Below are positions 1 to 64,000 of a stretch of DNA of 64,000 bases, piece by piece. This DNA is from Clostridiales bacterium (GTDB lineage: Bacteria; Bacillota; Dethiobacteria; Dethiobacterales; Dethiobacteraceae), in assembly GCA_018335855.1 (NCBI GenBank), contig JAGXRM010000027.1:1-64000 (forward strand), in the 5' to 3' direction. The notes under the pieces are model-generated. The model was not told the DNA's origin, searched no databases, and worked only from the letters and a program-made list of their open reading frames with translations. Position 1 is the first letter of the stretch, and each line of letters opens with the position of its first letter. The translations under genes were made by a program, and so were the position numbers.

Positions 1-1
1 C

Positions 2-865
2 CGCGAGCCTCTTTTCTATGAGCAGTATCCGGGAAGCATTGTAGATGTCTCGCAGTTACAGTATATGTTAGAAAAAGCACGGGGATACGGCTATAGGCAT
101 GTTGGATTTATCCTTGACAGAGGATATTTCAGCAAGGGAAACATCCAGTACATGGACAGTTGCGGATATGACTTTGTCATCATGGTTAAAGGCATGGCAA
201 ACCTTGTTAGGGGTCTGATCCTTGAAAATAAAGATAGGTTTGAAAATAGCAGAGAATGCAGCATCAGGGAGTACAAGACCTATGGCATGACAGTACGCAA
301 ACAGCTTTATGCATCAGATCATGAAGAACGATATTTTCATCTGTATTATTCGAGTCAAAAGGAATATACCGAACGCGAACAGGTGGAAGCTAATGTGGAG
401 CGCATGGCCTCTTATTTGAAGAAACAGGAGGGCAGTAGTTTACAGATTCGACAAATTTCGGCAGGAATTAGGCCAGAACTTGTTAAAGGGACTTCACTCG
501 AACATTTCCAATACACTTTTGACAATTACCACGGATCAGTTACAAATTATACCATTGATAAATTTTATGAATTTGGTATTAACAAAAATAATGAAATCAT
601 AGATCGCCTTGCGAATCTGTATAAACAGCAGTTGCAAGAGTTGAAAGATCAAGGAGAAAAATTAAGTGATACGGAAGTAAAAGAATGGGAAGAGTGGTTG
701 GAAAGCATATCTACAACCATTGTATTACAGAAAGAACTTTTACCGAAAGAGTTAAAAATCTATAGTATTGGGATATTCGCACCAGCAAAGGATGTATATA
801 ATATAACTAATATTCCTAATGTCAAACTGGTTGATCCTTATTGGTCTGGAGAGAATCGGCTATGA
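2..865 (+). pseudogene. Transposase fragment fused in frame to a sigma-regulator-like C-terminus
   Basis: The frame is open from the left edge. Roughly the first 145 codons (to about position 440) read as the middle of an IS4/IS1634-type DDE transposase, with the motif ILDRGYFSKGNIQY carrying the second catalytic Asp. The transposase C-terminus with the catalytic Glu is missing. The frame then runs without a stop into about 140 residues of different character: hydrophilic, with a WEEWLESI segment and an ending like KIYSIGIFAPAKDV. That tail resembles the C-terminal domain of membrane-bound anti-sigma/sigma-regulator proteins, but this assignment is weak. It is best read as an insertion element remnant that deleted into a neighbouring gene. 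Its stop overlaps the start of the next gene, which suggests the tail belonged to an old two-gene operon. Confidence 0.7.
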
Positions 866-1212
866 AGATGCCATCACCTACTAAATCAAGGATTATACTA
901 TCCATATGTCTGATCGTCATTGCATTATTTCTTCTCGTCTTATTTTTCATCCCCTATATTTTTATGGGTAGTTTAGATCTATATCAAAACCAGCAAACAC
1001 AAATGGCTAGATTTTACTTGGCTGATCAAATAGGGGTCGAGGCAGAAGAAATAGTTGCTTCCGGAAGTGGATCATCAGGCCCATTTCTTTACGATTCTTT
1101 TTCAATTGGATTTATTGTAGGAGAAGAAAGTTATACTGTTGAGCACAATAATACACCGCTAAGAGCCCGATTGGGGCTAAAGGGCCAAATGAGGATAATT
1201 CATCATAATTAA
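862..1212 (+). CDS. Small single-pass membrane protein, unknown function
   Basis: This 116-residue protein has a short basic N-terminus and one hydrophobic segment at about residues 10-34 (ICLIVIALFLLVLFFIPYI). About 80 extracytoplasmic residues follow, rich in Ser and Gly, with no motif I recognise. The ATG at 862 is chosen because GGAGAG lies 8 nt upstream and because the ATG overlaps the TGA of the preceding frame (ATGA). That overlap indicates translational coupling to the sigma-regulator-like tail upstream. A TTG at 841 would lengthen the protein by 7 residues but lacks a ribosome site. It could be a partner of the truncated upstream gene; no function is assigned. Confidence 0.55.
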   Translation: MKMPSPTKSRIILSICLIVIALFLLVLFFIPYIFMGSLDLYQNQQTQMARFYLADQIGVEAEEIVASGSGSSGPFLYDSFSIGFIVGEESYTVEHNNTPLRARLGLKGQMRIIHHN

Positions 1213-1228
1213 TTCAAGGAACAAGGCC

Positions 1229-1774
<546 letters not shown>

Positions 1775-3093
1775 ATTGTAGCTTTTAACTCGCGAATGTC
1801 ATCAATATTCGCCTTATCAGCTTTTTGTTGGCCCTCTAAATCCCTGATCATATTATTTAACTGTTCAATATCAGCCTCTTTTTGCTTGATAACCTCACCA
1901 AGCACTTCAGGGGTAAACGCACTTTTTCCCACCAAGCTCCTAGGCAACTCATTTTTGAGAACAGCCAATTCTTCGTAATTTTCTTCATTCTTTTTATTAA
2001 TACCTTTCAACACTGTTTCGCCCTTCTCAATATGCCTCTCCTGGTACTGTGATATCACAGAATTAAAATCAGCACACTGAACTCTGTTAAGCCAAGTGCT
2101 AATTTGCTCTAAAACTAATTCTTCTATCGTTTCCTTCGAATAGATAGACTGCCCGTCACACTCCGTTCTAGAAAGTGCTTTACCAGAGCAACGGTATTTC
2201 ATTCGTAGTTTTCTCTTCGTTGTTCCATCTTTGTTCGTCCAGGTTTTATTGTTAACGGTTGATGTTAAGGGAGAACCGCAGTGGCCACAATAAATATATC
2301 CCACGAATAGTAATTGACCGGCAGTAGGAACATTAACCCTAACGATATCGCTTCTTCTGACTTTTTCTGGTGTCCTGGAACTTCTAATACTTTGCACCTT
2401 GTCCCAAATTTTTTCTGACACAATTATTAGTTCATCTATCTGTTCAGAAAGAACCCATTCGTCTACGGCTTTGTTATGCTGTGAACCTGTTTTATTGGTT
2501 CTTTTCCCAAAGGCCATTCTTCCCTTATAAATTGGATTTCTTAACAGGTAATTAATTACACCCATACTCCATTTTGTGGTTACCCTTTGTGAAGTTTTTT
2601 TACTTTCACTGTTGGCTTGCCAGAACCTGATGTAATTCATAACCGTGTCTGCATAGTTTTCAAACTTTTGTTGGCCTTCTAATGTTGACCAAATTTCAAC
2701 TCCCAAACTATCGAAGTATTGAACTATAAAGGGCGTTTCATTATCTTTGCGGCCAAGCCTGTCAAACATATAGACCAACAGGACGTCAAACACACTGTTT
2801 TCAGCAGCCAGTTTTGCTCTTTGCAGTTCATCCCTGTTTTTCGCAGATGTTTTATAACCCGATACTCCTTTTTCTTTATATTCCCGGACTAACTTCCACC
2901 CTGGCTTCTGCTCTATAAATTCCCGACAAGCTTGTTGTTGCATTAAAATATCATCTTTCTCTAATTGCCTAGTGGTAGATACGCGATAAAAACAAGCTAC
3001 TCTTTTGGCTTCCATTTATCCGATCCCTCACTTGTGCATGTTTAACATCTAATACAATTTTATCTTTTTATACCATTAGATGTCAATCTTTGC

Positions 3094-3124
3094 AAAACAA
3101 AAAAACCTCTCCCGCGAGAGGTTT
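3094..3124 (-). terminator. Rho-independent terminator after tRNA-Ala
   Basis: A perfect 9-bp stem (AAACCTCTC at 3103-3111 pairing with GAGAGGTTT at 3116-3124, loop CCGC) is followed on the minus strand by a T-rich run. It ends transcription of the tRNA before the recombinase gene. Confidence 0.8.
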
Positions 3125-3135
3125 CATTTCCATAT

Positions 3136-3211
3136 TGGTGGACGAGATGGGAATCGAACCCACGACCCCCTGAATGCCATTCAGGTACTCTCCCAACTGA
3201 GCTACTCGCCC
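3136..3211 (-). tRNA. tRNA-Ala (anticodon GGC)
   Basis: The minus strand folds into a complete cloverleaf of 76 nt with the 3' CCA encoded. The acceptor stem is GGGCGAG/CTCGTCC with one G-U pair. The anticodon stem is CCTGA/TCAGG around the loop ATGGCAT, giving anticodon GGC. The T arm contains the usual GGTTCGATTCC. It is a single-gene unit with its own consensus promoter and terminator. Confidence 0.95.
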
Positions 3212-3255
3212 ACGGCATCAAACATTACAACATCCGTAATATAGTGACAATGTAT

Positions 3256-3284
3256 ATTATATCGATTCCCAAGAGCCTTGTCAA
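3256..3284 (-). promoter_or_regulatory. Consensus sigma-A promoter for tRNA-Ala
   Basis: On the minus strand, TTGACA (3279-3284) and TATAAT (3256-3261) are separated by exactly 17 nt, a perfect match to the housekeeping consensus. The predicted start lies about 38 nt before the tRNA. The -35 box sits 3 nt past the rsfS stop codon. Confidence 0.85.
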
Positions 3285-3286
3285 CA

Positions 3287-3646
3287 CTAATCAGGGCGGG
3301 AAAAACTGGCTGTTCGGGGGGCTTGATTCCAGATGCGTTCCAGGTTATAGAACTTGCGTTCTTCTGGTTGGAAGATGTGAACGACTATGGAGCCATAATC
3401 GAGTAGTACCCATAGGCCTTCATTGTAGCCCTCTCTATGTAAAGGGGGGTGCCCTTCTTCTTTTAACGTCTGCTGGATATGGTCTGCGATGGCGTGAACC
3501 TGGGTTTTGGTGTTGCCGGTGGCAATAATAAAATAATCAGCTACCGTTGATACCTTGCCGACTTCCAAGGCTAATATATCAGATGCTTTTTTATCCGCGG
3601 CAAGATCCTGCACCATATTTGCCAAGTTTTCGATGTCTTGGGACAA
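3287..3646 (-). CDS. rsfS: Ribosomal silencing factor RsfS
   Basis: This 119-residue protein is of normal length for RsfS (Iojap/YbeB family). RsfS binds ribosomal protein uL14 and blocks subunit joining under nutrient limitation. The family core is present: KASDILALEVGKVS, ADYFIIATG, QVHAIADHI, then the EGLWVLLDYG and VVHIF strands. The start is TTG at 3646, supported by AGGAGG 7 nt upstream. It ends the operon yqeK - LCP protein - rsfS, the order seen in Bacillus and many Clostridia; the gap to the upstream gene is 14 nt. The C-terminal tail after RIWNQA is short and polar and probably disordered. Confidence 0.93.
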   Translation of the reverse strand: MSQDIENLANMVQDLAADKKASDILALEVGKVSTVADYFIIATGNTKTQVHAIADHIQQTLKEEGHPPLHREGYNEGLWVLLDYGSIVVHIFQPEERKFYNLERIWNQAPRTASFSRPD

Positions 3647-3660
3647 CCGGACTCCTCCTT

Positions 3661-4812
3661 TTATTCTTGCTGGTTATAGTTTTTACCAACAATAACTGTA
3701 ACAACCGCGTCTGATTCCATTTCTTCTTTTAACAGTTGTGCTCCCGGTATTAATACGGCTACTTCTTTCGCGCCGTCGACGTTATCGGTTCTGCTGATAA
3801 CCCTGGAAACGTCATAATCATAACGGTCGGCGTTACCTATTCTGAGAACCTTGAAGCCTTCTGCAGTGAGCATGTCCGCTACTTCTGTGGCGATTCCCTT
3901 TATGCCGCAGCCGTTTAATACTTCAACAGTTATTTGTGTACGCGGCATACCAGTTATATCATCATCAAGCCAGGCGGTAAGTAAAGGAATCTGATCTGTA
4001 TCCACCAGCCAGTAGCGTCCGTTTGTCTGAATCTCTTCCGTTCCAGGCAGAGAGATAACACGCGCGGAATCTTTAAACTGAACATTTTTGAGAGACTCCA
4101 TCGTAGAGAGAAGCTTGCGCCAGGGAATGTTGGTTGAAACCAGGGGCGTAAGAGAATGCAAGTATTTTAATTTCTGCAGTGCGTTACTTTTTATAACACT
4201 GGATGACACGGCTGTTAGCACATGACGGCGGCGTTCCAGGCTCTGTGAAGAAGTCAACCCTTCTTCGTGAAGCAGGCTTAAGAGATCACTGCCGTTTCCC
4301 AGGGTAATTTCGGATGGAAGGGAAACACCGTTTACCCGATCGATTGCAGATGGTAAGAAGTCCTCGTTAATCTCTATAAAGTAATGAATCGGAACGTCTA
4401 ATAATGAAGTTACTGATTGCATTGTAAGCTGCGGTCCGCCAATGCTATACACCTCATCAATGTGAATAAACCCATGCCCTTCCACATCGATTAATGTATT
4501 TGTTGGAATATGGATAGCTCTGACGTCTTTTTTTTGCGGGTGGTACGCGGCCAGAGTCAGTTCTGTAATCTGTCCGTCTCCGTCACGGTCAGACACTGTA
4601 TAAAGGATTGTATGCTCTCTTTCACCGACTTTAGGTACAGGTAGCAAAGTAGTCCAGGCAGAGTTATCCTGTAAGCTGTTTAATACATTGATAAAACGAA
4701 CACTAAACAGGACAGTTGCTATAAATAAACATAGGACAAGTAAAAATAAGAGACGACCTGTTTTTATCTTGCGACGCTTTGTTTTCACTGTGTAGAACTG
4801 TCCCTGACCCAC
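3661..4812 (-). CDS. LytR-CpsA-Psr-like membrane protein with LytR_C domain, degenerate active site
   Basis: This 383-residue protein has a basic cytoplasmic N-terminus, one membrane segment at about 20-42, an LCP-type domain, and a C-terminal LytR_C domain at about 293-383 (ITVEVLNGCGIKG...). Active LCP enzymes attach teichoic acids or other glycopolymers to peptidoglycan using conserved arginines. Here the usual IPRD(S/T) strand reads IPTNT, and the GxDxR...SRSD region is replaced by VSDRDGDGQITEL, an EF-hand-like Asp-rich loop. The catalytic arginines therefore seem to be lost. The start is GTG at 4812, because AGGAGAG at the end of yqeK is well spaced; a TTG at 4839 has no ribosome site. 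It probably acts at the cell envelope in a binding role. Confidence 0.75.
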   Translation of the reverse strand: MGQGQFYTVKTKRRKIKTGRLLFLLVLCLFIATVLFSVRFINVLNSLQDNSAWTTLLPVPKVGEREHTILYTVSDRDGDGQITELTLAAYHPQKKDVRAIHIPTNTLIDVEGHGFIHIDEVYSIGGPQLTMQSVTSLLDVPIHYFIEINEDFLPSAIDRVNGVSLPSEITLGNGSDLLSLLHEEGLTSSQSLERRRHVLTAVSSSVIKSNALQKLKYLHSLTPLVSTNIPWRKLLSTMESLKNVQFKDSARVISLPGTEEIQTNGRYWLVDTDQIPLLTAWLDDDITGMPRTQITVEVLNGCGIKGIATEVADMLTAEGFKVLRIGNADRYDYDVSRVISRTDNVDGAKEVAVLIPGAQLLKEEMESDAVVTVIVGKNYNQQE

Positions 4813-4816
4813 ATTT

Positions 4817-5383
4817 TCACTCTCCTGTCTTTTCCACAAGCCAGTTATAAAATGTGACTGTTAACGGGTGAATTATTTGCCTTTTTTGCAAGACATATGA
4901 GATAGATTGGGCTGCAGAATGTATCAACCCTTCATCGAAGTTGTGAGATACCTTTTTTCGTAATTGCTCGACGCCGGGATACGAACGTCCTGGTTCTATT
5001 TTATCAGCGATATAAACAATCTGAGCAAGGAGAGACATACCAGGGTAGCCTAAGGTATGGTAGCGGATAGCTGAGAGGATTTCATAGTCATGAAGCCCCC
5101 AGTTTTGGGCAAGAAGGGCTCCTACCGGGCCATGCAGTAGTATAGGTTGACATCGCGAAACCTTATCGACTTCAATGCTGTTCGCTTGAGCGAAACGCAA
5201 GAGCTGGGCGGGGGACCATTCACGGGCACAGTCGTGCAACCAACCGGCTAAACGTGCTCGATCCGGATCGTAATTAAGTTGCGTAGCAAGACGTGCGGCG
5301 GTTTCAGCAACACCCGCACAATGTTCAAAAAGTTGCGGTGTCAGTTTCTTTGCAAGTCGCTCCTCTGCCAGTTCCACAAGCAT
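4817..5383 (-). CDS. yqeK: HD-domain diadenosine tetraphosphate hydrolase YqeK
   Basis: This 188-residue HD-superfamily protein is of normal length for YqeK, which hydrolyses Ap4A symmetrically to ADP. The metal-binding signature is visible: His in LFEHCAGVAETA, the HD pair in GWLHDCARE, His in ILLHGPVGA and YHTLG, and Asp in VYIADKIEPGR. The ATG at 5383 is preceded by AAGGG. The gene usually follows nadD in Firmicutes; here an RRM gene and a terminator intervene. Its 3' end contains the ribosome site for the next gene, which points to coupled expression. Confidence 0.9.
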   Translation of the reverse strand: MLVELAEERLAKKLTPQLFEHCAGVAETAARLATQLNYDPDRARLAGWLHDCAREWSPAQLLRFAQANSIEVDKVSRCQPILLHGPVGALLAQNWGLHDYEILSAIRYHTLGYPGMSLLAQIVYIADKIEPGRSYPGVEQLRKKVSHNFDEGLIHSAAQSISYVLQKRQIIHPLTVTFYNWLVEKTGE

Positions 5384-5451
5384 ACAATCACCCTTTGAAT
5401 TATCTTTCGACAGGCTGGTTTGTTTTTCCTGCTAGACAGAGGCACAGCAGC

Positions 5452-5481
5452 AAGCAAAAAAGGCAACATGACGTTGCCTTT
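5452..5481 (-). terminator. Rho-independent terminator downstream of the RRM gene
   Basis: The stem AAAGGCAAC (5459-5467) pairs with GTTGCCTTT (5473-5481) around a 5-nt loop, followed on the minus strand by TTTTTGCTTG. It lies about 90 nt past the RRM stop codon; no gene was seen in between. Confidence 0.75.
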
Positions 5482-5570
5482 GAGTTTATAGATAAAATTT
5501 ACCTACGTCCAATCAAGTACGCAAGACGTAAAGTAAGGATTTTGCACCGCAGGCACTTCAGTAGCGTGCT

Positions 5571-5822
5571 TTATTCGTCGGCACGGGGTTTAGCTTCATT
5601 TACAACCAGCTTTCTTCCTTCCAACTCAGTACCGTTTAGCTCAACAATTTTTTCGGCATCGTCCTCGGCTACCTCTACAAAACCATACCCTTTGGAGCGC
5701 CCAGTAGCCCGCTCGGTGATAATTCTAGCGCTAATGATTTCACCATGCTCGCTAAAAAATGTTTTTAAATCTTCTTCGCTGGCAGACCAGGGGATATTTC
5801 CTACATAAATTGTTTTTGGCAC
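5571..5822 (-). CDS. Single-RRM RNA-binding protein
   Basis: The protein is 83 residues and consists almost entirely of one RNA recognition motif: RNP2 is TIYVGNIP near the N-terminus and RNP1 is KGYGFVEV at about 45-52, followed by the NGTELEGRKLVVNEA strand. Small cold-shock-like RRM proteins of this kind are widespread in cyanobacteria and some Firmicutes, where they bind U-rich RNA. The GTG at 5822 gives the family-typical start (M)PKTIYVGN and has GAGGTG about 9 nt upstream; a GTG at 5834 would add four residues but overlaps that site. It is a single gene between nadD and a terminator. Confidence 0.88.
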   Translation of the reverse strand: MPKTIYVGNIPWSASEEDLKTFFSEHGEIISARIITERATGRSKGYGFVEVAEDDAEKIVELNGTELEGRKLVVNEAKPRADE

Positions 5823-5888
5823 GTTCGCCCTCACCTCACTTTCAGATCCTGTCTTTATTATCTGAAGAAATCCAGGTTTTATACTTTT

Positions 5889-6539
5889 TCAATCTTCATC
5901 CTGGTAGAGGCGGTTTTTAAGGATGTATTGAGTAACAGATTCCGGGCTGAGATATTTTATGGTCTTCCCTTCAGATACACGCTTGCGAATAAATGTTGAT
6001 GAAATTGCCATGGCTGGTATCTCTAGTACATGAATGTTGCTTAGCGCCTCGGGGCAAACAGCGCCAATGGTTTCTTCCAGTTTATTGAGATAGTAGCCAG
6101 GGCGGGTCGCAGCGATAAAGGAACAGATGGATAAAAGCTCCTGGTAGTCTTTCCAAGTAAGAATTTCCAGAATTGCATCGGCACCGGTGATAAAATACAG
6201 CTTAACACGTTTATCAAAATGATCGTGAAAGTAGCGTATTGTATCAATGGTGAATGTAAGCTTGTCGTGGGGTTTATCGATTTCCACCCGTGAAACGGTA
6301 AAAAAAGGATTTGTAATGGTTGCCAAGACGGTCATCAGATAACGGTGTTCCGGATCGCTAACTTCACGGGCTTCCTTATGTGGCGGGTGGCCGGATGGAA
6401 CAAAAATAACACGGTCAAGGCCGAATTGAATGCGGACTTCCTCCGCAGTTACCAAGTGGCCCAGATGAATGGGGTCGAACGTGCCGCCCATCAGACCAAT
6501 AGAAAGCTCTTCCTTTCCCTTCGACAGATGTAAAGTCAT
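5889..6539 (-). CDS. nadD: Nicotinate-nucleotide adenylyltransferase NadD
   Basis: This 216-residue enzyme adenylates nicotinate mononucleotide to deamido-NAD in NAD synthesis. The nucleotidyltransferase fingerprint is clear: GLMGGTFDPIHLGHL near residue 15 holds the (T/H)xGH motif, VPSGHPPHK follows, and the C-terminal ISSTFIRKRVSEGK matches the ISxTxxR motif. The ATG at 6539 has GGGGAGG upstream. It directly follows obgE with a 14-nt gap, the common Firmicute order (obgE-nadD-yqeK-rsfS). The first 12 residues precede the usual start of the fold, so a slightly shorter protein is possible. Confidence 0.95.
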   Translation of the reverse strand: MTLHLSKGKEELSIGLMGGTFDPIHLGHLVTAEEVRIQFGLDRVIFVPSGHPPHKEAREVSDPEHRYLMTVLATITNPFFTVSRVEIDKPHDKLTFTIDTIRYFHDHFDKRVKLYFITGADAILEILTWKDYQELLSICSFIAATRPGYYLNKLEETIGAVCPEALSNIHVLEIPAMAISSTFIRKRVSEGKTIKYLSPESVTQYILKNRLYQDED

Positions 6540-6553
6540 GATTTCCTCCCCAA

Positions 6554-7855
<1,302 letters not shown>

Positions 7856-7883
7856 TCATCTATTATTAACATAGCTTTATCGC

Positions 7884-8393
7884 TTATCCCAAAGCAATTG
7901 TGATCTCCTTTTTTGCCTCGTTGATTTCATAGCTGATTATGCCGCGCTCTTCTGTTGACAATACTATGGACGTAAATAAGTCCGGTCCTTCAATAATCTG
8001 AATACGAAGGCAGGGTCTTTCTCCGGCATCAAGTGACACAGCTAACGTGCTCTGTATACCGTTGCTTAACTGCGTGTTAAATTGCATAAGCATGGAGGAT
8101 AATGTGGCTAGGACTTCATCATTGATTAAGGGAAAGTCTCCACGAACCTGTAACACTAAGTTTTCCGTAGTTCCCTGAAAAAATGCTTCATAAATAATGA
8201 GAGCCAGACGCGGGTCGCCACACCCGGCCAATCGGCCAAACTGTTGCACTTCTTCACTGACTTTACGAATATATGCCATCAGCCGTTCCGTTTTATTCAA
8301 CTGGGCCAAACCAGCCACAACTTGAAGATAATTTAAAAACTCGTGGCGGTAAATGCTTAGCATTTTGAGCATCGCATCATCAACATTATGCAT
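7884..8393 (-). CDS. spo0B: Sporulation phosphotransferase Spo0B-like protein
   Basis: This 169-residue protein has the Spo0B alpha-helical hairpin signature YRHEFLNYLQVVAGL, with the candidate phospho-accepting His17. Its C-terminal half resembles a decayed histidine-kinase ATPase fold, as in Bacillus Spo0B. In Bacillus it relays phosphate from Spo0F to Spo0A. Location between rpmA and obgE supports the call, since this order is conserved. The start at ATG 8393 is fixed by AGGAGG 8 nt upstream; the open frame extends 28 codons further but has no better site. Clostridia often phosphorylate Spo0A directly, so its exact role here is uncertain. Confidence 0.8.
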   Translation of the reverse strand: MHNVDDAMLKMLSIYRHEFLNYLQVVAGLAQLNKTERLMAYIRKVSEEVQQFGRLAGCGDPRLALIIYEAFFQGTTENLVLQVRGDFPLINDEVLATLSSMLMQFNTQLSNGIQSTLAVSLDAGERPCLRIQIIEGPDLFTSIVLSTEERGIISYEINEAKKEITIALG

Positions 8394-8521
8394 GCGAACC
8401 GCCTCCTTTATACCATATTTTGCCGTAAGCATGTCGATATATATTCGCTTTTTGTCACATGAATCCTTTTTTGCCACAAGAAAAGCTAGTTAATTACACA
8501 CAAAGGCACACTCTTTTCAGT

Positions 8522-8554
8522 AAAAAAAACCGAAGGGTTATACCCTTCGGTTTT
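8522..8554 (-). terminator. Strong rho-independent terminator after rpmA
   Basis: A 13-bp stem (AAAACCGAAGGGT at 8526-8538 pairing with ACCCTTCGGTTTT at 8542-8554, loop TAT) is followed on the minus strand by an uninterrupted T run. It ends the rplU-prp-rpmA operon. Confidence 0.9.
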
Positions 8555-8563
8555 GTTATCCAT

Positions 8564-8854
8564 CTAAACGGCGGTACTGTTTTCCAAAATACTTACCTGT
8601 TTTTTATCGCGGCCCTTACGATGAAAGGAAACCACACCGTCTACCAGAGCAAATAAGGTATCATCCTTACCGCGGCCCACGTTATCACCGGGATGGATTT
8701 TGGTACCACGCTGGCGGACCAGAATGCTACCGGCGGAAACCGTCTGGCCATCAGCCCTTTTAACACCCAGGTATTTAGGATTGCTGTCCCGTCCGTTACG
8801 GGAGCTTCCCACACCTTTTTTATGAGCAAAAAGTTGTAAGTTCATCAGCATCAT
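8564..8854 (-). CDS. rpmA: 50S ribosomal protein L27 with cleavable N-terminus
   Basis: This 96-residue bL27 reaches the peptidyl-transferase centre. The core [14 protein letters not shown] is canonical. It is preceded by the Firmicute-type N-terminal extension ending LQLFA, which the Prp protease removes between Phe and Ala so that L27 can reach the active site. The ATG at 8854 has GGAGG about 9 nt upstream; further Met codons at 8851 and 8845 make the exact start uncertain by a few residues. The prp gene lies 13 nt upstream in the same operon. Confidence 0.96.
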
Positions 8855-8867
8855 GTAAGCTCACCTC

Positions 8868-9191
8868 CTATTCCTCTGTCACTTCGAGAAAACCGGGGTA
8901 ACTCCGGTTAATTTCATCCATACCAATCAGCATACTATCCGCCAACAAGGTCGCATCTTCCACCGTACGTTCCGGCAGGTTCGCAGGCAGGGTTAACGAT
9001 AAGTATCCTTCCCTGACATCCGTACCGACCTGAATGTTTAAGAGCCGCTGCAGGCTAAAAAGATAACTCTGTGCCAAAGCAGAGACTGCGGCACAGATTA
9101 AATCCTCACCTTTGGGCGCACTGCCGGCATGGCCACTGACTGTGACCTGTGCAACCTTTCCGGCGTTACGCTTAATGCGGATCTTAATCAT
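8868..9191 (-). CDS. prp: Ribosomal-processing cysteine protease Prp
   Basis: This 107-residue cysteine protease cleaves the N-terminal extension of ribosomal protein L27. The catalytic dyad is visible as His in VSGHAG (about residue 21) and Cys in DLICAAVSAL (about residue 33), with YPGFLEV at the C-terminus typical of the family. It sits between rplU and rpmA, the conserved Firmicute arrangement, 4 nt from the rplU stop. The presence of the LQLFA cleavage motif in the neighbouring L27 is a direct functional match. Confidence 0.95.
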   Translation of the reverse strand: MIKIRIKRNAGKVAQVTVSGHAGSAPKGEDLICAAVSALAQSYLFSLQRLLNIQVGTDVREGYLSLTLPANLPERTVEDATLLADSMLIGMDEINRSYPGFLEVTEE

Positions 9192-9195
9192 ACAA

Positions 9196-9507
9196 TTAGA
9201 CCTCGATCTTTTCGATGAGGACCTTGGTAAACGGTTGACGGTGGCCTTGCTTCCGACGGTAATTTTTCTTTGCCTTGAACTTAAAAACGATAATCTTTTT
9301 ACTTTTACCGTGGTCGATAACTTTCCCGCGTACCAATACTCCGTTTAAGTAAGGTTGGCCCACTTCAAGTCTGTTTTCTTTCTTTACCGCTAATACCCGG
9401 TCAAACCCAATTTCGGAACCAACATCAGCTGAGAGTAATTCCACATTAAGAATGGAACCTTCCTCCACACGATATTGCTTACCGCCTGTTTCAATAATGG
9501 CGTACAT
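9196..9507 (-). CDS. rplU: 50S ribosomal protein L21
   Basis: This 103-residue bL21 is full length. It starts [17 protein letters not shown] and ends with the basic block [17 protein letters not shown] that contacts 23S rRNA. The ATG at 9507 has an AGGAAGGTGAA ribosome site. It is the first gene of the rplU-prp-rpmA operon, behind a promoter and a leader of roughly 90 nt that may carry the autoregulatory L21 leader element. Confidence 0.97.
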
Positions 9508-9596
9508 AAAAATAGTTTCACCTTCCTATCAAGACTCGCCGGCAAAGGTACCCTCGCAGGGTTTGAAACCTCTAACCGAACGGTTACGATGGCCGC
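9508..9596 (-). promoter_or_regulatory. Untranslated leader of rplU, possible L21 leader
   Basis: About 90 nt lie between the predicted transcription start and rplU. The minus strand can form short stems around GGTTTCAAACC and around ACCCTGCGAGGGT, with GCCGGC nearby. Many Firmicutes carry an L21-binding leader at this position that mediates autoregulation. The location and potential folding fit, but I cannot confirm the consensus structure by eye. Confidence 0.4.
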
Positions 9597-9602
9597 TTAA
9601 GT

Positions 9603-9632
9603 ATTGTAACACAGGAGTTTGCGCTTTGTCAA
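9603..9632 (-). promoter_or_regulatory. Sigma-A promoter of rplU-prp-rpmA
   Basis: On the minus strand, TTGACA (9627-9632) and TACAAT (9603-9608) are separated by 18 nt, close to the housekeeping consensus and placed correctly for the rplU leader. Confidence 0.8.
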
Positions 9633-9647
9633 CGAAACTGCGCCTTT

Positions 9648-11330
9648 TTAGACGATTTTTGCCCTGGCAAACGTTCTGGCCACTTCTATAATCTCCACTG
9701 TCACTTTTTCGCCCACATACGCACCTCCGGCCTGGACATCAATTACAAATCCACTGATTCTGCCGATGCCGTCATAGGGGTTATTTGCATGGGGTTCCTC
9801 AATTTTTACCTGGTGCTGCTCGCCGGGAGACACGGGAAATGCCAGCTGTTGTATTTCGTCCAAGCTCCCTGAAGCAATAATCCTGTATTTTTCTATGTGC
9901 ATGGTATCACTACCGCGGATAAAAATCGCTTTTCCCGTTTCTTCCTCCAGTTTTTTCAGGTAAGATCCACTGGGGCCAATTAACAAGCCAGCCACACTGT
10001 AGTGCATCTCTGCCAAAAGTGCTTCATCATCAAGACTGGCCATATATGATTTCAGTTGCCGCTCCGTTTTAGCGCTGATGACATCGGGACATAGCACTTT
10101 GCCGCGGCCGCCGCAATACGGGCAGGTCTGCTGCAGCACTGCGTCCAGGCCCTGTCTAGCCTTTTTTCGCGTCATTTCCACAAGCCCCAGCCCGGTCAGC
10201 CCCAAGACGTGTGACTTCGTCTTATCTTCCTTTGTTTTTTCGACCAGCTTTTCTAATATCTGCCGCCGATGCTCCTCGGAGTCCATATCGATAAAGTCGA
10301 TAATAATGATGCCGCCGATATCACGGAGGCGAATCTGTCGGACAATTTCTACGGCTGCGTCCAGGTTGGTTTTTAATACGGTGTCGGCCAGGTTGGTTTT
10401 GCCGATATATTTTCCTGTGTTCACATCGATGACTGTGAGCGCTTCCGTGTGGTCAAAAACAAGATATCCGCCGCAATCAAGCCATACAGTCCGTGAAAGA
10501 GCCCGCTCTATTTCATTTTCTACACCGTAAATATCAAATACCGGCGCGTCTCCGGTGTAGAGACTGACCTTTTTTATGAGTGAAGCATCTACATACTCTA
10601 ATGTCTCGATAATTTTTTCATACTCATAGCGTGTATCAATAATTAGTTGTTCAATCTGTTCGGTAAACAAATCTCGAATAATCCGGTAGATTAAATCCAG
10701 GTCCTGGTACACCAAAAATGGTGCAGATTTCTGCCTGTAACGGGATTGAATCTTTTCCCAGAGCGGCAGTAAAAAATTCAAGTCCTGACGGAATGCTTCT
10801 TCAGACTGGCCTTCGCCCACTGTCCTGACAATTAAGCCTTTCCCGTCGGGACGAAGTTCTGAAACAATTTCCTTTAGCCTGTCCCTCTCTTCTGATTCTT
10901 CAATACGACGAGATACGCCGGTATACTCCACAGTTGGCATCAGAACAAGGTAGCGGCCGGGGATGGTAATTTGACGCGTCAGGCGTGCTCCTTTACTGCC
11001 AAACGGCTCCTTAACAACCTGAACCATAATCTCTTCGCCGGGACGAAGTAGTTGTTCAATCGTAATTTTCGATTTTGTTTTATTTTCACTGTCTTCATCC
11101 GCTCCAGGCTGTGCATCATCCACGTAGAGAAAGGCGTTCCGTTCCAGCCCGATATCTACAAAAGCCGCCTGCATACCGGGAAGTACATTGGCTACAATGC
11201 CTTTATAAATATTTCCCACGACACGCTGGTGTACAGGCCTTTCCAAGTAGATTTCCACAGGTTTATCGTTTTCAATAACCGCAACCCGCGTCTGCTTGTT
11301 ATCACAGTTGATAACAATTTTTTTCTGCAT
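9648..11330 (-). CDS. rng: Ribonuclease G/E family endoribonuclease
   Basis: This 560-residue RNase E/G-type enzyme cleaves single-stranded RNA and acts in rRNA processing and mRNA decay. The N-terminal S1 domain is present (GNIYKGIVANVLPGMQAAFVDIG). The RNase H-like core has DVNTGKYIG and IDFIDMD, whose aspartates bind catalytic Mg. The zinc-link Cys pair is CPYCGGRG. A C-terminal OB/TRAM-like segment (GGAYVGEKVTVEI) follows; the long disordered scaffold of proteobacterial RNase E is absent. The ATG at 11330 is better spaced from GAGGTG than the TTG at 11333. The gene overlaps the preceding gene by 29 nt, so they are likely coupled. Confidence 0.93.
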   Translation of the reverse strand: MQKKIVINCDNKQTRVAVIENDKPVEIYLERPVHQRVVGNIYKGIVANVLPGMQAAFVDIGLERNAFLYVDDAQPGADEDSENKTKSKITIEQLLRPGEEIMVQVVKEPFGSKGARLTRQITIPGRYLVLMPTVEYTGVSRRIEESEERDRLKEIVSELRPDGKGLIVRTVGEGQSEEAFRQDLNFLLPLWEKIQSRYRQKSAPFLVYQDLDLIYRIIRDLFTEQIEQLIIDTRYEYEKIIETLEYVDASLIKKVSLYTGDAPVFDIYGVENEIERALSRTVWLDCGGYLVFDHTEALTVIDVNTGKYIGKTNLADTVLKTNLDAAVEIVRQIRLRDIGGIIIIDFIDMDSEEHRRQILEKLVEKTKEDKTKSHVLGLTGLGLVEMTRKKARQGLDAVLQQTCPYCGGRGKVLCPDVISAKTERQLKSYMASLDDEALLAEMHYSVAGLLIGPSGSYLKKLEEETGKAIFIRGSDTMHIEKYRIIASGSLDEIQQLAFPVSPGEQHQVKIEEPHANNPYDGIGRISGFVIDVQAGGAYVGEKVTVEIIEVARTFARAKIV

Positions 11331-12009
11331 CAATCAACACCTCTTTTTCCTTCAAACCTACGTCGGTCGGTGACTGTAAACAATTCCCCACGTTTAGATA
11401 CAATCCAGTCTTACGCAGACGGAGTTCTCCATGTTCCAGGTGCAGCAGGTGGAGAACTTCCCGCGGCTTGGCACCCCCGTCGCCTCCCGACCGCAGTAGC
11501 ATAGATAATTCGCCGGCAGCTGTGATCTCCAGACGCAATAATAAGGGACGGATATCCACAGTCTTTTCACCTTTTTTCCCCTGCCGTAAGACAGGAAGCG
11601 TTTCCGCTGCCAGAAGCAACCGTATATGTTCCGCCGCTGCAGACTGTTCATCCTGGGATAAAGGCAGGCGCCACGCGGACGCAAAGACCAGTGACATTAA
11701 CGGTGGAGTTTCAGGGGGTACAGGGCGCCAGGAAACGATGGTCATACCCTTTGGGAGAGTCTCACGTAGCCTTGTAAACTCTGTGTCTGAAAGCGACTCG
11801 CTAAACTGTATATCCAGATACTCCTCATCACTGATTGCACCTACAGGAAGTGCCGAAGCAAAAGACATTTTTGGATGGGGATTAAAACCGGCACTGTATG
11901 AGACAGGAAGCCCGGCCCGGCGGATGGCACGCTGCCAGGTTCGCATTAAGTCTAAGTGTGAGAGAAATCGCAGTGGAGCATCTTTAACAAAGTGAATCCA
12001 TACTCTCAT
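11302..12009 (-). CDS. TIGR03936/DUF2344 family protein
   Basis: This 235-residue protein begins RVWIHFVKDAPLRFLSHLD and continues RTWQRAIRRAGLPVSYSAGFNPHPKMSFA, the hallmark of the DUF2344 radical-SAM-linked family. In other bacteria this domain is found next to, or fused to, the C-terminus of TIGR03960 radical SAM proteins. Its biochemical role is not established. The ATG at 12009 is selected by GGAG 9 nt upstream; the longer open frame to 12087 is only overlap with the neighbouring gene. It overlaps the radical SAM gene by 26 nt and rng by 29 nt, so the three genes form one unit, suggesting an RNA-related task. Confidence 0.88.
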   Translation of the reverse strand: MRVWIHFVKDAPLRFLSHLDLMRTWQRAIRRAGLPVSYSAGFNPHPKMSFASALPVGAISDEEYLDIQFSESLSDTEFTRLRETLPKGMTIVSWRPVPPETPPLMSLVFASAWRLPLSQDEQSAAAEHIRLLLAAETLPVLRQGKKGEKTVDIRPLLLRLEITAAGELSMLLRSGGDGGAKPREVLHLLHLEHGELRLRKTGLYLNVGNCLQSPTDVGLKEKEVLIDAEKNCYQL

Positions 12010-13852
12010 GATGGCAGTCTCCTTTTTTTTCTTCCCGCTCAAGCAAAACGGCCATCCCGCAGCCCAGACAGTTCTCTCGGCAGTCATTGGTTACTTTGCC
12101 GTCAAGGCTCCGCTTAAACTCCCGCAGTAAAAAACGTTTCGTTACACCAGAATCCAAATGGTCCCATGGCAACGGGTCGTCTTCACCAAAACCCATACTG
12201 GCGCACTCTTTAATATCTAAACCACTCTCAGTAAAAGCTTGACGCCATCGTTCAAAGGAAAAATGCTCGCCCCATCCATCCAGTTTTGCACCGAGAGCCG
12301 CAGCACGGGCGATAACCGGTGCCAGGCGGCGTCCACCCCGGGCCAAGGCAGACTCAAGTATACTAGTCTTGGCATCAGGCCATGAAAACTGCAAGCCGCC
12401 GCCGCGAATTTCATTTTTTAACAGTTGTGTGCGGCGCATCATTTCATCCTCAGTGATTTGTCCTACCCACTGGAACGGTGTATGCGCCTTAGGCACGAAT
12501 ACAGAGGTGGAGACAGTTACCCGGGGCCGACCCTTCCCCCCTGCCTGCCTATACACTTTAACCACCTTACGCGCCAAATCAGCAATTCCGTGCAAATCTT
12601 CATCCGTCTCTGTAGGCAGGCCTAGCATAAAATAAAGCTTAACACCTGTCCACCCGGCAGAGAACGCATCTGACGCTGCTTTTAATAAGTCTTCTTCTGT
12701 TATATTCTTGTTGATAACATCCCTTAACCTCTGCGTTCCCGCTTCCGGCGCAAAGGTCAGGCCACTTTTTCGGACTCTTTGCACCTGCTGGGCCAACTCA
12801 CCGGAAAAGGAATCAAGCCGTAAAGACGGTAGGGATAGTGAGACTCCGAGGGCGGCCATCTCCCGGCCCAGTTCTTCGACCAACTGATCAAGAGCTCCGT
12901 AATCACCACTGCTTAATGAGCTAAGTGCGATTTCCTCATATCCTGTACTGGACACCATCTTTTTTGCCAGTTTCTGTAATGTTTCGGGAGAACGCTCCCT
13001 AACGGGCCTGTAAATTATGCCAGCCTGACAAAACCGGCATCCTCTTGTGCAGCCGCGAAATAGCTCAAGAACCAGCCGGTCGTGGACAATACCTCCGTAT
13101 GGTACAATGAAGTCCGTGGGGTAATCTGCCGTTTCCAGATCGGCAACCACCGCTCTCCTTACTTGAGGGGGGAAATCCTCAGACACAGGGCGTGTGCCCA
13201 TATAACGCCCGTCATCATAAGTATCCCGATAAAAAGAAGGGACGTATACGCCTGTTACTCCGGCAAGGCGGCGTAGCTTATCTTCTCTTGAGATATGTGC
13301 TTCCGCCGCTAGTATCTGTAAAACCTGGGGCAATGTTTCTTCCGCATCACCAATGATAAAAAAGTCAAAAAAATCGGCTAACGGCTCCGGGTTATATGCG
13401 CCGGGGCCTCCTCCCACGATAAGAGGATCCCTGTCCCCCCGGTCTGCCTGATACAGAGGAATACCCGATAAATCCAGCATTTGGATAATTGTAGCATACG
13501 AGAGTTCATACTGCAACGTAAAACCAACCAGGTCAAAGTCGTGCAGGGGCGTCACCGTTTCCAGTGAACAAAGGGGGAAGGACTCATCCCGCATAATTTT
13601 CTCCAGATCGGCGTCCGGCATGAACACCCGCTCCGCAGCCCAGCTTTCGTTCTGATTAACAATATGGTAGAGAATTTTTAATCCTAAGTGGGACATGCCA
13701 ATCTCATACAAATCCGGGAACGCCAACGCTATTTTGACCAACGTTGTTTGATGGCTTTTATGTACGGCATTAATCTCATTACCTGAATACCGCGTAGGTT
13801 TTTGCACGCGGGGCAAAATTGTATCCCAAAAAATACTACGGTAATCTTTCAT
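11984..13852 (-). CDS. B12-binding-like radical SAM protein, TIGR03960 family
   Basis: This 622-residue radical SAM protein has an N-terminal cobalamin-binding-like region (FPDLYEIGMSHLGLKILYHIVN), a GGGPGAYNPEPL block, and a radical SAM core with the cluster motif CTRGCRFCQAG (CX3CX2C, about residues 270-277). The C-terminus carries ECASMGFGEDDPLPWDHL and a Cys-rich end (CRENCLGCGM) that may bind a second cluster. The substrate is unknown. TIGR03960 proteins are consistently paired with DUF2344 and often with RNase G, as here. The ATG at 13852 follows GGAGGG. A modification of RNA or of a ribosome-associated protein is a reasonable guess but unproven. Confidence 0.9.
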   Translation of the reverse strand: MKDYRSIFWDTILPRVQKPTRYSGNEINAVHKSHQTTLVKIALAFPDLYEIGMSHLGLKILYHIVNQNESWAAERVFMPDADLEKIMRDESFPLCSLETVTPLHDFDLVGFTLQYELSYATIIQMLDLSGIPLYQADRGDRDPLIVGGGPGAYNPEPLADFFDFFIIGDAEETLPQVLQILAAEAHISREDKLRRLAGVTGVYVPSFYRDTYDDGRYMGTRPVSEDFPPQVRRAVVADLETADYPTDFIVPYGGIVHDRLVLELFRGCTRGCRFCQAGIIYRPVRERSPETLQKLAKKMVSSTGYEEIALSSLSSGDYGALDQLVEELGREMAALGVSLSLPSLRLDSFSGELAQQVQRVRKSGLTFAPEAGTQRLRDVINKNITEEDLLKAASDAFSAGWTGVKLYFMLGLPTETDEDLHGIADLARKVVKVYRQAGGKGRPRVTVSTSVFVPKAHTPFQWVGQITEDEMMRRTQLLKNEIRGGGLQFSWPDAKTSILESALARGGRRLAPVIARAAALGAKLDGWGEHFSFERWRQAFTESGLDIKECASMGFGEDDPLPWDHLDSGVTKRFLLREFKRSLDGKVTNDCRENCLGCGMAVLLEREEKKGDCHHESMDSLC

Positions 13853-13958
13853 AGTCCCTCCGTTATCTGAAAAGTTCCTAACTACCCTATTTTACCACTA
13901 TTTCGCAATTTTAAAATACTTCTCTTCTGGCTTGTCTAAATCCTCTCTATATATATTA

Positions 13959-13992
13959 AAAACGTCCTGCTACTTGCGCTGCAGGACGTTTT
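13959..13992 (-). terminator. Terminator overlapping the spoIVFB 3' end
   Basis: A 12-bp perfect stem (AAAACGTCCTGC at 13959-13970 with GCAGGACGTTTT at 13981-13992) encloses the last codons of spoIVFB and is followed on the minus strand by TTTTTAA. It separates the spoIVF genes from the radical SAM operon. Confidence 0.85.
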
Positions 13993-14854
13993 GCATCGTG
14001 GCATAAATCCCTTTATATACAACTGTGTCAACTACTTCATTTTCCAGGGCCTCCCCAAGAACTTTGCCATCACGAGAAACAACAACAATCCGATGATACT
14101 TCTTCATGGCAAAGCGCCTGAGCACCTCCTTTAACGGAGCGTCCTCCAAAGCCATCAGAGTTACGAGCGGCATAACACCCTGCTCAACGAACATTTTCTT
14201 CTTACGCCCCAGGCTGCGAATAAATGTATACATCGCCACAGTCCGTTCCTTGGATGCGGCATAAAAAAGGAAAAATGATGCTGCAAACAATGTGATATGA
14301 AAATGCTCATGCAGAAACAGATATACAGCTATTGCAAGGAGAATAAACGCCATTAAATGGCTGATACGAATCGCCAGTTCTGTTGCTTGCTGAAATCCCA
14401 TTGTCCCGGCCAGTCGTGCCCGTAGAACTCTGCCGCCGTCTAGCGGTAATGCCGGTAGCAGGTTAAAAAATCCCAGTACCAGATTACAACGGATAAAAAA
14501 TAAAAATGTTTCATGCTGCTGCAATGAAGGTACATTTGCGTAGGCAATCACAGCAAGCGCTGCCAGTGTAAAATTGAATAACGGCCCGGCCAAAGCCACA
14601 TTACTCTCTACTTGGGGGTCAAGCTCAAGCACATCCTCGATTCTGGCCACTCCGCCAAAAGGAAACAGTTCAACATCCCCAACTTCAAGACCATGAGCAC
14701 GGGCTACTAACATATGAATGATTTCATGTGCAAAAACTAAGCCGAATAATATCAATGTTTCTGCCAAATAGCCGTAAAAGGCCAACAAAAACAGGAGCAG
14801 TATAAAGACCCAGTGAAACTTGACAGAAATCCCGCCAAAGCTGAAAATCTTCAA
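13970..14854 (-). CDS. spoIVFB: Site-2 intramembrane metalloprotease SpoIVFB
   Basis: This 294-residue polytopic membrane protease has the zinc motif HEIIH at 43-47 within a membrane segment and the third ligand in NLLPALPLDGGRV (Asp139). A cytoplasmic C-terminal domain from about residue 225 resembles a CBS pair half. SpoIVFB cleaves pro-sigma-K in the mother cell of sporulating bacteria. The start is TTG at 14854 behind AAGGAGG. The gene is adjacent to spoIVFA, 18 nt away, and near rplU/rpmA, as in Bacillus. Without a sigK gene in the window, the substrate is inferred from homology. Confidence 0.9.
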   Translation of the reverse strand: MKIFSFGGISVKFHWVFILLLFLLAFYGYLAETLILFGLVFAHEIIHMLVARAHGLEVGDVELFPFGGVARIEDVLELDPQVESNVALAGPLFNFTLAALAVIAYANVPSLQQHETFLFFIRCNLVLGFFNLLPALPLDGGRVLRARLAGTMGFQQATELAIRISHLMAFILLAIAVYLFLHEHFHITLFAASFFLFYAASKERTVAMYTFIRSLGRKKKMFVEQGVMPLVTLMALEDAPLKEVLRRFAMKKYHRIVVVSRDGKVLGEALENEVVDTVVYKGIYATMQNVLQRK

Positions 14855-14872
14855 GTTCTGCCTCCTTTAATA

Positions 14873-15661
14873 TTAGGGCTCATCCAAAAACTCTTGCGGA
14901 TCCACGGGTTGCCCTTCCTTCCATACTTCAAAATGTAAATGACTGTCACCCTGGGAAACAGGGGCAATCACGCCAAGCATTTGGCCGCGTATCACTTGCT
15001 CACCCGAAGACACCTGAGGTTCGGCAATCCGTCCATAAATTGTTACCATATCTTCGTCATGCTCCACATAGACGGTTATGCCGTAAACAGGATGCTCCTG
15101 AACTAAAGAGACTCTCCCGGAAAAAGCAGCGTACACCGGGGAACCGCTATCGGCTGCAACATCGATACCATAATGCATTTCTATTCGGTCCTCATAAGGG
15201 TGGGTCCTTATACCATAGGGACTTACAAGCACTCCGTTGACGGGTACAGCCATCGTTTCTGACACCCGGTTGACCGGATTCGGCTCTGCAGTTTCTGAAT
15301 GACGGCGCCAATTAAAATCACGTACCGTCTGCATAACGGGACGGGCTGACTCCACCAATTCAGTGGGGCTCACCTGGTGAACGGTCAAATAATGTACAGC
15401 ATCCACAAGACGGTTTGTCAGCGGAAGATTCAGCAGACTGAATAAACCGAGACAGATAACTACGAGAATGGCGGCAACAGATTTTTGAAAGAGATGTTCG
15501 TTCATGGTGCGGATAAATTGGGCAGGAAGATTTTCCAAACTTAATCGTTTGCTTTCCGGGTCCGGTTCACTCCACAGGGAGTCCTCTCTTTTTGACGCTC
15601 GTTGTTGTAACCGTTCCCGGAGAGTCGACTTAGGCAACTGCCATTTCTTTTTTTTATTCAA
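14873..15661 (-). CDS. spoIVFA: SpoIVFA-like M23 (LytM-domain) membrane protein
   Basis: This 262-residue protein has a basic cytoplasmic N-terminus, one membrane segment at about 61-79 and an extracytoplasmic LytM/peptidase-M23 domain at about 140-255. The zinc ligands appear preserved: His163 and Asp167 in MHYGID, and His243 in HLHFEVW. The position that usually supplies another catalytic His (YxHL) reads YGRI. In Bacillus, SpoIVFA anchors and inhibits SpoIVFB until cleaved by SpoIVB/CtpB. The TTG start follows GGGGGTG. The gene directly precedes spoIVFB, which supports the regulator role over a wall hydrolase. Confidence 0.82.
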   Translation of the reverse strand: MNKKKKWQLPKSTLRERLQQRASKREDSLWSEPDPESKRLSLENLPAQFIRTMNEHLFQKSVAAILVVICLGLFSLLNLPLTNRLVDAVHYLTVHQVSPTELVESARPVMQTVRDFNWRRHSETAEPNPVNRVSETMAVPVNGVLVSPYGIRTHPYEDRIEMHYGIDVAADSGSPVYAAFSGRVSLVQEHPVYGITVYVEHDEDMVTIYGRIAEPQVSSGEQVIRGQMLGVIAPVSQGDSHLHFEVWKEGQPVDPQEFLDEP

Positions 15662-15744
15662 AGTGTCACCCCCGGATAGTTTGTCCTTATGAGATTATAT
15701 TTGCCCGGGAGGAAAGATATGCTAAAAATAAAGGGAACTAAACA

Positions 15745-15777
15745 GATAAAAAAAACGGCTCTGATTATGAGCCGTTT
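15745..15777 (-). terminator. Terminator after rodA
   Basis: The stem AAACGGCTC (15753-15761) pairs with GAGCCGTTT (15769-15777) around a 7-nt loop, with a T run downstream on the minus strand. It ends the unit whose last gene is rodA. Confidence 0.85.
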
Positions 15778-15812
15778 CGTTAATGTCAAATGTTAAACCC
15801 GACCCCATTGGA

Positions 15813-16919
15813 TTAGAACATGAGTTTGTGGCGGCGCATGCCGATGTTTAATACTAAGCCGATAGCAATCATGTTCATAAGCAGAGAACTGCCGCCGTAT
15901 GACATAAAGGGTAGGGGCAGGCCTGTTACCGGCATCATGCCGATGGTCATGCCGATATTGACCAGCACCTGGAAGGTAATCATGGTAGCTACACCAATGC
16001 AAATCAGGGTGCCGAAGGTATCTTTGGCAACGTATGCTGTGCGTATAACACGAAAAATGAGAAGCATAAACAGCAGCAGCAGTACGACTCCTCCGATAAA
16101 ACCGGCCTCTTCGGCCAATACGGAAAAGATAAAATCGGTGTGTTGTTCGAGTAGAAACTCTAACTGATTCTGTGTGCCTTCAAAAATCCCTTTTCCCCGC
16201 AGTCCTCCAGAGCCGATGGCAATCATGGATTGCATGAGTTGATAGCCGTGCCCCAGCGGATCTGTTTCCGGATTCAGGAAAACCGTCAGCCTCATTTTCT
16301 GATAATCCTTTAACCTTAACCAAAGAAGCGGAAAGCCAATCACAACTCCGCTTATCGCATACGTCAGCAGATGTCGCACTTTGGCACCGGCCATAAAAAG
16401 CATACCAAACACAATTACGATAAAGACCACGGATGTACCAAGGTCCGGTTGCAAAAAGATGAGTCCCATGGGGATTAAAACATAGAAAAAAGAGGGGATA
16501 ACACTAAACAGGCTGTCAAAATTCCCCTCCCGGGCGGCCAAATGGCGTGCCAGGGAAATGATAATAATAATTTTTGCAAATTCCGAAGGCTGCAGTTCAA
16601 AAACCCGCAAATCAATCCAGCGTTGAGCTCCGCCGGTTTCTTTGCCGATAAAAAGAACGGCCAGCAACAGTATCAAATTCAGCCCGTAAAGATAATGGGA
16701 AAAGCGGTAAAATTGAGTATAATCGATGGTGAGGATAATAATAAGAACAATAAAACCGACCAAAAACCGAATAGCCTGTCTTTTTACATAAAACATTGGA
16801 TCTCCGGAAGGATTGACCAGGGTGGCGCTGCTAATAATAATTAAGCTGACGGCCATGATAGCCAGAACAGTCAAAAGAAGCAGGTAGTCGAAGTTTCTTA
16901 GCAATCGGCGGTCAAACAA
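15813..16919 (-). CDS. rodA: Peptidoglycan glycosyltransferase RodA
   Basis: This 368-residue SEDS-family protein polymerises lipid II for cell elongation together with PBP2. About ten membrane segments are visible. The conserved SEDS motifs are present: QPSEFAKI in the first half, LQPDLGTS, the long loop with NPETDPLGHGYQLMQSMIAIGSGG, and the C-terminal LPFMSYGGSS. The start is TTG at 16919 behind AGGGGTGG. The cognate PBP2 gene mrdA and mreBCD lie upstream in the same direction with minCDE in between, a common arrangement in Clostridia. A terminator lies just upstream, so expression may depend on read-through or on a promoter I did not find. Confidence 0.95.
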   Translation of the reverse strand: MFDRRLLRNFDYLLLLTVLAIMAVSLIIISSATLVNPSGDPMFYVKRQAIRFLVGFIVLIIILTIDYTQFYRFSHYLYGLNLILLLAVLFIGKETGGAQRWIDLRVFELQPSEFAKIIIIISLARHLAAREGNFDSLFSVIPSFFYVLIPMGLIFLQPDLGTSVVFIVIVFGMLFMAGAKVRHLLTYAISGVVIGFPLLWLRLKDYQKMRLTVFLNPETDPLGHGYQLMQSMIAIGSGGLRGKGIFEGTQNQLEFLLEQHTDFIFSVLAEEAGFIGGVVLLLLFMLLIFRVIRTAYVAKDTFGTLICIGVATMITFQVLVNIGMTIGMMPVTGLPLPFMSYGGSSLLMNMIAIGLVLNIGMRRHKLMF

Positions 16920-16940
16920 GTATATCCACCCCTAGCGATT

Positions 16941-16976
16941 AAAAAAAATAAGTGCGGGGAAAAGTCCCGCACTTAT
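16941..16976 (-). terminator. Terminator after minE
   Basis: An 11-bp stem (ATAAGTGCGGG at 16948-16958 with CCCGCACTTAT at 16966-16976) is followed on the minus strand by eight T residues. It closes the minCDE unit before rodA. Confidence 0.88.
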
Positions 16977-17021
16977 ATTATAAGGCATGTTTGTATCCAG
17001 GTAAAGCGGAAAGAAACGGCT

Positions 17022-17288
17022 TTAAACGGTGCGACGGATTGCTTTGATGGCGAGGTTGGCTTCCAGCACCGCAGTACCGTCCGTACGATGCATATTAATT
17101 TGAGTATTCTCTTCGTCAATCTCCATATAGGTAGAAATAACCCGGATCAATTCTTCTTTTATTTTGTCCAGAAATTCCGGCGAGACACTGGCGCGGTCGT
17201 GAACAAGCACAAGGCGCAGCCTTTCTTTTGCAATATCCTTGCTATCCTGCTTTCCGACGAGGGCATTTAGCAAAGCGCGCAGGTTCAT
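17022..17288 (-). CDS. minE: Cell division topological specificity factor MinE
   Basis: This 88-residue protein is of typical MinE length. The N-terminal part (LVGKQDSKDIAKERLRLVLVHDR) is the MinD-interacting helix/strand, and the C-terminal dimerisation domain includes KEELIRVISTYMEID. MinE displaces MinD from the membrane and drives pole-to-pole oscillation, which restricts Z-ring placement. It is 15 nt downstream of minD. The presence of MinE rather than only DivIVA is usual in Clostridia. Confidence 0.95.
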   Translation of the reverse strand: MNLRALLNALVGKQDSKDIAKERLRLVLVHDRASVSPEFLDKIKEELIRVISTYMEIDEENTQINMHRTDGTAVLEANLAIKAIRRTV

Positions 17289-17303
17289 GTCGACACTCCC
17301 TTC

Positions 17304-18104
17304 CTAGCCGCCGAGGCCCATCATTTTTTTCAGTTTGTTGAAGATGGAGCTGTTTTTATGAAGTTCGAGGAAAGGAACGTCCTCTCCCACCACACGGCGC
17401 ACGATATTGCGGTACGCCTGTCCGGACATAGCCCCGTTCTCCGAAGTCACTACCGGTTCTCCACGGTTTGTGGAGATAATAATTCGTTCATCGTCGGGAA
17501 TCACACCGATAAGGTCTATAGCGAGGATTTCTAAGATATCCTCGATATCCATCATATCCCCTCTCTTGACCATATCAGGACGAAGCCGGTTGATGATAAG
17601 TCTGGGATCACCCAGTTCCGCCGCTTCCAGCAGGCCGATAATCCTGTCGGCGTCACGCACGGCGGAAACTTCCGGTGTGGTAACAATCAGTGCCCGGTCA
17701 GCACCGGCGATAGCATTACGAAACCCTTGTTCAATCCCCGCCGGGCAATCCACCAGAACAAAGTCAAACTCTTCCTTAAGCTCTGAACAAAGAACTTTCA
17801 TTTGTTCCGGGGTAACCGCATTTTTGTCTCTGGTTTGTGCGGCAGGCAATAAGAAGAGGGTATCGTACCGCTTGTCCCGGATTAACGCTTGCTTTGAACG
17901 GCAACGGCCTTCCACCACATCCACCAAGTCATAAACAATTCTGTTTTCAAGCCCCATCACCACATCCAGGTTTCTTAAACCGATATCCGCGTCAATGAGG
18001 GCTACTTTTTTCCCGAGCAGGGCCAAGCCTACCCCAAGGTTGGCAACTGATGTCGTTTTGCCGACACCGCCTTTTCCCGAGGTAATAACAATTACTTCAC
18101 CCAT
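17304..18104 (-). CDS. minD: Septum site-determining ATPase MinD
   Basis: This 266-residue ParA/MinD-type ATPase has the deviant Walker A motif KGGVGKT at 11-17, with the signature lysine, and VLVDCPAGIE as Walker B-region. The C-terminal end (NKLKKMMGL) is an amphipathic membrane-targeting helix. MinD binds the membrane with ATP and recruits MinC to block FtsZ assembly away from midcell. It is flanked by minC and minE in one unit. Confidence 0.96.
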   Translation of the reverse strand: MGEVIVITSGKGGVGKTTSVANLGVGLALLGKKVALIDADIGLRNLDVVMGLENRIVYDLVDVVEGRCRSKQALIRDKRYDTLFLLPAAQTRDKNAVTPEQMKVLCSELKEEFDFVLVDCPAGIEQGFRNAIAGADRALIVTTPEVSAVRDADRIIGLLEAAELGDPRLIINRLRPDMVKRGDMMDIEDILEILAIDLIGVIPDDERIIISTNRGEPVVTSENGAMSGQAYRNIVRRVVGEDVPFLELHKNSSIFNKLKKMMGLGG

Positions 18105-18131
18105 TCACCTCAACCCCTTTTCATTCTTTCT

Positions 18132-18803
18132 CTAAGAACCCAACTTCGTGGTGACAGACGCAATCATAATCCTATCATCACTGATATACGCGTATTCGGG
18201 CTGGTCGGGAAGCAAAGAAGCCTCGTCCGGAGCCCTGGATATTACATCAGCAATGCGTAACTGTGTCGGTGCCAATCGCAGAGCAACGACGGATGCGCTA
18301 CGGTCCCCACCAACCCCGGCGTGAGCGATGCCGCGGATTGTGCCGTAAACAAAAATGTCACCCTCAGCTACAATTTCAGCCCCCGGATTTACATCACCAA
18401 GAACGACGACGGTGCCGGGGAAATGAATTCCCTGCCCCGATCGCAGTGTTCTTTTAATTACTAAAGAACGGCCTTCTTTGTACCCTTCCATTTTCAACTC
18501 GTCAATACCGCCAGAACGGCGACCTGCTGAAGAAACAACCGGTGGCCGGTCAGACACGGTTTGGATTGCCACAAGTTTCATTTTGCTATGCTTCCCGATG
18601 ACGCTAGCCAGCAGTTCTTTTTCTTCCGGCGCTAACTGTCGCGACCCCACATCGACGCGGACTTCAGCCTCGGCAAAGAAGGATGCCCTCTGCTGAAGGC
18701 GTATCGTCAGGTCTGAAATAATGTCCTCTAAACTTATCCCATCAAGACAATAAATGGTGACTCCTTCTTTGGTTCCTTTAAATTCCACTGTCTGTTTATT
18801 CAT
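18132..18803 (-). CDS. minC: Septum site-determining inhibitor MinC
   Basis: The 223-residue protein has an N-terminal FtsZ-inhibiting domain and a C-terminal beta-helix domain that binds MinD and dimerises. The latter is recognisable in RSGQGIHFPGTVVVLGDVNPGAE, IVAEGDIFVYGTIRG and AHAGVGGD (about 120-175). MinC prevents Z-ring formation at the poles. The ATG at 18803 follows GGAGG. It is the first gene of minCDE, and a terminator at the mrdA end separates it from the shape genes upstream. Confidence 0.94.
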   Translation of the reverse strand: MNKQTVEFKGTKEGVTIYCLDGISLEDIISDLTIRLQQRASFFAEAEVRVDVGSRQLAPEEKELLASVIGKHSKMKLVAIQTVSDRPPVVSSAGRRSGGIDELKMEGYKEGRSLVIKRTLRSGQGIHFPGTVVVLGDVNPGAEIVAEGDIFVYGTIRGIAHAGVGGDRSASVVALRLAPTQLRIADVISRAPDEASLLPDQPEYAYISDDRIMIASVTTKLGS

Positions 18804-18831
18804 AAGCGCCTCCGTTGGCTAAGCTATATAC

Positions 18832-18860
18832 ATCACATTGATTTCGGCACCCGTCGTCAA
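18832..18860 (-). promoter_or_regulatory. Possible sigma-A promoter of minCDE
   Basis: On the minus strand, TTGACG (18855-18860) and TGTGAT (18832-18837) are 17 nt apart. The -10 box is a weak match (4 of 6). The placement between the mrdA terminator and minC makes a promoter here likely. Confidence 0.4.
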
Positions 18861-18899
18861 AATCCTGCCAGTATATAAAAATTACGACAATACCCCTAG

Positions 18900-18942
18900 A
18901 AAAAGGAATAGAACCGAACATGTAGAATGACGGCTCTATTCC
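18900..18942 (-). terminator. Terminator overlapping the mrdA 3' end
   Basis: GGAATAGAACCG (18905-18916) pairs with CGGCTCTATTCC (18931-18942), with one mismatch and a 14-nt loop, followed by TTTTT on the minus strand. The right arm lies inside the last mrdA codons. Confidence 0.75.
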
Positions 18943-20720
18943 TCAGAGATTGAGTAATATTTGTCGAAAATTTGTTTGGCTACGGGGACGGCAGCCTGGC
19001 CACCGAGTCCTCCGTGCTCCACGATAACAGCAAGGGCGATTTCCGGAGCATCCGCTGGGGCGTATCCCACAAAAAGGCTGTGTGCTTTTTGCGTTCCACT
19101 AAGATTAACCTGAGCGGAACCGGTTTTTCCTGCCACTTTAACAGGCAAATCGCGCATACTGGATGCTGTGCCACCTGGGAGAGTCACGGCTTCCATCCCC
19201 CGGTGAATCGCAGCCCATGTCGCATCCTTATATTCTAATTGATTAATAATTTCCGGCTCTATGGATACAATGGTTTCACCGCTTTTATCAGTGACTTCCC
19301 GAACCAAAAATGGGCGATAGTGAATCCCGCCGTTGGCCAGCATGGCGCCGTAGTTTGCTAACTGCAGCGGGGTAATCGTATGTCCCTGACCAATTGCCGC
19401 AGTTAGTACATTTCCTGGAGCCCAGTACTTCCCCTCTTCCCGGCGCAGCAGACTCCCCGTTCTTTCCCCTTCCAAGTCATTAAGTCCGGTTGTACGGCTA
19501 AAACCAAAATCTTCCGCGTACGCAGTCAGATGGTCAATTCCGGTCCGTTTGCCAAGCTCAAAGAAAAATATATTGCATGATTTTGCCAGCGCCTGCACAA
19601 CATTGAGGGCGCCGTGAACTGCATTGTTAAAACAGCCCCGCGACGGGTCATTGGGGAAGAAAACCTTTCTGCCCGTACAAGTGATGATGCTTTGTTCTGA
19701 AATAATGCCCTCTTCCAGCGCAGCCGCTGCCCCCACCATTTTATACGTGGAACCAATGGGGTACGCACCGCTGATCGTTCTGTTCATCAAAGGGTTATCC
19801 CGGTCATCCTTTAACATGGAAAAGTTTTCAGAAAATGTATTCGGATTATAGGACGGGAGGCTGACCATGGCTAGAATTTCACCGGTATTAGGGTTCATGG
19901 CGACCACCGCGCCTTTACCAACCTGGTCGTTGCCCTCCTCTTGCAACTGAGCAATCACGTTAAGGAATGCCTGTTCCGCAATATTCTGCAAACGTGCATC
20001 CAGGGTTAGTGTCAGATTGTGGCCGGGAACCGGGTCTTCTTTGGCAAGCACCCGAATCCGGCGGCCATAACGGTTTGTTTCAACGCGCAGTGTCCCGTCC
20101 TGTCCACGCAATAATTCTTCCCACGTTTTTTCAACACCCGATTGGCCAATGGAATCTGTACCGCGATAATATCGTCCCTGTTCCTGCATCTGCTGCAGTT
20201 GTTCGCGGGAAATCGCGCCCACATAGCCCAAAGCGTGAGCCGCCAGATTGTCATTCGTGTAATATCGCATTGGTTGGGTCTCTACAATCACACCGGGCAA
20301 GTCAATCCGCCGTTCCTCAATCTGCGCGACGACTTTGTTAGAAACAGGTTTGGTCGTGATACGAATCGGGGCAAAGCTGCGAAATCTCTGGTCCCAGATT
20401 TTCGTGCTAATATCTGTTTCTTCCATTTCCAGCAGTTCACTGAGATACGCTACAACGGCAGGTTGATCGCGCTTGCTTAAATCAAGGATAGAAACGACAA
20501 ATCCGGGGCGGTTACCCACCAGTAACTCCCCGTTACGGTCGAAAATTTCCCCGCGGGGCGCTCCGATGGGGAGGTCCCTCATGCGGTTGGTTTCCGCGCG
20601 GGCTAAATAATGATCATACTGGTAAATCTGTAGCCAGGCCAGGCGTGCTGTTAAAACCATGGTAACCAGCACCACCAGGGCGCTGAAGACGCGCAGCCGC
20701 TTTAACATGAATTTGGTCAT
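18936..20720 (-). CDS. mrdA: Penicillin-binding protein 2 (elongasome transpeptidase)
   Basis: This 594-residue class B PBP has an N-terminal membrane anchor at about 8-28, a pedestal/dimerisation region starting GAPRGEIFDRNGELLVGNRPG, and a transpeptidase domain. Active-site motifs are intact: the nucleophile in PIGSTYKM (SxxK), SCN in AKSCNIFF, and KTG in VAGKTGSAQ. It cross-links peptidoglycan during lateral growth in partnership with RodA. It is immediately downstream of mreD and starts at ATG 20720 behind AAAGGAGG, so mreBCD-mrdA form one elongasome operon. Confidence 0.95.
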   Translation of the reverse strand: MTKFMLKRLRVFSALVVLVTMVLTARLAWLQIYQYDHYLARAETNRMRDLPIGAPRGEIFDRNGELLVGNRPGFVVSILDLSKRDQPAVVAYLSELLEMEETDISTKIWDQRFRSFAPIRITTKPVSNKVVAQIEERRIDLPGVIVETQPMRYYTNDNLAAHALGYVGAISREQLQQMQEQGRYYRGTDSIGQSGVEKTWEELLRGQDGTLRVETNRYGRRIRVLAKEDPVPGHNLTLTLDARLQNIAEQAFLNVIAQLQEEGNDQVGKGAVVAMNPNTGEILAMVSLPSYNPNTFSENFSMLKDDRDNPLMNRTISGAYPIGSTYKMVGAAAALEEGIISEQSIITCTGRKVFFPNDPSRGCFNNAVHGALNVVQALAKSCNIFFFELGKRTGIDHLTAYAEDFGFSRTTGLNDLEGERTGSLLRREEGKYWAPGNVLTAAIGQGHTITPLQLANYGAMLANGGIHYRPFLVREVTDKSGETIVSIEPEIINQLEYKDATWAAIHRGMEAVTLPGGTASSMRDLPVKVAGKTGSAQVNLSGTQKAHSLFVGYAPADAPEIALAVIVEHGGLGGQAAVPVAKQIFDKYYSISEE

Positions 20721-20731
20721 AGCGACCTCCT

Positions 20732-21241
20732 TTACTCGCCGCCTGGTTCAAAGAAGAGCAGGTGGCGTTTCTGTGCGCGATATAGATACGGGTACACTAA
20801 CGCTATAATTGTGATATGCATGCCTATACGAAACAGTGAGAATTGCTGCAGATAATGTAAAAGGGAAATGGGAGGAGAAAAGTAAAACTGCATTAAATAA
20901 AATGTAATGATTTCACTGATCAGTGTAAATGCTGCGACGAGCATCATCGGCGCCAAAATAAAATCTTTGTATATTTCATCTGCTAAAAGCCCCGCCAGCG
21001 CTCCAATCAGCATTTTCACAAAAGCAAAAAAACCGAGCGGAGAGCCGAATAGTATATCCTGCATCAGCCCGGCACACAAGCCGATAATGGCTCCCCGTTT
21101 ACTGTCAGACAACAGAGCCAGCGCGATTACAACCACTAAGAGAAAGTCCGGATGTACACCGCTGGTGCCGGCCAATGCCAAAACAGATCCCTGCAGGGAC
21201 AGGCTAATCACAAACAAGCCGAAGATAATCAGGAAAGACAT
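20732..21241 (-). CDS. mreD: Rod shape-determining protein MreD
   Basis: This 169-residue protein has five or six hydrophobic segments and lacks charged domains, as usual for MreD. It contains VHPDFLLVVVIALALLSDSKRG and GAIIGLCAGLMQDILFGSPLG, a family-typical block. MreD links MreC to the cytoplasmic MreB filaments in the elongation complex. Its start codon is at the stop of mreC (1-nt overlap), and mrdA follows after 11 nt. Confidence 0.92.
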   Translation of the reverse strand: MSFLIIFGLFVISLSLQGSVLALAGTSGVHPDFLLVVVIALALLSDSKRGAIIGLCAGLMQDILFGSPLGFFAFVKMLIGALAGLLADEIYKDFILAPMMLVAAFTLISEIITFYLMQFYFSPPISLLHYLQQFSLFRIGMHITIIALVYPYLYRAQKRHLLFFEPGGE

Positions 21242-22098
21242 TACAACTCCCCTTCGTAATTCGGCATAATGACGGGAATAACCACAAAGACTTCTTCGAG
21301 ACGGTTAAAGTTTGCGGCAGGAAGAAGCAATGCATGTTTTAATATGCCGTACTCGTCCTCCCCTGTTTCCAGCACATGACCTATGACAAGGCCCTTGGGG
21401 AAAATTCCTCCCAGACCGGATGAAATTACCGTATCACCCGGTTGAATATTGGCTTCCCGCGGCAAATTTGACATCCGCAAGAAACCGGGTATTCCAGGAG
21501 CGTTTTCTACAATGCCCACTTCTCCCGGTTCACGGGAACGCTGAACCATGGCACTGACTGCCCGTCTGGCATCTGTAAGAAGCAATACCTGAGAGGCGAT
21601 GGGAGAAACGGATAAAACATTGCCGACCAAACCTTCACTGGTAACAACAGCCATATTTTTTTCTACCCCGTGAACAGAACCTTTGTTAATTGTCATGGTA
21701 TGAAACCAATTGCTTCCGTCCCTGGCGATAACTTCGGCCGGTACCAGGGCGTAATCACTTTGCGCTTTAAACTCCAGCATTTCACGTAAGCGATAGTTTT
21801 CTTTACGCAGTTCTGTCAAACGGGCTTCCAGTGTGGAGGATGCCGCAAGTTGGTCACGCAATCGGGAATTCTCTTCCAGCAACGCCTGATAGTTCTTAAC
21901 CGTTGCCAGAACACTACTCGCCGTACGGGTTAAATGCTGAAAGACCCCTTGGACAGGGGCCACAACAGTAAGCAGCGCTTCTTCTAAAAAAGTTATGTTT
22001 TGACGGCCCTGCGCAGTTAGCCCCGACAAGGCCAGCATCAGGACAAGAATCAAAAGGAGAGAAACTGTTTTTTTCCTTGCTTTCAGGGGAGTCAACAA
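21241..22098 (-). CDS. mreC: Rod shape-determining protein MreC
   Basis: The 285-residue protein has one N-terminal membrane segment (about 10-30), a coiled coil at about 65-105 (QALLEENSRLRDQL...), and the periplasmic/extracytoplasmic beta-barrel domain with ARDGSNWFHTMTINKGS and GEVGIVENAPGIPGFLRM. MreC scaffolds PBP2/RodA and MreB. The proposed start is TTG at 22098. It sits 34 nt downstream of mreB. Confidence 0.94.
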   Translation of the reverse strand: MLTPLKARKKTVSLLLILVLMLALSGLTAQGRQNITFLEEALLTVVAPVQGVFQHLTRTASSVLATVKNYQALLEENSRLRDQLAASSTLEARLTELRKENYRLREMLEFKAQSDYALVPAEVIARDGSNWFHTMTINKGSVHGVEKNMAVVTSEGLVGNVLSVSPIASQVLLLTDARRAVSAMVQRSREPGEVGIVENAPGIPGFLRMSNLPREANIQPGDTVISSGLGGIFPKGLVIGHVLETGEDEYGILKHALLLPAANFNRLEEVFVVIPVIMPNYEGEL

Positions 22099-22132
22099 TT
22101 TCGGTTCTCCTTATACTTTATTATTGCTCAAA

Positions 22133-23191
<1,059 letters not shown>

Positions 23192-23209
23192 TTACAACCA
23201 CTATATTAC

Positions 23210-23237
23210 ATTATATCAATTCTGGCCGGAGACACAA
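23210..23237 (-). promoter_or_regulatory. Promoter of the mreBCD-mrdA operon
   Basis: On the minus strand a perfect TATAAT (23210-23215) is preceded by an extended-minus-10 TG (TGATATAAT) and by TTGTGT (23232-23237) 16 nt upstream. The placement is about 40 nt before mreB. Confidence 0.65.
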
Positions 23238-23268
23238 TATAAAAATTTCGGTTGCCAGCATTTGCCAG

Positions 23269-23967
23269 TCATGATCCCGACAAGAGACCTTTCTCGCGAA
23301 AGCTCAGGTATTTACCGTCCCCTATAACCACATGATCCAAAATTTCTATACCCACAAGCCTGCCGGCTTCACACAGCCTCCTGGTAACATCCAGGTCTTC
23401 ACGGCTGGGAGTTGGGTCTCCACTTGGATGGTTATGAACCAGAATGAGGCTGGCACAAGCTCTGCGGATTGCCGGACGAAACACTTCTCTTGGATGAACC
23501 AGAGATGTGTTTAGGCTGCCAATGGATATCTCCTCGATACCCAAGACCTTATTCTTCGTGTCCAACAGCAATACCCGAAAATGCTCCCTCATGTAATGCC
23601 GCATCTCTTCCATCACCAGACCGGCAGCATCACCCGGAGAGCTGATCGTAACCGACTCTATCCGTAAACGGGTGCTTAGTCGTATTGCCAGTTCGGCTGC
23701 GGCCAAGAGTGTCACAGCTTTAGCGTTACCGAACCCCTTCAATTTTTTAATCTCATCGGCTGTAACCTTCGGTAATTCATGCAGACCGTTTATTTCAACA
23801 AGAATTTTTTCCGCCAGTTGAACCGCCGTTTCATCGCGGCTACCGGTTCCGATTAATATGCCAAGTAGCTCGGCGTCTGACAGAGCGGCAGCACCGTGTT
23901 GCAACAGCCGCTCCCTGGGGCGCTCACTTTGAGGCAGGTCCTTGATGGTTAGGCGCCGTGATGTCAT
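23269..23967 (-). CDS. radC: RadC/JAB-domain (MPN+) protein
   Basis: This 232-residue protein has an N-terminal helix-hairpin-helix-like region (ERPRERLLQHGAAALSDAELL...) and a C-terminal JAB1/MPN metalloprotease-like domain with the motif LVHNHPSGDPTPSREDLD, i.e. the zinc-binding HxHx7SxxD-type signature. RadC was once linked to DNA repair; its real function is unclear. ATG 23967 is fixed by GGAG 8 nt upstream; the longer frame to 24141 only overlaps maf. It overlaps the maf 3' end by 44 nt. The maf-radC-mreB order is conserved in Firmicutes. Confidence 0.93.
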   Translation of the reverse strand: MTSRRLTIKDLPQSERPRERLLQHGAAALSDAELLGILIGTGSRDETAVQLAEKILVEINGLHELPKVTADEIKKLKGFGNAKAVTLLAAAELAIRLSTRLRIESVTISSPGDAAGLVMEEMRHYMREHFRVLLLDTKNKVLGIEEISIGSLNTSLVHPREVFRPAIRRACASLILVHNHPSGDPTPSREDLDVTRRLCEAGRLVGIEILDHVVIGDGKYLSFREKGLLSGS

Positions 23968-24556
23968 AAATACCAGCTCCTTCCCAGATTCGAATCCCCA
24001 GACTGCCGAACATACGCCATAGTGCGGTAAGCGGCAGCCCAACCACATTATAATAACAGCCATCCAGTCTTTCCACAAAGACGGCTGCCTTACCCTGAAT
24101 ACCGTAGCCACCTGCCTTGTCAAACGGTTCGCCGCTGGCAACGTACCAGTCTATTTCTTGCGGAAGAATACAACGCATGTGAACTGTGGTGCATTCCACA
24201 TGGGTCTCTATCCGCCCTTCTGGTTGGGCAATTATTGCCAGACCGGTCATTACATCGTGGCTACGGCCTGATAAACTACGCAACATGGCGGCCGCCTCGT
24301 CAGCATCCTCCGGCTTGCCGAGTAAGCGTCCGTCCACACAAACAACGGTATCTGCGGCAATGATGATTCCATTGGAGACAGTTCCCGCCACGGATTTCGC
24401 TTTACGAAGGGCTAACTGGCCCGCCAGGAATTTAGGGTCTGATTCCTTTACCTTATCCTCGTCCACACCACTTTCTATGACGTCAAATGCCAGACCTATT
24501 TGTCTGAGCAGGTCTGACCGACGGGGAGAAGCCGAAGCCAAAACGATCCTTCTCAT
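23924..24556 (-). CDS. maf: Maf family nucleotide pyrophosphatase
   Basis: This 210-residue house-cleaning nucleotide pyrophosphatase hydrolyses non-canonical or surplus dTTP/UTP-type nucleotides. Family motifs: VLASASPRRSDLLRQIG at the N-terminus, AADTVVCVDGRLLGKP in the middle, and DKAGGYGIQGKAAVFVERLDGCYYNVVGLPL in the last third. About 20 extra C-terminal residues (IYDITAPNHQGPASK) follow the usual end and overlap radC. ATG 24556 follows AAAGGAGAG. Confidence 0.94.
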   Translation of the reverse strand: MRRIVLASASPRRSDLLRQIGLAFDVIESGVDEDKVKESDPKFLAGQLALRKAKSVAGTVSNGIIIAADTVVCVDGRLLGKPEDADEAAAMLRSLSGRSHDVMTGLAIIAQPEGRIETHVECTTVHMRCILPQEIDWYVASGEPFDKAGGYGIQGKAAVFVERLDGCYYNVVGLPLTALWRMFGSLGIRIWEGAGIYDITAPNHQGPASK

Positions 24557-24566
24557 AGGCTCTCCT

Positions 24567-25094
24567 TTACGATTCCTGCAGCTGCCCGATTACACCACTC
24601 AATGCTTTCTGGCTGTAAATGACGACCAACCCGGTAAAAAATCCGGTGGGAATTGCCAGAATTAAAAGCAACGGCAGGTAAAGTTTTAGCAAGTTTATAT
24701 TACGAATGATGATACTGGCTGCGGCAACCTGAGCAGTATTGTGCGCAACAGCGCCCAGGATGCTAACGGCAATTAGAGAAACTTTATCCCTGCGCCAAAG
24801 GTAAATGCCCAAAGCCATGGCTAATGTGGAAATCACAGCGCCGCTGAAACTAAGAAAGAAGCCGAACCCGAGAAAGTTACCCAAAAAAATACTGCCGAGA
24901 ACCGTACGTATTACAGCGACAAAAATCGCAGATTTAAATCCGTAAATGATAAAGGTCAAAAGCGTAATGATGTTGGCTAAACCTATTTTAGCCCCAGGTA
25001 CCAGCAGAGGCATGGGTACGATAGCCTCCACCGTATGAATAACCAAAGCAAACGTGATGAGTACAGAGATATGGGCGAGCTTTCGTGTGTTCAT
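24567..25094 (-). CDS. Gx transporter / Hpre_diP_synt_I family membrane protein
   Basis: This 175-residue protein has five or six hydrophobic helices and motifs VPMPLLVPGAKIGLANIITL and GAVAHNTAQVAAAS that mark the family once called heptaprenyl diphosphate synthase component I. The fold resembles ECF transporter S components. Such genes are often next to ApbE and FMN-binding-domain genes, as here, which hints at transport of a flavin or related precursor; this is inference. ATG 25094 is chosen because it lies 13 nt after the apbE stop; the longer frame to 25196 would run through the apbE 3' end. Confidence 0.78.
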   Translation of the reverse strand: MNTRKLAHISVLITFALVIHTVEAIVPMPLLVPGAKIGLANIITLLTFIIYGFKSAIFVAVIRTVLGSIFLGNFLGFGFFLSFSGAVISTLAMALGIYLWRRDKVSLIAVSILGAVAHNTAQVAAASIIIRNINLLKLYLPLLLILAIPTGFFTGLVVIYSQKALSGVIGQLQES

Positions 25095-25107
25095 CACTGT
25101 CTGACTT

Positions 25108-26160
25108 TCACCAGCCCTTCGAGATCGCTGTGATATGAACCTGCTCATCTTCGGTAATCTGAATTGCAAGGCCGCTGGTGATATGCACCTGCTCATCTTC
25201 AGTAATCAGAATTGCTTCCACTCCGGGTAGCGATTCTACCAGGGCAATACCCTGCTCTAAACCAAGAACAAAAACGGCCGTTGAATAGGCATCCGCAGTA
25301 AATGCGTCCGCAGCAACTACGGTGACGCTAATCAGTCCCCGGGCAGGCATCCCTGTTTGAGGATCTATAATGTGGTGATAACGTTCATCGTTTACCTGAA
25401 AATAACGTTCATAATCTCCGGACGTAACAATTGCACTGTCACGGATTTCCACAATGGCTGCAATATCTCTCCTGTCCCGGGGATGACGAATGCCGATACG
25501 CCAGGGTGTTCCGTCAGGCTTATCACCTAAAACACGGATATCTCCTCCCGCATCAAAATATGCGGAAGTGATTCCTTTATCCCGGAGAACCTCAACTGCC
25601 TTATCAATGATAAACCCTTTGGCAATGCCACCCAAATCTAATTCTACCCCGGCATGTTGCAAAAATACAGTGCCTGCTTCCCTGTCAACCTGAACCTGCC
25701 TGTAATCAACGAGATCAAGTGCTTCTGACAATTCTGCTTCGCCGGGGATTTGTGTATCGCCTGTCCCAAAACCCCAAAGTTTAATGAGCGGCGCAATCGT
25801 AATATCAAATGCGCCTCCGCTCAATTCCCCTACTTCAAGGGAGCGGATGATCACTTCCATTGCATCTACTGAAACCAGGACCTGTTCCCTGCCTGCAGCT
25901 TGATTAATTTTAGTAACATCCGAACCGGATATGTGCCTGTCCAAAAATTTTTCAAGCCTTGAGATCTCTCTGTACGCATAAGTCAGTGCTTCGTCTCCCA
26001 GCTTGGAATCCTTAGTATATATGAGGCTTTCCACAATCGTGTCCATCAGAAATTCTGTTCGTGTTACTTTTTTTGCATCACCGGCAGGACGGATGACTAG
26101 TATAAACAAGGCCGCAAGAATGGCCACAATGACAACGTATGGGATTAGTCTCTTTTTCAA
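25108..26160 (-). CDS. apbE: FAD:protein FMN transferase ApbE
   Basis: This 350-residue enzyme uses FAD to attach FMN covalently to Thr in S/TGAT motifs of target proteins such as RnfG, RnfD and FMN_bind lipoproteins. Family signatures: MDTIVE, FDITIAPLIKLWGFG, ELDLGGIAKGFIIDKA, DAGGDIRVLG, HHIIDPQTGMPA and the late TADAYSTAVFVLG. An N-terminal hydrophobic segment (about 6-24) without a clear lipobox cysteine anchors it outside the membrane. The last 30 residues contain a duplicated 16-residue unit (ITEDEQVHIT repeated). The start is TTG. Matching substrates are encoded in the rnf cluster about 10 kb upstream. Confidence 0.93.
   Translation of the reverse strand: MKKRLIPYVVIVAILAALFILVIRPAGDAKKVTRTEFLMDTIVESLIYTKDSKLGDEALTYAYREISRLEKFLDRHISGSDVTKINQAAGREQVLVSVDAMEVIIRSLEVGELSGGAFDITIAPLIKLWGFGTGDTQIPGEAELSEALDLVDYRQVQVDREAGTVFLQHAGVELDLGGIAKGFIIDKAVEVLRDKGITSAYFDAGGDIRVLGDKPDGTPWRIGIRHPRDRRDIAAIVEIRDSAIVTSGDYERYFQVNDERYHHIIDPQTGMPARGLISVTVVAADAFTADAYSTAVFVLGLEQGIALVESLPGVEAILITEDEQVHITSGLAIQITEDEQVHITAISKGW
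25130..25215 (-). repeat. Tandem 48-nt duplication in the apbE 3' end
   Basis: Two 38-nt copies (25130-25167 and 25178-25215) differ at only four positions and are offset by 48 nt, so the reading frame is kept and 16 residues are duplicated at the ApbE C-terminus. Confidence 0.85.
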
Positions 26161-26236
26161 GCGTCTCTCTCCCGTTTTATAGTATTTTACAGTGCAAGAA
26201 AAGGCGCTCTACGGCGCCTTTTCCATTTGTCTGTTT

Positions 26237-28507
26237 TTAGGCAAATTTCGTGTAATAAATCAGGATAAAGAGGAAAAGGCCCAACATCAGTGCCATCAGC
26301 AATGAGTCAAAATTGAGGTTTTTAATATTCCAATCCGAGGGGCGCCCTCGCATTCTGTCCCACAGGCTGCGGGAACGGTAGCCTGACTGCTCATACGCGT
26401 CATCCAGGGCGCCGTCCAGTTCAGCCGTTTTATTGACAAGCCGCTTGGCTGTCCGTCCGGATTTTTCATACGCATCGTTTAGTGCATCATCAAACCGCTC
26501 TGTTTGATTGACAAAGTTTCGTGCAACACTGCCGGACTTCTCATACGCATCGTTAATAGATGAGTCAAATCGTTCCGTTTGATTGACAATCTTTCGTGCA
26601 ACACTGCCGGATTTCTCATACGCATCATTAATAGATGAGTCAAATGAAGTAATATAGGTGCACATCGCAGATGCGACCTTCCCGGATTTCATGTATGTCT
26701 GGTTGATGGCCGTATCAAAAGAGGCTCCAAAGCGACAACATGTCTGGAAAAAGAAGCGGGTTAAAGGCAGATAGAACATGAATTCCACACTTAGCCATTC
26801 CGGTGGCTTCCAGGTAAATGCCCTGGCGTGATCAAGAATCAAGTAAAGAACTGCTGCAAGGATGAACACAATCAAAGGTTCTTTTAAATCCTGCCATGCC
26901 CAAACGTTAACGTGGGCCACATATGCAACATTTTTGGGGTCGAAGCTAAAGCCTGCTGCGGCGGGAATGACAAGACGGTTTAAAACAAATTCCGGGAATA
27001 CCCCGATTGCCAGAATGATTCCTGAATATAAAATCAGGAGAGACTTTATCACCCAGGAGACCTTAAAGGATTTTTCGTCGTCCTCAGGTCTTGTCCTGCC
27101 AAGAAACAGACCTTCGAACAATTTAGCAAAATAAACCAAAGTCATAGCACTGGCCAAAACGAACAATTTCTCAGCAAATAACAAGCTTTGCGCATGCCCG
27201 TATTTATGGGCATCTACGATAGCATGGTGCAAAATAGTCTTTGATACATACCCGTTTAAGCCGGGGATTCCTCCGATACCCGCATAAGCAATCAGGAAAG
27301 TGACTGCCACTAAAGGTACTTTCTTAAACATTCCCCGAACTTTTGTAATATCCACGTTAAGAGTAGTCAGGTAAATGGCACCGACCATCATAAAGAGAGC
27401 AGCCTTGAAAACGGAGTGGTTTATAATATGGTACAGAGAGCCGGCAAAGCCCATGGCACCTTTTTCATAGCCGAGAAAGGTGGCCACACCGATGCCCATA
27501 AGAATATACCCCATCTGACTAATACTGCTGCAGCCCAATATCCGTTTGGCGTTGTTCTGTAAAATGGCCAATGTGGCGCCAAGAAGCATCGTAATAATAC
27601 CCACCCAGATAATAGCAAAACCAATATACTTGACGATCTCCACACCTGCTACCGCTGCACCGGGAGTAGCAGGTGTGAAAACCATTGTCAGAATCCGTAT
27701 CATCCCGTAAGCACCTGCTTTAAGCATGGCTGCGGAAGAAATAGCGTTAACCGGGGACGGTGCTTCCTCATATGCCCTGGGCAACCAGATATGCAAAGGA
27801 GCCATTCCCATTTTAATGCCAAACCCAACGATAAACAAGGGAATAACCACCAGAGGATTGATACCGGCTGCCATAATTTCTTCCAGCAGCGGGGCCAGTT
27901 CCAGCGTTCCCACTCCCCAGTAGAGCATAAATATTCCCATCAGTAGTGACAGACCGCCGGCCACACCCATATAGATCATAATCGTACCAGCTCTGATAGC
28001 CTGTTCTGTCTGGCGGTGAATCACTAATACATAGGAAGAGAATGTCATTAACTCAAAGAATAGAAACAGACTAAACAGGTCGCCGGACAAAACTACACCC
28101 AGGCAATGACCCAGTGTTGAAAGCAGGAAAACATAAAAGCGGGTTTGGGAAGCCTCTTTCTTCATATAGACAGTGGCATAGATGGTGGCAAGCAGCCAGC
28201 TTCCGGCAAAGAGTGCGGCAAAAAGGAAGCTAAGAAAATCGGCGCGGAAAAACAAACCGTACTCCATGACATCTGCAAAATGATAAATTACAGTGCCGTG
28301 CTGCACCAACGGGTAAATAGCCAGCACCAGGCCAAATGTCACCAGAGCGGTCAGGACCGCCAGAGCACTACGAAACTTTTCCGCATAGAGACCGGCCAGT
28401 AGGACAAGCACAGACCCGGCCAAGGGGAAAAGCACCGCCACCACCGGCAGTAATGACGTGATTGTTTCAGTTGTCGCGTTAATTTCTTGTGCAGCTGCAA
28501 AGCTCAT
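26237..28507 (-). CDS. NuoL/MrpA-type antiporter-like subunit with five C-terminal 25-residue repeats
   Basis: This 756-residue membrane protein is of the complex I/Mrp proton-conducting family. The core (residues about 1-560) has about 14 helices, with Glu in FLFFELMTFSSYVL, Lys in GFGIKMGMAPLHIWLP and the PSPVNAISSAAMLKAG loop typical of NuoL/M/N and MrpA/D. After a further hydrophobic helix at about 540-560, residues 597-721 hold five 25-residue repeats (FDSSINDAYEKSG...), then a terminal helix. This places the repeats where NuoL and MrpA carry the lateral helix. It is the last gene of the mrp operon, 5 nt after the preceding antiporter gene. Confidence 0.88.
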   Translation of the reverse strand: MSFAAAQEINATTETITSLLPVVAVLFPLAGSVLVLLAGLYAEKFRSALAVLTALVTFGLVLAIYPLVQHGTVIYHFADVMEYGLFFRADFLSFLFAALFAGSWLLATIYATVYMKKEASQTRFYVFLLSTLGHCLGVVLSGDLFSLFLFFELMTFSSYVLVIHRQTEQAIRAGTIMIYMGVAGGLSLLMGIFMLYWGVGTLELAPLLEEIMAAGINPLVVIPLFIVGFGIKMGMAPLHIWLPRAYEEAPSPVNAISSAAMLKAGAYGMIRILTMVFTPATPGAAVAGVEIVKYIGFAIIWVGIITMLLGATLAILQNNAKRILGCSSISQMGYILMGIGVATFLGYEKGAMGFAGSLYHIINHSVFKAALFMMVGAIYLTTLNVDITKVRGMFKKVPLVAVTFLIAYAGIGGIPGLNGYVSKTILHHAIVDAHKYGHAQSLLFAEKLFVLASAMTLVYFAKLFEGLFLGRTRPEDDEKSFKVSWVIKSLLILYSGIILAIGVFPEFVLNRLVIPAAAGFSFDPKNVAYVAHVNVWAWQDLKEPLIVFILAAVLYLILDHARAFTWKPPEWLSVEFMFYLPLTRFFFQTCCRFGASFDTAINQTYMKSGKVASAMCTYITSFDSSINDAYEKSGSVARKIVNQTERFDSSINDAYEKSGSVARNFVNQTERFDDALNDAYEKSGRTAKRLVNKTAELDGALDDAYEQSGYRSRSLWDRMRGRPSDWNIKNLNFDSLLMALMLGLFLFILIYYTKFA
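26345..26719 (-). repeat. Five tandem 75-nt coding repeats
   Basis: Residues 597-621, 622-646, 647-671, 672-696 and 697-721 are exact-length 25-residue units. Units 2 and 3 are nearly identical (only two residues differ); units 1, 4 and 5 have diverged but keep FD/LD at the start, an aromatic Tyr at position 9 and SG at 12-13. Confidence 0.95.
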
Positions 28508-28512
28508 GTTGT

Positions 28513-29997
28513 TTATTGTCCTCCCCTGAGTAAGAATTCCGCCGCTACCCGGGACAAGTCAAAAGGCAGGTTGGTGGGCAACAAACCGAATAACAGACAA
28601 CTAACAGCTAAAATTGCTATGGGGATAAGCATTTTGTAGCCTGCTTCGTTGACTTTAACATGATCGTGTTCATGACCCGGTTCACCACCGAAGAAGGCTG
28701 AGATAATGATGGGTAAATAATAGAGACCATTTAAAAGGCTGCTAAGCAGAAGAACCAGCACATAGAAAGGAACACCGGCATCCATGGCGCCAAGGGATAA
28801 TGTCCACTTACTTAAGAACCCGTTAAAAGGCGGGATACCAATCATTGCTAAAGCGGCTAAAGTAAACGCAAACATAGTGAATGGCATCTGTTTACCGATT
28901 CCACCTAATTCCTTAATACTGCGCTTTCCCGTTTTTAAAATAATAGCGCCGGCGCAAAGGAAGAGGGTGCTCTTCATAAATGCATGACTGAAAATATGAA
29001 AAATATTTCCTATCAGTGCCCGCTCTGTAAGAATAGACATTCCCAAAAGAATATAGCCCATCTGGCCGATACTGGAATAAGCTAGCCGTCGTTTCAAATC
29101 ATCCTGGGTAATAGCAACAGCGGATCCGAGTAAGATTGTAATTACGGCTACCACAGCAAGGATGACAGTCCAACCTTCGCGCTGCATAAACTCAAAGCCG
29201 AAAACATGAAATATTACCCGTAACAACCCGTATGCTCCGGTTTTTAACATAATCCCTGAGAGCAATGCACTGGCAGGTGACGGCGCAACCGGGTGGGCGT
29301 CAGGCAGCCACACATGAAGCGGAAACATCCCGGCCTTCATCCCAAAGCCAATCAGGAAGGAAATAAAGGCGAAGAATGCCAGTGTTGAGGGCTCTTTGAT
29401 CAGCGTGGCGCCGCTTAACGTGACAGTGCCGGCAAGCTCAAACGTAATAATTATCCCAAAGAACAATGCCAGGCCGCCGATAATTGTCATAATAAGATAC
29501 TTATAACCGGCCCTCAGCGCTTCCACCGTCTCTTCATGGACAACAAGAACATAAGAGATCAGTGACATTAATTCAAAGAAAACAAATAGGGTAAACAGGT
29601 CGCCGGCCATAAAAATACCCATACAACTGGCCAGAGTAATAATCAGGACGGGATAATAGCGGTTACAGCCGTGCTCTTTACACATATAGTCCAGTGAATA
29701 GATGGCAACCATCATCCAGATAAATGAGGACAACAGTGCCAGTGAAAAACTTAGAATATCTACCCGGAAAGAAATATCCAGGCTTGGTAATAGTTGAAAC
29801 ATTTTATACTCAATGATGTTACCGGCCATGATATAAGGATAAAGTGCGGCCACAGACAGAAATGTCACTAAGGAAGTACCTACAGCCAATGCATTGCGCA
29901 TCTTCTCGGAGTGTTGTTCCACGTAGTAAATCACAGCTGTCATCACCATTGGGAACATGACAATCCAAACAGGTAGAAAAGAAGACGTAAATCTCAT
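28513..29997 (-). CDS. mrpD: MrpD/NuoM-like antiporter subunit
   Basis: This protein of about 494 residues has about 14 membrane helices and the proton-conducting signature: Glu in FVFFELMSLISYVLV, Lys in GFGMKAGMFPLHVWLPDAH, and SPASALLSGIMLKTGAYGL. It is one of three antiporter-like subunits encoded in a row and would form a Na+/H+ channel unit. ATG 29997 is preferred because AAAGGGAGATGATT matches the anti-Shine-Dalgarno over an extended stretch just before it; ATG 30009 overlaps that site. The central part resembles the neighbouring subunit at 30062-31552, so they are paralogs. Confidence 0.9.
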   Translation of the reverse strand: MRFTSSFLPVWIVMFPMVMTAVIYYVEQHSEKMRNALAVGTSLVTFLSVAALYPYIMAGNIIEYKMFQLLPSLDISFRVDILSFSLALLSSFIWMMVAIYSLDYMCKEHGCNRYYPVLIITLASCMGIFMAGDLFTLFVFFELMSLISYVLVVHEETVEALRAGYKYLIMTIIGGLALFFGIIITFELAGTVTLSGATLIKEPSTLAFFAFISFLIGFGMKAGMFPLHVWLPDAHPVAPSPASALLSGIMLKTGAYGLLRVIFHVFGFEFMQREGWTVILAVVAVITILLGSAVAITQDDLKRRLAYSSIGQMGYILLGMSILTERALIGNIFHIFSHAFMKSTLFLCAGAIILKTGKRSIKELGGIGKQMPFTMFAFTLAALAMIGIPPFNGFLSKWTLSLGAMDAGVPFYVLVLLLSSLLNGLYYLPIIISAFFGGEPGHEHDHVKVNEAGYKMLIPIAILAVSCLLFGLLPTNLPFDLSRVAAEFLLRGGQ

Positions 29998-30061
29998 ACT
30001 ATCAATCATCTCCCTTTGTCAAAAAATACAAATTCCAGCTCTCCCGATGATGTCAGTATGC

Positions 30062-31552
30062 TTATAGTAAGCCCAGAAGTGACTGGGCGGCCTTGGATAC
30101 TACCCCCAAGATTAATGAGGGGAAAACACCAAAGAGGATAACTCCGGAACCGAGCAGGATCAGGGAAACAACCATCTGCCTGGGAAGCGGCCTAGGTTCG
30201 GCCACAGCTCCTTCCGGTTCGCCGAAAAAAGCATTCACAACAATTGGCAAATAGTAAATTCCGTTTAGCAAGCTACTAACCAGAATAACGGCAGCGAAAA
30301 ATGGTCGACCCACATCGAGTGATCCCAGCGCCAGATACCATTTTGAGATAAACCCGTTCGTAATTGGAATCCCAACCATGGCAAATGCCCCCAGGGAAAA
30401 AGCTATTGTTGGTACCGGAAGTGTAATTCCAATACCTTTCAAGTCACTGAGCTTCCGTGTGCCGGTAGCATAAATAATTGCACCGGCAGACAAAAACAGC
30501 ATGGACTTCATAATGGCGTGGTTAAAAATATGCAGGATACCGCCTTGCAAAGCGGACTCACTCATCAGCCCCACACCAAGGAATACATAGCCAATTTGTG
30601 CGATACTGGAGTATGCCAGCATTTTCTTGATATCATCCTGTACGATGGCAAACATAGAGCCAATAATGATGGCAAGTGTGGCCATCCAGAGAATCATATT
30701 CATAATCGGTGCCATACCCAGCAATTCTGGAGGATATACTTTATAGAGAAGTTTAATCATGGCAATGGCGTATACTTTGATAACCAGCCCCGACAGTACA
30801 GCGGAGGAAGGTGACGGTGCTGAGGAATGGGCGTCAGGTAGCCAGACGTGGAGCGGGAAAAGGGCCGCTTTGACACCAAGGCCAACCAGGAAGAGGGCTA
30901 ATGACACCAGGATATTTAAGGGATATAAATCCATCACCTGGGGAAGCGCCTGTGCCACATAGGTGAAATTAAGATGTCCCGTGACCATGTAAATCATGGC
31001 GATGGCAAGGAGCAGGCACCCAGAGCCTACAGCCGATAACACTAAATACTTAAAAGCCGCTTCAATGCACTCCCGGCTCTCTTTAATCGATATTATGCCG
31101 CAGGATGCAATAGCACAGATTTCCACGAAAACAAACATGTTAAATAAATCATTTGTCAACACCATGCCAATCATGGACGCCATCAACAGCAGATAAAGGG
31201 TATAATACCAACCCATAACCTGCTCTTTTAACTCGTGTAGCAAATCCTGGGTCCCGTAGTAAATAACGATTAACCCCACTATTGTGATGGTCATCGTAGC
31301 AAAAACAGCAAGGTAATCAATGGAAAACTCAATACCCCACGGCGGCGCCCAGCTACCCATTTGGTACATAAAGGGGCCTGTAGTCATGACCTGCCACATC
31401 ATGTACAGGGACGCAATCAGTGAGAATCCGATGGCACCCAAGGTAGCCGGCACACACCATTCTTTTCGCCAACGCATAAGAAGAGGCATTAGATAGGCAA
31501 AGAGCAGAAGAACGACGACGGCTAGAACAGGGAAATGATTGACGATACTCAC
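30062..31552 (-). CDS. mrpD: MrpD/NuoN-like antiporter subunit
   Basis: This 496-residue protein has about 14 membrane helices, with Glu in NMFVFVEICAIASCGI, Lys in GLGVKAALFPLHVWLPDAH and PSPSSAVLSGLVIK. It is the first of three consecutive antiporter-like subunits. The GTG start overlaps the mrpC stop (GTGA) and has GGAGGTGA upstream, so translation is coupled to mrpC. Together with the other subunits it would form the membrane arm of an Mrp- or Mbh-like complex. Confidence 0.9.
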   Translation of the reverse strand: MSIVNHFPVLAVVVLLLFAYLMPLLMRWRKEWCVPATLGAIGFSLIASLYMMWQVMTTGPFMYQMGSWAPPWGIEFSIDYLAVFATMTITIVGLIVIYYGTQDLLHELKEQVMGWYYTLYLLLMASMIGMVLTNDLFNMFVFVEICAIASCGIISIKESRECIEAAFKYLVLSAVGSGCLLLAIAMIYMVTGHLNFTYVAQALPQVMDLYPLNILVSLALFLVGLGVKAALFPLHVWLPDAHSSAPSPSSAVLSGLVIKVYAIAMIKLLYKVYPPELLGMAPIMNMILWMATLAIIIGSMFAIVQDDIKKMLAYSSIAQIGYVFLGVGLMSESALQGGILHIFNHAIMKSMLFLSAGAIIYATGTRKLSDLKGIGITLPVPTIAFSLGAFAMVGIPITNGFISKWYLALGSLDVGRPFFAAVILVSSLLNGIYYLPIVVNAFFGEPEGAVAEPRPLPRQMVVSLILLGSGVILFGVFPSLILGVVSKAAQSLLGLL

Positions 31553-31935
31553 TGGATGTCACCTCCCCGGATGCGCATAATCTCTTCTGCGTCAATGGTG
31601 CCATAGTGTTTATAGAGTTTGACAATTAAGCTAAGCGCATAGGCGGTCACGCTGACGGCCACAACAATCCCGGTGAGAATCAGCGCCGATGGCAACGGAT
31701 TTACATAGGCAGTATAGGGAACGCCGGGCTCCAGGATTGGGGCCCGCCCACCATTGACGTATCCAATGGCAACAAAAAAGAGGAAAATTGATGTGTCCAT
31801 AATATTCATGCCGATGACTTTTTTAATCAGGTTATTATGGGAAAGCATAGTATGAAAGCCAATGATGAAAAGGATAATAGCAAAAAAATAATAGCTGTTC
31901 TGGTGTAGCCGCAGCAGAATATCAATCATGGTCAT
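31549..31935 (-). CDS. mrpC: MrpC/NuoK-like subunit
   Basis: This 128-residue protein has three membrane helices and the NuoK/MrpC pattern, with FFAIILFIIGFHTML, the short loop NNLIKKVIGMNIMDTSIFLFFV and, after the loop with PYTAYVNPLPSALILTGIVV, the third helix. NuoK-type subunits carry buried acidic residues that take part in ion coupling. ATG 31935 has GGGGAGG 9 nt upstream. It overlaps mrpB by 14 nt and the downstream antiporter gene by 4 nt, consistent with one operon. Confidence 0.9.
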   Translation of the reverse strand: MTMIDILLRLHQNSYYFFAIILFIIGFHTMLSHNNLIKKVIGMNIMDTSIFLFFVAIGYVNGGRAPILEPGVPYTAYVNPLPSALILTGIVVAVSVTAYALSLIVKLYKHYGTIDAEEIMRIRGGDIQ

Positions 31936-32365
31936 GGCTATGATCCTCCCCTTCGATTAGGCTGTAGAACAGCGTAATCATGGTGCTGGCCACTTTAACG
32001 CCCACACCAAACGTGATAATCATGATGGCGCCGCTGCTAAACAGATTCCCCGGGGTACCGATGGGAATGCCTGCGACCTTGTTGCCTAAAAAGTTTGTCC
32101 CCAGCAGAATTGCAAAAATCCCCATCCCGGCAAAAAGCAATGCTCCGCCACTTTCCAACGCAGATGAAACATCGTGTGAAAGTTTTTTGGAACCGGCCGA
32201 GAGATTAAAGGCCAGGGCATATAGTATCATACTGGCACCGATAATAGCACCGCCGGAAAAACCGCCGCCGGGCGAAAGATGGCCATGCAGAACTACATAA
32301 AGCCCGTATAACTGCACAAACGGCAGAATAATTCGGGTTACATAACGTACAATAATATCTTCCAC
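31922..32365 (-). CDS. mrpB: MrpB (MnhB-domain) subunit
   Basis: This 147-residue protein of about four membrane helices has the MnhB signature FVQLYGLYVVLHGHLSPGGGFSGG and GASMILYALAF. In MrpB and MbhF proteins the HGHxSPGGGFxGG loop is nearly invariant. The start is GTG at 32365 with GGGGGG about 8 nt upstream. A His/Asp-rich C-terminus (EDHSHDHD) extends into the mrpC start and could bind metal, though it may simply be an overlap artefact. Confidence 0.92.
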   Translation of the reverse strand: MEDIIVRYVTRIILPFVQLYGLYVVLHGHLSPGGGFSGGAIIGASMILYALAFNLSAGSKKLSHDVSSALESGGALLFAGMGIFAILLGTNFLGNKVAGIPIGTPGNLFSSGAIMIITFGVGVKVASTMITLFYSLIEGEDHSHDHD

Positions 32366-32388
32366 AGATAAGTCCCCCCACTCCGACG

Positions 32389-32661
32389 TTAATGCGCTTT
32401 CAGATTGGAAATAGCGGCGGCGATAGCCACAAACAGGACTGTAGCTTCACCAAGCGTATCAAAGGCGCGATAATCTGTAATAATGCTGGCAATCACGTTA
32501 AGCGCACCGGTTTCTTGCAGGCTGTCTTCTAAATACCTTTGGGGCACTTCATTGTTAGTTATATTCATCGGATCACCAATGGGAGGCATCTCCAGCACCG
32601 TGGCCACCAACGCTACGGCGATTACGGCCAGGAAGATGAAAACTAAAAGTTTGCGCATCAT
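32389..32661 (-). CDS. MbhE-like subunit (C-terminal module of MrpA)
   Basis: This 90-residue protein has an N-terminal hydrophobic helix, a hydrophilic middle with RYLEDSLQETGALNVIASII, and a C-terminal helix containing DYRAFDTLGEATVLFVAIAA. That ETGxxN...DYRxFDTLGE pattern marks the MbhE family, which forms the very C-terminal part of MrpA in canonical Mrp complexes. Here it is a separate gene. ATG 32661 or the adjacent ATG 32658 is the start; a GGAGG is nearby. It overlaps the preceding gene's stop. Confidence 0.88.
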   Translation of the reverse strand: MMRKLLVFIFLAVIAVALVATVLEMPPIGDPMNITNNEVPQRYLEDSLQETGALNVIASIITDYRAFDTLGEATVLFVAIAAAISNLKAH

Positions 32662-32897
32662 TCTTCCCTCCTTGTCTTAGTGATAGCGGCCACCAAAAGC
32701 AGTGTAGTTACGCCGGCGCCGATGGCAGCTTCTGTGATAGCAATGTCAGGTGCGGCCAAAAGCTGCCAAAGTATGGCCATAATCAGGCTGTACGCGGCAA
32801 AAATAATTACCGCAGATAACAGATCCCGGGTCTTTGCCACGGCAATGGCACAGACAACAAGGAAGAGCAGCAGCAAGTACTTGAGTACTTCAGTCAC
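32658..32897 (-). CDS. MbhD-like subunit (DUF4040)
   Basis: This 79-residue protein has three hydrophobic helices and the DUF4040 signature LLSAVIIFAAYSLIMAILW followed by APDIAITEAAIGAGVTTLLL. In canonical Mrp systems this domain lies within MrpA; as a separate protein it is called MbhD in archaeal Mbh hydrogenase. The start is GTG at 32897 with AAGGGG upstream; the longer frame to 32978 only overlaps mrpG. It overlaps mrpG by 8 nt. Confidence 0.9.
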   Translation of the reverse strand: MTEVLKYLLLLFLVVCAIAVAKTRDLLSAVIIFAAYSLIMAILWQLLAAPDIAITEAAIGAGVTTLLLVAAITKTRREE

Positions 32898-33222
32898 GGC
32901 ACTGCACCCCTTCCGTCTTGTCCAACTCATAGGAGCCTTCACAAACTTTAATCTTATTCCGGTATGCAGCACGGGCAATCACGTGGGCAGAGGTGGGGTT
33001 CGTTAACCAGATAAAGAGAATCATAAACATCAGCTTTACACTGGCATTGGAAAAGCCCGAATATAGGACAAGGGCAAACAGAATCAGCCCGGCACCTAAC
33101 GTATCGCATTTTGTGGTGGCATGCATCCGGGAATAAACATCGGGAAGCCTGAGCAGGCCGACAACTCCGACGATAAAAAAGAAGATTCCCGCAACCAGGA
33201 TCGGTATAATTATAAAGCTCAT
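32890..33222 (-). CDS. mrpG: MrpG subunit
   Basis: This 110-residue protein has about three membrane helices and the MnhG/MrpG signature FFFIVGVVGLLRLPDVYSRMHATTK plus DTLGAGLILFALVLY and the C-terminal NPTSAHVIARAAY. ATG 33222 is selected by AAGGAGG 8 nt upstream. MrpG stabilises the small-subunit side of the complex. It directly follows mrpF with a 13-nt gap. Confidence 0.92.
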   Translation of the reverse strand: MSFIIIPILVAGIFFFIVGVVGLLRLPDVYSRMHATTKCDTLGAGLILFALVLYSGFSNASVKLMFMILFIWLTNPTSAHVIARAAYRNKIKVCEGSYELDKTEGVQCRD

Positions 33223-33235
33223 CGCTTGTGCCTCC

Positions 33236-33505
33236 TTACTCCAATGCGCCCTTTTCCATATATTTAGCAATACCGATAGTCGTTATAAAGCTGATTAACG
33301 CGTACACTAAGGCCACATCCAAAAAGAACTCCTGGTGAAATACAAGTGATACTAATGCAATTATAACGACCGTCTTGGTGCCAACGATATTAATAGATAC
33401 AACCCTGTCAGCCTCGGTCGGCCCCACCACAGCGCGATACAGGCATAAAAATGCTGCCGCTGTGAGAATTACCGCTGTTACAATAAAACTCTGTTCAAGA
33501 AACAT
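33236..33505 (-). CDS. mrpF: MrpF subunit
   Basis: This 89-residue protein has three helices. The family motif LYRAVVGPTEADRVVSINIVGTK is present; in MrpF the xGPxxxDRxxxxxxxG loop with its Asp is functionally important for sodium transport or bile-salt efflux. A following segment reads FFLDVALVYALISF. ATG 33505 is selected by its upstream GAGGAG; the frame runs further to 33529 only by overlap. It overlaps mrpE by 11 nt. Confidence 0.92.
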   Translation of the reverse strand: MFLEQSFIVTAVILTAAAFLCLYRAVVGPTEADRVVSINIVGTKTVVIIALVSLVFHQEFFLDVALVYALISFITTIGIAKYMEKGALE

Positions 33506-34007
33506 CTTTTTCCATCTCCTCGATCTCAATCAGCCTGTCCATCATGTACCAGGCAGAAACATCTTCTGCATTGGCACGGGTTATGGCATGAACGATATAA
33601 ACATCGTCTTCCACCTCAACTGTCAATGTTCCCGGCGTTAATGTGATTGAGTTAGCCAAAATTACCCGGTTAACGGGTTTTTTTACGTTTGTCCTAAACT
33701 TTACAAAACCAGGAGAGATGTCTAGCTTCGGATTCAGAACAATGGCCGCCACGCCCCAGTTAGCTTTAAAAATCTCCACCACCAGGATATAAAAATAGCT
33801 AATCCATTTTTTTATTGTTGTTTTTAAAAAAAGTGGTCGTTCCGCCGGGTCTAACAGAATATCCTGGTTGAAGTGTGCGACTCCGAATGAACAGAGAATA
33901 CCCACCAGCAAGTGCTGCCAGTGAAAACGCCCGGTAATCAGTATCCAAAATAGTAAAAGAGTCAGAAATGTGCCCCAAAACGTATAGCTATACTTCTTCA
34001 CGTTCAT
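33495..34007 (-). CDS. mrpE: MrpE subunit
   Basis: This 170-residue protein has two N-terminal hydrophobic segments and the conserved MrpE C-terminal domain: [17 protein letters not shown], the strand [12 protein letters not shown], and [21 protein letters not shown]. MrpE is needed for assembly and stability of the antiporter. ATG 34007 lies inside the moaC 3' end (20-nt overlap), so it is translationally coupled to moaC. Confidence 0.92.
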
Positions 34008-34497
34008 CCCCGCTCTCTCCTTCCAGCCTACGGAAATATCCTGATTTGCCGCCCTGCTTTTCTATGAGTCGAATATTTCCGATAACCATATTTTTATCTA
34101 TGGCCTTACACATGTCGTAAACCGTTAAACCAGCCACGGAAACAGCAGTTAGAGCTTCCATTTCCACACCGGTCTTCCCCGTCGTGCTAACTTTGGCCTC
34201 AATTTCCAGGCGGTGATCTTCCCAATGATAAGCAAACGTAATATTGATTCCTGTCAGGAATAGCGGGTGACACATGGGCACAAGCTGCCATGTCTGTTTC
34301 GCTGCCAAAATTCCCGCGACCTGGGCAACAGCAAGGACATCCCCTTTGGCAACACCGCCGTCAGCAATTCTTTGCAGTGTAGAGGAAAGCATGGTAACAT
34401 CTCCCCGTGCCACAGCGATACGGATTGTATCCTGCTTGCCGGAAACGTCAACCATTCTGGCCCGTCCGTCATCATTGATATGTGTTAACTTATCCAT
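33988..34497 (-). CDS. moaC: Cyclic pyranopterin monophosphate synthase MoaC
   Basis: This 169-residue enzyme converts the MoaA product 3',8-cH2GTP to cyclic pyranopterin monophosphate in molybdenum cofactor synthesis. Signatures: [34 protein letters not shown] (with the catalytic His), [23 protein letters not shown] and the catalytic lysine in [12 protein letters not shown]. The protein is of full length. The context is unusual: it heads the mrp operon, no other molybdenum cofactor gene is in the window, and its 3' end overlaps mrpE by 20 nt. Confidence 0.96.
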
Positions 34498-34536
34498 GTT
34501 TCCTCCGTCATCGCTTCACGTCTGCACGCAACCTTA

Positions 34537-34565
34537 AGTGTACACCCGGCACAATATGTTGTCAA
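34537..34565 (-). promoter_or_regulatory. Sigma-A promoter of the moaC-mrp operon
   Basis: On the minus strand, TTGACA (34560-34565) and TACACT (34537-34542) are exactly 17 nt apart, about 40-60 nt before moaC and downstream of the rnfB terminator. This makes moaC-mrp a unit separate from rnf. Confidence 0.8.
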
Positions 34566-34627
34566 CGGAAAAACCTTCAAGTAAATACCCTCACTGGAAA
34601 GTACAGCACATCATTTACTGCAAATAC

Positions 34628-34662
34628 TAGAAGTGGTGCGAAAGGAATCCTTCCGCACCACT
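34628..34662 (-). terminator. Hairpin after rnfB, likely terminator
   Basis: AGTGGTGCG (34632-34640) pairs with CGCACCACT (34654-34662), with further pairing inside the loop. The minus-strand T run after it is weak (TCTAGTATTTG), so termination efficiency is uncertain. Confidence 0.6.
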
Positions 34663-34668
34663 GTTTAT

Positions 34669-35451
34669 CTAAGCAATAGTGTTGCGCGGGCAGACTTCCA
34701 CACAAGTGCCACAGTTCGTACAGATATAACTGTCGATAATCGCCAGGTTGTCTTCCATCCTGATAGCATCGGCCGGACAGTTCTTCACACAAAGCCCGCA
34801 GGAGATACAACCCCGCTCACAAACTTCCCGGACTTGTTTTCCTTTGTCCTGGGACTTGCACTGGACATAGTGGTAAGTCTTACTGTTAATCAGGTCAATA
34901 ACCTGACGCGGACAGGCATTCTTGCACTTCCCGCAGCTGATACAGGCGTCTTTGTCAATGATGGGTAACCCTTTTTCACTCATGGTAATCGCGTCAACCG
35001 GGCATACCCTGACACAAGTTCCCTGACCCACACAGCCGAAACGACAGGCGCTGGGGCCGCCGCCAAACATCAAAGCAGCCTTACACTCGGGCACACCGTG
35101 ATACGTAAACTTTTCCTTGGCTACGGCACAGTCACCCAGACAGACCAATTGTGCCACATGTCTGGCTTCCGCTTCTGGTGCCGCCATCCCCATTAATTCC
35201 GCAATCTTACCAGACACCGCACTGCCACCCGGCGTACAGCCGGTCACGGGAGCATTTCCTGCTACTACTTCCTCTGCGAACTGCGCGCAGCCCGCATATC
35301 CACAGGCACCACAGTTGGCACCGGCAAGGTATTCCTGAACCATCTGGACCTTCGGGTCTATTTCAACGGCAAATTTCTGCGCGGCGAAAGCCAGCACACC
35401 GCCAAAAAGCAACCCTAAAGCGCCCAGACTGATGATTGCTACTCCGATCAT
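34669..35451 (-). CDS. rnfB: Rnf complex iron-sulfur subunit RnfB
   Basis: This 260-residue protein has an N-terminal membrane helix (about 3-25), then the CGACGYAGC...C four-cysteine motif of the Fe-S domain, and four ferredoxin-like CxxCxxCxxxCP clusters (near residues 140, 170, 215 and 245). RnfB accepts electrons from reduced ferredoxin and passes them into the membrane part of Rnf. It is the last gene of rnfCDGEAB, the common Clostridia order. Its length and cluster number are typical for acetogen/Clostridia RnfB. Confidence 0.95.
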   Translation of the reverse strand: MIGVAIISLGALGLLFGGVLAFAAQKFAVEIDPKVQMVQEYLAGANCGACGYAGCAQFAEEVVAGNAPVTGCTPGGSAVSGKIAELMGMAAPEAEARHVAQLVCLGDCAVAKEKFTYHGVPECKAALMFGGGPSACRFGCVGQGTCVRVCPVDAITMSEKGLPIIDKDACISCGKCKNACPRQVIDLINSKTYHYVQCKSQDKGKQVREVCERGCISCGLCVKNCPADAIRMEDNLAIIDSYICTNCGTCVEVCPRNTIA

Positions 35452-35470
35452 ATTATATATTCCTCCTTGG

Positions 35471-36046
35471 TTACATCATGCCCTGGAATCCCGTAAAGGC
35501 AATGGAAAGGATTCCGGCGATAATCAAAGCGAGGGAAACACCCCGAAAGTGCTCAGGGATAAAGACCAGTTCCAATTGTTCCCGAATCCCGGCCATAATT
35601 ACCAGTGCCAGCGTAAAACCAATAGCCGCTGCAACACCAAAAACGATGGCTTCAAACAAGGTGTAACCAATTTGAATATTCAGGATCGCCACACCAAGCA
35701 CGGCACAGTTGGTAGTAATCAGGGGCAAAAAGATCCCCAAAGCCTGGTATAGTGTGGGGCTGACCTTACGAATGACCAGTTCCACAAACTGAACCAGGGA
35801 AGCGATAACCAGGATGAAAACGATGGTGCGCAGATACTCCAGGCTGTTGGGGACAAGAACATAATACTCAAGCAACCAGGTCACCAGCGAGGCCATCCCC
35901 ATTACGAACGTAACGGCCATACCCATGCCGACCGATGTCTCGACCTTCTTAGAAACGCCAAGAAACGGACAGATACCAAGGAATCTGGAAAGCACAAAGT
36001 TGTTAATGAAAACGGCACCGAAAAAGATTGTAATAATATTCGCCAC
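35471..36046 (-). CDS. rnfA: Rnf complex membrane subunit RnfA
   Basis: This 191-residue protein has six membrane helices. It carries the family motifs FINNFVLSRFLGICPFLGVSK and LITTNCAVLGVAI, each with a conserved Cys. In Rnf, the RnfA/RnfE pair holds a membrane-embedded 2Fe-2S centre between inversely oriented halves. The start is GTG at 36046 with GGAGGGG upstream, 14 nt after rnfE. Confidence 0.96.
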   Translation of the reverse strand: MANIITIFFGAVFINNFVLSRFLGICPFLGVSKKVETSVGMGMAVTFVMGMASLVTWLLEYYVLVPNSLEYLRTIVFILVIASLVQFVELVIRKVSPTLYQALGIFLPLITTNCAVLGVAILNIQIGYTLFEAIVFGVAAAIGFTLALVIMAGIREQLELVFIPEHFRGVSLALIIAGILSIAFTGFQGMM

Positions 36047-36060
36047 AGTCTACCCCTCCT

Positions 36061-36660
36061 TTACTCCAGCTTGTATTTCTTAGCTAACATATTCATTAAC
36101 GCCATCATCAGTCCCAGGGCAATAAACGCACCGGGGGGAAAGCCGAAAACTTTAAACGGTTGGTAACCGGAGCCCAGAATATTGACTGAAAAAATTGTAC
36201 CGTTACCTAACAGCTCCCGTACTGTTCCCAGCAATGTTAACGCCACTGTAAAGCCGAGCCCCATACCCAAGCCGTCGGCGATGGAGTTGGTTACAGAATT
36301 CTTAGAAGCAAATGCTTCTGCCCGGCCCAGGATAATGCAGTTAACCACGATTAACGGCACAAAGATTCCCAACTGGGAATGGAGGCCAGGTTGATAAGCC
36401 TTGAGGAGCATATCCACCATGGTAACAAAGGTGGCAATGATGATAATGAAGGCGGGGATGCGAATTTTATCAGGAATCGCCTTCCGTAACACGGCAATTA
36501 CCAGGTTGGAAGAAACCAGCACCGCTGTGGTGGAAAGACCCATACCCAGACCGTTGGCAGCCAATCCGGTAACAGCAAGCGTGGGGCACATGCCCAATAC
36601 CAGCCGGAAGACCGGGTTCTCTTTTACAAACCCCTTGGAAAAATTACTCATAACATTCAT
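36061..36660 (-). CDS. rnfE: Rnf complex membrane subunit RnfE
   Basis: This 199-residue protein has six membrane helices and is a homolog of RnfA with opposite topology. Motifs ENPVFRLVLGMCPTLAVT and PLIVVNCIILGRAEAFAS carry the conserved cysteines. The C-terminus LNMLAKKYKLE is cytoplasmic-type basic. It follows rnfG after 14 nt. Confidence 0.95.
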   Translation of the reverse strand: MNVMSNFSKGFVKENPVFRLVLGMCPTLAVTGLAANGLGMGLSTTAVLVSSNLVIAVLRKAIPDKIRIPAFIIIIATFVTMVDMLLKAYQPGLHSQLGIFVPLIVVNCIILGRAEAFASKNSVTNSIADGLGMGLGFTVALTLLGTVRELLGNGTIFSVNILGSGYQPFKVFGFPPGAFIALGLMMALMNMLAKKYKLE

Positions 36661-36674
36661 TTTTTCACCTCCGG

Positions 36675-37481
36675 CTACTGCGTCAGCGCATTTAACACGG
36701 CCTGCATGATGGCATCACTGCTCATCGTAGCACCACTTGCCGCATCAACCTGCACTGACTGCTTTGTGATAATCTCATCACGTACCGACTCCGCTTTCGC
36801 AAAACGGTCGGGAGTTTCATTATGATCCAGAATCTTCACGTCAGTAATTTTACCGGAAGCCACGGTGACTTCCACGGTAATATCGGATTTAAACCCGGCC
36901 GCTGTACCGGTGTATGTGCCGTCGGCCACAGCATCCAGACTAAATGACGGTGCGGCTGCACCCTCGGCACCCAAAAAGCGCACCGAAATATCCTGTAATG
37001 CTTTTTTTACACCGTTTTCCATGGCACGGGCAGAAATGGTTGCACCGGAAATGGTGTCTACTTTGAAGTCGCTGTCTGCAGTCAGTCCTTCGTATTGCTT
37101 ACGATATCCTGCTTCTGTAATTTTTGCGCCCAGACCCGGCGTCTCAGAGTGTTCAATAATGTCAAGCTCCACAATTTTACCTTCGCCGTCAACAGCTAAG
37201 TTAAAGCGAATGGTGCCACCGTAGCCCTCAGCCCGGCCTTCGGCCAGAACGCCGACCATCTTGCCGCCAGCATCAAATCCTACCGTGCCGGCTTGACCAT
37301 CGACAGTCTGGTCTTCCAGTTTATCCACTGTGGGGAAAAGGCGCTGCATGGATGAGACTTTGGCCTTTTCTTCATTTATCCTGATAATCTCGGATGTTAC
37401 ACTATTGGTAACCGCCAGGGCACCTGCTGCCACAGCACAAATAATCATCAGTGTTATAGCGAGTTTTATAATATCTTTCAT
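36675..37481 (-). CDS. rnfG: Rnf flavoprotein subunit RnfG with two FMN-binding domains
   Basis: This 268-residue protein has one N-terminal membrane helix (about 6-26) and two extracytoplasmic FMN_bind domains. Domain 1 (about 60-170) has the covalent FMN motif SGATIS at 145-150. Domain 2 (about 185-268) has SGATMS at 249-254. Classical RnfG has one such domain. Both target threonines (T148, T252) are present, so ApbE may load two FMN. It overlaps the rnfD stop by 4 nt (ATGA). Confidence 0.94.
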   Translation of the reverse strand: MKDIIKLAITLMIICAVAAGALAVTNSVTSEIIRINEEKAKVSSMQRLFPTVDKLEDQTVDGQAGTVGFDAGGKMVGVLAEGRAEGYGGTIRFNLAVDGEGKIVELDIIEHSETPGLGAKITEAGYRKQYEGLTADSDFKVDTISGATISARAMENGVKKALQDISVRFLGAEGAAAPSFSLDAVADGTYTGTAAGFKSDITVEVTVASGKITDVKILDHNETPDRFAKAESVRDEIITKQSVQVDAASGATMSSDAIMQAVLNALTQ

Positions 37482-38401
37482 GAGCTTGTCACCTCCCCAT
37501 ACTTTCTGGGTAGCGTCAGATTATCAATAATGGGAGTAACGGCATTCATGAGCAAAATCGCGAAGGTGACGCCTTCGGGATAAATCCCGTATAAACGAAC
37601 CAGCATCGTCATTACGCCGCAGCCGATACCAAAGATTAATTTGCCGCGCGGGGCAACCGGTGAGGTGACCATGTCGGTGGCCATAAAGAGTGCCCCCAGC
37701 ATGACTCCGCCGGCAAGAACGTGGAACAGCCCGGTGGAAATCATACTCATAACAGAACCGTAGCCTTGCAACAGAGTGCCCATCACAAATACTGTTCCGA
37801 TATATCCGCCCGGGATACGCCAGTCTATGTGGCCTTTATAGAAAAGCCAGGCGGCTCCCAGAATCAAGGCGAAGGCGCTTGTTTCTCCCAAAGAACCGGG
37901 GATAGCACCCACAAACAAATTCATAAAGCTGGTAGACGCCCCTGCCAGCGGTGTTGCCGCCGTGGCTAAATCGATGGGACGGACCCAACCGGTCATATGG
38001 CCTGCCCAGGAAATCATCAGTATGGCCCGGGCAACTAAGGCCGGATTAAAAGTATTATTGCCAATGCCGCCAAACACGTGTTTACCAATAGTAATCGCCA
38101 CAACCCCACCGATAACAACGAGCCACCAGGGTGGTGCCGGCGGCAACACCATTGCCAGCAGCAACCCGGTTACAGCGGCGCTACCGTCGCCGAAAATATT
38201 TTTTTCTCTGAGAATCACCGCTTCCGCGACCATGGCGGAAACCATTCCAAGAACCATGGTTATAAGCCCCCGCCAACCAAAAAAGATCACACCTGCCAAA
38301 GCGGCGGGGAATAATGCCACAAGCACGTCAGTCATCACACTTTGTATAGATTCCGGTGTACGTATATGTGGTGATGAAGATACGACAAGTTTAAATTCCA
38401 T
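37478..38401 (-). CDS. rnfD: Rnf flavoprotein membrane subunit RnfD
   Basis: This 307-residue NqrB/RnfD-type protein has about nine membrane helices. The start SSPHIRTPESIQSVMTDVLVALFPA and the block GGIGNNTFNPALVARAIL are characteristic. The expected FMN-carrying Thr lies in IDLATAATPLAG, a TAAT variant of the S/TGAT motif. RnfD passes electrons through the membrane and is part of the ion-translocating core. It follows rnfC after 27 nt. Confidence 0.94.
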   Translation of the reverse strand: MEFKLVVSSSPHIRTPESIQSVMTDVLVALFPAALAGVIFFGWRGLITMVLGMVSAMVAEAVILREKNIFGDGSAAVTGLLLAMVLPPAPPWWLVVIGGVVAITIGKHVFGGIGNNTFNPALVARAILMISWAGHMTGWVRPIDLATAATPLAGASTSFMNLFVGAIPGSLGETSAFALILGAAWLFYKGHIDWRIPGGYIGTVFVMGTLLQGYGSVMSMISTGLFHVLAGGVMLGALFMATDMVTSPVAPRGKLIFGIGCGVMTMLVRLYGIYPEGVTFAILLMNAVTPIIDNLTLPRKYGEVTSS

Positions 38402-38428
38402 CTGTTCTCCCTCCTTTACCCAAGCTGA

Positions 38429-39751
38429 TTACTTCCGGCGCTTTGCTGCAATGTCGCCCTTTGCCATACGGATCCACTGAACCAGGGGCCGCTTGGCGGG
38501 ACAGATATATGTGCAGCAGCCGCACTCAATGCAGTCCATCGCGTTATATGCTTCTGCTTTTTCATACAATCCCTGCTCTACCGAGGCGCCGATAAAGAGT
38601 GGCATAATGCTGACCGGGCAAACATCAACGCATTTTGCACAGCGAATGCAGGGTGAGATTTCGTACAGGTTAACCTCAACATCGGTTAAACAAAGAATTC
38701 CTGATGTTCCCTTAATAACCGGGAGGTTATCAGGCCCGGGCTGTGCCAGTCCCATCATAGGGCCGCCAAGCACCATTTTTTTGATATTCGGCCTAAACCC
38801 GCCGCACTGCTCGATGACTTCCTCAATAAACGTGCCGACACGGACCAGCATATTCTTCGGTTCGGTGATGCCGGAGCCGGTGATTGTGACAATTCGCTCA
38901 ATCAATGGCTTGCCGAACCGCACCGCGTCGGATATGGCAATACATGTCCCCACGTTTTGCACGACACAACCTACGGCCGAAGGCAGACCGCCGGATGGCA
39001 CTTCCCGTCCGGTGAAAACGCTGATTAACTGTTTCTCCGCACCTTGCGGGTATTTTGTATGCAGTGCGTGGACTTCAATGTTGGAGATTCCTTCGGCCGC
39101 CTTTTTCATCACTTCCACCGCATCAGGCTTGTTGTCCTCAATGCCGATATATCCCATAGGAGCATTGACGGCTTTCATGACAAGCTGCAAGCCAATAACG
39201 ATTTCCTCGGGGCGCTCCAACATGGCACGGTGGTCTGCAGTCAAATACGGTTCACATTCTGCCGCATTAATCAGGACATAGTCAATCTTCGTGTCAGGCG
39301 GGGGGGAAAGCTTTACATGGGTTGGGAATGTTGCACCGCCCATGCCAACGATTCCCTTTTCGCGAATAATCTTTTTCAACTCATCGACAGTCAAATCTCT
39401 GTAATTCGGATTCGGTTGTACATCCTCATGCCAGGTATCCTGACCGTCTGATTCGATAAACACAGACTGGACAGGACGGCCGAGCGCATGATTGCACATG
39501 CCGATTTTCACAACCTTGCCCGATACACTAGAGTGGACCGGTGCGGAAACAAATCCCTTGCTGTCTCCAATTTTCTGACCCATCTTCACTTCATCACCGA
39601 CAGCAACCAGCGGATCACACGGCGCACCAATATGCTGCGACATGGGAATTGCCACTGTTGTCGGCGGACGGGCGGGTACCACAGGCTTTTTCTCCGTAGC
39701 ACTTTTAAAATGCCCGGGATGGACGCCACCCTTAAACGTTTTAAAGCTCAT
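38429..39751 (-). CDS. rnfC: Rnf complex NADH-binding iron-sulfur subunit RnfC
   Basis: This 440-residue protein is the NAD-binding entry/exit subunit. It has an N-terminal GGVHPGHFK segment, a Rossmann-like flavin/NAD region with IVGMGGATFPTHVK and LINAAECEPYLTADHR, an SLBB-type part, and two 4Fe-4S clusters in the C-terminus (CIRCAKCVDVCP and CIECGCCTYICP). ATG 39751 follows GGGGTG. It opens the rnfCDGEAB operon. The full set implies ferredoxin:NAD+ oxidoreductase with Na+ or H+ pumping. Confidence 0.96.
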   Translation of the reverse strand: MSFKTFKGGVHPGHFKSATEKKPVVPARPPTTVAIPMSQHIGAPCDPLVAVGDEVKMGQKIGDSKGFVSAPVHSSVSGKVVKIGMCNHALGRPVQSVFIESDGQDTWHEDVQPNPNYRDLTVDELKKIIREKGIVGMGGATFPTHVKLSPPPDTKIDYVLINAAECEPYLTADHRAMLERPEEIVIGLQLVMKAVNAPMGYIGIEDNKPDAVEVMKKAAEGISNIEVHALHTKYPQGAEKQLISVFTGREVPSGGLPSAVGCVVQNVGTCIAISDAVRFGKPLIERIVTITGSGITEPKNMLVRVGTFIEEVIEQCGGFRPNIKKMVLGGPMMGLAQPGPDNLPVIKGTSGILCLTDVEVNLYEISPCIRCAKCVDVCPVSIMPLFIGASVEQGLYEKAEAYNAMDCIECGCCTYICPAKRPLVQWIRMAKGDIAAKRRK

Positions 39752-39886
39752 ATGTTCAATTCACCCCTTTAAAATGAAAATAGAAAGTATTTTTGCTGAA
39801 CATTGGGATATTCGAGAAAACTATCTAAAATCCTGCACTCATGCTTTCTTTTTCGTCAATCTTTTCATGCAGAATTGCGACATATG

Positions 39887-40324
39887 TTAGCGCGAAGCCT
39901 GGCTTAACGCATTTTCCAGCGCTTCACTAAAACCCTGTGTTGTTTTTGTCGCCCCGCTAACCGCATCGAACGTAAAATCCTGTGCTTCCAAGGCGCGGGC
40001 AGTTAATTCGGCATAGGCAGCACCGCCTATACTATCCGTTTCAGAAGAATCAACAATTTCAATATTTACAATCGCGCCCCCGGCAACCGTGACTTCTAAA
40101 ATAATTTCACCATTATAACCCTGCCCGGAGCCTTCATACACCCCGTCTGTATAAACCACCGCTTCTTCCGGTATTTCACCGTCCGCTGGCGGATCACCGG
40201 CACCATTCTCCCCCTGCTCAGGCGGTTGCTGAGGCGTATTCGATGCCGGACTGCCGCAACCGACTGCGACAAAAACAATGACAGCCAGAATAAGGAAAAG
40301 GTATCCATTTTTTCTTAAAAACAC
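39887..40324 (-). CDS. FMN-binding-domain lipoprotein
   Basis: This 145-residue protein has a lipoprotein signal ending VAVGC (Cys23), a Pro/Gly/acidic linker, and one FMN_bind domain with VVYTDGVYEGSGQGYNG and the flavinylation motif VSGATKTTQGF. Such proteins are loaded with FMN by ApbE and act as extracytoplasmic electron carriers. It lies 135 nt upstream of rnfC in the same direction and may pass electrons to or from Rnf. The GTG at 40324 is selected by GGGGG 7 nt upstream; a TTG at 40330 is less well placed. Confidence 0.88.
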   Translation of the reverse strand: MFLRKNGYLFLILAVIVFVAVGCGSPASNTPQQPPEQGENGAGDPPADGEIPEEAVVYTDGVYEGSGQGYNGEIILEVTVAGGAIVNIEIVDSSETDSIGGAAYAELTARALEAQDFTFDAVSGATKTTQGFSEALENALSQASR

Positions 40325-40427
40325 TGCCAATCCCCCTCTATATCACCAATATAAAGCCATAAACATAAAACGTATTCAACAAGCGCTCATAAATCCCTTC
40401 TCCGACTCCAAAAATATATTAGATATT

Positions 40428-40460
40428 AAAAAAAAATATGACTCTTGTCGCCAAGAGTCA
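40428..40460 (-). terminator. Terminator after folC
   Basis: A perfect 9-bp stem (TGACTCTTG at 40439-40447 with CAAGAGTCA at 40452-40460) closes on a tetraloop that reads GCGA on the minus strand (GNRA type). A long T run follows. It separates folC from the flavin lipoprotein gene. Confidence 0.9.
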
Positions 40461-40470
40461 CGGTTAACTG

Positions 40471-41775
40471 CTAGTTTATACCTATTATTTGTTTAAGAGT
40501 TTCCCTGGCCTCACTGATGGTATAAAGAGAACCGCAAACACAGAGTGCTTCATCAACCCCGGTCTCACGGAGTGCCCTTCTTACTGCATCAGCAATGTTT
40601 TCCTCCACCATAACCGGAGCAGAAGTATACCGGGAAGCGATTTGGGCCACAGCATACGGATCAGCGGCCCGGTAATTATCCGGCCTTGTGATAATTATGC
40701 CGGCTGTGGCAAGCGGGGTAGCCAAAGAGATAATCTCGTCCACAGCCTTGTCACCCAGAACACCCAGTACGACGCGCAGTTTTTTTCCCATTAAAAGGTT
40801 AGGAAGCGCAAGTCGCAGTGCCTGAAAACCATCGGTATTATGAGCACCGTCTACCAGCACTAGCGGACTACGCGAGAAAACTTCCAATCTGCCGGCCCAT
40901 TGGGCTTCAGCTAAGCCGGAGCGAACTGCCGATTCATTGATAACAGTCTCATCAAGCAGTTCTCTGGCTGCCAGGGCAGTTACGGCATTTCTAACCTGAT
41001 GAGCACCTAGCAGACTTATCTTCATGCCCGGATACGTATGCTGTGAACTCTTGTAATCAAAGCTCTGTCCATCTAAATTAGAAGACTGTATTGTATAGCA
41101 GATATCAGTATCCACCTTATACAGAGGGGCATACCGTTCGGCCGCCACATCCGTTATCACAGCCAATGCTTCGGGCTTTTCTGCCGCAGTAATCACCGGG
41201 ATTCGCTCTTTAATGATGCCAGCTTTCTCCCGGGCAATGGCACCGATGGTATCACCCAGCACCTGGGTATGATCCAGTCCGATATTTGTAATTACTGAGA
41301 CGGCCGGGATAATCACATTGGTAGCATCCAGACGCCCCCCCAGCCCTGTTTCCACAACTACCCAGTCCGGCTGACAATGGGCAAAGTAGGTAAATGCCAT
41401 AGCCGTTACCACTTCAAATTCAGTAGGTTGACCAAATTCTGTTACAGCAATTTCCTCCACCAGCGGCTTTACCCGTCCTACCAGCGCAGCTAAACTGTGC
41501 TCATCGATATCAACGCCGGCAACAGCCATCCGGTTTGTAAATGCCTCCAGGTACGGGGACGTATATAAACCAACCCGACAACCTTCCGCTGCTAACATGG
41601 ACGCAAGAAATACGGCGGTTGATCCTTTACCGTTGGTACCGGCAATATGAACACAACGCAAGCGGTCCTGGGGATCACCAAGCATCCGTAACAACTCCCG
41701 GATTCGTTCAAGGCCCTGGTTAGAGCCAAAACGGGCAAGCCCGTGAATCCAGTTGAGTGCTTCCTGATAGTTCAA
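40471..41775 (-). CDS. folC: Bifunctional folylpolyglutamate synthase/dihydrofolate synthase FolC
   Basis: This 434-residue ATP-dependent ligase of the Mur family adds glutamate to folates. The P-loop HIAGTNGKGSTAVFLASML is at about 43-61; the conserved TSPYLEAFTNRM block, GGRLDATNVI, NIGLDHTQVLGDT and the C-terminal DGAHNTDGFQAL follow. The start is TTG at 41775 behind GGAGG. It follows valS after 21 nt, the usual Firmicute valS-folC pair. Confidence 0.95.
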   Translation of the reverse strand: MNYQEALNWIHGLARFGSNQGLERIRELLRMLGDPQDRLRCVHIAGTNGKGSTAVFLASMLAAEGCRVGLYTSPYLEAFTNRMAVAGVDIDEHSLAALVGRVKPLVEEIAVTEFGQPTEFEVVTAMAFTYFAHCQPDWVVVETGLGGRLDATNVIIPAVSVITNIGLDHTQVLGDTIGAIAREKAGIIKERIPVITAAEKPEALAVITDVAAERYAPLYKVDTDICYTIQSSNLDGQSFDYKSSQHTYPGMKISLLGAHQVRNAVTALAARELLDETVINESAVRSGLAEAQWAGRLEVFSRSPLVLVDGAHNTDGFQALRLALPNLLMGKKLRVVLGVLGDKAVDEIISLATPLATAGIIITRPDNYRAADPYAVAQIASRYTSAPVMVEENIADAVRRALRETGVDEALCVCGSLYTISEARETLKQIIGIN

Positions 41776-41796
41776 TAAATGTTCCTCCTGCTCTGG

Positions 41797-44439
41797 CTAT
41801 TTGAGGTTTTCAATGCGTGCAAGAACTTTTTCGTGTAGCTTCCCGTATTCATCAGCCTTAGCCCGCTCCTCAGCGATTACTTCATCCGGTGCTTTTGCTA
41901 AAAACCCCTGGTTTGCCAGTTTATTACGGGAACGGTTTAGTTCACCGTCCAGTTTTTTTAGTTCCCTTTCCAGGCGATGCAGCTCCTGGGATAAATCTAC
42001 AACTCCGGCCAGGGGCAGAAAAATATCAACACCCGCCACTACCGCTGTTAATGATTGCTTTGGCTTCTCTGGCAGTTCAGAAACAATTTGTACCTCTCCA
42101 ATAGCAGCCAATCTTTTTAAAGTGGCTAACCCTGCGTGGAGAGCGGCGGCTGTTTCATCTGAGGCCTGAAGGATTACATTCACCTTCTTACCCGGCGGCA
42201 GTTGAACTTCACTGCGCAGATAACGGACTGTTCGTGTTACTTCCATGACCGTATTCATTCTTGCATGAGCTTCGGGAAAATCCAGGCCGGGATCATTCTC
42301 AGGCCATGCCGACAGCATGACAGTCTCGCCAACATGGGGTAATTGCTGCCATATCTCTTCAGTAATAAAGGGCATAAACGGGTGAAGCAGCCGGAGCGTT
42401 CTGTCCAGGACAAACGTTAAAACGGAACGGACCGTATTTTTTTCCTCTTCGTCTTCTGCGGCATACAGAGGAATTTTAGCCATTTCAATATACCAGTCAC
42501 AATAATCACTCCAGAGGAAATCATATACGGTACGCGCGGCTTCACCGAGTTCGTACAGATCCATGAGACGACCTACTTCGCGGGCGGTCATGTTATAGCG
42601 GTGCAGTATCCAACAGTCGGCGTCGCTCAGGTTACTGAGGTTAACCTGCTCCACGGAAAAGTCGCCCAGGTTCATCAGTACAAAGCGGGAAGCATTCCAA
42701 ATCTTATTCGCAAAATTTCTGCTGTTTTCCACGCTCTCCAGACGAAAACGCTGATCATTTCCCGGTGCCTGGCCTGTTACCAGTGTAAAACGGAGTGTAT
42801 CGGCACCATATTGCTCAATAATTTCCAGCGGGTCAATCCCGTTTCCTAAAGATTTGCTCATTTTCCGACCGAGCGCGTCCCGGACAAGGCCATGAATGCA
42901 GACAGTATGGAATGGAATTTCTTTCATAAATTCCAATCCCATAAAGATCATCCGGGCAACCCAGAAATAAATGATATCGTAGCCGGTAACTAAAACATCC
43001 GTCGGATAAAAGTGGGCCAGATCTTCGGTCTCATCCGGCCATCCCAGTGTGGAAAACGGCCAAAGTGCCGAAGAGAACCAGGTGTCCAGGACATCTTCAT
43101 CCTGAGACAGTACATTGCCGCCACACTTGGGACAACCAGCGGGTTCTTCCCGGGAAACCACAGTCTCTCCGCAATCACAATACCAAGCCGGGATACGGTG
43201 TCCCCACCAAATTTGCCGGGATATACACCAGTCACGGATATTTTCGACCCAGTTCAGGTACGTCTTTGTAAACCGCTCCGGTACAAAGCGAATCTCACCG
43301 CTCTTTACCTTTTCAATGGCGGGAACTGCCAGGGGCTTCATGCGCACAAACCACTGCTTGGAGAGGAGCGGCTCGATAACTGTGTGGCAGCGCTGGCAAT
43401 GGCCCACAGCATGGGTATGGGTTTCGGCCTTTAGTAAGACACCTAACGTGCCCAGATCCTCGACAACCCGCTTCCGCGCCTCATAGCGGTCAAAACCTGC
43501 GTATTTTCCTGCCTGATCTGTCATCGTACCATCATCACCAATTACCACAACAGAAGGCAATCCATGCCGCTGCGCCATGGCAAAGTCGTTAGTGTCATGG
43601 GCCGGTGTAATTTTAACGGCGCCACTGCCAAATTCCGGATCAACATATTCGTCGGCTATTACAGGAATCAGCCTGTCCATGAGAGGCAGATGGATGTACT
43701 TTCCAATAAGATGACTGTAGCGCGAGTCTTGGGGATGCACAGCCACAGCCGTATCACCCAGCATAGTCTCCGGCCGGGTAGTGGCGACAACCACATGTTC
43801 GTCTCCGTCTGCCAAGGGATAGCGGATAAATGTCAGTGTCCCTTCCTTGTCTTCGTGTTCTACCTCAATATCGGAGAGTGCTGTATGGCAGCGCGGACAC
43901 CAGTTAATGATATAGTCCCCGCGGTAAATCAGGCCTTTCTCGTAAAGGGAAACAAATACTTCTCTTACCGCGCGGGAACAGCCTTCATCCATGGTAAAGC
44001 GCTCCCGGGACCAATCACATGACACACCCAGCTTATGCAGTTGTTTGATAATCCGGCCATGATATTCCTCTTTCCACTCCCAGACCCGCTCCAGAAACTT
44101 TTCACGGCCCAGTTCATATCGGTCTGTCCCATCATCAGCCAAGTGTTCTTCCACTTTAATTTGCGTAGCGATTCCGGCATGGTCCGTCCCAGGCAGCCAA
44201 AGGGTGTCAAATCCCTGCATCCGTTTACGCCGGATAAGAATATCCTGAATGGTATTGTCAAGAGCATGCCCCATATGTAGCGATCCAGTTACATTGGGTG
44301 GGGGGATAACAATGGTAAATGTTTCCTTGTCCCGATCTCCCGGAGCACGGAAATACTCCCGCTCCAGCCATTTCTGATAGAGCTTGTCCTCTACATCGGC
44401 CGGGGAATAAACCGGAGCTAGATCTTTTTTAACAGTCAT
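41797..44439 (-). CDS. valS: Valyl-tRNA synthetase
   Basis: This 880-residue class Ia synthetase has the HIGH-like motif [12 protein letters not shown] near 45-60, an editing domain ([17 protein letters not shown]), the KMSKS motif in [15 protein letters not shown] near 520, an anticodon-binding domain and a C-terminal coiled coil ([22 protein letters not shown]). It charges tRNA-Val. The leader of about 90 nt is too short for a T-box riboswitch and has no visible T-box motif. A good promoter lies upstream. Confidence 0.97.
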
Positions 44440-44525
44440 AGAAAGGCCTCCTTAAATAAACAACAGGCTGGAAAACCTGCAAAAATATCATTCGGCTACC
44501 ATATGTAATATAAATCCTTTTTATC

Positions 44526-44554
44526 AATATATCTAATGGGCAGATTGATGTCAA
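44526..44554 (-). promoter_or_regulatory. Sigma-A promoter of valS-folC
   Basis: On the minus strand, TTGACA (44549-44554) and TATATT (44526-44531) are exactly 17 nt apart. The predicted start is about 80 nt before valS. The -35 box abuts the engB terminator. Confidence 0.8.
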
Positions 44555-44599
44555 GAAAACACGACTTCCGGCCCTCAGCGGATGCTTTGTGCCGGAAGT
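44554..44599 (-). terminator. Terminator after engB
   Basis: ACTTCCGGC (44564-44572) pairs with GCCGGAAGT (44591-44599), an 18-nt loop, followed on the minus strand by CGTGTTTTCTT. The loop is long, so this is a moderate-strength call. Confidence 0.65.
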
Positions 44600-44615
44600 T
44601 ACCACGCCTTATCGT

Positions 44616-45206
44616 TTAACTGCTCTTTAAATATTGGTTGATTCGCTGCCAGAGCTCGTCCTTCCCCTCTCCGGTAGTTACGGAGAAGAGAATTATCGGT
44701 CCTTCCACCCCAAGCCCCAGACTGTCCCTGATTTGTTTCATGTGTTTAGGCCGGTGCATGCGGGAAATTTTATCCGCCTTCGTAGCGACGATAACGGTCG
44801 GGAGGTTAAAGTGAATTAACCATCGATACATGACGAGATCATCAGCACTGGGCGGATGTCGGACATCCACAAGAAAGACAATCAGCTTAAGCGGTTCCCG
44901 GTCTTGCAGGTAACTTTCCACAAATTGCCCCCAACTTGATTTTGTCTCCTGAGATACACGGGCAAAACCATAGCCAGGCAAGTCAACAAAGTAAAATGCA
45001 TCGTTTATGATAAAAAAATTTACAAGCCGGGTTTTCCCCGGGGTTCCGCTGGTCAGGGCCAACTTCTTCCGATTAATCAGGCAATTTAAAAGAGAAGATT
45101 TCCCCACATTGGACCGACCGACAAATGCGACCTCCGGCAATCCCGTATCAGGGTATTGTTCCGGCTTTACCGCACTGGTAACAAACTCTGATGATTTTAT
45201 CTTCAT
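44616..45206 (-). CDS. engB: Ribosome biogenesis GTPase EngB/YsxC
   Basis: This 196-residue single-domain GTPase assists 50S assembly. Motifs: [14 protein letters not shown] (P-loop, about 28-41), switch [23 protein letters not shown] (G3), ATKADKI (G4) and the late [14 protein letters not shown] (G5). ATG 45206 overlaps the lon stop by 4 nt, the conserved lon-engB pair of Firmicutes. Confidence 0.96.
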
Positions 45207-47524
45207 AAACTCTGTTCCACCATAGCATGCTTTAAGACTTCATCCATATGTTCAACAAAGATAAAATCCAGTTTGCGACGGACATTATCCGGAATTTCTG
45301 AAATATCCTTTTTATTCTCCGCCGGCAACAGGATGGTTTTAATTCCCGCCCTGTGAGCAGCCAGCACTTTCTCCTTTACCCCGCCGATGGGAAGTACCCG
45401 TCCGCGCAACGTAATTTCGCCGGTCATTGCTACCGTCCTCTTGGTGGGCCTCTGGGTTAACGCCGAAATAAGGGCACTGGCCATGGTAATCCCGGCCGAA
45501 GGGCCGTCTTTGGGAATGGCTCCCTCGGGAATGTGAATGTGAATATCCTGCGTTTCATGGAAATCTTCGGCAATTCCTAATTGCTTTGCCCGGGTACGGA
45601 TATAGGACAGGCCGGCTTGGGCAGACTCACGCATAACCTCACCAAGTTTACCGGTTAGCAGTAATTTCCCTTTGCCTTTCATCAAGGTCACTTCAATAAC
45701 GAGGGTATCACCGCCTGCTTCTGTCCAGGCCAACCCTGTGGCCACGCCTACTTCATCCTCTTTTTCGGCAATGCCGAAACGGAACCGGGGAATGCCCAGG
45801 TATTTGTCAAGATTTTGCACAGTAACCATGGTGCGGTTTTTCTTGTCCCGAACCAGTTCTTTTGCTGACTTACGGCAGATTGATGCAAGCTGCCTTTCCA
45901 GGTTTCTTACACCTGCTTCACGGGTATACTGGCGGATTATTTTGCGCAGTGTATTTTCCGAAATGGAAAGTTGTTCGCTATTTAAGCCGTGTTCTCTTAA
46001 CTGCTTGGGCTGTAAATACCTCTCAGCAATTTTTACCTTTTCTTCTTCTGTGTAGCCCGGTATATATATCGTTTCCATCCGGTCAAGCAGAGGTTGAGGA
46101 ATATTATAGAGCGTGTTCGCGGTCGTAATGAACATTACATTTGAAAGATCAAAGGGCATTTCCAGATAGTGATCTGAAAATGTGTTATTCTGTTCCGGAT
46201 CGAGAACTTCAAGGAGCGCCGCGGAAGGATCGCCGCGGAAATCTGTGGACATTTTATCAATCTCGTCCAGAAGGAAGACCGGATTTTGAGATTTAGCCTG
46301 CCTCATGGCCTGGATAATTCTGCCCGGCATAGCGCCGACATAGGTACGACGGTGACCGCGCACTTCCGCTTCATCCCGGACGCCGCCCAGGGATATACGC
46401 ACAAAATTACGTTCCAACGCCCGGGCGATAGATTTAGCCAATGATGTTTTTCCCACACCAGGAGGCCCTACCAGGCAAAGAATCGGTCCCTTTAATTTTT
46501 GTGCCAACTGCCTGACAGCCAAATACTCAATAATTCTTTCTTTTACTTTTTCCAGACCGTAGTGATCCTCATCCAGAATCTGCTCGGCAGCCGTCAAGTC
46601 CAGTCTGTCTTCGGTCTGTTTCAACCAGGGCAAGGAGAGAACCCAATCAAGATAGTTACGGATAACCACGCCTTCGGCTGCTGCCGGCGGCATTTTTTCC
46701 AAACGTTCCACTTCTTTGAGGGCTTTTTCTTCCACATCCTCGGGTAGTTCAGCTTCCGCTATCTTTTCTCTGTACTCGTCTGCTTCCGCCATCCGTTCAT
46801 CTTTTTCGCCCAGTTCTTTTTGAATCGCTTTCATCTGCTCGCGCAGATAATATTCCTTTTGTGTCCGCTCCATCTGCTTACGGACACGCAAGTTAATCTT
46901 CCGCTCAATTTCCAAAATCTCCATCTCATGGCTGAGTATCTCACTAAGCTTATCCAGGCGGTCCCGGGGTGCAGTTGCCTCAAGGATTCCTTGTTTCTGC
47001 TGCACTTTTAATGTCAGGTGAGATGCAATAACATCAGCCAGACGGCCCGGCTCCTCAATAGCCGAAACAGTAACTAATGTTTCCGGAGGTATTTTTTTGC
47101 TCAGCTTAATATACTGCTCAAATTGATATAGTAAGCTGCGCATTAGAGCTTCCACTTCTACATCTTTTGTTTCATCTTCCTCGACTTCTTCTGCTCTGGC
47201 CTGAAAGTACGGTTCGGTGGCAATCATTTCACTGACATGCGCCCGGGACAATCCTTCAACCAAAACACGGATGGTACCGCCGGGTAGCTTTAACATCTGT
47301 TTTACTTGGGCAATTGTGCCCATTATGTAAATATCATCGGGGCCCGGTTCATCGACCCTGGCCTCCTTCTGTGCTACCAAAAGGACTTTGTTATCTTCAA
47401 CCATGGCTTGTTCCAGGGCGCTAACAGAACGCTCCCTTCCCACATCCAGGTGTAGGACCATGTTGGGAAAAACAAGGATTCCCCGTAATGGCAGCAGGGG
47501 CAAAACTTTAAACTTTTCACCCAT
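45203..47524 (-). CDS. lon: ATP-dependent protease Lon
   Basis: This 773-residue AAA+ serine protease degrades misfolded and regulatory proteins. An N-terminal substrate-binding domain ([20 protein letters not shown]) is followed by a coiled-coil region, the AAA+ module with Walker [16 protein letters not shown] and Walker [10 protein letters not shown], and the C-terminal protease domain. There the catalytic Ser is in [11 protein letters not shown] and the Lys in [14 protein letters not shown]. Length is typical for bacterial LonA. It follows lonB, which is the usual Firmicute order. Confidence 0.97.
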
Positions 47525-47675
47525 GAAGTTTTACCCTCCATTCTTGTATTTTTTCAACCATGAAATCATTAAACTCTATTCTAGAAAAAAAGTGTATATC
47601 CTTTTTGTCTCTTTGTATTATAACCCGACTGTCCAAGAAGTTTCATTAATGTAAAGTGATATAATTATACAGTAT

Positions 47676-47700
47676 GAAAAACCCCGTTATGCAAACGGGG
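47676..47700 (-). terminator. Terminator between lonB and lon
   Basis: CCCCGTT (47682-47688) pairs with AACGGGG (47694-47700); on the minus strand TTTTT follows. The remaining 47525-47675 stretch is AT-rich leader of lon. It contains a TATAAT on the minus strand without a convincing -35 box, and no recognisable CtsR or CIRCE operator. Confidence 0.8.
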
Positions 47701-47725
47701 CCATGCTATCAAAGCAAATCAATAT

Positions 47726-47791
47726 TTTGCAACCCGGGGACGGTTCTCGAGTTGCAGTTTTGCAAATTAGGAACCGTCCCCGGGTTGCAAA
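47726..47791. repeat. 21-bp perfect inverted repeat, REP/MITE-like
   Basis: The left arm (47726-47746, with GGGGACGGTTC) and the right arm (47771-47791, with GAACCGTCCCC) are exact reverse complements over 21 nt, with a 24-nt loop that itself contains TTGCAGTTTTGCAA. The element sits 1 nt past the lonB stop codon. Elements with GGGACGGTTC arms are repeated in many Clostridia genomes, where they resemble REP sequences mobilised by Y1 transposases. It could also fold as an extra terminator. Confidence 0.8.
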
Positions 47792-47792
47792 G

Positions 47793-49466
47793 CTAAACGG
47801 AAGAAGCTGTGAGAATCCTGCCGGGAACATGTACAGGGCTTTTTTCTTCTTTAAGCAGAGCCATCTCCAACACCTCTGCCAGGGTATCAACAGGTATTAC
47901 CTCAATGTCAGTGAGCTTATTGAAGGCTTGCTGCCAGTTCTCCTTGGGAATAATAATCCTCTTTGCACCTGCTTGCCGGGCTGCTTCTACTTTGCAAATG
48001 ATTCCGCCCACAGGTCGTACATATCCTCGTACTGAAATTTCACCTGTCATCGCTACTGTATGCATAACAGGAATTCCCGTTAAAGCGGAATAGATTCCTG
48101 TAGCAATAGAAATACCTGCTGACGGACCATCTATCGGCATGCCGCCGGGAAAATTAATATGTATGTCAAAATCCCTGGGGTTAACGTCCAGGTAATCCTG
48201 GAGTACCGTTAGCACATTTTCGACGGATCCCTTAGCCATGCTCTTTCGCCTGATAACGCGGCGGGCGCTACCCATTTCTTCTTCTTCCACCATTCCGGTT
48301 ACTTGCAGTTGCCCCCGACCAGACTCTACTGCATGAGATGCCACTTCTATCTCTATCAATGTACCCATATTGGCCCCATAAACTGCAAGTCCGTTAACAA
48401 AACCAACCTGAGGAGAGGATGGTATTTTCTTTTCCGGACGGGGAGACATCTGGCTGGCACTGACAACCCACTCCATGTCATGGATGGTCAGTGTTTGTCT
48501 TTGTGCATCACACAAAGCAATGCCGGCTGCAATTTGCACAGTATTAACAGCTTCCCGGCCATTGACAGCGTATTTCTTAATGACAGTCAATGCGTCTTCT
48601 TCCAGGATAAAGTCAATCCGTTTCGCAGCGTTCTTGGCTACAATGCCGATTTCTTCAGGTAATAAGCCGCGGAAAAATACTTCCAGACAGCGGGAGCGGA
48701 TTGCAGGTGGGATATCATCGGGCAATCGGGTCGTTGCTCCAATCATGCGGAAATCAGCGGGTAAGCCATTTTGAAAGATTTCGTGGATATGCAGGGGAAC
48801 ATTTTTATCTTCCGCGTTATAATAGGCACTCTCCAGAAATACTTTCCGATCCTCTAACACCTTGAGCAGTTTATTCATCTGGGTCGGATGCAATTCGCCA
48901 ATCTCGTCAATGAACAGAATCCCACCATGCGCTTTACTGACCGCACCGAGCTTGGGCTGAGGAATGCCTGCCATACCCATAGGACCTGCCCCCTGGTAAA
49001 TGGGGTCATGAACAGAACCAATCAACGGATCAGCAATTCCCCGTTCGTCAAATCGTGCAGTAGTCGCATCCATTTCAATAAACTTGGCATCAGGTCCAAA
49101 GGGAGACGCATCATTGCGTTTCGCTTCTTCCAGTACCAACCGTGCTGCCGCCGTTTTTCCAATTCCAGGAGGCCCATAAATAATGACATGTTGAGGGTTA
49201 GGTCCACACAGTGCTGCCCGCAGTGATTTTAGGCCCTCTTCCTGTCCGATGATTTCGGCAAATGTAGCCGGTCGTGTTTTTTCACTTAACGGCTCAGTTA
49301 AAGATATCTCTCGCATTTTGCGGAGTTGTTCCATTTCCTTGCGGGATTCTCTATCCACGGCCACTTTACTGGATTGCTGCGAGCGCAACAGGTTCCAGAA
49401 ATAAAGGCCGATGACTATGGCAAAAAAGATTTGTACAACACCAATAACCGGCGCAAGATTCGACAT
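47793..49466 (-). CDS. lonB: Membrane-anchored ATP-dependent protease LonB
   Basis: This 557-residue protease has an N-terminal membrane helix (about 5-25), an AAA+ domain with Walker A GPPGIGKTAAA and Walker B LFIDEIGEL, and a Lon protease domain with catalytic Ser in MPIDGPSAGISIATG and Lys in GGIICKVEAARQAG. It lacks the LonA N-terminal domain. In Bacillus LonB is made in the forespore under sigma-F. It is placed between clpX and lon, as in Bacillus. The 21-bp inverted repeat begins directly after its stop. Confidence 0.94.
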   Translation of the reverse strand: MSNLAPVIGVVQIFFAIVIGLYFWNLLRSQQSSKVAVDRESRKEMEQLRKMREISLTEPLSEKTRPATFAEIIGQEEGLKSLRAALCGPNPQHVIIYGPPGIGKTAAARLVLEEAKRNDASPFGPDAKFIEMDATTARFDERGIADPLIGSVHDPIYQGAGPMGMAGIPQPKLGAVSKAHGGILFIDEIGELHPTQMNKLLKVLEDRKVFLESAYYNAEDKNVPLHIHEIFQNGLPADFRMIGATTRLPDDIPPAIRSRCLEVFFRGLLPEEIGIVAKNAAKRIDFILEEDALTVIKKYAVNGREAVNTVQIAAGIALCDAQRQTLTIHDMEWVVSASQMSPRPEKKIPSSPQVGFVNGLAVYGANMGTLIEIEVASHAVESGRGQLQVTGMVEEEEMGSARRVIRRKSMAKGSVENVLTVLQDYLDVNPRDFDIHINFPGGMPIDGPSAGISIATGIYSALTGIPVMHTVAMTGEISVRGYVRPVGGIICKVEAARQAGAKRIIIPKENWQQAFNKLTDIEVIPVDTLAEVLEMALLKEEKSPVHVPGRILTASSV

Positions 49467-49529
49467 TTGGTTCCCCCCTTGGAATTTGGGAATGTTACGT
49501 TTATGTTGCCGTTAGTATTTCCAGAGGAT

Positions 49530-49558
49530 AAAAAAAAAACCGTCTTTTCAGACGGTTT
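49530..49558 (-). terminator. Terminator overlapping the clpX 3' end
   Basis: AAACCGTC (49537-49544) pairs with GACGGTTT (49551-49558) around a 6-nt loop, followed by a long T run on the minus strand. It ends tig-clpP-clpX before lonB. Confidence 0.88.
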
Positions 49559-50819
49559 AGGCTGATTCTTCTTTTTTCTTCTTCCTTTTATCGGCTGTTA
49601 CTAATATTGGCTTTTCGTGGTTGAGTATTACATCTTTGGTGATAATGCATTTACCTATATCATCCCGAACCGGCAGTTCATACATCACATCCAGAAGTAT
49701 ACCTTCAAGGATGGCACGTAAGCCCCGGGCTCCCGTACTACGCCGAATCGCTTCTTCAGCGATAATTTCCAGTGTGCCGTCTTTAAACTCCAGTGCTACC
49801 CCGTCCATCTCAAACAGTTTTTGGTACTGCTTAATCAAGGCATTCCTCGGTTCCGTCAGAATACGGATTAATGCTTCATTATCTAGGGCATCTAATGTGG
49901 CGATTACTGGTACACGTCCTACAAATTCAGGAATTAAGCCAAATTTGATTAAATCCTGTGGAAGAACATGGCGAAGCACTTCGCCGATGTTTCTGTCTTC
50001 TTTACGGATCATTTCAGCACCAAAGCCGATGCCTTTTTTACCGATCCGATTATGAATCAGTTTTTCTACACCGTCAAATGCACCGCCGCAGATAAAGAGA
50101 ATATTTGTCGTATCAATCTGCATAAATTCCTGGTGAGGGTGTTTTCGTCCTCCCTGTGGAGGGACGCTTGCTACGGTGCCTTCTAAGATTTTCAGCAATG
50201 CTTGCTGTACCCCTTCACCGGAAACATCGCGGGTGATGGAAGGATTATCTGTTTTACGGGCGATTTTATCAATCTCATCGATATAGACAATACCCTTTTC
50301 CGCCTTTTCCAGGTCGTAATCAGCGGATTGAATCAGTTTAAGCAAAATATTTTCTACGTCTTCACCGACATAGCCGGCTTCCGTGAGGGACGTTGCATCA
50401 GCGATAGCAAAGGGTACATTTAAGATTCTGGCCAATGTTTGCGCGAGCAGTGTTTTACCCACACCCGTTGGTCCAAGAAGCACGATATTGCTCTTCTGAA
50501 TCTCGATGTCATCCGCTTTTTGTTCGGTATTAATGCGCTTGTAGTGATTATAAACGGCAACCGCTAAAGACTTTTTAGCATCATCCTGGCCGATTACATA
50601 CTGGTCGAGAATCTCTTTAATTTCAGTGGGCCGGGGAAGCTCAATTAAATCAAGCTCCATTTCCTCGGAGAGTTCTTCTTCGATGATTTCATTGCACAAC
50701 TCAATACATTCATCACAAATGTATACACCGGGTCCCGCCACTAATTTGCGTACCTGTTCCTGAGTCTTGCCGCAGAAGGAACATTTAAGTTGCCCCTTCT
50801 CGTCGTTGAATTTAAACAT
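49557..50819 (-). CDS. clpX: ATP-dependent Clp protease ATPase subunit ClpX
   Basis: This 420-residue AAA+ unfoldase recognises substrates and feeds ClpP. It has the N-terminal zinc-binding domain ([17 protein letters not shown]...CDECIELC), Walker [15 protein letters not shown], the pore loop GYVGEDV, Walker [10 protein letters not shown], the RKHPHQEF second loop and the ClpP-docking IGF-type loop ([10 protein letters not shown]). Length is typical. It follows clpP after 24 nt in the tig-clpP-clpX cluster. Confidence 0.97.
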
Positions 50820-50843
50820 TTACATTTTCCCTCCTAGAGGAGT

Positions 50844-51425
50844 CTAACGTTTTTCCAGTACGCCGTCAATTAAACCATACTCTTTCGCCTGTTCTGCCGA
50901 CATAAAGAAATCACGGTCGGTATCTTTGGAAATCTGTTCGATAGTCTGACCGGTATGCTTAGCCAGAAGATCATTTAAGCGTTCCCGAATACCTAAAATT
51001 TCCCGGGCATGGATTTCAATATCGACTGCCTGACCCTGTGCACCGCCTAATGGCTGATGTACCATAATGCGCGAGTTTGGCAAAGCGTAACGCTTACCCT
51101 TGGCACCCGCACCCAGTAAAATTGCCCCCATACTGGCGGCCAACCCTACACAAATTGTGGATACGTCCGGCTTAATATACTGCATCGTGTCGTATATAGC
51201 CAACCCCGAGTATACGGAACCGCCCGGAGAGTTGATGTATATATTAATATCTTTGTCGGGGTCCTCGGACTCAAGGAAGAGAAGCTGGGCGTTAACCAAG
51301 TTAGCCACCGTATCATCAATGCCGCTGCCAATAAAGATAATACGATCCTTTAAAAGCCTGGAAAAAATATCGTACGCCCGTTCACCACGATTTGTTTGTT
51401 CAACAACCATCGGTACCAGATTCAT
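50844..51425 (-). CDS. clpP: ATP-dependent Clp protease proteolytic subunit ClpP
   Basis: The 193-residue serine peptidase forms the tetradecameric proteolytic barrel. The catalytic triad is visible: Ser in [14 protein letters not shown], His in [14 protein letters not shown], Asp in [28 protein letters not shown] at the N-terminus is the typical propeptide/start. It follows tig after 12 nt and precedes clpX. Confidence 0.97.
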
Positions 51426-51437
51426 GGAAATGTCCTC

Positions 51438-52754
51438 CTACTCTGCTTTCTCTGATGCAGGAGCGGTGACTGTTGTAATGTTGGCCTCCGCAACAAGGAA
51501 ATCAATTGCTTTACGATAGCGAATTTCCTGACGAAGTACATCTGACTGCCCCTGAACATTAAAGTATTCTTTAACCTTTTCTACTTCCTGCCCATAGCTT
51601 TCCGCAAATTTCTGTATCTTTTCGTCTACTTCTTCATCTGTGGCGGCAAATCCTTCTTTTTGGATAATAGCATCTAATACCAAATTTGCTTTTACACGGG
51701 ACTTTGCCTCTTCCCGTTTATCATCCCGAAGGTCATCCATAGTCTTGCCCGTAAGGGCAATAAACTTATCCAGTGTTAATCCCTGCATCCGTAAAAATTG
51801 CTCCATCTCACCGGTCATGCGGTCAATCTCTCTCTCTACCATCACGTTAGGTACGGCAACATCGGAATTAGCCGCGACCGATTCAATTACACTCGTTTCC
51901 AGTTCGGTTTTTACCCTATTTTCTTCCGCCTCTTTCAGCTTATTCAAAGCATCTTCTTTTAATTCAGCCAGAGTGGCAAAATCGGAAACTTCAGCGGCAA
52001 AATCATCACTAAGTTCCGGAAGTTCTTTCCGTTTCACTTCCTGTAACTTAACCTTGAACGTTACCGGTTTTCCTGCCAACTCTTCCGCGTGGTATTCCTC
52101 GGGGAACGTCACCGATATTTCCTTTTCCTCGCCGGTTTTCAGGCCTATAAGCTGCTCTTCAAAGCCGGGGATGAAGGATCCTGAACCTATTTCCAATGAG
52201 TAGCCCTCACCGTGACCGCCTTCAAAAGGCTCGCCGTCTTTAAAACCGGTAAAATCAATTACTGTCATATCGCCCTGGGCTACCGCATCTTCCACGACAT
52301 GAAGCTTAACATGCTGTTTGCGTAATTGTTCTAATTTCGCGGCAACGTCGGCCTCTGTAATTTCTTTTACTTCTCTGGTGACTTCTACGCCCTTGTACTC
52401 GCCAAGGGTAGCCTCCGGCTTAACTTCTACCAAGGCTTTAAAAATAAAAGGCTTACCTTTTTCCAACTGTACCAGATCGATTTCCGGTTGGTCAATCGGG
52501 TTGATTCCTGTCTTTTTTACCGCTTTATCATAAGCGTCCGGGACTAGAATCTCTAAAGCGTCCTCAAAGAGAACCTCTGAACCGAAGCGACTTTCCAGAA
52601 TCGGGCGGGGTACTTTTCCTTTACGGAATCCAGGCAAGCTAACCTTTTTCACAACTTTTTTATAAGCTGTATCCAGTGCTTCTTCAACTGTCTGAGCTTC
52701 CACTTCAATTTCTAAAGCAACTTTGCTTTCGTCTATTTTCTCCAATTTTACCAT
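51438..52754 (-). CDS. tig: Trigger factor (ribosome-associated chaperone)
   Basis: This 438-residue chaperone folds nascent chains at the ribosome exit. It has the N-terminal ribosome-binding domain with VSLPGFRKGKVPRPI (the GFRxGKxP signature), a PPIase FKBP-like domain at about 150-245 (DFTGFKDGEPFEGGHGEGY, IGSGSFIPGFEEQLIG), and a C-terminal helical domain. ATG 52754 follows AAAGGAG. It opens the tig-clpP-clpX cluster. A 15-nt palindrome lies upstream. Confidence 0.97.
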   Translation of the reverse strand: MVKLEKIDESKVALEIEVEAQTVEEALDTAYKKVVKKVSLPGFRKGKVPRPILESRFGSEVLFEDALEILVPDAYDKAVKKTGINPIDQPEIDLVQLEKGKPFIFKALVEVKPEATLGEYKGVEVTREVKEITEADVAAKLEQLRKQHVKLHVVEDAVAQGDMTVIDFTGFKDGEPFEGGHGEGYSLEIGSGSFIPGFEEQLIGLKTGEEKEISVTFPEEYHAEELAGKPVTFKVKLQEVKRKELPELSDDFAAEVSDFATLAELKEDALNKLKEAEENRVKTELETSVIESVAANSDVAVPNVMVEREIDRMTGEMEQFLRMQGLTLDKFIALTGKTMDDLRDDKREEAKSRVKANLVLDAIIQKEGFAATDEEVDEKIQKFAESYGQEVEKVKEYFNVQGQSDVLRQEIRYRKAIDFLVAEANITTVTAPASEKAE

Positions 52755-52776
52755 TGCTATGCTCCTTTATATGTAT

Positions 52777-53133
52777 TTATATTATGCCTACAGGGTAACC
52801 CTGTGTCTTTTGTTGTCCGGTAAAAAACGGACCTGACAAGTATTTTACCATTATTTCACCTAAAAAAAAAGGAAAAGGAAGAAATATTCTTAAATATTTA
52901 ATTACATTATTTTTTTTGTCTTCTCCTTTTTGTAATGCTCTTATTTCATCTGTAGGAGCGAGTTCCTTACAGTGTAAGTAGTCAACACCAAGCATTTTTA
53001 ATTTTTTTTGCAGATATGTACTATTAACAAAAGAATATTTTGAACCTCGCATTCCTCTACGAATTCTTATATCAATAAATAAATCTATGTTGTTGTTTTG
53101 CAATTTACTAACTTTATCACATACACTAATCAT
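52777..53133 (-). pseudogene. DUF488-family protein remnant
   Basis: Codons after a polar N-terminus read NNNIDLFIDIRIRRGMRGSKYSF, NSTYLQKKLKMLGVDYLH and KELAPTDEIRALQKGEDKKN, which match DUF488 proteins (usually 120-180 residues). The normal N-terminal IGHS/IGF segment is missing, and the frame upstream merely runs through the tRNA-Leu gene and its terminator. After KKNNVIKY the sequence becomes hydrophobic and unlike the family, next to long homopolymer A runs, so a frameshift is likely. It is a decayed gene between tig and the tRNAs. Confidence 0.6.
52790..52804. promoter_or_regulatory. 15-nt palindrome upstream of tig
   Basis: ACAGGGT-A-ACCCTGT is a perfect 7-1-7 palindrome centred about 43 nt before the tig start, next to the AT-rich sequence TATAAAT on the minus strand. 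It could be an operator for tig-clpP-clpX; no regulator is known to me for this site. Confidence 0.35.
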
Positions 53134-53135
53134 CA

Positions 53136-53160
53136 ATGGAAAAAAGGGCCGAAGCCCTTT
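53136..53160 (-). terminator. Terminator after tRNA-Leu
   Basis: AAAGGGC (53143-53149) pairs with GCCCTTT (53154-53160) around a CGAA tetraloop, with T residues downstream on the minus strand. It ends the Arg-His-Leu tRNA unit. Confidence 0.8.
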
Positions 53161-53169
53161 AAAACTAAT

Positions 53170-53254
53170 TGGTGCGGGCGAGAGGACTCGAACCTCCAAG
53201 AGTTGCCCCACTAGATCCTAAGTCTAGCGCGTGTGCCAATTTCGCCACGCCCGC
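53170..53254 (-). tRNA. tRNA-Leu (anticodon TAG)
   Basis: This 85-nt minus-strand gene is class II with a long variable arm. The acceptor stem is GCGGGCG/CGCCCGC. The anticodon stem CTAGA/TCTAG encloses loop CTTAGGA, anticodon TAG. CCA is encoded. It is the last of three tRNAs in one unit. Confidence 0.95.
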
Positions 53255-53269
53255 TCAGTAAAATAAAAT

Positions 53270-53347
53270 TGGGGTGGATGATGGGACTCGAACCCACGGC
53301 CCCCAGAGCCACAATCTGGTGCTCTAACCACCTGAGCTACACCCACC
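53270..53347 (-). tRNA. tRNA-His (anticodon GTG)
   Basis: The minus strand folds as tRNA-His with acceptor GTGGGTG/CATCCAC. The base before it is G and the discriminator is C, matching the G-1:C73 identity pair. The anticodon loop TTGTGGC gives GTG. CCA is encoded. Confidence 0.95.
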
Positions 53348-53378
53348 GTGTTAACATAATAGAAATATTGTGACAAAA

Positions 53379-53454
53379 TGGCACGCCTGGCTGGGATCGA
53401 ACCAGCGACCCACGGATTAGAAGTCCGTTGCTCTATCCGCTGAGCTACAGGCGT
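53379..53454 (-). tRNA. tRNA-Arg (anticodon TCT)
   Basis: This 76-nt gene has acceptor ACGCCTG/CAGGCGT, anticodon stem ACGGA/TCCGT around CTTCTAA (anticodon TCT), and encoded CCA. It is the first gene of the Arg-His-Leu unit. Confidence 0.95.
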
Positions 53455-53465
53455 ATGCAAAGAAT

Positions 53466-53494
53466 AGTATAGCGGAAAATGCCTATAAAATCAA
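53466..53494 (-). promoter_or_regulatory. Promoter of the tRNA Arg-His-Leu unit
   Basis: On the minus strand, TTGATT (53489-53494) and TATACT (53466-53471) are 17 nt apart, about 12 nt before tRNA-Arg. Upstream lies an 11-nt tandem repeat (AAGTGAATTGC twice, near 53520-53541) of unknown meaning. Confidence 0.75.
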
Positions 53495-53594
53495 GGTTTT
53501 TATTCTCTTAATTTTTTCCAAGTGAATTGCAAGTGAATTGCAAATATAAATTTTTTCCACATTACCCTTTTGGCAAAGAAGTGTGACAAAAAGG

Positions 53595-54112
53595 TTAATG
53601 TTTTTGCGTACTTGCTTGTAGGCTGATTCCTTCACCGCAGTGCGGACAGTTGAGAAGACCAGCAGGAAGATGAACTTTCTTAGCAGCCAGCGCTTTATCC
53701 GGGGCTTTGATAATCATGGTTATTATGATTCCCAGGGTGCTTAACACGGCAGAAACGGCAAAGGCCACGCCGTACGTTCCCGTTACATCACGGACCATTC
53801 CGCCAAGCAGCGGGCCAAACACACCACCCGCACCCCAGGCAGTGAATACCAGGCCGTAATTAACGCCCAGATTTTTCACCCCAAAATAGTCACAGTAATC
53901 GCCGGGAAAAGACTGAGCATGCCGCCGAACGCGAAAGCAACAAAGGCAGTACCCACAAACAACGTAAACGCTGTTGTAAATTGAGAGAAGAAAGCAAAGC
54001 AAAGAACCTGAATAATAAAAATCATTAAAAGTGCCATTTTACGTTTTAATTTATCGGAGATAAAACCACAGCCAATCCGCCCGATAAAGTTAAACAACGC
54101 GTAAACAGACAC
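53595..54112 (-). pseudogene. Truncated, frameshifted MFS transporter (oxalate/formate antiporter type)
   Basis: Two overlapping frames together spell the C-terminal half of an OFA-family major facilitator: ALFNFIGRIGCGFISDKLKRK, then FGGMLSLFPAIT up to about 53885, then in the next frame DYFGVKNLGVNYGLVFTAWG and GVFGPLLGGMVRDVTG. The family reads PAIT(A)DYFGxKNLGxNYG, so a single-base loss near 53885 explains the break. The N-terminal half (about 200 residues) is absent. The end carries a Cys pair (CPHCGEG) not usual for the family. It lies between two tRNA groups. Confidence 0.8.
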
Positions 54113-54165
54113 CTTTTTTGTAGGAATTATTTTATAATATTTTCAGGGAAATTCTTTCCTTACAT

Positions 54166-54188
54166 CAAAAAGCCACCCAATTGGGTGG
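54166..54188 (-). terminator. Terminator after tRNA-Gly
   Basis: CCACCC and GGGTGG (54173-54188) form a 6-bp stem with an AATT loop, followed by CTTTTTG on the minus strand. It ends the Pro-Gly tRNA unit. Confidence 0.7.
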
Positions 54189-54203
54189 TGTATGGGTTTA
54201 ATA

Positions 54204-54277
54204 TGGAGCGGGTGATGGGAATCGAACCCACGTAGCTGGCTTGGAAGGCCAGTGCTCTACCATTGAGCTACACCCGC
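54204..54277 (-). tRNA. tRNA-Gly (anticodon TCC)
   Basis: This 74-nt gene has acceptor GCGGGTG/CACCCGC, anticodon stem CTGGC/GCCAG around CTTCCAA (anticodon TCC), and encoded CCA. It follows tRNA-Pro after 7 nt. Confidence 0.95.
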
Positions 54278-54284
54278 ACATATA

Positions 54285-54361
<77 letters not shown>

Positions 54362-54380
54362 AATTTTTTAAAGCTTAATT

Positions 54381-54409
54381 ATCTTACCATACCAATATAA
54401 AAAATGCAA
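54381..54409 (-). promoter_or_regulatory. Promoter of the tRNA Pro-Gly unit
   Basis: On the minus strand, TTGCAT (54404-54409) and TAAGAT (54381-54386) are 17 nt apart, about 20 nt before tRNA-Pro. Confidence 0.7.
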
Positions 54410-54435
54410 CTGGTAAACAATGTACAATGTACAAC

Positions 54436-55242
54436 TTATGATTTTAAAAACGCTTCCGCATTTTGCGAGAGCAACTTCTGTTTAAAAATATGATTGCCAA
54501 AAAGAGTCTCAATCTCATCAAAACCATCTTCTAACCGGTGGCAAATCAGCGGGAAATCGCTACCGTATAGGACTCGGTCCGGGAAACGCTCCATGGTGGC
54601 AAGTACCTGCTGCCCCGCTTGCGGAAATCGGGGGTTTCCAAGAAGAAACGCTGTGTCCATATACACCCCCGGATACCGATCCATAATCCACCAGAAATCT
54701 TCGACTTCATAAAGACCCAGATGTGCCACAAGCACTTTCAGTTCAGGATATTTTTTCATCACAGCAAGCAAACGTTCCGCACCCAAATGTGCCCCGGCGG
54801 TTGGAAACGTACCAATATGCATAACCACAGCTTTCCCGTAATTTATTGCACCTTCATATACCGGGAAAAACCGGGAATCGTCGGGGCGATACACCTGGAC
54901 ATTAAAATGAAGCTTAAACCCGGCAAAATTCCAATCCTTTAAGCATGTCTTTACAAGGATCTCCGGTTCTTCATCCTCCGGGAAAAAGCAGCCAAACGGC
55001 AATAAAAACGGATTCTGAAGGCATAAATCACGGGCCCACTGGTTCAGTTCCCAGGACATACCGGCTTTGTGTGCATAAAGAAGTAAAAAAGCCTTCTCCA
55101 CATTTCTTTCTTTTAGATAGACCAATGCTTCCTCTGTGCCGGAGCGGAACGGAAGACACCAGCCGCGCCGTTCAAAGTAGGAAAAAATAGCGTTCATTAA
55201 TGTTTCGGGATAAAGATGGATGTGCGCATCAATGTGTTTCAT
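54436..55242 (-). CDS. Amidohydrolase family metal-dependent hydrolase
   Basis: This 268-residue TIM-barrel protein resembles Amidohydro_2. Metal-ligand candidates are the HxH in IDAHIHLYPE (residues 6 and 8), His in VVMHIGTFP, His in LVAHLGLYE and the Asp in LYGSDFPLICHR. The order matches the family. Substrate is unknown; the family includes decarboxylases, dehydratases and lactonases. It stands alone between the tRNAs and rdgB. ATG 55242 starts the protein with the metal motif directly at the N-terminus, as usual. Confidence 0.85.
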   Translation of the reverse strand: MKHIDAHIHLYPETLMNAIFSYFERRGWCLPFRSGTEEALVYLKERNVEKAFLLLYAHKAGMSWELNQWARDLCLQNPFLLPFGCFFPEDEEPEILVKTCLKDWNFAGFKLHFNVQVYRPDDSRFFPVYEGAINYGKAVVMHIGTFPTAGAHLGAERLLAVMKKYPELKVLVAHLGLYEVEDFWWIMDRYPGVYMDTAFLLGNPRFPQAGQQVLATMERFPDRVLYGSDFPLICHRLEDGFDEIETLFGNHIFKQKLLSQNAEAFLKS

Positions 55243-55325
55243 ATCCTCCGCCTGAATATTCTGACTTATATTGCTACTATTATACGTCTTTATTTTGCTT
55301 TTTTCAACGTTGCACGCAGTCTGAT

Positions 55326-55919
55326 TCAGGAAAATTCATGCAATATACTTATAGCCGCCGCCAAGGCATGAGCCCGGTGACTGATTTTGTTTTTTTGTTC
55401 GGCTGTCATTTCAGCAAAGGTTTTCCCCTGGGATGGTACATAGAAAAGGGGGTCATAGCCAAATCCGCCCGTACCGCAGGGAGTTAACGTTATCACGCCG
55501 TCGCAGCGCCCTTCCGCCAGTTGGGTTGGTATGCCGGGTGCGGCAATGGCGATTACACAACGGAAACGGGCTGTCCTTTTTTCTTCCGGGACAGCCGATA
55601 AAAGGTCAAGCAATTTGTGATTATTGGCTTCATCCGAAGCCGGTTCACCGGCAAACCGGGCCGAGTAGACACCGGGGCTGCCATGTAGTGCGTCAACCTC
55701 AAGACCTGAATCGTCCGCCAGTGAAAGCTCCCCCGTATATTGAGCCACAGCCTCTGCTTTAATCGCGGCATTTTCTGCAAAGGTGGCACCGGTTTCTTTA
55801 ATTTCAGGGATACCGGGATAATCTGCCAGCGAAGTGACAACAAAAGGAAGCCCGGATAATAGGCTTTGAAATTCCTTTAGTTTTCCTGCGTTATGCGAAG
55901 CTAATATTAATTTTCTCAT
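55326..55919 (-). CDS. rdgB: XTP/dITP pyrophosphatase RdgB/HAM1
   Basis: This 197-residue enzyme removes deaminated purine nucleotides (XTP, dITP). Signatures: [14 protein letters not shown] at the N-terminus, [47 protein letters not shown] and [11 protein letters not shown]. It overlaps the rph stop by 4 nt, and the gerM-rph-rdgB order matches Bacillus. Confidence 0.96.
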
Positions 55920-56635
55920 TTCAGGTCGCTCATGATAATCCGTTTCTGATAATCCATAATTTGTGTAATTCCCTTTGCGGCAGTATCAATCATACCATTC
56001 ATAATCTCCCTGGAGAAAGGCTCCCCTTCTGCTGTACCCTGGACTTCCACCAGACTGCCGTTGCCAGTCATCACCACGTTCATATCCACCTCTGCCGCAC
56101 TGTCTTCCTGATACGCCAAATCCAGAAGAATGCGTCCATCCACAACACCGACACTAGTAGCAGCAAGGTAGTCGGTGATGGGAAGTTCGGCCAGCGCACC
56201 GCACGCCACCAATCCGGCCATTGCCTGATACATGGCAACGAAGGATCCACTGATGGCCGCTGTTCTTGTACCACCGTCAGCCTGGATGACATCACAATCC
56301 ACCCAGATTGTTCTCTCCCCCAGGGCCGACAGATCTACCACCGAGCGCAGGGCTCGTCCAATTAATCTTTGGATTTCTGAACTCCTGCCGGAAATTTTAC
56401 CCCGTTCCCGGGCAGTCCTTATTTGTGTTGCCCGGGGAAGCATGGCATATTCCGCCGTAACCCAACCTTTGTTTTCTCCCCGTAAAAAATGGGGAACTCT
56501 CTCTTCCACAGTAGCCGTACAAATAACCTGGGTATCTCCTACCTCAATAAGTACAGATCCCTCAGGAAATTTTAAATAAGCAGGTGTAATTTTAAGCGAC
56601 CTCATTTCATCAGGCCGCCTTCCGTCCACTCTCAT
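55916..56635 (-). CDS. rph: Ribonuclease PH
   Basis: The 239-residue phosphorolytic 3'-5' exoribonuclease trims tRNA 3' ends. Signatures: [11 protein letters not shown] at the start, [41 protein letters not shown]-type (here [13 protein letters not shown]), and [17 protein letters not shown] with the phosphate-binding region. ATG 56635 follows GGAGG. It ends about 50 nt after gerM's region and is coupled to rdgB. Confidence 0.97.
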
Positions 56636-56688
56636 ATGTAACCTCCAATTTTCAGATCATTCATACCAGGTTTCTTATTATACCTTTT

Positions 56689-57711
56689 TTACTGTAATGT
56701 ATCAAGATTTTCCCTGGTGGGGACATAATTCCAGTTCTTCGGTCTGCTAAATGATGATGGGAAACTGACTCCCGCAGCAAACTGAGGAGCTTTGTCCCGG
56801 ACCAGCACTTCTATTTCCATAACTCCGGGGATTTCCGTTAGGGTAAGAGCCAACTGATCACGAATTTGATCTGCCGCCACCTGCCCGCCAACGGCGGTTG
56901 AAAAATCACCGGCCATCCGGATCGTTACTTTCCCGCCTGTGACAGTTACATTTTCCAGTGCAACGGAGCGAGGAATAGCACTAAACAGCGGGCTTCCCGG
57001 CGCCGGGCCTGTTATAAGCTCTTCCACTGTCCGGTCCACAACCTGACCGGTCTTGCCGATTACCCGTGTAACAGGGACATAAAACGCGTCTTGGGTAGTT
57101 TGATACAAGTAATATAGCGTAATCCTTTCTGTCTGGGCAGCATCTTGGGCTTCCTCGGCAATCTCCAGATTTAAGCCGTTATATCGGCTAAAGGGCTCTG
57201 AGGCGGCCATCCCTCCCGGCAGCGTCCCAAGATTGTTCCCTTCTACCAGAAATTCCACGCGGTTTACTGTGGGAAACTCAGTGAGCGTAAATACCAATCC
57301 GTAGATGTAGTTTCTTTCATTATTCACATCATAATTCAAGAAGGTACGATTAAAATCAACCCGGGCCAAGCCGTCCCGAATTGTCATTCCGAGAACTTCT
57401 GTCCCGGCGGGAAGAAGAGGAGCCAAGCCTAAAGCTGCTATTGCCAGTGGTACTTGCCCCTCTTCAGTATAGCCCAGCGTAGCCCTGGCAATTCCCTCCT
57501 GCCAGGGAATGTTGTATCGGACTGGAACAATAACCCGCCAACTGCTGTCCGGAAAATAAAACACGGTTTCCCTTAATTGAGAATCTTTCTGCGGAAGCCT
57601 GTCCTCTTGCTGCGGTACCGGCTCCGTTGTCTTTTTCTCCCAGAAAGAACAGCCGTTTAACAGTGGTGTTAAAACCAATAGTAATCCAATAAAGAAAATT
57701 GCTTTTCGCAT
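56689..57711 (-). CDS. gerM: GerM-like spore/sporulation lipoprotein with two GerMN domains
   Basis: This 340-residue lipoprotein has a signal ending LLNGC (Cys21) and two GerMN domains of about 95 residues (about 75-170 and about 210-315; each has a VKT/RVDF-type central strand such as DGLARVDFNRTFLNY and GKVTIRMAGDFS). Bacillus GerM is needed for sporulation and germination, forming a ring between the forespore and mother-cell membranes. The adjacency to rph and rdgB is as in Bacillus. Confidence 0.9.
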   Translation of the reverse strand: MRKAIFFIGLLLVLTPLLNGCSFWEKKTTEPVPQQEDRLPQKDSQLRETVFYFPDSSWRVIVPVRYNIPWQEGIARATLGYTEEGQVPLAIAALGLAPLLPAGTEVLGMTIRDGLARVDFNRTFLNYDVNNERNYIYGLVFTLTEFPTVNRVEFLVEGNNLGTLPGGMAASEPFSRYNGLNLEIAEEAQDAAQTERITLYYLYQTTQDAFYVPVTRVIGKTGQVVDRTVEELITGPAPGSPLFSAIPRSVALENVTVTGGKVTIRMAGDFSTAVGGQVAADQIRDQLALTLTEIPGVMEIEVLVRDKAPQFAAGVSFPSSFSRPKNWNYVPTRENLDTLQ

Positions 57712-57799
57712 TGATCTTCCCCCCGCTTCTTTTTTAAAATATTATGAACGGGATAGGAAAGATATGCCACTTTTAAGGGGATGAATACTGGCACGCCGA

Positions 57800-58324
57800 T
57801 TATTTTGCCTTGATTTTACTAAAATAACCCCCGAAAATCTGTCTTGTGTCCATCACACTGACAAACGCATCTTTATCAATTTGTCGGGCCAAACCGATAA
57901 AACAGGGTAGGTCTTTTCTCTTTAACAGTATGTGCAGTATCTGGTGTGTTCCCTGCTTGCCACATCCTTCAAGAACTGTGACACCAAAACCCTGATCCCG
58001 CATCTTTTCTGCCATGAGATCAGAATTTTCAAGGGAAATAACCTGGGCCGTGGCAAACCCGATCGCCAACCGCTCTTCAACCCGGCTCCCCACGAAGTTG
58101 CCCGTAGCAAAACCCAGAGCATACACAATCAGACGAAGAGGTTCATTCAGGCTGCCGATTACCTGCCCCAGTGCCAGAATATAAATGATGACCTCAAAAA
58201 AGCCGATAACAGCAGCATTGATAGATTTACCCCGCATTAACATAAGAATTCGCATTGTAGACAGCGTAACATCGCTGACTCTGGCGAAAAATATAAATAA
58301 ATAACCCAATACAAGTATCCACAT
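57800..58324 (-). CDS. DUF5698/DUF2179 membrane protein (UPF0316)
   Basis: This 174-residue protein has three N-terminal membrane helices (YLFIFFARVSDVTLSTMRIL... and VIGFFEVIIYILALGQV, then a third at about 65-85) and a C-terminal soluble DUF2179 domain of about 80 residues (FGVTVLEGCGKQGTHQILHI, FVSVMDTRQIFGGYF). Function is unknown. ATG 58324 is chosen because AAGGGTGA precedes it; a GTG at 58333 overlaps that site. It lies 54 nt downstream of disA, suggesting co-expression. Confidence 0.85.
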   Translation of the reverse strand: MWILVLGYLFIFFARVSDVTLSTMRILMLMRGKSINAAVIGFFEVIIYILALGQVIGSLNEPLRLIVYALGFATGNFVGSRVEERLAIGFATAQVISLENSDLMAEKMRDQGFGVTVLEGCGKQGTHQILHILLKRKDLPCFIGLARQIDKDAFVSVMDTRQIFGGYFSKIKAK

Positions 58325-58378
58325 AAAACTCACCCTTTTATTTAACCTTAGGCCACTTATTCTTTGGCACTATTATTT

Positions 58379-59452
58379 TTATAGGTGCCGTTCGACAAAT
58401 ATCTGTTCCCGTAAACGCTGTAAGCCCATACGAATTGCTCTGGCCCGAACATCACCAATACCGTCTACGTCGTCCAATAACTGTTCATCCGCGTCCATTA
58501 CACCCTTAAGAGTACTGAAACGGGCAATTACGTTTTCAATGACAGTCATGGGTAGTCGTGGAATTTTATCTAACACCCGGTAACCCCTCGGAGTGGCAGG
58601 TAAATCTGCCACCGTTGCGTTGGCATGACCCAGCATTTTTGCCAGACCATGATTATCCGACAGTCCTTCTCCCGGATCCTGACGCATTTTGGCTAACACA
58701 ACTTCCGGATTCATATTTTCATCCACACTGTAATCACGGATTAACAGTTGCGCTTCTTCTTCCACATTTCTTAACAATTCTTCCAGGTGCATTTCTATCA
58801 GGCGTCCTTCTGTACCTAATTCCACAATATAGTGATCAATCAACTGCGCGACGCGGAGTAGCATTTCCACACGCCTTAACACAATAAATACATCATTATA
58901 GCTGACCAGGTCTTCAAATTCCAGAGCGCTTAGGTTTACCAGTGTCTGCTGCAGGACATTCCTGTATTTTTCCAACGTCTGCAGTGCTTGGTTAGCCTTA
59001 TTTAGTATAACACCCACATCCCGTAAAGCGTAGCGGATTTGGCCCTGGTAAACGGTAATGATATTACGGCGCTGAGAAATTGAGATGACAACTTCACCTG
59101 TCTGCCGGGCAACCCGTTCCGCCGTGCGGTGCCGGATACCTGTTTCCTGAGAGGGGATTGTAGGGTCCGGGTTTAACTGGGCATTGGCATACATAATTTT
59201 CCTGCACTGTGAACAAAGGATAATAGCGCCATCAAGCTTGGCTAATTCATACAGCCTGGCAGGTGTCAAATCCACATCGAGCTTGAAACCGCCTTCCATC
59301 ATATCTTCAATTTTAGAATTCCAGCCCATGATAATCAGAGCACCAGTTCTGGCACCCAGAATATTTTCCAACGCTTCCCTGATTTGAGTCCCCGGTGCTA
59401 AACGGCGCAGGATGACTATTAATTGCTGCTCATCGTCTGTTTTCTTTTTCAA
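58379..59452 (-). CDS. disA: DNA integrity scanning diadenylate cyclase DisA
   Basis: The 357-residue enzyme makes c-di-AMP and scans DNA for lesions, delaying sporulation on damage. The DAC domain has DGAIILC (about 75-81) and the RHRTAER motif (about 107-113); a helical spine follows, and the C-terminus holds a helix-hairpin-helix DNA-binding domain (LDDVDGIGDVRARAIRMGL). The start is TTG at 59452 with GGGAGG 9 nt upstream, inside the radA end. The radA-disA pair is conserved in Firmicutes. Confidence 0.96.
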   Translation of the reverse strand: MKKKTDDEQQLIVILRRLAPGTQIREALENILGARTGALIIMGWNSKIEDMMEGGFKLDVDLTPARLYELAKLDGAIILCSQCRKIMYANAQLNPDPTIPSQETGIRHRTAERVARQTGEVVISISQRRNIITVYQGQIRYALRDVGVILNKANQALQTLEKYRNVLQQTLVNLSALEFEDLVSYNDVFIVLRRVEMLLRVAQLIDHYIVELGTEGRLIEMHLEELLRNVEEEAQLLIRDYSVDENMNPEVVLAKMRQDPGEGLSDNHGLAKMLGHANATVADLPATPRGYRVLDKIPRLPMTVIENVIARFSTLKGVMDADEQLLDDVDGIGDVRARAIRMGLQRLREQIFVERHL

Positions 59453-59457
59453 CTTCT

Positions 59458-60813
59458 CTACCCTCCCGTCCTAACCGCCTCATCCAGAGTGGAAACACCA
59501 ACTAATTCAAATCCGGCACGTTCACGCAAACCCGCCATGCTGTATTTGGGGACGACTGCCCGGCCAAAACCCAGTCGTGCTCCTTCATGCAATCTCACTT
59601 CCAGAAGCGGAATTCCCCGGATTTCTCCTGCCAGGCCCACTTCACCCAGGAAGAGCGTGTCAAGAGGCATTGGAATATCCCGGAATGAACTAGCCAGGCT
59701 TGCGGCCACCGCTAAATCCACAGACGGCTCCAGCAAACGCACCCCGCCAACCACATTGACAAAAACGTCATAATCCATGATATGCATACCAACATGCCGC
59801 TCCAATACTGCCAGTATTAAAGATACACGATTTAAATCCAATCCTGTAGACATGCGGCGGGGATTCCCAAATTTACTGGCTGTGACCAGCGCCTGAATTT
59901 CAACAAGTAACGGCCTGGTTCCCTCCATGGTTGCCGTAACGACAGAACCCGACGCATTCTTTGGCCGCTGGGACAGGAGCCATTCGGACGGATTTGCCAC
60001 CTCACGCAACCCGGAGGCGTCCATGGTAAAAATACCAATTTCATGAGTAGAGCCGAAGCGGTTTTTGACCGCTCGCAAAATTCGGTATAGATGATGCCTG
60101 TCTCCCTCAAAGTAGAGAACACTGTCAACCATATGTTCCAACAACCGGGGTCCGGCAATCTGGCCCTCTTTTGTAACATGGCCGATAATTAAAATGGCAA
60201 CCTGCTGCCGTTTGGCCAATCGCATCAGTGCCGCTGTTGATTCCTTCAACTGGCTGACGCTGCCTGCAGCAGACGTTAATTCAGGCCGGTACACGGTTTG
60301 GATGGAATCTACAACCAGAACATCAGGCTTAATAGACAGAACCTGTTCCTCCAGTACATTCATATCCGTTTCAGCCAGGATTAATAAATTCAGTGTATTC
60401 ACCTGAAGTCGCCTGGCCCTCATTTTTAGTTGTGTCGGCGACTCTTCTCCCGTCACATACAACACTTTTTTCCCGGAAGCTCCCAGACCCTGCGCAGCCT
60501 GCAAAACCAGTGTGGATTTACCAATACCCGGGTCTCCTCCAATCAAGACAAGAGAGCCGGGGACAATCCCACCGCCCAGAACACGGTCAAACTCACCGCA
60601 ACCGGTAAAAAACCGCAGATCCTCTTCCGTACCGCGCATCTCAGCGAGTGTTTCAATTCTTGCCTTTCCACCGGGTGAAGCCTTCCCGGTTACCGGTTGG
60701 CGCAACTCCTCCACCATTTGGTTCCATTCATCGCAACCCGGACACCTGCCCAGCCATTTTGGCGATTCATATCCGCAACCTGTACAAAAATAAACGGTTT
60801 TTCCCCTTACCAA
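59458..60813 (-). CDS. radA: DNA repair protein RadA/Sms
   Basis: This 451-residue RecA-like branch-migration ATPase has an N-terminal C4 zinc finger (CTGCGYESPKWLGRCPGC), Walker A IGGDPGIGKSTL at about 93-104, the RadA-specific KNRFGSTHEIG motif, and a C-terminal Lon-like domain (GLDLNRVSLILAVLERH, VNVVGGVRLLEPSVDLAVA). The start is TTG at 60813 with GGGGTGA upstream. disA follows after 5 nt; in Bacillus DisA and RadA also interact functionally. Confidence 0.96.
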   Translation of the reverse strand: MVRGKTVYFCTGCGYESPKWLGRCPGCDEWNQMVEELRQPVTGKASPGGKARIETLAEMRGTEEDLRFFTGCGEFDRVLGGGIVPGSLVLIGGDPGIGKSTLVLQAAQGLGASGKKVLYVTGEESPTQLKMRARRLQVNTLNLLILAETDMNVLEEQVLSIKPDVLVVDSIQTVYRPELTSAAGSVSQLKESTAALMRLAKRQQVAILIIGHVTKEGQIAGPRLLEHMVDSVLYFEGDRHHLYRILRAVKNRFGSTHEIGIFTMDASGLREVANPSEWLLSQRPKNASGSVVTATMEGTRPLLVEIQALVTASKFGNPRRMSTGLDLNRVSLILAVLERHVGMHIMDYDVFVNVVGGVRLLEPSVDLAVAASLASSFRDIPMPLDTLFLGEVGLAGEIRGIPLLEVRLHEGARLGFGRAVVPKYSMAGLRERAGFELVGVSTLDEAVRTGG

Positions 60814-60876
60814 GACTTCACCCCATTTTTTCCTCTATTTCCAGCCTATTTTATTTCCCGGCTGTAGTCAAGAGCT

Positions 60877-61080
60877 TCAGACAAAGTACAGTAATTTTCC
60901 CTGCGGAAAATACTGGGGGAGCAAGTCCGTGAAAAATAATTTTGCTTCTTCCATCTCTTCTTTTGCATACAGATATTTTCCGTAGCCGAACTGTCCGAAT
61001 TTAAATCGGCGCTCACCTTCATCCAAAGGCAAATCAGATCCCGGGAAAATTGCGTTGATATTCGCTTTCCCCCGTACTGT
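60877..61080 (-). pseudogene. splB: 3' remnant of spore photoproduct lyase
   Basis: About 65 codons read as the extreme C-terminus of SplB: FPGSDLPLDEGERRFKFGQF, then GYGKYLYAKEEM, LPQYFPQGKLLYFV and stop. This aligns well with remembered Bacillus SplB (YPKTKLELDEEKRRYKWGRY... and FFPNAKIEYF). The radical SAM core with its CxxxCxxC and catalytic Cys is missing. The open frame upstream (to 61137) runs through the terminator of the ABC operon and so is not a real start. It is a gene stump left by a deletion between the ABC operon and radA. Confidence 0.8.
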
Positions 61081-61084
61081 AAAG

Positions 61085-61131
61085 CGAAGAAAAAACACCC
61101 CTTTTCGGCTAGCTTGCCCGAAAGAGGTGTT
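61085..61131 (-). terminator. Terminator after the ABC transporter operon
   Basis: AACACCCCTTTTCGG (61094-61108) pairs with CCGAAAGAGGTGTT (61118-61131) with one mismatch and one bulge, followed by TTTTTTCTT on the minus strand. Confidence 0.8.
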
Positions 61132-61154
61132 CTTCACTCAATGCCATTATAGAG

Positions 61155-62402
61155 TTAAATAAAGCGCAACGCTTCGGCGGGATCCAGTTTTGACGCCTGC
61201 CGGGCAGGATACAGACTGGCCAACGCACCGATGAAAAGAGCCAGCAGCACAGCTCCAAAGAAGATATCTGCTCTCCATGGTACGGTAATTTCCATGCCGG
61301 ACAAGAGCGGCCCTGTTATCCGTGCCGCCACCATTCCCGCCACATATCCGATGACACCGCCGATTAGGCTAACCATGGCACCTTCCATGAGAATAATTTT
61401 AGTTACGTGGCTTTTGCGAAAGCCGATGGCACGAAAGATGCCTATTTCACGGGTTCGTTCGCGGACGGCACCGGACATAGTCAGGGTGACCACCAACATG
61501 CCTACAAAAAGCACAAGAATGGATACGGATGCACCAAAACGTGTCAGCCTGGTCAGCATCTCATCCCGACCCAGCGCCGCTTGACGCAAGCTGGTTACCT
61601 CAGCTTGGGGCAGAGCGCCTACCAGTTGAGCAAGCAACGTGGCCTCTGAACCCAGGCTATAGTCGGCAGACACTTCAATCACAGTCACCTCACCGGGGCG
61701 CTGCAGAATCTCCTGGGACACCGCCAAATTCATCAACACCTGGTTATCCTCAGCAGAGCCCATCTCCTCTAGTAGCGCAAAGACCTGAAACTCCCTGCCA
61801 GCAATCTCCAGCGTATCACCGGGCATTACGCCTAATTCTTCTGCAATGGCGGCGCCCAGTAACACTTCACCGTCGGTTAATATCAGCGTGCTAATATCTT
61901 CACGGGCCAAGTTTAGTTTCTCATAATCCATCTCGCCGGCATCACCGGTAACCAGAATTGTTTCTCCCATCTCACCGGGCTGTTGTAACCGGAACCAGGG
62001 TTTAATGGTAAACTCGCTCTGTAAGTCACTGCCCGCGACAATCACGTTTCTGCCGCCTGTGTGAGCCACTCCCAGTAACTTTGGCGCCACAGCCCGCACC
62101 ATCTGACGGGCAGGAATTTCATTTATTTTATCCACATCTGCCATTGACAGCTTTTCCACATCAAAAAGAACTTCAGGGATGGTAATTCCACCGTAAGAAA
62201 ATGCCAGTTCACCCGTGTCCGGCGTAATTACGATATTTGCGCCAAACTCCGCCATTTGCCGCGTCATTTGCTCTTTCATGCTCTCCACCACATTATAAAC
62301 GGAAACGATGGTGGCAATGCCGATGACCAGACCCAGCACAACAAAAACCATTTTGGATTTACGCCGGCGGAGGTTATTTATAGCAATTTGAAATAAAGTC
62401 AT
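61155..62402 (-). CDS. FtsX/MacB-type ABC transporter permease
   Basis: This 415-residue permease has four membrane segments: one at the N-terminus (about 18-40) and three in the last 130 residues. A large extracytoplasmic MacB-PCD-like domain lies between. The FtsX domain shows TREIGIFRAIGFRKSHVTKIILMEG and the ending LYPARQASKLDPAEALRFI. It would pair with the ATPase encoded directly upstream (12-nt gap). It resembles the partial permease at the right edge, including EFTIKPWF/EFTMKPWF and identical PVEALRFI-type ends, so they are duplicates and may form a heterodimer. Confidence 0.92.
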   Translation of the reverse strand: MTLFQIAINNLRRRKSKMVFVVLGLVIGIATIVSVYNVVESMKEQMTRQMAEFGANIVITPDTGELAFSYGGITIPEVLFDVEKLSMADVDKINEIPARQMVRAVAPKLLGVAHTGGRNVIVAGSDLQSEFTIKPWFRLQQPGEMGETILVTGDAGEMDYEKLNLAREDISTLILTDGEVLLGAAIAEELGVMPGDTLEIAGREFQVFALLEEMGSAEDNQVLMNLAVSQEILQRPGEVTVIEVSADYSLGSEATLLAQLVGALPQAEVTSLRQAALGRDEMLTRLTRFGASVSILVLFVGMLVVTLTMSGAVRERTREIGIFRAIGFRKSHVTKIILMEGAMVSLIGGVIGYVAGMVAARITGPLLSGMEITVPWRADIFFGAVLLALFIGALASLYPARQASKLDPAEALRFI

Positions 62403-62414
62403 TATGCACCTCCG

Positions 62415-63131
62415 TTATCTGGCTTTCCTGGTAGCAAGCTGCAGGATTTCCGCCTTATCTGTACATAACTGTCCATCTTTCATAATGATGGTCCGACCCA
62501 TGGAAGTAGTATTCTCCGGGTTATGGGTAACCATCAGAATGGTCAGACCTTCACTGTTAAGTTCATGGAAAAGAGCCATGATTTCCTCTCCGGTTCGGGT
62601 ATCCAAACTGCCCGTGGGCTCATCGGCCAAAACAAGCGGCGGTTCGTTCACTATAGCACGGGCAATGGCTACCCGTTCCTGCTCACCGCCGGACATTTGG
62701 TTGGGCAGCCGGTTCATCTTTCCGGCCAGTCCCACCCGGGCAAGGACGTGTTCCGCCATTTCCCTTTTCTGTCTACCGGAATGGCTGGTCGTCGTCAAAG
62801 GCAGCATTACATTCTCCATAGCCGTCAAATACGGAATTAACTGGAATTGCTGAAATACAAACCCCAGATATTCCCGACGAAAATCGGCCCGCTTCTCCTG
62901 GGAAAGAGCATACAAATCAATCCCGTCAATTTCAATTTTACCGGTAGATGGGGGGTTTAACCCGCCGATGATGCTAAGAAGCGTACTTTTACCTGAGCCT
63001 GATTGGCCCATGACAGCCACCGATTCCCCTTTGTAGATTTCCAGGCTGACACCGCGGAGCGCTTCCACTTCATCTCCGAACGATTTATATGTCTTCCTTA
63101 AATTGTCTGTTTTAATGAGTACTTCTGACAT
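62415..63131 (-). CDS. ABC transporter ATP-binding protein (LolD/MacB type)
   Basis: This 238-residue ATPase has Walker A MGQSGSGKSTLL (about 40-51), the Q-loop FVFQQFQLIPYLT, signature NQMSGGEQERVAIARA, Walker B LVLADEPTGSLD and switch His in VTHNPENT. It belongs to the MacB/LolCDE/FtsE-like group that works with FtsX-type permeases for export of lipoproteins, peptides or drugs, or for envelope signalling. It sits between two paralogous permease genes. Confidence 0.95.
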   Translation of the reverse strand: MSEVLIKTDNLRKTYKSFGDEVEALRGVSLEIYKGESVAVMGQSGSGKSTLLSIIGGLNPPSTGKIEIDGIDLYALSQEKRADFRREYLGFVFQQFQLIPYLTAMENVMLPLTTTSHSGRQKREMAEHVLARVGLAGKMNRLPNQMSGGEQERVAIARAIVNEPPLVLADEPTGSLDTRTGEEIMALFHELNSEGLTILMVTHNPENTTSMGRTIIMKDGQLCTDKAEILQLATRKAR

Positions 63132-63154
63132 GTTCTTCCTCCCTTTCCCCGTCC

Positions 63155-64000
63155 TTAGATGAAGCGGAGCGCTTCAACCGGATCCAGTCGAGCAGCTTTC
63201 AATGCCGGATAAATACTGGCAGCAACTGAGAGCGCCGCGGCCAGGATAACTGAGGGTAATATCATTTCCGTATTCCAGGGTACGCCAACACTCATTTGTG
63301 CCAAAAACGGCCCGGCCGCACGGGCAACCACATTTCCCACAACAAAGCCGATGATACCGCCTAAAACACTGACCATAACCGCTTCAAGCAAAATAATCTG
63401 CATCACATGCATCTGGCGAAATCCGATGGCCCTGAAAATGCCGATTTCCCGGGTCCGTTCATTTACCGATGATAGCATGGTGGTTAACACAACCAGGGCG
63501 GCGATCAACAGAACCACTCCTGACAAAGCAATGCCGAAAGAACTAAAGCGATCAATGGTTTCTTCACGAACAAGGGCAGCCTGCCTGAGCGCCGTGACCC
63601 GTCCGTTTGGCAACACATCTGTTAATTGCGCCACAATTTCTTCCACAGGGCAGAAGTTGCAGTATGCCGACACTTCAATCATGGAGAATTCGCCGGGGCG
63701 TCCGAGCAGTCCTTGCACAACGAGTAAGTTGCCGTACATCAATCCGTCTTCCTCGGTACCAAGCTCGTTTAATACACCAAAGACCCTAAATTCCCTGCCG
63801 TTTACAGTCATTGTGTCACCGGGTGCCACACCAAATGCACGGGCCGCACTACTGCCAAGCAGGAGAGAATCTTCGGGAATATCAAGGAGGGCCAAGTCCC
63901 TCACTTTCTGTCCGGGAGCTAAACCGGCCTGTTCACGCAATGAAAACCATGGTTTCATTGTAAATTCCCGCTTTGTGTCCACACCGACAAGGAGCGCGTT
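63155..64000 (-). CDS. FtsX/MacB-type ABC permease, partial at window edge
   Basis: The frame is open to the right edge (it continues N-A-L-L-V-G upstream of the GTG at 63982), so only the C-terminal 281 codons are present. It contains part of the extracytoplasmic domain, with an odd CNFCPVEE Cys pair, and the three C-terminal helices with TREIGIFRAIGFRQMHVMQIILLE and the ending ARLDPVEALRFI. It is a paralog of the permease at 61155-62402. The ATPase gene follows after 23 nt. Confidence 0.9.
   Translation of the reverse strand, partial: NALLVGVDTKREFTMKPWFSLREQAGLAPGQKVRDLALLDIPEDSLLLGSSAARAFGVAPGDTMTVNGREFRVFGVLNELGTEEDGLMYGNLLVVQGLLGRPGEFSMIEVSAYCNFCPVEEIVAQLTDVLPNGRVTALRQAALVREETIDRFSSFGIALSGVVLLIAALVVLTTMLSSVNERTREIGIFRAIGFRQMHVMQIILLEAVMVSVLGGIIGFVVGNVVARAAGPFLAQMSVGVPWNTEMILPSVILAAALSVAASIYPALKAARLDPVEALRFI

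Follow-up and report, generated by a model that had tools for sequence, protein, structure and literature searches.

What does a tandem repeat array do at the C-terminus of an antiporter subunit, and what sets its length? The question is raised by L, a 756-aa antiporter subunit of NuoL/MrpA type encoded at 26237..28507 of the window, by which we mean the whole 64,000-nucleotide stretch of DNA analysed here. All genes, repeat units and membrane helices given below with window coordinates are on the minus strand.

A 25-residue repeat between two membrane helices

The C-terminal array of L comprises five 25-residue units at residues 596–720, the first of which opens at residue 596 with SFDTAINQ. 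The five units were present as the original prediction had described them, in a register one residue away from the one given there (26345–26719). Unit 1 (SFDTAINQTYMKSGKVASAMCTYIT, 26648..26722) is of an N-capping type and clusters with the first units of other species, and unit 5 (ELDGALDDAYEQSGYRSRSLWDRMR, 26348..26422) is of a C-capping type and clusters with their last units. Between them lie unit 2 (SFDSSINDAYEKSGSVARKIVNQTE, 26573..26647), unit 3 (RFDSSINDAYEKSGSVARNFVNQTE, 26498..26572), which is a recent duplicate of unit 2, and unit 4 (RFDDALNDAYEKSGRTAKRLVNKTA, 26423..26497), delimited by sequence and unit comparison. The units had been called exact, which is true of their length and not of their sequence: any two share 5–22 of 25 residues and 27–67 of 75 bases. 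The most similar are units 2 and 3 (67/75 nt); the two differences previously counted between them hold in the earlier register and become three in the present one.

Two methods recovered the period. Tandem Repeats Finder independently reported period 75 with a score of 271 in the L gene, and autocorrelation of the C-terminal region of the protein was best at lag 25 among lags 5–44 (z = 17 vs shuffles). An assembly error, a source that the original prediction had itself raised as a danger, was rejected: the units have diverged from one another, and over 50 further genomes carry the same array, among them the single-contig assemblies G022, G186 and G324.

The core of L is a Proton_antipo_M domain (residues 141–436, E=6.7e-56). 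In alignment A1 of L proteins E152, K232 and K423 are invariant and K263 is conserved in at least 90%; these probably correspond to the channel residues Glu of TM5 (E152), Lys of TM7 (K232), Lys of TM8 (K263) and Lys of TM12 (K423). A DUF2712 match in L (E=0.34) was dismissed as noise. Hydropathy peaks at residues of about 541–560 (TM15, 26828..26887) and 733–751 (TM16, 26255..26311) bear out the claim that two membrane helices flank the array. Hydropathy and periodicity together thus give L two extra C-terminal TM helices with amphipathic periodicity between them, and the tail NIKNLNFD...YY at TM16 is nearly invariant in the home family (alignment A2). The order of TM15, array and TM16 is the order of TM15, lateral helix (HL) and TM16 in MrpA, MbsH' and HycC, so the array does stand in the lateral-helix position, as proposed.

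A unit profile was built from 259 distinct units from several classes of Bacillota: x-[FLM]-D-x-[AS]-[LI]-[DN]-x-[AF]-Y-E-K-[ST]-G-x-x-A-R-x-L-A-[DE]-[RK]-[TS]-x. Across these units Y10 is conserved in 98%, D3 in 94% and G14 in 85%, and all three are kept across L proteins that are only about 40% identical. Spacing is exactly 25 in 213/213 adjacent unit pairs. Hydrophobicity and conservation alike gave a Fourier maximum at k=7 per 25 residues (3.57 residues per turn), and the mean hydrophobic moment of a unit was 0.40, vs 0.17 in shuffles. Because both measures peak at seven turns per 25 residues, we read each unit as an amphipathic helix of exactly seven turns; the periodicity fits a helix whose phase must be kept. 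The expectation that successive units present the same face was therefore sustained. The companion suggestion, that SG pairs might break the helix, need not hold: G14 is well conserved and shares a face with Y10, D3 and D/N7, while the units contain hardly any proline (5/6475 residues).

On the unit helix the most conserved face, with Y10, D3, G14, D/N7 and A21, adjoins the hydrophobic face and exceeds it in conservation, as would be expected of protein–protein contact. This favours a reading in which the units make up a coiled-coil or helical bundle in the cytoplasm, with helices that fold back or pair between protomers, and dock a partner such as RnfC/RnfB or another copy of the complex instead of forming a membrane rod. 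A length of 25 residues, as 7+7+11, would also be a near-straight coiled-coil period, and the HL is used in the dimer interface of MBS. We nevertheless consider this reading unlikely, if a serious competitor: no turn-forming segment or proline lies between units, the array has a membrane helix on either side, like a lateral helix, and neither a coiled-coil or bundle family nor a solved structure matches well. The best match in a PDB profile search with the repeat units was a designed protein (E=0.007), and 34 three-unit stretches gave no consistent Pfam family, only weak scattered matches. Our preferred reading, in which we place somewhat better than even confidence, is that the repeats are an enlarged, modular HL of a NuoL/MrpA-type subunit belonging to an Rnf-associated Mrp complex.

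The rnf–mrp gene cluster and its reduced forms

L lies within a contiguous rnfCDGEAB–moaC–mrpEFG–A1–A2–BC–D2–D–L–apbE supercluster (25108–39751). The complete rnf operon directly upstream had been missed in the original prediction. Its domain assignments were made on homologs at loci L112 and L115: rnfC (38429..39751; RnfC_N/Complex1_51K homologs in L112 and L115), rnfD (37478..38401; NQR2_RnfD_RnfE homolog in L112), rnfG (36675..37481; FMN_bind homolog in L115), rnfE (36061..36660) and rnfA (35471..36046; both with Rnf-Nqr homologs in L112) and rnfB (34669..35451; ferredoxin-domain homolog L115:8031-8828). All six genes are thus present, in the standard order, beside antiporter genes; the textbook Rnf operons known to us are without antiporter-like subunits. 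An ORF at 33988..34497, which we take from its sequence to be moaC, lies between rnfB and mrpE and is conserved there in many relatives.

The mrp genes follow: mrpE (33495..34007), mrpF (33236..33529), mrpG (32890..33270), a DUF4040/MbhD-like piece A1 (32658..32978, its real start probably downstream), an MrpA C-terminal/MbhE-like piece A2 (32389..32661), mrpB (31922..32365) and mrpC (31549..31935). Domain and homology searches identified the next two as antiporter subunits, D2 of MrpD/NuoN type (30062..31552) and D of MrpD/NuoM type (28513..30009). Directly downstream of L is an apbE flavinyltransferase gene (25108..26160; ApbE E=1.4e-92); the ApbE family flavinylates RnfD/RnfG. Compared with the canonical seven-subunit Mrp (CPA3), the B, C, E, F, G and D subunits are all here, but MrpA, canonically one piece, is split into L, A1 and A2, and there are three antiporter-like subunits instead of two. 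With NuoL/ND5 of complex I, L shares Proton_antipo domains, a probable long HL and TM16, and both systems have three antiporter-like subunits. The cluster differs from complex I in that nuoB/C/D/H/I are absent, every gene from rnfC to apbE being rnf, moaC, mrp or apbE.

Between rnfB and moaC we noted a 14-pair terminator-like stem-loop (34662–34632) and, just after it, a promoter-like site (TTGACA-17-TACACT, 34565–34537); as pattern matches both are weak evidence. With these two elements parting rnfB from moaC, rnf and mrp in the window may be separate transcripts, which tells against our preferred reading.

The repeat profile was scanned against 398 genomes, all of them Bacillota, and matched 29. 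Nearly all matches were long antiporter-like frames; the exceptions were a 121-residue contig-end fragment of a broken paralog (G000:C37) and a split L in G393. The search of other large subunits for the unit, proposed in the original prediction, turned up the array in orthologs throughout the class and in other Bacillota, several classes being represented. In the window and most relatives, repeat-bearing L genes sit in rnfCDGEAB–mrp(–apbE) superclusters. The genes next after rnfB are moaC/mrpE, D or L at 50 loci, counting that of the window, at a distance of up to about 0.5 kb save for one gap of 0.7–0.85 kb. Among the newly found repeat genomes, L adjoins mrp or D genes in 18/18; a full rnf operon is present in 11/18, and only an rnfG-like gene lies upstream in the other 7, all of family f25, as is G114. 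At the f25 loci L092, L145, L146, L148 and L150–L153 a lone rnfG/FMN_bind-like gene precedes the mrpE–L cluster.

Six genomes (G007, G008, G009, G015, G106 and G414) are reduced to Rnf+D+L and have no mrpG anywhere in the genome, a form that needs at least two separate changes on a quick tree. Reduction goes further in G006 and G011, where a PF00361 search found one antiporter gene per genome, L itself, directly after rnfB. The Rnf+D+L genomes and the rnf–mrp superclusters suggest, from gene content and order, an antiporter arm that would be coupled physically to Rnf. A larger claim can be framed on this: that in these Bacillota Rnf and an Mrp/complex-I-type arm, independently joined to this redox module, make up one enzyme, an Rnf-driven multi-antiporter ion pump whose brace is the helix of 25-residue units and whose minimal core is marked by Rnf+D+L and Rnf+L. 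We hold it tentatively, and judge it rather more apt to be wrong than right.

MBS and FHL share the plan of a redox enzyme with an Mrp-type arm; their redox partner is a hydrogenase-like module, whereas for L it would be Rnf. Searches of the open-access literature (subscription papers being outside their scope) found no description of an Rnf–Mrp gene cluster. Papers that place Rnf and Mrp within one genome did turn up (for example PMC6305446, PMC10373932 and PMC3017947), with no passage found in them that presents the genes as one cluster.

The window's own genome also carries an mrp-type cluster with no rnf (L099, contig C38, 50.5–68.5 kb). It encodes seven antiporter-like subunits, in the order D2, D, L700, D, D, D, L810, and similar clusters occur at L098 and L102. 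No obvious redox module was seen in the ORFs flanking the L099 cluster. By eye, the C38 proteins seemed to show a faint 25-residue echo.

Length, growth and loss of the array

The original prediction suggested that the array could have grown to reach across the three antiporter subunits encoded here. In MbsH' and HycC, whose extension runs TMH15–loop–HL–TMH16 as in L, published HL length matches antiporter number (PMC7684303, PMC9474812). L does not follow this rule, a difference that counts against our preferred reading. Clusters with three antiporter subunits (D2, D and L) have 3–7 units with a mode of 5 (31 genomes), and clusters with two (D and L) have 6–7 in four home-family genomes. G106, a fifth and distant two-antiporter case, has a degenerate array whose autocorrelation still peaks at lag 25. 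Even within one genus and with the same gene set, there are 6 units in G004 and G017 and 7 in G013. Repeat number compared among close relatives thus does not follow antiporter number, and reach across three antiporters is not what sets it.

The 110 Å helix of complex I braces three subunits. At 1.5 Å per residue four units already measure 150 Å, so that a simple taut rod fits badly. The free variation in copy number also lends something to the docking bundle discussed above, since it would not be expected of a rod held at its two ends. One way to rescue the published scaling would be for each complex to hold several copies of D or D2, with one roughly 37-Å unit for each; 25 residues at 1.5 Å make 37.5 Å, close to the third of 110 Å that we would allot to each complex I antiporter. 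We find this hardly credible, given the 6 and 7 units found with one gene set in one genus, and complex-I-type arms in which one subunit recurs are not known to us.

Array length changes by whole units. Across the home family the anchor-to-anchor distance is 134, 159, 184 or 209 residues, corresponding to 4, 5, 6 and 7 units, with one or two proteins a single residue off these values, and gaps inside the array in ortholog alignments are mostly whole units. This upholds the earlier suggestion of growth by unit duplication. For a first or last unit the nearest sequence is its counterpart in other species, whereas an internal unit often resembles most an adjacent unit of its own gene; units 3 and 4 of G013, for example, are identical at 70/75 nt. 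With terminal units orthologous between species and internal ones duplicating within lineages, the array is fixed at its ends, TM16 being kept along with the end units, and grows and shrinks in its middle.

Such recent internal duplicates, including units 2 and 3 of the window, are also what would be seen if the array were a nearly neutral slippage spacer, uniform through recent duplication and gene conversion and not through selection for a helix. This is very unlikely, since not one of the 213 unit pairs departs from 25, D3, Y10 and G14 persist in highly diverged proteins, the terminal units are orthologous between species, and the repeats and TM16 are missing together where D has been lost. 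The last point comes from G006 and G011, whose L stops soon after TM15 and lacks both the repeats and TM16. On a quick tree it nests within repeat-bearing relatives, so the loss of both is derived.

Chimeric L proteins occur in G005 (L096) and G003 (L097). Their cores are of another lineage, with 30–32% identity to G012 L, their last 60 residues are 80–90% identical to it, and in G005 the adjacent D shares 90% identity with that of G012. On these alignments, the C-terminal repeat/TM16 module appears to have moved onto another L core. With the core replaced and the C-terminus and (in G005) D kept, the module seems to follow its partners and not its core. Taken together, the loss in G006 and G011 and the chimeras lead us to infer that selection acts on the last unit plus TM16 for their contact with neighbours of D type.

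Predicted structure, proposed role and paralogs

AlphaFold2 was run on L, at full length with 22 alignment rows and on residues 536–756 with 9 rows. The array was predicted as mostly helix, and the fragment as one 134-residue helix, with pLDDT of 30–51 over the array and a fragment pTM of 0.17, hence no usable tertiary structure; these scores weigh against our preferred reading. The best fold matches of the full model, which rest mainly on the core, were MrpA (7qru_A, 6z16_A), MrpD and complex I L chains, the MrpA chains being the best that bear an HL. The HL of MrpA (PDB 6z16, 7qru) is amphipathic, lies between TMH15 and TMH16 like the L array, and braces the neighbouring antiporters; the source papers describe it as a single helix, and no mention of repeats was seen there (PMC7419157, PMC9568556), whereas L has 3–7 units, varying among close relatives.

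Under the enlarged-HL reading, the lateral helix of L would have been rebuilt from seven-turn units, and the array would run beside the D-type neighbours on the cytoplasmic face of the membrane. TM16 and the last unit could act as a clamp holding D. The internal units would then be an adjustable overhang, a surface extension tolerated rather than specified, with a number not fixed by the antiporters bridged; they may project towards either Rnf or a second protomer. The antiporter arm as a whole is probably coupled to Rnf.

Whether the HL of complex I is a coupling rod or a passive brace has long been debated. A natural series of 0–7 units in the same helical phase, with 1–3 antiporters, makes the HL question testable by comparing or swapping natural variants. 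Of greater interest than the array itself is the conserved Rnf–Mrp association with its natural reduced forms. If Rnf is physically joined to the arm, anaerobes (here a Dethiobacter-like lineage) would have a new route from ferredoxin oxidation to an ion gradient, and the modular assembly behind complex I would have an independent case.

The repeat module was confined to L proteins from Rnf/Mrp-type clusters and to their near paralogs. We rejected the idea that HLs in general have a 25-residue period, none being found in six non-Rnf L paralogs from related organisms (z between −2.5 and 0.5). Neither of two solitary repeat-bearing paralogs (L109, L110) has rnf or another antiporter gene within the 14–17 kb of sequence obtained there, a further point against our preferred reading. 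The one at L109 belongs to the window's own genome, as a second repeat-bearing L broken inside its repeats at the start of contig C16 (L109), with a matching C-terminal piece at the end of contig C37 (L161), so that it appears split between the two contigs; with the break inside the array, its copy number is not readable from this assembly. Two L-type genes stand at the cluster end in G041 (L093) and G023 (L086); in G041 the first is without 25-residue units and the second has four.
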